Positions 1-33,881 of a DNA stretch of 33,881 nt are shown here, piece after piece. Location: positions 1 through 33,881 of the forward strand of contig WFXH01000069.1 in NCBI GenBank assembly GCA_015490715.1. Direction: 5' to 3'. Positions within the stretch are counted from its first letter, which is position 1. Every line of letters starts with the position of its first letter. The translations under genes and the position numbers were made by a program. Origin of the DNA: Saprospiraceae bacterium (GTDB taxonomy: Bacteria; Bacteroidota; Bacteroidia; Chitinophagales; Saprospiraceae). The notes under the pieces are model-generated. The model saw nothing but the letters and a program-made list of their open reading frames with translations, was not told the DNA's origin and made no database searches.

Positions 1-2270
1 CTCTCTCCACACGCCTTCAACGTGTCGACACCCACTATACCCAACTCGTTCGGACACACGCAGTCGTGCACAATCGCATACACCAGCCGACAGCCGTATG
101 CGTCTTCGATCTCCACCTCGTACGCCTCGTTGTCCCAGATCGTGTCCGACACGTACACATCCCCCTCAATACGGCCGTGACCACGCACGATCCGATACGG
201 CGCTCCGCCACCCTCTATGCGAAACCGCACTCGATAGCTCTCCGCATCCCCCGCACAGATCGTGTCCACAGGACCCACCGACGGATCCGGCCGAAACTCC
301 ACGCGCACCGTGTCCTCCCCACTACAGCCCAGGTAATGCTCCTGCCACACAAAGGTATACGTGCCGTAATCGCTCACCTGGACATTCGTTTGGATATTGA
401 GTGTATCGGCGATGTTCACCTGTCCGGGGGCTGTATGGACCGTCCATTTTCCTCCCGGGTAGGAAGTCTTCCCGCTGAGGTCAATCGAGAGCCCACAGAT
501 GGCCGTGTCGGGCATGAGCTGAGGGTTGGGCGCAGGAAGCAGTCGCACGCGCAGGCACGTATCTCGCCCCTCACCACAATCCATCTTGGGATGCACACAG
601 ATCAGGCCGTCTTTAATGGGCTTTCGCGCCGGCCAGAATACATCGATTCGATTCGACAGGCGTGCGTTTTCCGTGAGAATTTTCCCACGGCCTTCTACGA
701 TGGTCCAAACGTACTCACATGCCCCTTCAATTGAATCAATTTCATACGTCGCTGCATTGCCGGCACAGAGCACCGTGTCGCCTCGAAATCCCACCTGTGG
801 TATCCGGACAGAGTCGAGCACTTCTGTAATGCCCGTATAAAAAATGCAATCCTGATTGAGCGTCGAATCTTCAGGATGGAAATACTCCACTCGAACGATA
901 AATTCATATTCGCCCAGCGTATCGCTGAAGGGATCTACCTGTATTTCCGTATCCCAGATGGTATCCAATGCAGGGGTAATCCATCCTCCCGTCTCAATGA
1001 GGTCGCCCTGCAGACATTGCGGCAAGTATTGCAAATTAGCTCGCAAGATGTAATAGCCCGAACAATTGGGACACTCCTTCTCCACATCCACCCGGGGCTT
1101 GTAAAACTCGATGTTTAAGAAGTAGCTCGTGTCGCAGAGGGTCAAATCTTCTCCCAAAGGCGCTTTAAACTTGATCTCTTCATTGCAGGAAGTGCGGTGC
1201 CACACCCTGCCGTCTTCCGTGCGATAGGGAAGACCGTCGCACACAAACACCCATTTTTGACCCTTCTGGCGCTGAGGTAATAGTTCGATCTCTTTAAAAT
1301 AGTACTTACAACACCCATCCTTATCGCGCACTTCGATTTCACACGGTGGATCAATACACGATTCGGTGATCGTAATCGATCCTCCTTCGGGTACTGTCCA
1401 GGTATAGCTGCCCTTATGATCCTCGTAACAGAGCACCAACGGAGGTTCGTACACCTCTGTGGGAGGCTCGGGTACCAATGTCCAGCACTTGGTCTTTTGG
1501 TCGCAAATGGCGTTGGCATTGGAGGGATTGCCCAAAATCCAAGTAACGCACACTTCGACGGGATCTTTCGGCACGGAAAAATTGGTCAGACACTGCATAT
1601 CGTCAAAACCCGGCATGTCCACCCCATCGACGGTCCAGCGTATGTGGGCCTGACATCCTCCGTTGAGTGCTCCCACGCACAAGTCCACCGTGTTGCATTC
1701 GCAATACTTGCCGACGGAATTGAGATCCGGCAGGGGCTCCGGAATTTCGACATTCCGACCGGACCCCACGCGCATCGTATACGTACATACATCCTTGGCA
1801 CAGCCATCTACCCAGACATAGTACACCTTGCACATCTGGGCGTAAAATGTGAATTTAAAGGTCTCTATAAAACAGTTGGCGTTGCATATCACGGGATCTT
1901 CATCGCAAGCGGGATGTACGCCCGCTTGTATACCATAGACACATCCATCCGAGTTTTTACAATCGCTTGAATCAAATTCAAAGGTCAAATCGACATTGTT
2001 GCCGTCGCCCAAAAAGGCCCACCACACTGTGTTGTGCGGACGTCCCACCCCCATGCAAAGATTGGGAGCAGGCCCCGTCGGGTTGTCGTAATCCGGATTT
2101 TGACAGGTATAGCCGTCCAGCTCGCTCAACCCACACAACACATTGGCATCTTCGCAGTTATCTGCACCGGGCGGATTGCATCCCGATTGTGCATGGAGCG
2201 AAGGCGACATCCATGCCAATAGAAAAGAAAAAACAATCCCGTTCAACCACTTCGAACTCCCCATCATCAT
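1..2270 (-). CDS. Large secreted cysteine-rich surface protein, N-terminal part (runs off left edge)
   Basis: About 756 codons are open on the minus strand from an ATG at 2270 to the window edge, so the C-terminus is missing. The first ~28 residues form a signal peptide (basic start, hydrophobic core around IVFSFLLAW, then SLHAQ). A cysteine-rich N-terminal module follows, then PKD-like/Ig-like segments with repeated 'CAG' and 'ICAGD' turns and paired cysteines. This style is typical of long Saprospiraceae surface proteins that end in a T9SS sorting domain; that the missing end carries one is inference. Three ATGs stand in tandem at the start; an AAGG sequence lies directly upstream. The gene begins 42 bases after the stop of the di-haem peroxidase gene in the same direction, and no promoter is visible in that gap, so the two are probably co-transcribed. 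Specific function unknown; adhesin or surface-layer component are possibilities. Confidence 0.85.
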   Translation of the reverse strand, partial: MMMGSSKWLNGIVFSFLLAWMSPSLHAQSGCNPPGADNCEDANVLCGLSELDGYTCQNPDYDNPTGPAPNLCMGVGRPHNTVWWAFLGDGNNVDLTFEFDSSDCKNSDGCVYGIQAGVHPACDEDPVICNANCFIETFKFTFYAQMCKVYYVWVDGCAKDVCTYTMRVGSGRNVEIPEPLPDLNSVGKYCECNTVDLCVGALNGGCQAHIRWTVDGVDMPGFDDMQCLTNFSVPKDPVEVCVTWILGNPSNANAICDQKTKCWTLVPEPPTEVYEPPLVLCYEDHKGSYTWTVPEGGSITITESCIDPPCEIEVRDKDGCCKYYFKEIELLPQRQKGQKWVFVCDGLPYRTEDGRVWHRTSCNEEIKFKAPLGEDLTLCDTSYFLNIEFYKPRVDVEKECPNCSGYYILRANLQYLPQCLQGDLIETGGWITPALDTIWDTEIQVDPFSDTLGEYEFIVRVEYFHPEDSTLNQDCIFYTGITEVLDSVRIPQVGFRGDTVLCAGNAATYEIDSIEGACEYVWTIVEGRGKILTENARLSNRIDVFWPARKPIKDGLICVHPKMDCGEGRDTCLRVRLLPAPNPQLMPDTAICGLSIDLSGKTSYPGGKWTVHTAPGQVNIADTLNIQTNVQVSDYGTYTFVWQEHYLGCSGEDTVRVEFRPDPSVGPVDTICAGDAESYRVRFRIEGGGAPYRIVRGHGRIEGDVYVSDTIWDNEAYEVEIEDAYGCRLVYAIVHDCVCPNELGIVGVDTLKACGE

Positions 2271-2312
2271 CCTTATTCTTTTATCCTTAGATCAGCCAAA
2301 TTTTCAACCCAA

Positions 2313-3707
2313 CTACAGCTTGATCATCCGCCGGACAATGGCCTCTTCGCCCTCAACGATGATGCGCACGAAGTACAAACCCCTCGGAAGGTCTTGCACC
2401 TCTACGCGCACGCGTCCATGCCCCTTCCATTCCTTCAGCCTACGGCCCCTACGGTCGAAGACCATCACTTTCCATGAACGATCCATGCCGAGCTCGAGCA
2501 CATCGACACATGGGTTGGGCCTCAAGACAAAAGGACTGTGGTCATCCTCGTTAGGGCCAGCAACGGCTGTGACGAGCGGCACAATTTCAAGCGTATCGTT
2601 TTCGTCAAAGGGATTTGACCACTTTTCTGCCGTAAAAATAGTAGGGCTCACAAGTGTATTCAGGAAGCTAATGATAGAAACTCTATCGTACTCGCTCAGG
2701 CGTATTTCGTTTTCGGATCCTTGCAGGCGCTCGTCCAAATTGGGCACCGGGGGCTTGGATGCCACCTCTTCGTAGTGTAGCATCACATCATAGAGTGTCT
2801 TTAGACTAAAATCGTGCATAAAGGGGCCAAGTTCTATACCGTCGCGATCAAAGAGATTGCGCAGCGAAGGCGCATTAGTGACGGATGTATCGATCGAGTG
2901 CCCGCCATGGATGACGCCGACAATGCCGTTGTTTTTCGATTGGGGGTCAATGCCAAACTCTGGAGGCACATGGCAGCGAAAACAACCCGCGCCGCCGTCT
3001 TTGGGAAGCGTCATAAACAAGCGCTTGCCGTGATTTTCCATCTCGGTAAAATTCGGAAAATCGACCGTATCGCTTTGCACCATGGCACGCCCCGAATCGT
3101 ATTTGCTGTCAAAGGCGTAGATGCTCCGAACAAACTGCGCCAGAGCCAACTGGATGCGCTCCTCCGTAATGGCCGTGTCGCCAAAGGCAAATTCGAAGAG
3201 TACGGGGTAGTATTCGATTTGGCGCATGCGACGAAGCAGCGAATCCATACCAGGGCGCCCGTATTGACCGCTAAAACCCATCTCGAGATGGTCCTTGATG
3301 GGCACCGTCGCTTGATCCTCCAAACTCTTGGCTCGTTCGTCCCAGAAAGCATGGGGCTCCGCTTTAAACCCCGCATAGGCAATGCGCATGGTGTGCCGCA
3401 ACGGTGGCCCAAAAGCACCACCACTTATGCGAAAGGTGTCGCCAAAGGAAAACTCCTGCTTGTGACAGCTGGCACATGCAATGCGCTTGTTCAAGCTCAA
3501 ACGCTTGTCGTAAAAGAGTACCCTCCCCAACGTCGCCCCTCGATTGGTGATGGGATTGTGCTGCGGTATGTTGTGATGCACGATGTATGATGGAATACGC
3601 TCCCCCTCATAGTCGTATAGCGCATTGAGATCAATGACGCCACCTGCCCAAAGAACCAACAAACAAATGATGGATCCCACACTCCACAATATCCTCTTCA
3701 CCTTCAT
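2313..3707 (-). CDS. Di-haem cytochrome c peroxidase / MauG-family protein with T9SS type A sorting domain
   Basis: 464 residues. A hydrophobic N-terminal export signal (residues 5-23) precedes a two-domain bacterial cytochrome c peroxidase fold. Two CxxCH haem sites are visible: CASCH at 78-82 and CFRCH at 242-246. A conserved FMHD segment near 296-299 corresponds to the region that supplies the axial Met (peroxidases) or Tyr (MauG) near the second haem; Met is present here. Bacterial CCPs reduce hydrogen peroxide using electrons from small c-type cytochromes or act on protein or organic substrates. After the catalytic part, residues ~393-464 form a typical T9SS type A sorting domain (LRPNP start, GLYFVRI, final VRRMIKL), so the protein is predicted to be exported across the outer membrane rather than kept periplasmic. 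It precedes the large surface protein gene. The substrate cannot be told from sequence. Confidence 0.9.
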   Translation of the reverse strand: MKVKRILWSVGSIICLLVLWAGGVIDLNALYDYEGERIPSYIVHHNIPQHNPITNRGATLGRVLFYDKRLSLNKRIACASCHKQEFSFGDTFRISGGAFGPPLRHTMRIAYAGFKAEPHAFWDERAKSLEDQATVPIKDHLEMGFSGQYGRPGMDSLLRRMRQIEYYPVLFEFAFGDTAITEERIQLALAQFVRSIYAFDSKYDSGRAMVQSDTVDFPNFTEMENHGKRLFMTLPKDGGAGCFRCHVPPEFGIDPQSKNNGIVGVIHGGHSIDTSVTNAPSLRNLFDRDGIELGPFMHDFSLKTLYDVMLHYEEVASKPPVPNLDERLQGSENEIRLSEYDRVSIISFLNTLVSPTIFTAEKWSNPFDENDTLEIVPLVTAVAGPNEDDHSPFVLRPNPCVDVLELGMDRSWKVMVFDRRGRRLKEWKGHGRVRVEVQDLPRGLYFVRIIVEGEEAIVRRMIKL

Positions 3708-3771
3708 CGCTTTGCTCCTTTTATATACCTCCCAATATACCTCCCTACTTCAAGGCTCCTACAACTTACAC

Positions 3772-3795
3772 GTGAAATGTGTATTCACATTTCAC
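3772..3795. promoter_or_regulatory. Perfect 10-bp inverted repeat, candidate operator or leader hairpin
   Basis: GTGAAATGTG at 3772-3781 and its exact reverse complement CACATTTCAC at 3786-3795 are separated by TATT. It begins just downstream of the putative -7 element of the peroxidase gene, so it would cover the transcription start and early leader. This position suits a repressor site; a stable RNA hairpin in the 5' leader is the alternative. The regulator is unknown. It resembles a CRP/FNR-type dyad only loosely. Confidence 0.5.
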
Positions 3796-3799
3796 ACTA

Positions 3800-3807
3800 C
3801 AAATCTA
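3800..3807 (-). promoter_or_regulatory. Putative Bacteroidota -7 element (TAGATTTG) for the peroxidase gene
   Basis: TAGATTTG on the minus strand matches the Bacteroidota TAnnTTTG -7 consensus exactly. It lies about 92 bases before the peroxidase ATG. No TTG was found at the usual 17-23 base distance upstream (the nearest is 26 bases away), so only half of the promoter is supported. Confidence 0.4.
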
Positions 3808-3855
3808 AAAAATAATTTCTACGGATACCCCCTCAAACAAAAATTTTTTTCATGT

Positions 3856-3875
3856 GGGAGGAAAATTTTTCTCCC
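3856..3875. repeat. Palindrome in the divergent promoter region
   Basis: GGGAGGAA pairs with TTTCTCCC (8 bp, one G-T) around AATT, between the peroxidase gene and the TPR gene. It lies ~40 bases before the putative -7 element of the rightward gene. It could be a second regulatory site shared by the two divergent genes, or a simple AT-rich hairpin. Confidence 0.3.
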
Positions 3876-3912
3876 CTTACACTGAGGGAATTCTTTCTCC
3901 GTTGTTATTGTG

Positions 3913-3920
3913 TAACTTTG
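3913..3920 (+). promoter_or_regulatory. Putative -7 element (TAACTTTG) for the TPR protein gene
   Basis: TAACTTTG matches TAnnTTTG and ends 20 bases before the ATG at 3941, giving a leader of roughly 14 bases. There is no TTG at the expected -33 position. Confidence 0.4.
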
Positions 3921-3940
3921 GGGCCAAATTCAGATGAGAT

Positions 3941-4858
3941 ATGCGGTATCTCTACATTATCGCGGGAGTGCTTCTTCTCTCCCTCATGTACCATTGTAAA
4001 GCGGAAGAAAAACAAGACATTGAGTTACAAACACTTGAGAAGGCCTTTTATGAGAATCAAGATTGGGAATCGTACAACCTCTACATCGGCAAGATAAAGG
4101 AGCGCCTCGAAAACGCGGAGTTAAAGGCCGAACGGCGTAAAAAGCTCTTGCTCGACGGAGTCAAGGCGGCGGAGACGATGCGCAACTTTCCCGATGCGGT
4201 GCACTTCCAGATCGCGCTCATCCGCGATTTTTATGAAGATCCCGAGACGCCCGACCGCCTCTTCCATCTCGCCAACCTCTACAATGGACTCGGCGAAAAA
4301 GAAGCAGCAGCTATCATCCTCGCCGGCATTGTAAAGACCTTTCCCAATACCCCCGAAGCGGAAAAAGCACAAAATGCGCTCGCTCCCGACTTTCCCGGTA
4401 TTGCCGCCTATATCGATACCCTAAAACAACGCTTCAAAGAGCACAGTACAGAAGATCAGCCTAACCTCGAATGGACAAAAATCATTATGAACGCCGCAGA
4501 AGCCGCTGCCCTTGCCGTACCCCACGACACCTCCCTCGTCCCCGCTCTCCTCTTCAATGCCTCTATACTCGGACAAAACCTCAATGCACCACAGCGCTCG
4601 CTTGAATTGTGTAAGTGGCTCTACGACAAATACCCCGACCATCCCAAATACGGCCCCCTCGCCATCTTCAACTTAGGGGTCCTCTACGAAAACAAGTTTA
4701 AAGATACCGCTACGGCTCGCAAGTACTACACCGAGTTCATCCAAAAATATCCCAATCATTACCTGGCCGACGATGCCGATTTTTTGCTAAAAAACATCGG
4801 AAAATCCGAAGAAGAGATCCTCAAAGAAATCCTCGAAAAAAAGAAAAAGCAGCAATAA
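3941..4858 (+). CDS. TPR-repeat envelope protein, possible lipoprotein
   Basis: 305 residues. The N-terminus has a hydrophobic segment (residues 3-16) followed by Cys19 in LMYHC. This looks like a lipoprotein signal, but His before Cys is not a normal lipobox residue, so lipidation is uncertain. The rest is helical and charged with tetratricopeptide-like units: about 60-125 (a GLGEKEAA turn, then TFPNTPEAEKA) and about 205-290 (KYPDHP and KYPNHYLADDA turns typical of YbgF/BamD-type repeats). Such proteins act as scaffolds at the envelope; no enzymatic motif is seen. The tail is lysine-rich (EKKKKQQ). It is transcribed away from the peroxidase gene and converges on the Smr gene. Start chosen at 3941 because the hydrophobic signal begins there. 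Exact role unknown. Confidence 0.8.
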   Translation: MRYLYIIAGVLLLSLMYHCKAEEKQDIELQTLEKAFYENQDWESYNLYIGKIKERLENAELKAERRKKLLLDGVKAAETMRNFPDAVHFQIALIRDFYEDPETPDRLFHLANLYNGLGEKEAAAIILAGIVKTFPNTPEAEKAQNALAPDFPGIAAYIDTLKQRFKEHSTEDQPNLEWTKIIMNAAEAAALAVPHDTSLVPALLFNASILGQNLNAPQRSLELCKWLYDKYPDHPKYGPLAIFNLGVLYENKFKDTATARKYYTEFIQKYPNHYLADDADFLLKNIGKSEEEILKEILEKKKKQQ

Positions 4859-4865
4859 CCCCACA

Positions 4866-4887
4866 AGCGGAGGCACTATCTCCCGCT
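4866..4887. terminator. Possible bidirectional terminator hairpin between convergent genes
   Basis: AGCGGAG at 4866-4872 can pair with CTCCCGCT at 4880-4887 (7 bp with one bulged C, 7-base loop). It sits in the 27-base gap between two convergent genes and overlaps the stop of the Smr gene. There is no U-tract on either side, so support is weak. Confidence 0.25.
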
Positions 4888-5419
4888 ATCCTCTCAACCA
4901 CAACACTATCGAACCTCCATCCGGCAGGTGTTCAATGCGCTCTATCACCTGGTCGAAGTCCCTCTCAAACATTTGAATGAGAGCCGCTCTCAGCTTCCCA
5001 TCACCCTTGCCATGAATAATGCGAAGATATCTTTTACCGCGTTCGTTCGCCTCCTGTATGAAATCGCGCGCCACCTCTAAGGCATCGTGCAGCTTAAGCT
5101 TCGACGGCGGACGCTTCAACTTCTCCGCCAATGCTTCGGGATGTAAATCGAGCACAGTGTCGATGGGCGGTTTGTTTCCCTTAGAGCCTCTTTGTGGCTT
5201 TATTTCATAATCCTTAGTAGTACCTGGAATACCGCTATCCCCATCTAACTTCGCTATGGGGCGCAACTCGACCTTGAGTACAACCTCAATCCCTTTGGAC
5301 GAGCGTACCCGTACGCAGCGCTCATCTATCACGCCCTCAAAGCGCACAATTTCATCCCTGCGCTCCCAATACAGCTCGTCACCGACCCACAGAGCGTCCC
5401 ACGGTATTTTTCGGCTCAT
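4886..5419 (-). CDS. Smr-domain protein
   Basis: 177 residues. The C-terminal half (about 88-177) is an Smr domain: DLH at 91-93, and IIHGKGDGKLR at 134-144, the signature loop of the MutS2 C-terminal/Smr family. Stand-alone Smr proteins bind or nick nucleic acid, and several act as RNA endonucleases in ribosome rescue or DNA processing; which applies here cannot be told. The N-terminal ~60 residues look like a small beta-rich domain (WVGDELYW, then VRFEGVI), followed by a flexible Gly/Lys-rich linker (65-85). The start lies 41 bases inside the 3' end of purC, so the two genes are translationally close and probably co-transcribed. Confidence 0.88.
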   Translation of the reverse strand: MSRKIPWDALWVGDELYWERRDEIVRFEGVIDERCVRVRSSKGIEVVLKVELRPIAKLDGDSGIPGTTKDYEIKPQRGSKGNKPPIDTVLDLHPEALAEKLKRPPSKLKLHDALEVARDFIQEANERGKRYLRIIHGKGDGKLRAALIQMFERDFDQVIERIEHLPDGGSIVLWLRG

Positions 5420-6341
5420 GATGGCACTGTTTTATACACTGCTCTATGCTGGCTGTAAGAGTCTCAGTATCGGGCGGAGTAGCAGGCGAAAGGGGGCGCC
5501 CGGTGAGCATTTCATACACCATCAGATAGCGTCGACTTACTTCGTCGATGAGCCATTGTGGTAACAAGGGAGGGAGTTGCCCTTCTTCGCCCATAAATCC
5601 CTGTGCGATAAGCCACTGGCGAAAAAACTCCTTCGAATAATGGGGAACATCTTCCCCTCGGGCGTGATGATATTCGTATTCCTCGCGTATAAAATAGCGC
5701 GAGCTGTCGGGTGTGTGGACCTCATCCATCAGGCAAAGCTCGCCGTCCAACCACCCAAACTCGTACTTGGTGTCGACGAGTATCAGGCCCTTCGATTCGG
5801 AAAGGGTGCTTCCCCATTCGTACAGGGCTAAGGCGTACTGTTTTATGCGAAAGAGCGTCTCTGCGTCGACGATGTCCTCCGCTGTGATTTGCGAGGAATC
5901 TACGTCGACGTCATGACCTTCGTGCGCCTTGGTGGTTATCGTGATGATTGGATGCGGTAGGCGATCGTGTAATCGCAATCCGTCGGGCAAGATCACCTCA
6001 TCAAAGCGGCGCACTCCACGCCGATATTTGCGCCAAGCACTGCCTTCGAGATAACCTCGTACGATTATTTCAAGCGGTATCGGCCTGCAACGCACCCCTA
6101 CCGATACCCTACCGTAGAGCACATCGCACAGCCAATGCGGTACAGGAGGGGCTTGGTCGAGTAAAAAAAACGCCGTCAGCTCCGTCAATACCTGCCCCTT
6201 GTGGGGTATCTCAACATCAAAGAGGTGATCAAACGCCGATATTCGATCGGAAGCAATGAGTACACACCACGTTTCACTCCAATAGTACACGTCGCGGACC
6301 TTCCCGCGAAAGTGGGGCCCACCTGCCTTGAAAATGTCCAT
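5379..6341 (-). CDS. purC: Phosphoribosylaminoimidazole-succinocarboxamide synthase (SAICAR synthetase)
   Basis: 320 residues. The enzyme joins aspartate to CAIR with ATP to give SAICAR in purine synthesis, in the cytoplasm. Family motifs are clear: GKVRDVY (13-19, ATP-binding loop), SDRISAFD (31-38), RGYLEGSAW (95-103), SKGLILVDTKYEFG (183-196) and DEVHTPDSSRY (206-216). Its length is at the long, yeast-like end of the family. The last ~35 residues are less conserved and overlap the start of the Smr gene by 41 bases. It begins only 2 bases after the stop of the Nudix-like gene, which indicates one transcription unit. No other pur genes are in the window. Confidence 0.97.
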   Translation of the reverse strand: MDIFKAGGPHFRGKVRDVYYWSETWCVLIASDRISAFDHLFDVEIPHKGQVLTELTAFFLLDQAPPVPHWLCDVLYGRVSVGVRCRPIPLEIIVRGYLEGSAWRKYRRGVRRFDEVILPDGLRLHDRLPHPIITITTKAHEGHDVDVDSSQITAEDIVDAETLFRIKQYALALYEWGSTLSESKGLILVDTKYEFGWLDGELCLMDEVHTPDSSRYFIREEYEYHHARGEDVPHYSKEFFRQWLIAQGFMGEEGQLPPLLPQWLIDEVSRRYLMVYEMLTGRPLSPATPPDTETLTASIEQCIKQCHHEPKNTVGRSVGR

Positions 6342-6343
6342 CG

Positions 6344-6763
6344 CTATATGTTGCGCACCAAATTTCTATCCAGCAAAATATCCTTGAGCTCTTTGAGCAG
6401 GGCATACTCTCGGGGCATCAACCGCTTAAAGGCATCTTTGATGGCCAAATAAGTGCCGTTTTCGAGCTCGGGGATGAGCTCTTTCAACCGGGCTTTGACT
6501 AAGTGGATATCCTGCTTAATCAATCCCCGAATCGAGGGGATTTCGTGCCAATCGCCTTCGATGGCGACGGCCTTGATGGGCTTGCCGTCCCCATCGGTTT
6601 GGGCTTGAAGCTCGATGATATCATCGCTGCGCAGATTGTCTATCGATATTTGAGCACCTGAGGGCAATACCCACTTGTCGTGATCGCGCTTGATCATCAG
6701 TATTTCCAGTCCCTTTTCGTGAAATCGATACACTATGAGACGGACGTGATCCAATACCTTCAT
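6344..6763 (-). CDS. Nudix-fold-like protein lacking a recognisable Nudix box
   Basis: 139 residues. The first ~35 residues (VRLIVYRFHEKGLEILMIK, then WVLPSGA) look like the opening strands of a Nudix hydrolase. The catalytic signature GX5EX7REUXEEXGU expected after that is not visible; the segment after the LPSGA turn has no REUXEE helix. It is therefore probably a non-catalytic or strongly diverged member, or an unrelated fold with a similar start. It is followed after 2 bases by purC. A link to nucleotide metabolism is suggested only by this neighbour. Confidence 0.7.
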   Translation of the reverse strand: MKVLDHVRLIVYRFHEKGLEILMIKRDHDKWVLPSGAQISIDNLRSDDIIELQAQTDGDGKPIKAVAIEGDWHEIPSIRGLIKQDIHLVKARLKELIPELENGTYLAIKDAFKRLMPREYALLKELKDILLDRNLVRNI

Positions 6764-6795
6764 CGGACGAACAATTAACGGCGATTTTTAAATCA

Positions 6796-6803
6796 CAAAT
6801 GTA
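6796..6803 (-). promoter_or_regulatory. Putative -7 element (TACATTTG) before the Nudix-like/purC/Smr genes
   Basis: TACATTTG matches TAnnTTTG and lies about 33 bases before the ATG at 6763, in the 48-base gap after the preceding gene. No TTG is visible at the usual -33 distance. It would allow the purC group to be transcribed apart from the upstream genes. Confidence 0.4.
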
Positions 6804-6811
6804 GCACAATT

Positions 6812-7510
6812 TTACTTTTCTACAGCGGGCCTTTTTACTTTGAGCATGGGGGAGAGTAAAATATCGTAGAGCGTCATGATGACGAAGGGGGCAAACTCGT
6901 CCTTGTCGAGAGGAGCCACGTGTTTGAATGCCCGTGCCGGATATCGCATCTCCTTTGCGGAAGCATCGAAGACCGCAGCCTCGCGATTGCCAATCATGAT
7001 GGCTCGATCGTCGCCTTCACGGCGCAGATAAGCCACGATCTGGTTGGTGGATGGGTCAAAATACGTGCCTTCAGGGCTCATCTCCCCTACCATTTGATTG
7101 TCGACATATACGCGAATGAGCTCTGGAGTAGCGTGAAACAAGAGCTCATTGTGGGCGGTTTTTGCGAGTAAGAGTCCGACCCTGGATCGAGGATAATACT
7201 TCAGTGCAAACAGCACTACAGGCTCGTCGTAAATCGTCTTGAGTACCCCGGCACGGATCACAAAGCGCTTTTTGTCTTTTGCCTCACGCACATCGAGCTT
7301 CCGTCGCAGCAGGCCGAGATCTTTGTTTTTTAGTGCAATGGGGTTTTCCTTTAATTCGCCGATGAGCTGACGGAGCTGACTGAGGTCCTTGGCCAGTGAT
7401 TTGCGCGTGCCGGGCTTGTATTGCAGGGCTAAACCCGCCATTTTCAACAGGGCCCAGATGGCTCCGGCAAAGATGAGTAAGACCTGTAATAACTTGACAA
7501 ACGCGTTCAT
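6812..7510 (-). CDS. Membrane-anchored hypothetical protein
   Basis: 232 residues, not recognised. One N-terminal transmembrane helix (about 5-28: KLLQVLLIFAGAIWALLKMA) is followed by a basic stretch and a soluble region. That region alternates short strands and charged turns (FVIRAGVLKTIY, ELIRVYVDNQMVGEMSPEG, DDRAIMIGNREAAVFD), suggesting a beta-rich domain. No catalytic motif is evident. It sits between the sigma factor gene and the Nudix-like gene, same strand, with a 64-base gap after the sigma factor stop. Start at 7510 is the first ATG before the hydrophobic segment. Confidence 0.75.
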   Translation of the reverse strand: MNAFVKLLQVLLIFAGAIWALLKMAGLALQYKPGTRKSLAKDLSQLRQLIGELKENPIALKNKDLGLLRRKLDVREAKDKKRFVIRAGVLKTIYDEPVVLFALKYYPRSRVGLLLAKTAHNELLFHATPELIRVYVDNQMVGEMSPEGTYFDPSTNQIVAYLRREGDDRAIMIGNREAAVFDASAKEMRYPARAFKHVAPLDKDEFAPFVIMTLYDILLSPMLKVKRPAVEK

Positions 7511-7514
7511 GCGA

Positions 7515-7522
7515 CAAATTTA
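7515..7522 (-). promoter_or_regulatory. Possible -7 element (TAAATTTG) directly before the hypothetical gene
   Basis: TAAATTTG on the minus strand ends 4 bases before the ATG at 7510. If used, transcription would start at or about the initiation codon, giving a leaderless message. No -33 TTG is present at normal spacing. This may be chance. Confidence 0.25.
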
Positions 7523-7574
7523 GCTCTAATTTCGCCAAGCGTGCGATTACAGGTATAAAATCGTTGGCACAAAA

Positions 7575-8432
7575 TTAAAAGGGATTGTTCCTGCGCAAGT
7601 ACACTCGCAGTTTTCGCAGGGCTTTACGACGGTATTGCCGCACGCGCTCTTCGCTGAGTTCGAGCGCTTGGGCAATTTCCTCTACGCTGTGGGAAGGATA
7701 CCCACAAAGACCATAGGCGCGACAGATGACCTCGCGCTCAATGGGGTTGAGTATGTTGAGCATCAATTGCATTTCATCCCGAAAAGATTCTTTGAGCAAG
7801 GCCTCATCGGGCATAGTATCGCTCTCCTTCTTCGAGATCAAATCGGCTAAGGTGACATCGCCCTCATCGCGATCGATGGGCTGATCCATCGAATAGGGCT
7901 TTTTAAATTTTTGAAGGATGTCGTGCACGGTCGCTTCCTTCAACTGCAACATTTCGGAGAGCTCTTGCACGGTAGGCTCGCGCTGATGCTGCTGTAGAAA
8001 CTGTAGATAGGCCTTGTTGATCGTAGAGTAGAGGCTTATCTTACTGCCCGGCAAGCGTACCAGGCGCGCATTGTCTACAATAGCTTGCAGGATGGCCTGG
8101 CGTATCCACCATACGGCATAAGAGATAAACTTAAACCCACGCGTGGGGTCAAAGCGGCGAGCCGCCTTGATCAATCCCAGATTACCTTCGTTGATGAGAT
8201 CGATCAGAGGTAAGCCGAAGTTCTGGTATTGCTTGGCCACCGACACGACAAATCGAAGATTGGACTTCACCAGCTGCGCGACGGCCTCCTCATCTCCCTG
8301 CTGGATGCGCTGCGCCAGTTCGACCTCCTGCTCTGGCGTCAAGACAGGAATGCGACTGATCTCACTGAGATACTGCTCGAGCGCATGGCTATCTCGAATG
8401 GTGATTTGCGGTACAATTTTCAATTGGCGCAT
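7575..8432 (-). CDS. rpoD: RNA polymerase sigma factor, RpoD/SigA family
   Basis: 285 residues, the normal size of the short Bacteroidota primary-type sigma factor. The start is taken at the ATG at 8432 because the protein then opens with MRQLKI, the usual family N-terminus; a GTG 39 bases upstream is less likely. Regions in order: 1.2 (LEQYLSEISR), 2.1-2.4 (LRFVVSVAKQYQN, LIDLINEGNLGLIKA, FDPTRGFKFISYAVWWIRQAI), 3 and 4 (SVEEIAQAL, then ERVRQYRRKALRKLR). Regions 2.2-2.4 are strongly conserved. Region 3 (IVDNARLVRLPGSKIS) and the 4.2 recognition helix differ from the usual RERVRQIKEKA pattern: Glu261 stands where E. coli sigma70 has Arg584. It may be the primary sigma factor or a close paralogue; the window cannot decide. 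Confidence 0.9.
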   Translation of the reverse strand: MRQLKIVPQITIRDSHALEQYLSEISRIPVLTPEQEVELAQRIQQGDEEAVAQLVKSNLRFVVSVAKQYQNFGLPLIDLINEGNLGLIKAARRFDPTRGFKFISYAVWWIRQAILQAIVDNARLVRLPGSKISLYSTINKAYLQFLQQHQREPTVQELSEMLQLKEATVHDILQKFKKPYSMDQPIDRDEGDVTLADLISKKESDTMPDEALLKESFRDEMQLMLNILNPIEREVICRAYGLCGYPSHSVEEIAQALELSEERVRQYRRKALRKLRVYLRRNNPF

Positions 8433-8536
8433 CGCTCGGCCAGCTGTTTGGTTTTTCTGTCGTGTATGCACACGTCCTTAACTATAACTGTTTTATCCCA
8501 TATATAGTATGATTGTTGTCGAGACAGCCTGCTGAG

Positions 8537-9646
8537 CTATGTCAGACGCATATAGGCCGAGCCAGGGCACGATTTAATGAGTCCCTTCATTTCCAATCCC
8601 AACAGTAGGGTCGACAGTCGCGGGATGGTCCACCGCGTAGCTGCGACGAGATTTTCAAGCGGTACTTCCACGCCTTTGGGAAGATGGGACAGCAGCTCTT
8701 TTTCCTCGTCGTCCAGCTGAGGGAACATTTCCATTTGTACACCACTGTCTTTTCGCGCATTTTGCCATTGGAGGCATTCGACGATGTCTTCGGCGCTCCG
8801 CACGAGCTGAGCCGTCTGGTTGTAGATGAGATAATTCGTGCCTTCGGACTTTTCGTCGGTTGCGCGTCCGGGCACGGCTAGGACTTCGCGGTGGTAGTCT
8901 ACGGCATACTGGGCCGTAATCATTGAGCCACCGCCGCGCCCCGATTCGACGATCAATACGGCATCGCTCAGGGCCGCTATGATGCGATTGCGCGCCGGAA
9001 AGCGCTCCTTGTACGGGCGATGCCCCTTGGGGTACTCCGTCAACAACCCCCCCTGTCGAACAATCCGCTCGGCCAAACCCTTGTGTAAGGCTGGGTACAA
9101 TGTGTCCATCCCATGCGCCAAAACAGCTACCGTATCCATGCCCTGCTCCAAAGCTGTGCGGTGTGCCAGCGCATCGATTCCATAGGCGAGTCCGCTGACA
9201 ATGAGTATATCGTACCCACTCAAATCCCGCAAGATCGCCTCGGTCATGTACATGCCATACGAGGTCGGCGTTCGCGTGCCTACCACTGCAAGAATGCGCC
9301 GCCGGTTGAGTGGCGCAGATCCCTTATAAAAGAGCAGCAGCGGGGCATCCGGCACTTCTTTCAGACGCACCGGGTAGCCCTCATCCCAATAGGGTAACAG
9401 GCGAATGTCTTGTGCCTCGTAGTACGCCATCTCCTCTTGGACATCCTCCTGAGGGTTAGCGGCTGCAATTTCCCGTGCTATGGCCTCCGTCACTCCGGGC
9501 ACCGACATCATCGCTTCGGTCGACGCCTCAAACACCGACCTCACACCTCCAAATTGCGCCACCAACAAGCGCACCGTCTTCGGCCCCAATCCCGCTATGC
9601 GGGTTAACGCCAACAATGCAGCCAATTCCTCCACAGACGCATGCAT
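8537..9646 (-). CDS. dprA: DNA-processing protein DprA
   Basis: 369 residues. DprA binds incoming single-stranded DNA in natural transformation and loads RecA. Visible parts: N-terminal helix-hairpin-helix/SAM-like region (TRIAGLGPKTV, 15-25), then the Rossmann-type DprA/Smf domain with VVGTRTPTSYG (121-131), SGLAYGIDALAH (151-162), FPARNRIIAALSD (216-228), SGRGGGSMITAQYA (235-248) and GTNYLI (269-274). A C-terminal winged-helix-like part (about 310-369) follows. All core motifs are intact. It starts 16 bases after the stop of the TMTC-like gene, with an AGG-containing site upstream. It is followed by the sigma factor gene after a 104-base gap. Confidence 0.96.
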   Translation of the reverse strand: MHASVEELAALLALTRIAGLGPKTVRLLVAQFGGVRSVFEASTEAMMSVPGVTEAIAREIAAANPQEDVQEEMAYYEAQDIRLLPYWDEGYPVRLKEVPDAPLLLFYKGSAPLNRRRILAVVGTRTPTSYGMYMTEAILRDLSGYDILIVSGLAYGIDALAHRTALEQGMDTVAVLAHGMDTLYPALHKGLAERIVRQGGLLTEYPKGHRPYKERFPARNRIIAALSDAVLIVESGRGGGSMITAQYAVDYHREVLAVPGRATDEKSEGTNYLIYNQTAQLVRSAEDIVECLQWQNARKDSGVQMEMFPQLDDEEKELLSHLPKGVEVPLENLVAATRWTIPRLSTLLLGLEMKGLIKSCPGSAYMRLT

Positions 9647-9662
9647 AGGATGTCCTTTTACC

Positions 9663-11558
9663 TCAATTCAAAGTTACTGCTTTCTCCCGATACTCCTCCC
9701 TCTTGCGGAGCAATTGCTCAAGCTCCTCCCTCCGTAGGGTGTTCCCCCTTTGCGCCTCCCTTAAATACCTGTCGAGCACCTCCAAGAGCGCTCGGAAATA
9801 CCTCGGACGCCGCGCGACACCTTCCCCATAGGCCAAATAGCGATAGGCATCTGCCACATTGCCCATGCGTCGATACAAAGTGTTGTACCCAAGACGCAGG
9901 AGAAAATCTTCCATCGACGCTGCATCCTCCCGCTTCAACAAATAACGAATGAACTCCTCGACAAACGGAATGCGCGGATAGCGCTGTACCACGACATCAA
10001 ATTCGTCCAGTAATTCTCCTAAGTGGCCATCGATTTTATACAACTCCGCAGCCACGCCTGCACGCATACGCCAGGCGTCGTAATACTCCGGATAGATGTC
10101 GGTAGCCCGTATAAAATGCTTCTTCGCCCTCAGGAAGAGCGCTCGACGCTCGGACCGATCGCTCTCATCAAGCGCCTTTTTGAAGTAACTCACGCCAACA
10201 AACAAATTGAGGCGCGCGCTGTTGCGCGACACCTTGATGCCCGCAGTATTGAGATGAAATTCGTCCTTCCATGCCGGTATGCGCGTACTCGTGCGAAAGG
10301 CATATGCCAGTGCAATGACCAAGAAGAGCCCAAGCCCCCAATAGCGATAGCGCCGCTCAAGCCCCTCCAGACCCTTGGCCAGTACAGCGACAAATCCCAC
10401 CGACGGCATAAAGAGAAAGCGCTCGTTCATAAACGTCCCCACTGTGAAAAATATATTCGACACGGGCAGCAAGGCAAGTAGATAAAATGCAATAAAAAAT
10501 CCATACCACCGCCGTCTCCACACACCCCTCCACATCCAATAGAGCAGTAAGCCGTACACCACCACCGACACCACCGGCAGTACTTCATCCCAACTATGGA
10601 TCCGAATATGATAGGGATAGTAATCGTGTGTCAGGGGATGGGGAAACACCAATAATTGCAAATATTTCAACAACACATACGCTATCGTCGCCCATTTCTC
10701 AGTGGTGTCCATCTCCAGAAAGGGATTGTTGATCAAAGATTGAAACTCCAACGGCCCTTGTAGGAAATAACCGATCACCCGGATACGCCACCCAATATAC
10801 ACACCCACCCACAGCATAAAGTAAGCAAAAAGCCGGAGGACACGCCTAAAGGGCCATCCAAAAAAGGTCCACAACATGAGGGGAGCCAACACCGCCAGGA
10901 CCACGGCATGCTCCTTGGACAACACGGCGAGCACAAAACAAAGCGTAGCCCCACCGAGCCATCCATACCGCCGACTCTTATAATACCGTACCACACTTAT
11001 CAACATACCCAGACCAAACAACAAGGCCAGAATTTCATCTCGCCCCTTGACGTTGGCGACAGCTTCTACATGCACGGGATGCAGAGCAAAGAGCCAGCTG
11101 GCCAAATAGGCCACATCGCGCCACCAGGGTGCCACTACTCCCCATCCCAGCATGCGCAACCACACATACAGCATCCACACCACCAGCACATAGAGCCACA
11201 CATTGATCAGATGCGCCCACGAAGCCGCACCACCAGTGATTTCATACTCCAAGGCAAACGTCACAAGCGACAGAGGCCGATAGCGAGCCCCTTCCACCAG
11301 ATTTCGCTGCCCCCGAAAATACCCCGCAAAGCTCTCCTCCGTCAGAATCTTCCCAATACCCCTCCATCCTTCCTGCACATAGGTGTTCTGCGAATAGACC
11401 AGCTTGTCGTCGAGCACAAAATCGTAGTCGACCGTACGAATATACAGTGCTACAACCGCTGCGAACAACACAACGACTTTCCAAAACTCCACCTGGCCAA
11501 ATAGATGCACTATGCCTTTCATCCTCTGTATGAAATCGTAGATTTGCGTCCGCATCAT
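9663..11558 (-). CDS. TMTC-like multi-pass membrane glycosyltransferase (GT-C) with C-terminal TPR-like region
   Basis: 631 residues. The N-terminal two thirds carry roughly ten hydrophobic helices. Motifs match the TMTC/DUF1736-type GT-C family: acidic pair DD at 50-51 after the first helix, YRP at 93-95, HPVHVEAVANVKGRDE at 160-175 and SKEH at 214-217. In animals TMTC proteins transfer mannose to protein Ser/Thr from a lipid-linked donor; bacterial members are mostly uncharacterised. From about 430 on, a soluble TPR-like helical region follows (SYFKKALDESD, HFIRATDIYPEYYDAW), matching the family's GT-C plus TPR layout. It is transcribed with dprA and diverges from the secreted-protein gene at 11624. 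Donor and acceptor are unknown. Confidence 0.85.
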   Translation of the reverse strand: MMRTQIYDFIQRMKGIVHLFGQVEFWKVVVLFAAVVALYIRTVDYDFVLDDKLVYSQNTYVQEGWRGIGKILTEESFAGYFRGQRNLVEGARYRPLSLVTFALEYEITGGAASWAHLINVWLYVLVVWMLYVWLRMLGWGVVAPWWRDVAYLASWLFALHPVHVEAVANVKGRDEILALLFGLGMLISVVRYYKSRRYGWLGGATLCFVLAVLSKEHAVVLAVLAPLMLWTFFGWPFRRVLRLFAYFMLWVGVYIGWRIRVIGYFLQGPLEFQSLINNPFLEMDTTEKWATIAYVLLKYLQLLVFPHPLTHDYYPYHIRIHSWDEVLPVVSVVVYGLLLYWMWRGVWRRRWYGFFIAFYLLALLPVSNIFFTVGTFMNERFLFMPSVGFVAVLAKGLEGLERRYRYWGLGLFLVIALAYAFRTSTRIPAWKDEFHLNTAGIKVSRNSARLNLFVGVSYFKKALDESDRSERRALFLRAKKHFIRATDIYPEYYDAWRMRAGVAAELYKIDGHLGELLDEFDVVVQRYPRIPFVEEFIRYLLKREDAASMEDFLLRLGYNTLYRRMGNVADAYRYLAYGEGVARRPRYFRALLEVLDRYLREAQRGNTLRREELEQLLRKREEYREKAVTLN

Positions 11559-11623
11559 CGGAAGTAAAAGTAAAATATTTTCCCAGCATAGGGGTTATGT
11601 ATAGTGAAAGCGAACGTGGAAAA

Positions 11624-12226
11624 ATGAACACAGGGATACGGAGGACGTTGGCCATTCTCCTGGCAATTGGTTGGACAACCGTATTGTCCGGCCAAACAGA
11701 AATAGAAATTATCAAGCTGGTCAACCCCTCTTTCGAACAAGCACCAGCAGAAGCCACCGTACCACAAGGTTGGCTGCGTTGCAGCGAAGTATCTACCCCC
11801 GACATTCTCCCGGGCCCTTGGGGTGTCGACCTCGAAGCCCACGACGGCGATACCTATGTCGGAATCATCACCCGTGCCAACGGCACCTATGAACACCTGG
11901 TTCAGCTGTTGACAAACCCCCTAAGGGCCAACCAGTGTTACAAGACCCATTTGTACTTAGCCCATTCGTACACGTATTATGGATACACCAAACCCATCAA
12001 GCTACGCATCTGGCTCGGACACTATCCCTGCAACAGAGCTCAACTCATTTACGAGAGCCCTTTTGTCGACCACAAGGAGTGGAAGCGCTACGAATTTGAG
12101 TTTGTCCCTAAGGAAAACTACCAATACCTCTACATCGAAGCGTGGTATAAGGCACTCTTTCGAGATCACAAAGGCAATATTCTCATCGATGGCATGGGAG
12201 ATATCGTGCCCTGCTCGCGTGCATAA
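11624..12226 (+). CDS. Small secreted protein, carbohydrate-binding-module-like
   Basis: 200 residues from the ATG at 11624, chosen because a GTGGAAAA site stands directly before it and a normal signal peptide follows (IRRTLAILLAIGWTTVLSGQ, residues 5-24). An in-frame ATG 27 bases upstream would add a hydrophilic extension before the signal. The mature part opens with LVNPSFEQAPAE and continues as a jelly-roll-like beta domain ('NPSFE ... PQGW ... HDGDTYVGI'), as seen in many secreted proteins with carbohydrate-binding-like modules. There is no T9SS sorting domain, so it probably stays periplasmic or depends on its neighbour. It lies 12 bases before the 925-residue T9SS protein gene and is likely co-transcribed. 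No catalytic residues recognised. Confidence 0.75.
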   Translation: MNTGIRRTLAILLAIGWTTVLSGQTEIEIIKLVNPSFEQAPAEATVPQGWLRCSEVSTPDILPGPWGVDLEAHDGDTYVGIITRANGTYEHLVQLLTNPLRANQCYKTHLYLAHSYTYYGYTKPIKLRIWLGHYPCNRAQLIYESPFVDHKEWKRYEFEFVPKENYQYLYIEAWYKALFRDHKGNILIDGMGDIVPCSRA

Positions 12227-12238
12227 AGCCGGCGCCTC

Positions 12239-15016
12239 ATGAGACAAACCCTAAACCTTACAAAATCTATCGGCAGTTGGAGGTCTATCTTCCTCATAGC
12301 GGTAGTAGTACTACTTTGGAGTACGGCGCTTTATGCCACCCACAACCGCGCGGGAGAGATCACCTTTGTTCAGACGGGACCCCTCTCGATACGCTGTACG
12401 ATTACGACGTATACCAAAGCCAGTAGTGTCGCAGCCGATCGCGATAGTTTGCTCATCGTCTGGGGCGATGGCACCTCGGAGTACGTCCGACGCATCAACG
12501 GCCCCAATGGCAAAGGCGAACTCATCGGCAACAACATCAAGTACAACATCTACATCGCCGAACACCGCTATCCCAGCCGCGGACAATACACCATTTCCAC
12601 CTTCGACCCCAATCGCATCAGCAACATCATCAACATCCCCTCATCGGTCGACGTACCCTTTTACATCGAAACCACCCTCACCCTCCTCGATCCCGTTTAC
12701 CAGGGCTACAACAACTCCGCTATCCTCCTACAACCACCCATCGATATCGGTTGTCTCCATCAGCCGTTCATTCACATTCCCAATGCCTACGACCCCGATG
12801 GCGATAGCCTCGCCTTTGAGCTCATCGTCCCCTACCAGGCAGAAAATACCCCCGTCAGCGGCTACGCGTTTCCGGATGAAATCTTACCCGGTCCGGCCAA
12901 TGTCGTCCACTTTGATCCGCAAACAGGCACCTTCCTCTGGAACAGCCCTCAATTAGAAGGCGAATACAATATCGCTATCCGCATCAAAGAATACCGCAAC
13001 GGCATACTCATCACCTCCATTGTCAGGGATATGCAAATCTTCATTGCCGAATGCGAGCGCAACAGCCCACCGCAAATTGAAGTCCCTTCCGACACTTGCG
13101 TCATCGCTGGCTCCACTCTTCGTCTTCGCATCATCGCAACCGACCCTGCGGATCCTCAACAGAAGTTACGGCTCACCGCTTTGGGCAGTCCTTTTTCGCT
13201 ATCCATCTCTCCTGCCCAATTTACTGCCCCAACTTTTCACGCACCTCAACCCGTCGAAGGTACTTTTATCTGGAAGACCAATTGCCACCACATCAGCCAA
13301 CGCTATTACTCCGTCGTATTTAAGGCCACCGACGACTACTTTGCCGATGGCCAGCAATACGACGACACCACGGGATTGAGTACCCTCAAGCTGTGGCGTA
13401 TCAAAGTGGTCGCCCCCCCACCCCGACTGCAATCCTGTAGCTATACACCTGAGGGGGTTCGACTCGCCTGGGAATATCCCTCCCTCTGCGATACAGCGTC
13501 CAATTACTTTTTGGGATTTCACATCTGGCGCGCAAGCCAACCCGTATACCTCCAACCCGATACCTGTAGCCCCCCTAATCTTGAGCACTCCTACCGCCTC
13601 ATCCGCTATTTCTATACCGATCGAACCGATGGGGACTATGTCTTTTTCGATACTACCGTCGACCAACGCAAGACGTACTGCTATCGCATTACAGCCGTAT
13701 TTGGCAAGCGCACAGCATCGGGCACTCCATACAATATCACTCAGAGCCTACCTTCAGAAGAGTGCTGTATTAGCACGGGCTTGGATCTCCCCTTTGTATT
13801 AAACGTTGATGTGCGACATACCGATGCAGATACGGGGGTTATCTACGTGCGCTTTTTGACACCTTCTGTTGATGCCATCGATACCACGCGAGTGAATGGG
13901 CCTTACACTTTCCGATTATTATCTAAAACGCCAAGGACCACCACACCAGAAGAGCTCTTCTCGTGGACAGTACCCAACCTCGACACGCCCCTCGCCTTCC
14001 ACTATCTCCATCGCGCTATCAACACACGAGATTCAGCTTATGCATACACCGTCGAAATGTACACCAATACACAGCAGGCTTCCAACTACTACGGACGCTC
14101 CGAATGGGCCACATCCCTTTACGGTCGTGCCCAGCCTCTCAATCGGGCGGTGCTACTTCAGGCGGAAGCAACCGTACCATGGAAAAACTTTTTGTACACC
14201 TACTACCGATGGAATCCCCTCACCGCCCAGTGGGACAGCCTGGGCAGCAATAGCTATCCGAGCTGGATCGACACACCTCTGATCAACGACTCGACGTATT
14301 GCTATGTCATACGTTCGATGGGTACTTATGGTCTCAATCAACTGCCCACCCCGCTCATTAATCATTCCCAGGTGTTTTGTGCGCGCCCCCACGACAATAT
14401 CCCACCCTGCCCACCAATCCTCCACATCAGCAATATTTGTACGGATGTCAACTACGGCGAAGATCGATATTCCAATACACTGGTGTGGTCTTTACCCGAA
14501 GGATGTATCCCCGAAGACGGCATGGTCTATCAATTGTTCCATCGCTCCTTCGCTGACGATAGCTTCCATCTACTCCACACCAGTCCAGCCGACGGAGCCA
14601 ACCATTTCATACACACCCTCGACAAGAGCATAGGGGGATGCTATTTTATCCGCGTTGTCGATAGTCTTGGCAATCTCAGCACAGTCGACGATACGATTTG
14701 TGTGTACGACTGTGTAAAATACGTGCTGCCCAATACCTTTACACCCAACGGTGACGGTTACAACGATGTGTTTCGACCCAGGGTCATCCAATTTGTCAAA
14801 AGTGTGGATTTTCGCATCTACAACGAATGGGGACAGCTCATATGGAAGACCACCGATCCCAATATCAATTGGACGGGTGTCGATCTTAACGATAATCCCG
14901 TATCCGACGGCGTGTATTACTACACCTGTCAGGTGGTACCCTATGTCGAGCTCTCCGTGCCGAGTGATTCGCTCAACCTAAAGGGGTTTATTCACGTCAT
15001 CCACAATCAGAGGTAA
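12239..15016 (+). CDS. T9SS type B (gliding-motility-associated C-terminal domain) secreted protein
   Basis: 925 residues. Signal peptide at 1-33 (hydrophobic core IFLIAVVVLLWSTALYA). The mature protein begins THNRAGEITF, the start of a conserved N-terminal module found in many Bacteroidota proteins of this class (about 34-270, with WGDGTSEY, AYDPDGDS and EYNIAIRIKEY). Fibronectin/Ig-like beta segments fill about 280-825. The last 97 residues (829-925) are a T9SS type B sorting domain: VLPNTFTPNGDGYND, FRIYNEWGQLIW, DGVYYYTCQV. Such proteins are exported by T9SS and held at or released from the cell surface, often in adhesion or gliding. Its stop codon is immediately followed by the ribE ATG with no gap. 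Confidence 0.92.
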   Translation: MRQTLNLTKSIGSWRSIFLIAVVVLLWSTALYATHNRAGEITFVQTGPLSIRCTITTYTKASSVAADRDSLLIVWGDGTSEYVRRINGPNGKGELIGNNIKYNIYIAEHRYPSRGQYTISTFDPNRISNIINIPSSVDVPFYIETTLTLLDPVYQGYNNSAILLQPPIDIGCLHQPFIHIPNAYDPDGDSLAFELIVPYQAENTPVSGYAFPDEILPGPANVVHFDPQTGTFLWNSPQLEGEYNIAIRIKEYRNGILITSIVRDMQIFIAECERNSPPQIEVPSDTCVIAGSTLRLRIIATDPADPQQKLRLTALGSPFSLSISPAQFTAPTFHAPQPVEGTFIWKTNCHHISQRYYSVVFKATDDYFADGQQYDDTTGLSTLKLWRIKVVAPPPRLQSCSYTPEGVRLAWEYPSLCDTASNYFLGFHIWRASQPVYLQPDTCSPPNLEHSYRLIRYFYTDRTDGDYVFFDTTVDQRKTYCYRITAVFGKRTASGTPYNITQSLPSEECCISTGLDLPFVLNVDVRHTDADTGVIYVRFLTPSVDAIDTTRVNGPYTFRLLSKTPRTTTPEELFSWTVPNLDTPLAFHYLHRAINTRDSAYAYTVEMYTNTQQASNYYGRSEWATSLYGRAQPLNRAVLLQAEATVPWKNFLYTYYRWNPLTAQWDSLGSNSYPSWIDTPLINDSTYCYVIRSMGTYGLNQLPTPLINHSQVFCARPHDNIPPCPPILHISNICTDVNYGEDRYSNTLVWSLPEGCIPEDGMVYQLFHRSFADDSFHLLHTSPADGANHFIHTLDKSIGGCYFIRVVDSLGNLSTVDDTICVYDCVKYVLPNTFTPNGDGYNDVFRPRVIQFVKSVDFRIYNEWGQLIWKTTDPNINWTGVDLNDNPVSDGVYYYTCQVVPYVELSVPSDSLNLKGFIHVIHNQR

Positions 15017-15622
15017 ATGTTTACGGGGATTGTCGAAGCACTGGGAATCGTTCGGGAGGTCGTCCGTGTAGGAGGAAACTTGAGACTGAGTGTCCAATCG
15101 GAAATATCCCCTACTCTTCGTCCGGGTCAAAGTGTGTCCCACGACGGCGTGTGTCTGACGATCACCGAGGTCGATGGACACACACATTGGGTCGACATTG
15201 TGGAGGAAACACTTAAGAAAACACACTTTCACCGTGTTCACATCGGCCAACACCTCAACCTTGAGCGCAGTCTCACCCTACAGACCCCATTAGACGGCCA
15301 CTTTGTACAAGGTCATTGCGACCAGACATTGCCCTGCATAAACCTGGTCCGTCGCGAAGGCAGCACGTTGTTTTACTTTCCCCTCGACCCCCAACATGCC
15401 GCTTTGCTCATTCCTCACGGCTCTATCGCCATCAACGGTGTGAGCCTTACCGTGGCAGGCCTCGACGATGAGCGGTTTTATGTATCCATCATTCCCCACA
15501 CCATGCAAAAGACCAATTTTTCCCAGCTGAAGCCCGGCCAACTGGTCAACGTGGAATACGACCTCATCGGTAAATACATCTTGAGATATGCCAAACTCCA
15601 AGGCCACGCAGGAAGAGATTGA
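15017..15622 (+). CDS. ribE: Riboflavin synthase (alpha subunit)
   Basis: 201 residues, the usual size. It dismutates two 6,7-dimethyl-8-ribityllumazine molecules to riboflavin and 5-amino-6-ribitylaminouracil in the cytoplasm. Two tandem lumazine-binding domains are visible: the first opens MFTGIVEALG and contains SHDGVCLTI (about 40-50). The second contains GHFVQGHCD (about 94-102) and INGVSLTV (about 139-146), then NFSQLKPGQLVNVEYD near the end. The ATG directly follows the TAA of the upstream T9SS gene, and the sequence AGAGGTAA just before it can act as its ribosome site, so translation is probably coupled. It overlaps ribD by 35 bases. Confidence 0.97.
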   Translation: MFTGIVEALGIVREVVRVGGNLRLSVQSEISPTLRPGQSVSHDGVCLTITEVDGHTHWVDIVEETLKKTHFHRVHIGQHLNLERSLTLQTPLDGHFVQGHCDQTLPCINLVRREGSTLFYFPLDPQHAALLIPHGSIAINGVSLTVAGLDDERFYVSIIPHTMQKTNFSQLKPGQLVNVEYDLIGKYILRYAKLQGHAGRD

Positions 15623-16673
15623 TGCGCAGTATATGAAGCACTGCCTCGAGCTCGCCGCTCGGGCCAAGGGAAAGACCTCACCCAATCCAATGGTCGGCGC
15701 CGTCATCGTCTGCGACGACCACATCATCGGAGAGGGATACCACCAAAGGGCGGGAATGCCCCACGCCGAAATCGAAGCCTTGGACTCTGTAGCTCCCTCC
15801 GACCGTAAACACCTCCCAAGGAGCACCCTCTACGTCAATCTCGAACCCTGTGCCCACTACGGACGCACTCCTCCCTGTACCGATGCCATCATCCAAAGCG
15901 GCATCCGACGCGTCGTCATAGCCACTCCTGATCCAAACCCCAAAGTATCGGGTGCCGGCATCCAAAAGCTCCAACGTGCTGGGATCGAAGTGGTTACGGG
16001 CGTCTTGCAAAAAGAGGCTGAAACACTCAATGCCGCCTTTTTGACCTACCACACGCGTAAACGACCACTTATCATCTTAAAATGGGCAGAGACAGCTGAT
16101 TTCTTTATGGGCAAGCCGGATGAGCGCATTACCATCTCAGGCCGCGACGCTCTGACCGTCGTCCATCAATGGAGAAGTGAAGTCGATGCCATTCTGGTCG
16201 GCACCCAAACCGCCGTCATAGACAACCCCCGCCTGACTGTGCGCCACGTAGAGGGCGAGCATCCCCTGCGACTCGTGTTAGACCAATCCATGCGCATACC
16301 GCCTACCCATCATCTCTGGAGCGACGAGCACCCAACGGTGTTTTTTGTCGACCAACACAAGGGTAGAAAAAGTCCGCAAGCGCATAAAATCGTCGTACCT
16401 ATAGATTTTTCAGACGACGTATTAAAGCAGGTGCTCCAATGGCTATACCGTCATCAAAAGCTCTCTCTCCTCGTCGAGGGCGGGCGTAAGCTCTTACAGT
16501 CTTTTATCGATGCGGGACTATGGGACGAAGCGCGCATCATCCACAGCCACCAGCTTCGGATGAGACGCGGCATAGGCGTGCCCCTGCTTAGAGGCAAAAA
16601 GCTCCGTGTTGAGCATCTGGGTTGCGACACGATTTACTACGTCCAGCCCCTCGCGTCAACGACCCAGTGCTAA
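15588..16673 (+). CDS. ribD: Bifunctional diaminohydroxyphosphoribosylaminopyrimidine deaminase / reductase
   Basis: 361 residues. It catalyses two successive riboflavin steps. The N-terminal cytidine-deaminase-type domain has the zinc motif HAE (59-61) and PCAHYGRTPPC (87-97). The C-terminal NADPH-dependent reductase domain starts near 158 (RPLIILKWAET) and has VGTQTAVIDNPRLTVR (204-219) and VEGG (297-300). The start at 15588 overlaps ribE by 35 bases and keeps residues homologous to the short segment before the first helix of other RibD proteins; an ATG at 15633, just after the ribE stop, is the alternative. ribE and ribD together make two of the steps; ribBA and ribH are not in the window. 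Confidence 0.97.
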   Translation: MPNSKATQEEIDAQYMKHCLELAARAKGKTSPNPMVGAVIVCDDHIIGEGYHQRAGMPHAEIEALDSVAPSDRKHLPRSTLYVNLEPCAHYGRTPPCTDAIIQSGIRRVVIATPDPNPKVSGAGIQKLQRAGIEVVTGVLQKEAETLNAAFLTYHTRKRPLIILKWAETADFFMGKPDERITISGRDALTVVHQWRSEVDAILVGTQTAVIDNPRLTVRHVEGEHPLRLVLDQSMRIPPTHHLWSDEHPTVFFVDQHKGRKSPQAHKIVVPIDFSDDVLKQVLQWLYRHQKLSLLVEGGRKLLQSFIDAGLWDEARIIHSHQLRMRRGIGVPLLRGKKLRVEHLGCDTIYYVQPLASTTQC

Positions 16674-16754
16674 AAAAAGCATCCGGAAGTCCAAAACAGG
16701 TGACCTTCGCAATAATACTCTGCGACGTACTACCTCACCACATCCGCACATACA
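16674..16754. other. Short convergent intergenic gap between ribD and rpoC
   Basis: 81 bases separate the 3' ends of ribD (plus) and rpoC (minus). A run of seven T on the minus strand lies next to the ribD stop, but I could not find a convincing stem before it, so I do not call a terminator for rpoC. Confidence 0.5.
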
Positions 16755-19700
16755 TCATTCCTCGGCGAAGACAAACAGGTCTTCAAACTTGCGCAATCCC
16801 GTACCTGCGGGGATTTTCTTTCCGACGATGACGTTTTCTTTCAATCCCTGCAAGGTATCCTTTTTGGCGGAGATGGCGGCCATGCTCAACACCTTGGTCG
16901 TCTCCTGGAACGACGCTGCCGAAATCCACGACTGCACGCCGAGGCTGGAGCGCGTAATACCTTCGACAATGGGTTTCGATGTGGCGGGAATCGCGTCTCG
17001 GTATTGCGGTGGCTTTTTGTCGCTGCGCTTGAGCTGCGAAATCTCCTCGCGAAGTTCTTTGAGCGTGACGAGCATGCCGGGCAAGAAGCGCTCAGAGTCG
17101 CCCGCATCCGTGATGACCTTGTACTCGGAGATGCGGTCGTTTTCGCGGAAGAATTCGTGCTTGGGTACGGCTTCTCCTTCGAGGAACTTGGTATCTCCTG
17201 GGTCAATGATCTCGACGCGACGCATCATTTGGCGCACGATGATTTCGATATGTTTGTCGTTGATGGAGATACCTTGTGCTCGGTAGACTTCCTGTACCCC
17301 TTGCACTAAGTAGCGCTGTACGGCAAACGGCCCCTTCGTATTGAGTATATCCCTTGGTGCTATGGGGCCATCGGTGAGGCGATCGCCGGCGCGCACAAAG
17401 TCCCCATCTTGGACAAGGATGTGCTTGGATAGATCGACGAGATACTTCTTCTTCTCGCCAGTCTTCTCGTTGATCACCTCGATGGTGCGCTTTCCACGGA
17501 TGACCTTGCCAAACCTCACAACACCCTCTATCTCTGAGATGACAGCCGGATTGGAGGGATTCCGTGCTTCAAAGAGCTCAGTCACCCGCGGCAATCCACC
17601 CGTAATATCGGCAATACCGCCAATGGCACGCGGAATCTTGGCGATGATCTGTCCCTTGTAGACGTGATCGCCATCGTCGATGGTCAAGTAAGCCCCTACA
17701 GGCAAAGAGTACGATTTCAATATCTCTTCCTTTTTGGGATCGATAATGTGAATGGTAGGCACTTTCTTGCGCCCGCGTCCCTTGGACTCCTTAATGACGC
17801 GCTCGGCAAAGCCCGTCTGTTCGTCGAGCTCTACGCGATACGTGACCCCTTCCACGATATCCTGAAAGCGTGCAATACCAGTGGCCTCGCTGATGATGAC
17901 AGCGTTGAAGGGATCCCACTCACAGATGATTTTACCCCTTTCTACCGTATCTCCATCCTTGTAATAGAGCGTAGAACCATAGGGCACGTGGTGGCGAATC
18001 AACTCACGACCGGTTTTGGGATCGACAATGCGCAATTCACCCGAACGCGAAACGACAATATTCTTTGCCTCCACATCATCGCCTTCGATCTCGATCGTCT
18101 TGACATTTTCAAACCGCACTGTACCATTGACCTGTGCGATGATGTTCGACTGCGACTTGGCTACTGAGGCGACACCACCGACGTGGAAGGTTCGCAGGGT
18201 GAGCTGCGTTCCGGGTTCGCCAATACTCTGCGCTGCAATGATGCCCACGGCATCTCCGACCTCAGCCGGCCGCCCCGTAGCGAGATTCTTACCGTAGCAC
18301 TTCACACATACCCCACGCTCGGATTCGCAGGTCAGCACCGACCGAACAACTACGCGATCAATGCCCGCAGCTTCAATTTCCTTAGCCTTTTGCGGCGTGA
18401 TGTAATCTCCTCCTTTGACAAGTACCTCTCCCGTATCGGGATGAATGATGTCGTCAAGGGCATAGCGTCCGTCAATGCGCTCTGCCAATGTTTCAATGAC
18501 CGTTACACCTTCCTTGAGTGCCGAAATTTCAATGCCACGCAGGGTGTCGCAATCCTCTTCAAAGATGACCACATCTTGAGCGACGTCGACCAAACGGCGA
18601 GTAAGATAGCCGGCATCGGCCGTCTTCAACGCCGTATCCGCCAGACCTTTGCGCGCACCGTGCGTGGAGATGAAATACTCCAGAATGGAAAGTCCTTCGA
18701 GGAAATTGGACAGAATGGGGTTTTCGATGATAGCCCCACCTCCTGTGGTCGACTTCCTCGGCTTGGCCATCAGACCTCGTAGCCCACACAACTGCTTGAT
18801 CTGCGCTTTCGAACCCCGTGCGCCCGAGTCAAGCATCATGAAGACGGGATTGAAACCTCCCTTGTCCTCACTCAACTCCTTCATCAAGTTTTCGGTAATG
18901 ACGTTATCCGCAAAGGTCCACTTGTCAATGATCTGATTATAGCGCTCCGTATTGGTCACCAGGCCGGCGTTGTACATTTCCCACACCTCGTCTACCTTTT
19001 CTTGCGCCTCTTTGAGGACCTTCTCCTTAATCGACGGAGTCAACAAATCCCCGAGGTTGAAAGACAATCCTCCTTTAAAGGCCCAGTAAAAGCCCATATC
19101 CTTGATATCATCCAAAAAGCGCGCAACGGTCGGAATATTGGTCTTTTCGATGACGTCGCGGATGATGCGTTTGAGGCTCTTCTTCGTCAACAATTCGTTA
19201 ATATAGCCGACTTCCTTGGGCACGACCGTATTGAAGATGACACGGCCGACCGTCGTATCGATGTAGATGTATTTTTTCTGACCATTGGCTTTGTACTCCG
19301 GATTGGGCTGGCGCAATTTAATGCCGGCATGAAGGTCGACTTTTCCTTCGTTGAAGGCGATGATGACGTCTTCGAGGTTGGCAAAGCGCATGCCCTCGCC
19401 TTTGACCGGGTGATCTTTGGTCGAATGTCGCTGCTTGGTCAGATAGTACAATCCCAATACCATATCCTGCGAAGGCAGGGTGATGGGCGTGCCGTTTTGC
19501 GGGTTGAGGATATTGTGGCTGGAGAGCATGAGCACTTGCGCCTCTAATATAGCTGCATGGCTGAGGGGCACGTGCACGGCCATTTGGTCGCCGTCGAAGT
19601 CGGCGTTAAACGCTCCACACACGAGCGGATGAAGCTGGATGGCCTTGCCCTCGATCAATACAGGCTTAAAGGCCTGTATCGACAATCGATGCAGCGTCGG

Positions 19701-21020
19701 CGCACGGTTGAGCAATACCGGATGACCCTTTAAGATGTTTTCCAAGACGTCCCAAATAACGGGATCCTTTCTGTCGACGAGTTTTTTCGCGCTCTTGACA
19801 GTTTTAACAATGCCGCGCTCAATGAGGCGTCGGATGATAAAGGGTTTAAACAGCTCTGAGGCCATGGCCTTCGGAAGACCGCATTCGTGGAGCTTTAAGG
19901 TAGGACCAACTACGATGACCGATCGGCCGGAGTAGTCCACGCGCTTACCGAGAAGGTTTTGTCGGAAGCGCCCCTGTTTGCCCTTCAAAATATCCGATAG
20001 GGACTTCAGCGGGCGACCCGACTCAGACTTAACAGCGTTGGATTTTCGCGAATTGTCGAAGAGCGAATCAACCGCCTCCTGGATCATGCGCTTCTCGTTG
20101 CGCAAAATGACCTCGGGCGCCTTGATCTCCTTGAGTTTTTTCAGTCGATTGTTGCGTATGATGACCCTGCGATACAGGTCGTTGAGGTCGGCGCTGGCAA
20201 AGCGACCGCCTTCGAGAGGCACGAGTGGACGCAACTCGGGCGGTATGACGGGCAGATGCGTGATGACCATCCACTCGGGGCGATTTTCCTCGTTCTTCAT
20301 CCCCTCGCGGAATGCCTCGACAATTTGTAATCGCTTGAGCGCTTCAGTCTTGCGCTGCTGAGAAGTCTCGTTGGCTGCCTTGTGCCGCAACTCGTACGAT
20401 AACATGTCAAGATCCAGATCCTTGAGCAAATCGTAGATGGCCTCCGCTCCCATCTTCGCAATAAATTTCTCAGGGTCGTCATCAGGCAGACTTTGCTGAC
20501 GGTCGCGGATGGTCGCCATAATTTCCTCGTACTCCTCCTGGGTGAGGAGATCCATCTTCTTGATACCCTCTTTCGCCATAATGCCCGGCTGGATGACGAC
20601 GTACTTTTCGTAATAGATAATGGAGGCCAAATTCTTCGACGACATGCCCAGGAGATAGCCTATCTTGTTGGGTAGGGAGCGGAAAAACCATATGTGTACT
20701 ACCGGCTCGTTGAGCTCGATGTGGCCCATGCGTTCCCTACGCACCTTCTTTTCGGTGAGCTCGACACCGCACTTATCGCAAATAATGCCCTTGTAGCGTA
20801 TCCGCTTGTATTTGCCGCAATAACACTCGTAGTCCTTGACCGGACCAAAGATGCGCTCGCAAAAGAGCCCTCCCAACTCGGGCTTGATGGTGCGATAGTT
20901 GATGGTCTCAGGCTTAGTCACCTGTCCATGCGAACGCTCCAAAATCAAATCGGGCGATGCGAGCTTTATAGTTACACTGTTAAAATCGTTCTTAAATGCT
21001 TCTGGCTTTTTTCTCATCAT
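16755..21020 (-). CDS. rpoC: DNA-directed RNA polymerase subunit beta'
   Basis: 1421 residues, normal for Bacteroidota. Zinc site 1 is Cys66, Cys68, Cys81, Cys84. The active-site loop NADFDGDQM is at 472-480 with Asp474, Asp476 and Asp478 binding magnesium. The second zinc site is formed by Cys in EEDCDTLRG (near 820) and [11 protein letters not shown] (near 895-905), followed by [18 protein letters not shown] of the trigger-loop region. Together with RpoB it forms the catalytic core. It starts 52 bases after the rpoB stop; a second ATG follows the first directly, and either could be used. It is the last gene of the operon and converges on ribD. Confidence 0.99.
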
Positions 21021-21072
21021 TTTATCAACCAGTTTTTTTGTTTAAAGAGTATAAAATCGTTGACTTCTCTAC

Positions 21073-24000
21073 TCAATCAAATTTGACTTCGAGCGCAAGA
21101 CCGCGCAATTCATGGACGAGCACTTTAAAGGACTCGGGAATATGCGGTTCCGGCAACACTTCACCTTTGGCAATGGCTTCATAGGCCTTTGCACGTCCCA
21201 CGACGTCATCGGACTTCAAGGTGAGCAGTTCGCGCAAGATGTTGGCTGCGCCAAATGCTTCCAGCGCCCAGACTTCCATCTCTCCAAAGCGCTGTCCACC
21301 AAACTGAGCCTTACCGCCCAAGGGCTGCTGTGTGATAAGCGAATACGGGCCAATCGAACGGGCGTGCATCTTGTCGTCGACCATGTGCGACAGCTTCATC
21401 ATGTAAATCACTCCAACAGTGGCCTTTTGGTGGAAGCGATCCCCCGTCTCTCCATCGTACAGATAGGTCTGTCCAAGCTTGGGCAATTTGGCTTTGTCGA
21501 TAAACTCGCTAATTTCCTCCAAGGTGGCTCCGTCAAAGATGGGCGTGGCAAACTTCATCTGCAGCTTTTCACCACACCAACCCAACACCGTTTCAAAAAT
21601 CTGTCCGAGGTTCATTCGCGAAGGTACACCTAAAGGATTGAGTACGATGTCCACCGGTGTACCATCTTCCAGGAAGGGCATGTCTTCGATGCGCACGATT
21701 TTTGACACAATGCCCTTGTTGCCGTGTCGCCCTGCGAGCTTGTCGCCTACTTTGAGCTTGCGCTTTTGCACCAAATACACCTTGGCCAATTTCAACACTC
21801 CCGTCGGCAACTCATCTCCCACGGTAATATTAAACTTCTCTCGGTCGAAGGCACTCTTCAGTTCGTTGACCTTGTTTTTGTAGTTGCGCAATAGCTTTTC
21901 GATGAGGGCATTGGTTTTGGCATCGTCGGTCCAATCGCGCGGATCGATGTCGTCTTGCCAAATGGAAAGCCCATCTTGATCCTCGCTGCTGAGCGTCTTT
22001 TTCTGGAACAATTTCAAAAACAGGGATTTGGTGAGTTTTGTCCCCGGTGGGACGACGTAATCGCCACCGTCGTAGCTGCGAATGCCTTTGGTCTTTTTAC
22101 CCCCGACGATTTTTGTCAACTTATCGACCAACTGTAGTTTGACGAAGTTGAGGTTTTCTTCGTAGCGGTCTTTGACCTTTTTGAGGAGGAGCTCCTCTTG
22201 CTCCTTCATGGAGCTGTCTTTTTTCATCTGCTGAAATAAGCGCGTACTGATGACGATTCCGCTCGTCGCTGGTGGAGCTTTTAATGAGGCATCTTTCACA
22301 TCGCCGGCCTTGTCGCCAAAGATGGCGCGGAGGAGTTTTTCCTCCGGTGAAAGGTCGGTTTCGCCTTTGGGTGTGATTTTTCCAATGAGGATATCGCCTT
22401 CTTTGACCCATGCGCCGACGCGGATGATGCCGTTTTCGTCGAGGTTTTTCGTCGCCTCTTCACTGACGTTGGGGATGTCGTTAGTCAACTCCTCCTCGCC
22501 GAGCTTGGTTTGGCGCACTTCCAGGTCGTAGCTCTCGATGTGAATGGAAGTAAAGATGTCTTCGCGGACGACGCGTTCGGAGATGACGATAGCATCTTCA
22601 AAGTTGTAACCCTTCCAGGGCATAAAGGCGACGCGCAAGTTTTGGCCAAGTGCCAACTCACCTTTTTCAGTGGCATAGCCATCACAGAGCAGCGTTCCCT
22701 TCTTGACTCGATCGCCCTTGCGCACCAGTGGGCGATGATTGATACACGTACCCTGATTGGTGCGGGCAAATTTTTTGAGGTAATAGGTCTTTACGTTGTT
22801 TTCAAAAGAGGTGAGCTTATCTTCTTCACTGACGTCGTATTCGATGATGATCTTGCTGGCATCGACGTACTTGACCACTCCGTCACCTTCGGCATTAATA
22901 AACATGAGGGAATCCTGGGCCACCTTGGCCTCCATACCAGTGCCGACGATGGGGGCTTTGGGGCGTACGAGGGGCACTGCCTGACGCTGCATATTGGAAC
23001 CCATCAGTGCGCGGTTGGCGTCGTTGTGCTCCAGAAATGGAATGAGTGAGGCCGATACACCGACGATTTGGTTGGGAGCGATGTCCATGTAATCGACTTC
23101 TTCGGGGGGCAACACGGGAAATTCGCCGTGCTCGCGACAGCGAATGCGTTGAGACAAAAACTTCCCCTCTTCGTCAATCGGCGCGTTGGCCTGTGCTATT
23201 CGCTTGACGTCTTCGGCATCGGGAGAGAGGTATTCCACCTCGTTGACTTTCACCCGACCATTTTCCACCTTGCGATACGGAGTTTCTAAAAAGCCCATGC
23301 GGTTGACCTTTGCATGCACGCAGAGCGTACTGATGAGGCCAATGTTGGGCCCCTCTGGAGTTTCGATGGTACAGAGACGTCCGTAGTGGCTGTAATGTAC
23401 GTCGCGTACCTCAAATCCGGCGTGTTCGCGCGAAAGACCACCGGGGCCAAGTGCCGAAATACGGCGCTTATGCGTAATCTCCGATAGCGGATTGGTCTGA
23501 TCGAGAAATTGAGACAGAGGGTTGACGCTAAAGAACGAATTGATGACGGAGGTCAAGGTCTTGGCATTGATCAACTGCGAAGGCGTGAAAGTCTCCGAAT
23601 CTCGTACGTTCATACGTTCCCGAATGGTTCGGGCCATGCGCGCAAGGCCAACGCCAAATTGCGCATAGAGCTGTTCGCCAACGGTGCGCACGCGACGATT
23701 GGCGAGATGATCGATGTCGTCCAGCTCGTACTTGCGATTGATCAGGCCAATGATGTATTTGATGATGGCGATGATGTCTTCTTTGGTCAAGACCTGGACA
23801 TCGATGGGAATATCCAGACCGAGCTTTTTATTGATTTTATAACGCCCTACTTCGCCGAGACTATAGCGGCGATCGGTAAAGAAGAGGCGGTCCATGATGC
23901 TGCGGGCAGACTCTTCGTCGGGGGGCTCACTGCCGCGCACCTGTCGGTAAATGTATTGGAGTGCCTCAATTTCCGAGGAAGTGGGGTCTTTCTGCAAGGT

Positions 24001-24954
24001 GTTGTAGATGATGGAATAATCGTCTTCCAGATTGTCGACCTGTACGATGATCTCCTCCACGCCCAGCTCGAGAATCTGCTTGATATTTTCTTCATCGAGC
24101 ACGGTGTCGCGTTCGAAGATGGTCTCATAACGCTCCAGTGTGACGACTTCTCCCGTATCTTCGTCGACAAAATCTTCCACCCATTTGCGCAACACGCGTG
24201 CCGCCAGCTTACGCCCTATGGCCTTTTGGAGATTTTCCTCCGTCACCGGAATTACCTCTGCCAGTCCAAACAGGTCGAGTATTTCCTTGTCGGTGCTGTA
24301 GCCGAGGGCACGCAACAAAGTAGTGACGGGAAATTTCTTCTTCCGGTCGATATAGGCATACATCACCATGTTGATATCGGTGGCAAACTCCATCCAAGCT
24401 CCCTTAAAGGGAATGATGCGTGCCGTGTAGATCTTCGTGCCGTTGGGATGGAAGCTCTGGCTAAAAAACACCCCCGGGGAACGGTGCAATTGCGAAACGA
24501 TGACGCGCTCCGCACCATTGATGATAAATGTCCCCTTAGGGGTCATATAGGGTATATTGCCGAGAAACACCTCCTGGACCTGTCGCTGGAACTCCTCGTG
24601 GTCTTCGTCGTTACAGCTCAGTCGCAGCTTTGCCTTTAAAGGGACATTGTACGTCAGGCCGCGTTCCAGACACTCTTCAACGCTGTGGCGAGGTGGCGCG
24701 ACAAAATAATCTTCAAATTCGAGCACATAGATATTGCGGCTATCGGTGATGGGGAAGTTCTCTTGAAATACTTTATAAAGGCCTTCATTGACGCGTTTAT
24801 CCGGAGGGGTATCGAGCTGGAAAAATTCGTTGAAGCTCTTCGTTTGAATTTCGAGTAGATTGGGGTATTCGATCGGCAATTTAATTTTGCCGAAAGTATA
24901 GCGTTCAGATTTAGCAGTTTGGTTGGTCTTTGCCGAGACTGTGCGTACGCTCAT
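21073..24954 (-). CDS. rpoB: DNA-directed RNA polymerase subunit beta
   Basis: 1293 residues, normal for Bacteroidota. The rifampicin-binding cluster around 475-510 reads [19 protein letters not shown] then [12 protein letters not shown]: the residues matching E. coli Gln513, Asp516, His526 and Ser531 are all of the sensitive type. Further conserved blocks are [20 protein letters not shown], the [10 protein letters not shown] segment, [12 protein letters not shown] and the C-terminal [24 protein letters not shown]. It is preceded by a 173-base structured gap after rplL and followed by rpoC. No Shine-Dalgarno site stands out. Confidence 0.99.
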
Positions 24955-25030
24955 AATTGCCAGATTATTTTATTTTTGTATAAAATTTTGCAAGAAAAAC
25001 ACGCGCTAGCCCTTTCTACAAATGGCTTAA

Positions 25031-25124
25031 GCCCGATCCAGAAGGCACGCTCCCGGATCGAGCTTCGGCACGGCCTTACGGCCATTGGTGTTGCCCGAAG
25101 TAGATCTGATCACCAGCCTACTGG
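25031..25124 (-). promoter_or_regulatory. Structured rplL-rpoB intergenic RNA, three consecutive hairpins
   Basis: On the minus strand, directly after the rplL stop, three hairpins follow one another. (1) CCAG-TAGG-CTGG at 25113-25124. (2) CTTCGG(G)CA at 25092-25100 pairs with TGCCGAAG at 25063-25070, enclosing a GGCC-GTAA-GGCC hairpin at 25072-25083. (3) GCTCGATCC at 25055-25063 pairs with GGATCGGGC at 25031-25039 (9 bp, one G-T; one base shared with stem 2). No clean U-tract follows the last stem. In E. coli the matching gap holds an attenuator and an RNase III cleavage site that set the ratio of L12 to RNA polymerase; a similar role here is inference. Confidence 0.55.
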
Positions 25125-25127
25125 AAG

Positions 25128-25508
25128 TTATTTCAGCTCTACTTCGGCACCGAGTTCGGTCAAAGCGTTTTTTATGGATTCTGCTTCTTCTTTCGGAACT
25201 CCTTTTTTCAGCACAGCAGGGGCGGAATCAACCAATTCTTTGGCTTCTTTGAGGCCCAGTCCGAGGAGGTTTTTGACTTCCTTGACGATTTTGAGTTTTT
25301 GTGCACCGGGCGAGTTGAGCACCACGTCGAATTCGGTTTTTTCGGCTGCTCCAGCTTCTCCACCTTCCGCTGCTGGTGCTGCTACAGCTACCGCAGCTGC
25401 TGCCGCCGGTTCGATGCCGTACTCCTCCTTGAGGATCTCCGCCAGCTCGTTGACCTCTTTGACCGTCAAGTTGACCAACTGCTCTGCAAATGCTTTTAAA
25501 TCTGCCAT
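25128..25508 (-). CDS. rplL: 50S ribosomal protein L7/L12
   Basis: 126 residues. N-terminal dimerisation domain ([18 protein letters not shown]), an Ala-rich hinge (about 34-50), and the C-terminal factor-binding domain with [20 protein letters not shown] and [10 protein letters not shown], all standard. It forms the ribosomal stalk that recruits EF-Tu, EF-G and IF2. It lies 55 bases after rplJ, where a short GGCT-TCCA-AGCC hairpin can be drawn, and before the structured rpoB leader. Confidence 0.99.
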
Positions 25509-25563
25509 CTTCTCAAATTTTTTTCGTTTTTATATGAAGTTTGTGGCTTGGAAGCCTACGCTG

Positions 25564-26094
25564 TTATGCGCTTTCGCCTCGCTCTTTCAATGCCTGTAAG
25601 ATACCTGCGAGTTTATGTCCGCCCGATTGAAGTGCACCGAGTACATTGCGCATTGGCGACTGCAATAACAAGATGATGTCGCCGATGAGTTCCTCTTTCG
25701 ACTTCAACGATGCCACCGTATCGAGCATCTCATCTCCCACATAAATAGCCGACTCAATATAGGCCGCCTTCAGTATGGGCTTGTCGAGCGTCTTTCGCAC
25801 TTCTTTGATCAGACGTGCAGGGCCATTGGGGCTTTCAGATATCATAATAGTCGACGGCCCCCTAAAGATGGGGATGAGCTCTTTGAGTCCGTCCTTTTCG
25901 ATCGCTTCGATCGCCTTGATGGCCAGGGTATTTTTCACTACCTTTATCTCAATGCCCTTTTCATGGCATTTGCGCCGAATCATATTGATGTTTTCCACCG
26001 TCAACCCACTGGAGTCGACGACATAGATATGTGATGCGGATTGAAACTTTTCCTTGAGCTCTTCTATTACCTGCTTTTTTTCTTCCCGTGTCAT
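25564..26094 (-). CDS. rplJ: 50S ribosomal protein L10
   Basis: 176 residues. L10 forms the base of the L7/L12 stalk. The order fits the family: N-terminal rRNA-binding domain (REEKKQVIEELKEKFQSA, HIYVVDSSGLTV), KVVKNTLAIKAI, and a C-terminal helix (LLLQSPMRNVLGALQSGG, LAGILQALKERGE) that binds L7/L12 dimers. It starts only 15 bases after the rplA stop, so the long autoregulatory rplJ leader known from E. coli is absent here. Confidence 0.98.
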   Translation of the reverse strand: MTREEKKQVIEELKEKFQSASHIYVVDSSGLTVENINMIRRKCHEKGIEIKVVKNTLAIKAIEAIEKDGLKELIPIFRGPSTIMISESPNGPARLIKEVRKTLDKPILKAAYIESAIYVGDEMLDTVASLKSKEELIGDIILLLQSPMRNVLGALQSGGHKLAGILQALKERGESA

Positions 26095-26109
26095 TCTCTC
26101 ACGATTTTA

Positions 26110-26805
26110 TTATGCGATAAATGAGCGAGGATTGATGCGTACACCTGGGCTCATAGTCGTCGCCGTGGCTACACTACGCAGATAGGTGCCTTTGGCAGCG
26201 GCCGGTTTCATCTTAATGAGCGTACGGACGAGTTCGCGCGCATTTTCGGCCAGGTGTTCTGGCGGAAAACTCACTCTTCCGATGGGGCTATGGACAATGC
26301 CGTATTTATCCACCCGAAAGGCGATCTTGCCCCCTTTGACTTCGCGCACTGCCGTGCCTACGTCCATGGTGACGGTGCCCGTCTTGGGGTTGGGCATCAG
26401 CCCTCGTGGGCCAAGAATACGTCCCAGCTTACCCACTTTAGCCATTACATTGGGGGTCGCAATAATGACGTCGACGTCGGTCCAACCATTCTGGATCTTT
26501 TCAATGTACTCGTCCAAACCGACGTAATCTGCACCCGCTTCTTTGGCCTCATCCTCCTTGTCTGGAGTGCAGAGCACCAATACTTTCTTTTCCTTTCCAG
26601 TACCGTAGGGAAGTTTGACGGTACCGCGCAGTGCTTGGTCGGGTTTGCGAGGGTCTACGCCCAGGCGTACATGCAGGTCTACTGAACTGTCAAATCGCGT
26701 CAGGTTGAGCTCTTTGACCAGTTGCATCGCTTCGTCCAGCTCGTAGAGCTTTTGTCGGTCGACCTTTTTCAGTGCTTCTTTGTAGCGCTTAGATCTCTTC
26801 GGCAT
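26110..26805 (-). CDS. rplA: 50S ribosomal protein L1
   Basis: 231 residues. L1 forms the mobile L1 stalk beside the E site. The signature [15 protein letters not shown] is present (about 133-147), with the N-terminal [16 protein letters not shown] and the C-terminal [15 protein letters not shown] expected for the family. It follows rplK after a 67-base gap that contains a stable hairpin. L1 represses the L11-L1 messenger in E. coli; whether that hairpin serves this is unknown. Confidence 0.99.
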
Positions 26806-26831
26806 CTTTCCAACAGTTTATAGGTACAAAC

Positions 26832-26849
26832 GCACGCCACTTGGCGCGC
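26832..26849 (-). promoter_or_regulatory. Hairpin between rplK and rplA
   Basis: GCGCGCC and GGCGTGC (7 bp with one G-T) enclose AAGT on the minus strand, about 27 bases before the rplA ATG. No T-tract follows, so it is not a simple terminator. It may be a processing, stability or regulatory hairpin. Confidence 0.35.
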
Positions 26850-26872
26850 TCCCTATGTGAAATGCATGTATA

Positions 26873-27340
26873 TTAATCGTTTTGATCGCTTTGTTGTTCA
26901 CTTTCCCAGGGTGGAGTACCTTCCACGACGATACCCATGCTGCGGGCAGTACCTGCTACCATCTTCATTGCTGCTTCGATGGTGAAGGCATTGAGGTCGG
27001 GCATTTTGTTTTCGGCAATGGCGCGCACCTGGTCCCAGGTAACGGTACCCACCTTGTCGCGGTTGGGGACAGGGGAGCCTTTCTGCAAACCTGCTGCTTC
27101 GAGCAATTGGATGGAGGCAGGCGGTGTCTTGATGACAAAATCAAAGGATTTGTCCTTATACACGGTGATGACCACGGGCAACAATTTGCCCATCTGGTCC
27201 TGCGTCTTGGCATTAAACCGCTTACAAAACTCCATAATGTTGACCCCCTTCGCACCGAGTGCCGGCCCTACAGGGGGCGAGGGATTGGCTTGTCCGCCTC
27301 GCACCATTACCTTGATGATACCGTCTACCTCTTTAGCCAT
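26873..27340 (-). CDS. rplK: 50S ribosomal protein L11
   Basis: 155 residues, slightly longer than the usual ~141-147 because of an acidic, Gln-rich tail (about 142-155, [11 protein letters not shown]). L11 forms the GTPase-associated centre with 23S rRNA. The N-terminal domain has the [21 protein letters not shown] block; the C-terminal rRNA-binding domain has [22 protein letters not shown]. It starts 29 bases after the nusG stop in the same operon. Confidence 0.99.
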
Positions 27341-27369
27341 ATCGTCATTAAATTATTTGATTGGTGATG

Positions 27370-27966
27370 CTATGCGATTTTTTCTACTTGAAAGTAATTG
27401 AGCTCGACCACTGTACCGCGGCCGAATATCTTGACGATGACTTTGAGCTTTTTCTTGTCTTCCATGACTTCTTTGACATCACCGATAAAATCCTTAAAAG
27501 GTCCATCGATGATTTTGATGGTTTCTCCCACGATGAAGGGTTCGGCAATGGCCTCGTCGTGCATAGTAGCTTCGTCAAATTTGCCCAACATGCGATTGGC
27601 CTCGCTCTGGGAAAGAGGTGTAGGCTTGTTTTTCTCACCCAAGAAGTGCATCACATTGGGCAGCGAGGTGATGTGTTGTATGATTTCAGGAGTGACGCGC
27701 TCCGGGTCCATTTCGATGAGAATATAGCCCGGCAACAAATTGCGCTCGGCCATTACCTTCTTGCCACGCGAGATTTTATACACCTTTTCCGTGTGGACGA
27801 TGACTCTGCCGACGACATCGTTCCACCCCTGGCGCGCCACTTCGTTTTCGATCATTTCTTTGATCTTCTTTTCCTTTCCACTGATGACGCGCAAGGCGTA
27901 GATGCGAAATCGCCCTTCGGATGGTGGTTTGGCCTGCTCGCCCGATTGTATATGTTCGGTATTCAT
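27370..27966 (-). CDS. nusG: Transcription termination/antitermination protein NusG
   Basis: 198 residues. NusG binds RNA polymerase beta' clamp helices and links it to Rho or to ribosomal protein S10. The NGN domain (RIYALRVISGKEKK, LLPGYILIEMD) occupies about 18-125; the C-terminal KOW domain (VGETIKIIDGPFKDFIGDVK) occupies about 140-198. There is a 17-residue polar N-terminal extension (Gln/Glu/Pro-rich) before the first strand. Position between secE and rplK is the conserved one. Confidence 0.98.
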   Translation of the reverse strand: MNTEHIQSGEQAKPPSEGRFRIYALRVISGKEKKIKEMIENEVARQGWNDVVGRVIVHTEKVYKISRGKKVMAERNLLPGYILIEMDPERVTPEIIQHITSLPNVMHFLGEKNKPTPLSQSEANRMLGKFDEATMHDEAIAEPFIVGETIKIIDGPFKDFIGDVKEVMEDKKKLKVIVKIFGRGTVVELNYFQVEKIA

Positions 27967-27995
27967 ACTCCTAATCGCTACGCTTTAAACGATGG

Positions 27996-28187
27996 TCATC
28001 CAAGGGAATAGATAAAATCCATCACCTGCTTGGATACCAAGTCGAAGAAAAAGATGATAATCGCAAAGATGGCCGAGGCGATGAGCACGACATTGGTCGT
28101 ATTGATCAGTTGGGGCCATGTCGGCCATGTAACGCGCTCAATCAGCTCCTGGTAGCTCTCTATTATGTACCATTTGATGCGCTCCAT
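27996..28187 (-). CDS. secE: Preprotein translocase subunit SecE
   Basis: 63 residues, the short single-helix form common outside gamma-proteobacteria. An amphipathic N-terminal helix (SYQELIERVTWPTWPQL) with the conserved WPTW segment is followed by one transmembrane helix (about 32-53). SecE clamps SecY in the inner-membrane translocon. It lies between the tRNA-Trp gene and nusG. Confidence 0.96.
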   Translation of the reverse strand: MERIKWYIIESYQELIERVTWPTWPQLINTTNVVLIASAIFAIIIFFFDLVSKQVMDFIYSLG

Positions 28188-28235
28188 ACGTCAAAGGCGG
28201 TATATGATCGTTGTGTACAATCTCTTTCGATGCAG

Positions 28236-28309
28236 CGCGGGCAGAAGGACTCGAACCCTCAACCTACGGTTTTGGAGACCGTTGCTCTACCAAATTGAGC
28301 TATGCCCGC
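28236..28309 (-). tRNA. tRNA-Trp (anticodon CCA)
   Basis: A full cloverleaf on the minus strand: acceptor GCGGGCA/TGCCCGC, T8-A9, D arm with GCTC/GAGC, anticodon stem ACGGT/ACCGT with CCA in the loop, and GGTTCGAGTCC T arm. The discriminator is G, as normal for tRNA-Trp. CCA is not encoded. It sits between the tuf terminator and secE. Confidence 0.97.
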
Positions 28310-28322
28310 ACGCGAATATGAT

Positions 28323-28360
28323 AAAAGGATAGGGGCTCCGCCTTTACGGAGCTCCTATCC
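28323..28360 (-). terminator. Hairpin terminator (or attenuator) after tuf
   Basis: On the minus strand, beginning 14 bases past the tuf stop, GGATAGGAGCTCCG and CGGAGCCCCTATCC form a 14-pair stem with a single A-C mismatch and a TAAAGG loop, followed directly by TTTT. No promoter is visible in the short space between it and tRNA-Trp, so some read-through into tRNA-Trp/secE is likely. Confidence 0.75.
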
Positions 28361-28374
28361 CGTGGTTTTTCGTC

Positions 28375-29571
28375 TTAGTCGAGAATTTCGGTTACTTGTC
28401 CAGCACCTACGGTACGGCCCCCTTCGCGGATAGCAAAACGAAGACCTTTTTCCATAGCGATGCGGCTGATCAATTCGACTTCGATTTCGACGTTGTCGCC
28501 CGGCATGACCATTTCAACTCCTTCGGGGAGCTTGACATCGCCAGTGACGTCGGTTGTACGGAAGTAGAATTGCGGACGATAACCCGAGAAGAACGGCGTA
28601 TGGCGTCCACCTTCCTCTTTGGTCAAGATATACACTTGTGCTTTAAAGCGCTTGTGCGGGGTAATCGATCCCGGAGCGCAGATGACCTGTCCGCGTCGGA
28701 TTTGCTTTTTCTCTATACCGCGCAGGAGAAGACCGGCGTTATCCCCTGCCTCACCGCGCTCGAGAATTTTGCGGAACATTTCCACACCTGTGACAACCGA
28801 GGTGAGCGGTTTTTCTCCTTCTTTTTGGAAACCGACGATTTCTACGGGATCGTTGACTTTGATCACCCCGCGCTCGATACGGCCAGTAGCTACCGTACCG
28901 CGACCCGTGATGGAGAAGACGTCTTCGATGGGCATCAAGAAGGGCTGGTCGATGAGGCGTACGGGTTCAGGTATTTCTTCATCGACGGCATTCATCAGTT
29001 CCATGATGGCTTTTTCGGCTTCGGGATCTCCTTCGAGAGCTTTGAGGGCCGAACCACGGATGATGCGTGCATTTTCGCCGTCGAATCCGTACTGATCCAA
29101 CAATTCGCGTACCTCCATTTCGACCAGTTCGAGCATCTCTTCGTCGTCGACGAGATCTACTTTATTGAGGAAGACGACGATTTTGGGCACGCCTACCTGA
29201 CGCGCCAAGAGAATGTGTTCGCGAGTTTGAGGCATAGGTCCATCGGTAGCTGCGACGACGAGGATGGCCCCATCCATCTGAGCGGCACCGGTGACCATAT
29301 TCTTCACGTAGTCGGCATGTCCCGGACAGTCTACGTGAGCATAGTGGCGCTTTTCGGTTTCGTATTCTACGTGTGCGGTGTTGATGGTGATACCGCGCTC
29401 CTTTTCTTCTGGTGCCGCATCGATAGAGTCGTAATCTTTCTTTTCCGCAAGGCCCTGTTTGGAAAGCACGTAAGTAATCGCAGCGGTAAGCGTGGTTTTA
29501 CCGTGGTCGACGTGACCGATGGTTCCGATGTTCACATGTGGTTTGGTTCTTTGAAACACTTCTTTAGCCAT
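28375..29571 (-). CDS. tuf: Elongation factor Tu
   Basis: 398 residues. EF-Tu delivers aminoacyl-tRNA to the ribosome as a GTP complex. G motifs: GHVDHGKT (P-loop, 19-26), DCPGH (about 81-85), NKVD (about 136-139) and SALKAL. The switch-I region RGITIN and domain 2/3 motifs ([39 protein letters not shown]) are intact. It follows four tRNA genes and precedes the terminator hairpin and tRNA-Trp, the order also known from E. coli tufB. Confidence 0.99.
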
Positions 29572-29622
29572 CGTACTTGAATTTTACTGTGTTACTAAAA
29601 TTTTTGTGGTTTTACTCTGCAG

Positions 29623-29694
<72 letters not shown>

Positions 29695-29703
29695 TTGCCT
29701 AAG

Positions 29704-29776
29704 AGCGGGAGACGAGACTCGAACTCGCGACCCTCAGCTTGGAAGGCTGATGCTCTACCAACTGAGCTACTCCCGC
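29704..29776 (-). tRNA. tRNA-Gly (anticodon TCC)
   Basis: Acceptor GCGGGAG/CTCCCGC, D arm GCTC/GAGC, anticodon stem TCAGC/GCTGA around CTTCCAA (anticodon TCC), and a T arm with AGTTCGAGTCT. Discriminator T; CCA not encoded. Confidence 0.97.
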
Positions 29777-29780
29777 ATTG

Positions 29781-29863
29781 TGGGGGCGGTAGGATTCGAA
29801 CCTACTCAGCACGAAGCACCAGATTTACAGTCTGGCCCGGCTCTCCAACTCCGGCGCGCCCCC
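29781..29863 (-). tRNA. tRNA-Tyr (anticodon GTA)
   Basis: 83 bases, class II with a long variable arm. Acceptor GGGGGCG/CGCCCCC, anticodon stem CCAGA/TCTGG around CTGTAAA (anticodon GTA), and a T arm with GGTTCGAATCC. Discriminator A; CCA not encoded. Confidence 0.97.
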
Positions 29864-29873
29864 GACTCCTCCG

Positions 29874-29946
29874 AGCCGATGGAGGGACTCGAACCCCCGA
29901 CCCGCTGATTACAAGTCAGCTGCTCTACCAGCTGAGCTACATCGGC
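29874..29946 (-). tRNA. tRNA-Thr (anticodon TGT)
   Basis: Acceptor GCCGATG/CATCGGC, D arm GCTC/GAGC, anticodon stem GCTGA/TCAGC around CTTGTAA (anticodon TGT), and a T arm with GGTTCGAGTCC. Discriminator T. It is the first tRNA of the cluster. Confidence 0.97.
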
Positions 29947-29973
29947 AAGCCCTCGCCATTTTTTCAATGCCAA

Positions 29974-29990
29974 AGCCCACTTTCTGGGCT
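29974..29990 (-). promoter_or_regulatory. Hairpin in the leader of the tRNA-tuf operon
   Basis: AGCCCA and TGGGCT (6 bp, 5-base loop) lie between the putative promoter and the first tRNA. It may be a processing signal in the tRNA leader or a weak terminator for gdhA read-through; only TTT follows it. Confidence 0.3.
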
Positions 29991-30009
29991 CCCGCTCAAA
30001 AAGTGAACG

Positions 30010-30017
30010 CAAAGATA
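30010..30017 (-). promoter_or_regulatory. Putative -7 element (TATCTTTG) of the tRNA-tuf operon
   Basis: TATCTTTG matches TAnnTTTG and stands about 64 bases before the first tRNA, inside an AT-rich stretch after gdhA. The nearest upstream TTG is 27 bases away, longer than the usual 17-23. Confidence 0.45.
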
Positions 30018-30058
30018 CTACAAATTTTTTATTTCATACCCCACCAAGTGCGTTTTTC

Positions 30059-31429
30059 TCATATCACCCCCTGCGCCAACATCGCATCCGCCACCTTTAT
30101 AAACCCTCCTATATTGGCTCCCTTGACGTAATCCACTCGCCCATCCTTATCAACACCAAATTCCACACATCGTTCATGAATGCGCTTCATAATTTTGCGC
30201 AAATATCCATCGACCTCCTCACGCGTCCAGCTCATCCGCATGCTGTTTTGCGTCATCTCCAACCCCGATATCGCCACGCCACCCGCATTTGACGCTTTGC
30301 CCGGTACGTAGATCACCCCCGACTCCTGAAACACCTTCGAAGCCTCCAACGTCACCGGCATATTGGCCCCTTCCACTACCATGCGCACGCCGTTACGCAC
30401 CATCAGCCCCGCCGTATGCGTATTGATCTCGTGTTGCGTGGCGCATGGAAAGGCATAGTCCGCTTGGATACCCCATGGCTGCTCGCCTTCTAAATAGATA
30501 TACCCGTATCGCTCGGTAAATTCCTCCAGCGTACACTTTCGCTCAAACTTGTGCTGTTTCAACCACTGCAACTCCTCCATGCGCATGCCTTTCGGCATGT
30601 ACGCCGTGCCCTTGCTATCGGACACAGTGAGGACTACCGCACCTTCCTCAATGAGTTTTTCAGCCGTGTGTAAGGCTACATTGCCCGCTCCCGATACGAG
30701 ACATTGCTTTCCTTCCAACTCCATGCCGTGATAGGCCAATACCTCTTTGGCAAAGTACACACAACCATAGCCCGTCGCTTCGGGACGGATCATGCTCCCC
30801 CCAAATTCCATACCCTTGCCGGTCAATACTCCCACGTGCAAGTGTGTCAACTTTTTGTACTGTCCATACAGATATCCGATCTCCCTCTGGCTGACACCGA
30901 TATCTCCCGCCGGCACGTCAAAATCCGGCCCCACATAATGAAAAAGTTCGTTCATATACGCCTGACAAAAGAGCATGATGTCGATGTCGTTGAGCTCTTT
31001 GGGATCGATGTCTGCACCGCCTTTGGCGCCTCCCATGGGCAGCGTGGTCAGGCTGTTTTTAAACACCTGTTCAAAGGCGAGAAACTTGACCACATCTTCC
31101 GATAGGCTCGGATGAAACCGCAGACCTCCCTTATAAGGGCCAATGGCGTTGTTGAACTGAACGCGATAACCCCGATTGACACGCACACGCCCCTCGCTAT
31201 CCAACCACGAAATGCGAAAGCGTATGATCCTATCGGGCTCGACCATGCGCTCCAACAGACCCTTGCCGAGGTACTTGGGATGCGCATTGACAAAGGGGAT
31301 AATCGTCTCGAGAAACTCCTCCACCGCCTGAACAAACATCGGCTGATGCGCGTAACGCTGCTTCAACTCTCCGATAAAAGCCTCCGTGTCGTAGGGAGCT
31401 TTGCGCGATTTCAACACCGGATCCACCAT
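30059..31429 (-). CDS. gdhA: NADP-type glutamate dehydrogenase
   Basis: 456 residues from the ATG at 31429. It makes glutamate from 2-oxoglutarate, ammonia and NADPH. Motifs: AIGPYKGGLRFHPS (95-108), PMGGAKGG (131-138, catalytic-region Lys136), PAGDIGVS (173-180), Rossmann GAGNVA (247-252) with SDS after the second strand as in NADP enzymes, and a C-terminus (GFIKVADAMLAQGVI) almost identical to E. coli GdhA. An upstream in-frame TTG at 31462 would add 11 residues but overlaps the best promoter element, so the ATG is preferred. It is followed by the tRNA-tuf operon on the same strand without a clear terminator. Confidence 0.98.
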   Translation of the reverse strand: MVDPVLKSRKAPYDTEAFIGELKQRYAHQPMFVQAVEEFLETIIPFVNAHPKYLGKGLLERMVEPDRIIRFRISWLDSEGRVRVNRGYRVQFNNAIGPYKGGLRFHPSLSEDVVKFLAFEQVFKNSLTTLPMGGAKGGADIDPKELNDIDIMLFCQAYMNELFHYVGPDFDVPAGDIGVSQREIGYLYGQYKKLTHLHVGVLTGKGMEFGGSMIRPEATGYGCVYFAKEVLAYHGMELEGKQCLVSGAGNVALHTAEKLIEEGAVVLTVSDSKGTAYMPKGMRMEELQWLKQHKFERKCTLEEFTERYGYIYLEGEQPWGIQADYAFPCATQHEINTHTAGLMVRNGVRMVVEGANMPVTLEASKVFQESGVIYVPGKASNAGGVAISGLEMTQNSMRMSWTREEVDGYLRKIMKRIHERCVEFGVDKDGRVDYVKGANIGGFIKVADAMLAQGVI

Positions 31430-31459
31430 AGTTTCAATCCATTGGGTCAAGTGCACGCG

Positions 31460-31492
31460 CAAAGGTATGCCCTTGTTCGTAATTTTTTCAAA
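31460..31492 (-). promoter_or_regulatory. Putative gdhA promoter (TTTG-N21-TACCTTTG)
   Basis: On the minus strand TTTG (31489-31492) is followed after 21 bases by TACCTTTG (31460-31467), fitting the Bacteroidota TTG-N17-23-TAnnTTTG pattern. It would give a leader of about 24 bases to the ATG at 31429. It is the only promoter in the window where both elements are seen at normal spacing. Confidence 0.55.
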
Positions 31493-31647
31493 CTTTTTGC
31501 CATTTTTTCTACACCTACTTCCTGTGCCCTAACATTTCACAGTCAATACCCCCATAAGTGGGTTGGATGCACAAGTACGACAGGATATTACCCTATATAA
31601 AACGGTGCGCTCTTAAGTAGCTATTAGATTCATCGAATGCATCTATG

Positions 31648-31704
31648 GATTTATCTACGGTATAAAACCGTTCACCGCATGTACTATTTCATGCAGGATA
31701 AATC
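31648..31704. repeat. Nested inverted repeats, possible three-way-junction RNA/DNA structure
   Basis: Outer stem GATTTATC (31648-31655) pairs with GATAAATC (31697-31704). Inside are two perfect 5-bp hairpins: ACGGT/ACCGT (31657-31661/31667-31671, loop of 5) and GCATG/CATGC (31677-31681/31690-31694, loop of 8). Unpaired joints are 1, 5 and 2 bases. The structure is symmetric enough to form on either strand. It lies 50 bases past the DUF3127 stop. It could be a 3'-UTR element, a small RNA, or part of a longer gdhA leader. Confidence 0.4.
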
Positions 31705-31753
31705 TACTACGATTTCATACCGCTCTACGACCAAGCGAATACTATTCCTACCA

Positions 31754-32128
31754 CTAAAAGGGTAAGTCGTCGTCTGTATCTGCCGTTTCGTCATCGGGGG
31801 CAGTCTGCTCACTCAATGGAGGCAAATCATCCACCGTATTTCCTGCAAAAGTTTCGACGCGCTCAATGCGCCAGGCATTGAGATTGTTAAAGTACCGACC
31901 GTTCCACTCCTTGCCGTAAATGTCGAAATAGACCTGCACCATTTCACCCTCTTCAAAAGAGTCGATGAGGGAACAGCGATCCTGACTCAAGCGAAAGGCA
32001 ATGTAATTGGTAAACGTCCCCCGATCGATACGTAGGACAAACTCGCGCAGACGAAAGTTTTCGGTCTTTTGCTCCGCTGGGAATACTTTGTGCAATATGC
32101 CTTTGACTCGAAAGCCTCTTCCTTCCAT
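31754..32128 (-). CDS. DUF3127 protein with SSB-like acidic C-terminal tail
   Basis: 124 residues from the ATG at 32128; longer in-frame extensions run into the coding sequence of the upstream gene and are rejected. The body (about 1-92) matches the DUF3127 family of Bacteroidota: GILHKVFPAEQ, LREFVLRID, ITNYIAFRLSQD-like strand, FEEGEMVQVYFDIYGKEWNGRYFNN, NLNAWRIER. The pattern of strands resembles an OB-fold. The C-terminal ~30 residues are disordered, acidic and end DDDLPF, close to the DDDIPF tip by which bacterial SSB binds repair and replication partners. A role with nucleic acid is therefore likely but inferred. It starts 7 bases after the stop of the upstream surface protein. Confidence 0.88.
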   Translation of the reverse strand: MEGRGFRVKGILHKVFPAEQKTENFRLREFVLRIDRGTFTNYIAFRLSQDRCSLIDSFEEGEMVQVYFDIYGKEWNGRYFNNLNAWRIERVETFAGNTVDDLPPLSEQTAPDDETADTDDDLPF

Positions 32129-32135
32129 GTGCTTG

Positions 32136-33881
32136 CTATGGTTTGGGCTCGATGAGCACCATCTTCCTGGTCTGAGTAAAGCCCTTCGTACGGAGTTCGT
32201 AATAGTACACGCCGGGGCCATTGAGCTCGTCGTAGCGGATGACAAAATCATGGCGTCCGCGCTCAACCCGGGTTTGCTTGACAAGAATTTGTTGACCTTC
32301 GGTGGTATAAACGTGTAAGCTGACTGCCATGTCCGTCGGAACGATGTACCCAATGTTGGTCGTATGCTTGAATGGGTTGGGCTCGTTTTGGAGTAAAATG
32401 ACGGACTCTACAGCACGCTGGAGCTCGATGCGATAAGTTTGAAGTGTTGCATCGTACATCTCGGGCTTCAATCGACCACTCTGCAGATGGACCGAGGACA
32501 TCCATTGCTCGATGTCGTCGGAGCGCACGACGAGCTCAAACCACACCTGTCGCCCTGAAAGTGCGATGGGATTCGCCGGGGTGGTCCAACTCATGCGCAG
32601 CTCTCCATCTGAGGGCAGGAAGAATTGGTCTTCGTCGATGGGGAGCGTCGCAGATTCGACACGTACGATTTCACCCCACTGCGGACGATACTTCAATGCC
32701 AATTGGTATCCCGAGAGCTGCATGTCCGCATCGGTGTAAAATCGGACGCGATAAGTCTCTTTCCCATCGATCTTGTATTGCATCTGCAAGGTGATGGTGG
32801 GCAGGGCACGCGCATGCCCATCATCGTCTAATCGCGCATCACCAGAGACATCACCTACTTTGATGGCGAGGAAATCCGCATCCATGACGGAATGATCGAG
32901 TTGTGCCATTTCGTACATCTCTGGGAATGGCCACGGCTTTCGGGGATTTCTGAACCGATGATCGCGCTGTACAAAGCGCCACGAGCTATTGCCGATCCAC
33001 CCAAAGCCGCGCTTTCTACCCAGAATGATACTGCGCAGAGCGGCAATATCGGCTACACTGATGTCTTGATTGTTGTTGACATCGGCAGCAATGAGCTGAT
33101 ATGGGGTTTGCAACATCTTACGGCCAAGAATGTGGTTTTGGATAGCCACCAGATCACGTGTACTGACACCGAGGAGCGGCTTCCAATTGCTGGTGGGACG
33201 TATGACGTAGTTGTCGCCTTTGACCATATTGCGGAAGCTATATCGACCGCTGCTATCGGAAAGTTGCATGCTGGCGTATTGGTCGTTGTGGTCCATATGC
33301 ACCTGCACGCCCGGGAGTCCTTTCCTGTCGTTGAGGTTGAACACCGTTCCAGCGATGGACACATTGACTCCCGAACAGGCATCCTGATTGTCTTGTATTT
33401 CGACGATGACTTCGCAATAGTCTTGATTGCCGTCCTTGTCGGTCACCCACATTTGCACGCTGTTGGTACCTAAGTCATCGCATGTAAAGACGCGCGATTG
33501 TTCTGCAGTGTCGCTGCTAAAGGAGAAGATCAAATCTTCTGCAGCTGTGCAATTGTCAAAGCTACCGGCATCAAGATCCTTCGCCCATACCTCAATCGCT
33601 CCACTCGCAGGCATCACTACCGTCACAATGCCGTCCTCACAGTACGGCGTCGGAGCCTTGCAATCTCGAACCTCAAATACCAACGTACATACACCCACAT
33701 TGCCGCAGCCGTCTTCCACAAACCACTGGATCATGTGCTCGCCCACAGGATACGTGCCGCTCGCACTCGTCGGATCCTGCTCATTGTCCGCCCACGGATT
33801 GTCAAAGTCCGCTGCCGACTCGCCAGGTACCGCCTTGCCCACATACACATCGTACGTGCCGTACTTGCCACTGCCATCGTC
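32136..33881 (-). CDS. T9SS type A surface protein with dockerin-like repeats, C-terminal part (runs off right edge)
   Basis: 581 codons are open from the right edge to the stop at 32136; the N-terminus is outside. Order within the fragment: HYR/Ig-like repeats with paired Cys (1-~170, e.g. QWFVEDGCGNVGVCTLVFEV); a carboxypeptidase-regulatory-like beta domain (about 174-226, VNVSIAGTVFNLNDRKGLPG); and a dockerin-like pair (about 239-289, STRDLVAIQNHILGRK and DVNNNQDISVADIAALRSIILGR) with Asn/Asp calcium-type loops. A cohesin-like beta region follows (about 350-480). The last ~85 residues are a T9SS type A sorting domain (LLQNEPNPFKHTTNIGY, GVYYYELRTKG, RKMVLIEPKP). Predicted to be secreted and surface-attached. 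Role unknown; adhesion or matrix assembly is plausible. Confidence 0.9.
   Translation of the reverse strand, partial: DDGSGKYGTYDVYVGKAVPGESAADFDNPWADNEQDPTSASGTYPVGEHMIQWFVEDGCGNVGVCTLVFEVRDCKAPTPYCEDGIVTVVMPASGAIEVWAKDLDAGSFDNCTAAEDLIFSFSSDTAEQSRVFTCDDLGTNSVQMWVTDKDGNQDYCEVIVEIQDNQDACSGVNVSIAGTVFNLNDRKGLPGVQVHMDHNDQYASMQLSDSSGRYSFRNMVKGDNYVIRPTSNWKPLLGVSTRDLVAIQNHILGRKMLQTPYQLIAADVNNNQDISVADIAALRSIILGRKRGFGWIGNSSWRFVQRDHRFRNPRKPWPFPEMYEMAQLDHSVMDADFLAIKVGDVSGDARLDDDGHARALPTITLQMQYKIDGKETYRVRFYTDADMQLSGYQLALKYRPQWGEIVRVESATLPIDEDQFFLPSDGELRMSWTTPANPIALSGRQVWFELVVRSDDIEQWMSSVHLQSGRLKPEMYDATLQTYRIELQRAVESVILLQNEPNPFKHTTNIGYIVPTDMAVSLHVYTTEGQQILVKQTRVERGRHDFVIRYDELNGPGVYYYELRTKGFTQTRKMVLIEPKP

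Follow-up and report, generated by a model that had tools for sequence, protein, structure and literature searches.

The locus at the start of the window (the whole stretch of DNA analysed here: 33,881 nucleotides, positions 1-33881 of contig C69, from a Saprospiraceae genome of 2.45 Mb and 98.6% completeness) raises the question of where a di-haem enzyme of the CCP/MauG superfamily acts, and on what. A sequence-only reading had taken the gene at positions 2313-3707 for a di-haem peroxidase that a C-terminal sorting domain of the type IX secretion system (T9SS) carries beyond the outer membrane, and had proposed the product of the next gene, a large Cys-rich protein, as its partner. On balance we lean towards a MauG/MbnH-like di-haem oxidase at the cell surface, driven by H2O2 and perhaps modifying the giant Cys-rich protein; the substrate in this proposal is one that we infer.

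The coordinates of the gene are correct, and reading of the open reading frame (ORF) places it on the minus strand, where it encodes a protein of 464 residues (P0001). The ORF, the profiles PF03150 and TIGR04183, the structural model and its fold matches together describe a di-haem CCP/MauG-like enzyme with a T9SS type A tail (positions 2313-3707, minus strand). It begins with a hydrophobic signal sequence at about residues 1-22 (3642-3707, minus), the end of which was set by eye and which the model shows as a helix at residues 2-19. The two haem c motifs lie exactly where the earlier reading had put them, CASCH at residues 78-82 (3462-3476, minus) and CFRCH at residues 242-246 (2970-2984, minus), and their cysteines and histidines (C78, C81, H82, C242, C245 and H246) are invariant in the 81 rows of our alignment. 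With these two motifs and a PF03150 CCP_MauG score of 133.2 bits against a gathering cut-off of 25.6, the protein belongs to the superfamily. The best NCBIfam score is for MbnH (TIGR04039, 142.1 bits against a cut-off of 362.85), and MauG (TIGR03791) gives 105.1 bits against 443.85; judged by these family cut-offs, the window enzyme is neither MauG nor MbnH and so falls outside both named families. Its closest named relative, L004 (93% identity), comes from a Saprospiraceae MAG, on a contig identical to one in G1134, a genome of the same genus as that of the window.

The description as a di-haem peroxidase stands at the level of the superfamily, but a conserved tyrosine in the alignment points to a MauG/MbnH-like oxidase and not to a classical cytochrome c peroxidase, and the label would have to be widened to that extent. 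Tyr312 (2772-2774, minus), the predicted distal ligand of the six-coordinate haem, Trp122 of the conserved FWDER motif (3342-3344, minus) and Glu142, the probable acid-base catalyst (3282-3284, minus), are invariant in 81 of 81 aligned rows, as are the Cys and His residues of both haem motifs. Trp122 aligns with the FWD of solved peroxidases and Glu142 with the glutamate of the EM motif in 6e1c and 1iqc. At the position of Tyr312 the MauG-like 6e1c likewise has Tyr, whereas the classical peroxidase 1iqc has Met; judged solely from this alignment, the enzyme has the distal ligand of the MauG/MbnH type and has Tyr where the Met/His high-potential haem of the classical bacterial enzyme has Met. 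The AlphaFold model, built from the 81-row alignment with a mean pLDDT of 91.8, finds its best solved fold match in 6e1c, a MauG-like protein of copper homeostasis (Z 31.0, 2.7 Å over 306 residues), followed by MauG (Z about 25.7, 30% identity) and BthA of Burkholderia (Z 24.7-25.0). The classical peroxidases 1iqc and 3o5c share the fold, the two CxxCH motifs, the Trp and the Glu, and 1iqc differs in the Met at the ligand position. The EKWSNPFD motif that closes the enzyme domain (residues 361-368, 2604-2627, minus) is invariant in 25 rows and variable in the wider set; its WSNPF corresponds to FSDPW in MbnH/6e1c, which resembles the window enzyme further in its ligand Tyr but differs in that the window enzyme carries a T9SS tail, scores far below the family cut-off and resides in a genome with no MbnP.

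The available excerpt of PMC6405878 separates classical peroxidases from MauG by Met/His as opposed to Tyr/His ligation, the latter resembling Tyr312, and describes how MauG forms a bis-Fe(IV) state and oxidizes Trp residues of its partner protein. The tyrosine therefore suggests, at the level of alignment, that the window enzyme oxidizes protein. It is no proof of protein modification, because BthA, whose six-coordinate haem is also Tyr-ligated (although it has Ser in place of Trp between the haems), is still an efficient H2O2-reducing peroxidase with an external donor in the same excerpt (PMC6405878). That precedent, together with the CCP_MauG fold and the conserved catalytic residues, lends weight to a different account, in which the enzyme is a surface peroxidase that scavenges H2O2 coming from outside, takes its electrons from small molecules in the surroundings or from cytochromes at the surface, and has no specific protein substrate. 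We regard this as a serious candidate, though not one that we expect to prevail; the evidence from the neighbouring genes and from the linkers, considered below, also bears on it. MauG-type oxidation requires just peroxide and a substrate and so fits an extracellular location.

Classical bacterial cytochrome c peroxidases are periplasmic, as is MauG in its known role, and MauG is not known to carry a T9SS tail. For the C-terminal part of the window enzyme the earlier reading had claimed a T9SS type A-like domain at about residues 393-464. We find such a domain at residues 391-464 (2316-2537, minus), behind a linker at about residues 381-390 (2538-2567, minus) in which residues 381-387 have pLDDT values below 50. 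A profile search identifies this region as T9SS: TIGR04183 gives 23.5 bits with the whole protein and 27.6 with the tail alone, above the NCBIfam cut-off of 23, while PF18962 gives 22.6 and 26.5 bits and just misses the Pfam cut-off of 27. By sequence the tail is a weak, marginal T9SS type A domain, but a real one. The model folds residues 391-464 as a beta-sandwich, with pLDDT block means of 84-94 following the low-confidence linker. In a fold comparison of Foldseek matches, the tail fits NucA (8glk) with Z 10.5 and 1.9 Å over 72 residues, and also mirolase (8qb1, Z 10.1), FspA (8glj, Z 9.9), PorZ (Z 9.0) and RemA (8gl6, Z 8.8). The fold alone is unspecific, because DUF3244 sandwiches match the tail almost equally well (Z 8.7-9.2). 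Taken together, however, profile and predicted fold make a convincing case for a T9SS tail. In both respects the protein resembles the type A cargo proteins NucA, FspA, RemA and mirolase, from which it differs in being a covalent di-haem enzyme.

The T9SS machinery is present in the host. The window genome encodes SprA (2129 bits) and PorU (1074 bits), which we take to be the secretion pore and the sortase that removes the tail and anchors the cargo, respectively; the pore and the sortase to which a T9SS cargo would be addressed are thus both at hand. The genome also holds a cytochrome-c assembly protein (148 bits) and 60 matches to TIGR04183, 52 of them over the cut-off, the window enzyme included. 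Among 14 control genomes, those with matches over the cut-off number none for SprA, none for PorU, one for TIGR04183 and eight for the cytochrome-c assembly family. These results weigh against the idea that the enzyme is periplasmic and that its C-terminal Ig-like domain is no secretion tag. The Pfam score below cut-off and the near-equal fit of DUF3244 sandwiches speak for this idea, as do relatives such as BthA, which is predicted to be periplasmic in the excerpt consulted (PMC6405878). Against it stand the match of profile and fold to T9SS cargo tails, the recognition at E 0.01 of 69 of 74 tails by TIGR04183 (and of 69 of 74 by PF18962, the window's tail included in this set), the secretion machinery in the genome and the mutual exclusion of tail and lipobox that is set out next. 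We consider a periplasmic enzyme very improbable.

We built an enzyme-domain profile and searched sampled genomes with it. At E 1e-115, matches occurred in 58 of 396 genomes of the order and 27 of 395 of the class; at the looser threshold of E 1e-60, 38 of 395 genomes of the phylum sample matched, 10 of them above 500 bits. The samples overlap. The regions from the sampled genomes and 25 loci from a contig search, less four duplicates (all tailed) removed from the sampled-genome set, gave 122 distinct proteins, of which 111 score above 450 bits, not counting the window enzyme. Two CxxCH motifs are present in 109 of these 111, and in the other two the second motif is CxxxCH; in Phaeodactylibacter luteus (L027) the tailed enzyme is duplicated in tandem (8148-9632 and 10010-11479), both copies with a CxxxCH second motif. 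The C-terminal extension, which the earlier reading had suggested seeking among CCP/MauG homologues, is found in 69 of the 111 relatives (23 of 25 proteins from the contig search and 46 of 86 from the sampled genomes). The 42 tail-less proteins end no more than seven residues from the end of the profile, and the lipoproteins among the relatives stop a few residues from the position of EKWSNPFD.

The tail-less proteins mostly carry another address. A lipobox cysteine is detected by a simple rule in 33 of the 42 tail-less proteins as against one of the 69 tailed ones (Fisher p 7.5e-19, a value that ignores relatedness), and L004, the near-copy of the window enzyme, has no lipobox by this rule. 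The single tailed exception, L015, is probably a chance match inside a signal peptide. Five of the nine tail-less proteins missed by the rule are plainly lipoproteins by eye (L084, L086, L087, L112 and L148), and two gammaproteobacterial ones (L017 and L020) become lipoproteins once an upstream start is used; no signal is readable in L146, which starts right after a stop, or in L097, the frame of which is interrupted upstream. With 33 found by rule, five plain by eye and two with an upstream start, 40 of the 42 tail-less forms look lipid-anchored from their sequences. L017 and L020 are from Granulosicoccaceae MAGs and are close relatives, with 46-47% identity in the enzyme domain, for which transfer from Bacteroidota or misbinning are possible explanations. 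A quick tree of 121 enzymes requires nine changes of the tail label, compared with 38 in shuffles; many forks of this tree are weak, and its well-supported branches force four of the nine, so the address appears to have been swapped repeatedly. The split between tail and lipobox among 111 relatives, with an address that switched several times on the tree, is a new observation.

Bacteroidota lipoproteins are sent to the surface by the motif C-X-K-(D/E)2-X, with the lipid-bearing Cys as +1 (PMC5080379, available to us in part). Compared with 67 neighbouring lipobox ORFs, for which start codons were called mechanically, the 33 rule-positive tail-less forms more often have Lys at +3 (20 of 33 as against 12 of 67), Asp or Glu at +4 (18 of 33 as against 12 of 67) and at least one Asp or Glu within +3 to +6 (31 of 33 as against 36 of 67). 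The strict motif occurs in two of 37 lipoprotein relatives, L097 being left aside because its Cys is a haem Cys; the signal is thus one of enrichment in sequence, not proof. Since residues of the export motif are enriched in the lipoprotein forms, both addresses, tail and lipid anchor, may point outside the cell. Because the relatives carry one or the other, the enzyme is likely to be at the cell surface and not inside the envelope. The claim that it works outside the outer membrane has accordingly gained from four sides, namely the profile match, the predicted fold, the secretion machinery of the genome and the distribution of lipobox and tail among the relatives, and we regard surface localization, as predicted from sequence and model, as well supported.

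We then turn to the possible target. As the earlier reading noted, the next gene downstream encodes a large Cys-rich protein: it is a real ORF on the minus strand, separated from the enzyme gene by 42 nt (2271-2312), and its product has a signal-like N-terminus and 45 Cys in the 756 residues encoded before the contig ends (3-2270, minus; 6.0% Cys). The neighbour is conserved in the clade. The gene runs off the start of the contig and is incomplete, so the C-terminus of the protein is seen only in the relative L115; a match on contig C32, considered as its continuation, was rejected as a paralogue at 31% identity. The proposal that the giant protein is a partner holds in part. The same gene follows the enzyme gene in four genomes of two genera: the window, L004 (same genus), G476 (L115) and G1176 (L204, cut by the contig end). 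It is not found beside the other relatives. In L115 the two genes are 49 nt apart, and the giant protein has 1830 residues and 76 Cys, is 50% identical to that of the window over 751 residues and ends in a CHU_C-like T9SS region that, with 21.5 bits, stays under the Pfam cut-off of 27. Identity to the window enzyme is only 55% and 49% for the enzymes of the second genus, so the two genes have stayed together through considerable divergence.

The giant protein belongs to a larger family. Of 398 genomes of the taxonomic family, 74 contain matches to its N-terminal part, up to four in each; mostly no more than four candidates per genome were scored. In G476, G1134, G1176 and the genus g174 the protein is multi-copy, the long copies having about 1770-1940 residues and 71-80 Cys; in the L004 copy PKD_6 is the lone Pfam domain, and the NCBIfam scan of that copy returned no match. 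We read 20 copies in 17 loci, excluding L183 as the continuation of the L204 gene (94 of 95 overlapping residues equal), and one of the 20 adjoins an enzyme gene (L191, identical to L004). With the window, L115 and L204 added, the enzyme is adjacent to four of 23 copies and absent from the stretch read around the other 19, an absence that counts for little at the several copies that sit at contig ends. The nine g174 genomes with a giant gene hold distant CCP paralogues only (best 216 bits), and five of the nine have no enzyme-profile match at 1e-115. Eleven positions separate the N-terminal parts of the enzyme-adjacent copies from 14 other copies; they include one shifted Cys (C110), no Trp and no Tyr. 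In a tree with weak inner forks and long branches, however, the copies next to an enzyme do not group as a single clade across the two genera. With a multi-copy family and 19 of 23 copies away from the enzyme, the giant protein was rejected as a dedicated partner everywhere, and by these sequence comparisons the partner idea would hold only inside the clade of the window enzyme.

Nor did the expectation of a large T9SS gene beside the tailed relatives survive. Downstream neighbours were available for 65 tailed relatives; the 21 that lie on the same strand within 200 nt show no match to the tail profile, whereas eight of the 65 match it when any orientation is allowed. This profile detects type A tails and misses type B-like ones, of which L115 has an example, and contig ends truncate some of the neighbours. 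Clustering of 923 neighbouring ORFs (simple ORF caller, at most five per side) gave no partner present in more than 14 loci, and the top cluster consists of sigma factors. The family as a whole shares no conserved partner gene, so a dedicated protein substrate lacks family-wide backing, which favours the scavenging peroxidase introduced above; the operon with a giant surface protein, conserved in the clade of the window enzyme, argues mildly in the other direction.

A further mild hint of a protein-linked role, and hence against a scavenger, comes from 12 of the 69 tailed relatives, which have extra sequence between enzyme and tail. The inserts of L014, L016 and L061 are MopE-type PF11617 repeats that score over the cut-off; those of L013, L018, L019, L026 and L060 are, by eye, Cys-repeat modules, with one to several units of about 60 residues around 'GCDSIR.L.L' for which the domain scans reported no Pfam family; and those of L065, L066, L068 and L117 are other sequence. 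At eight loci genes for an ECF sigma factor and a Spy-like periplasmic protein lie just upstream of the enzyme (L007, L074, L075, L077, L105, L120 and L122, and also L147), with a small protein, possibly an anti-sigma factor, between the two in seven of the eight. This cassette occurs with both lipoprotein and T9SS forms of the enzyme and is absent at the window locus. A Pfam scan of the L007 sigma factor and three Spy-like proteins placed the sigma factor and one Spy-like protein (L007, LTXXQ) over the cut-off, and all matches to Metal_resist below it.

By analogy, the repeats and the cassette recall the copper-linked pairs SACCP/MopE, CorB/CorA and MbnH/MbnP (PMC3912023 and PMC3621798, both in excerpt). 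The enzyme might then handle copper, forming kynurenine from a Trp in a copper-binding protein at the surface. The closest solved structure, the copper-homeostasis protein 6e1c, agrees with such a role, as do the fused PF11617 repeats, the sigma/Spy-like genes and the shared surface location of SACCP and MopE (PMC3912023, in excerpt). The cassette is missing from the window locus, however, and only one of the three scanned Spy-like proteins passes its Pfam cut-off. An MbnH/MbnP pair was looked for and rejected: of 80 genomes with a relative, 63 contain MbnP-like TIGR04052 matches, all below the cut-off; where a match shares a contig with an enzyme, the smallest distance is about 30 kb (G150), and the window genome has no match at E 1e-5. 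The PF11617 repeats, moreover, may bind Ca and not Cu, and we think a copper-handling enzyme improbable.

We therefore return to the surface MauG/MbnH-like oxidase, for which four steps can be proposed. The protein would be exported by Sec and have its haems attached covalently in the periplasm, as the cytochrome-c assembly gene of the genome suggests. The tail would then very probably direct the protein, already loaded with haem, through the type IX pore, after which PorU would cleave off the tail and anchor the enzyme on the surface; we infer this step because the tail is present and SprA and PorU are encoded in the genome. Environmental H2O2 would probably be activated at the five-coordinate haem and the oxidizing power stored across both haems, the second being held, by homology, by Tyr312. 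Finally, and far more tentatively, surface targets might be oxidized by removal of electrons, which would make a periplasmic cytochrome donor unnecessary; the likeliest target would be the giant Cys-rich protein in the clade of the window enzyme and the linker-fused domains in some relatives. A fuller version, to which we attach little probability, is extracellular maturation: the exported, haem-loaded enzyme, displayed throughout the phylum by tail or lipid anchor, would use environmental H2O2 to modify the giant Cys-rich T9SS surface protein encoded in its operon, with cross-links, quinones or kynurenine as the proposed products.

A surface protein of the di-haem peroxidase family is not new in itself, because Methylococcus capsulatus, in which no T9SS is expected, has SACCP on its surface together with MopE. 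SACCP is co-transcribed with this surface partner, and differs from the present case in that MopE is a copper protein, a comparison made by description and not by sequence from an excerpt of PMC3912023. Our search of the open-licence PMC literature found no account of a T9SS-borne CCP/MauG protein, and none is described in the excerpts of PMC8115612 and PMC6610971; likewise, the literature searched yielded no covalent di-haem enzyme exported by the T9SS and no case in which such export alternates with a lipid anchor.

Maturation in the periplasm is the role for which MauG-type enzymes are mainly known. If our reading is correct, a family tagged by two interchangeable routes for the outer membrane or beyond it would amount to peroxide-driven surface chemistry in many Bacteroidota. 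Because attachment of haem c takes place in the periplasm and so precedes passage across the outer membrane, the system would also allow a clean test of T9SS transport of cargo that is already folded and covalently loaded with haem. The window encodes two other probable T9SS cargo proteins, one at 12239-15016 (plus strand) with a gliding-type (type B-like) C-terminus by eye, and one at 32139-33848 (minus strand) with a Por_Secre_tail match and a TIGR04183 score of 35.5 bits.
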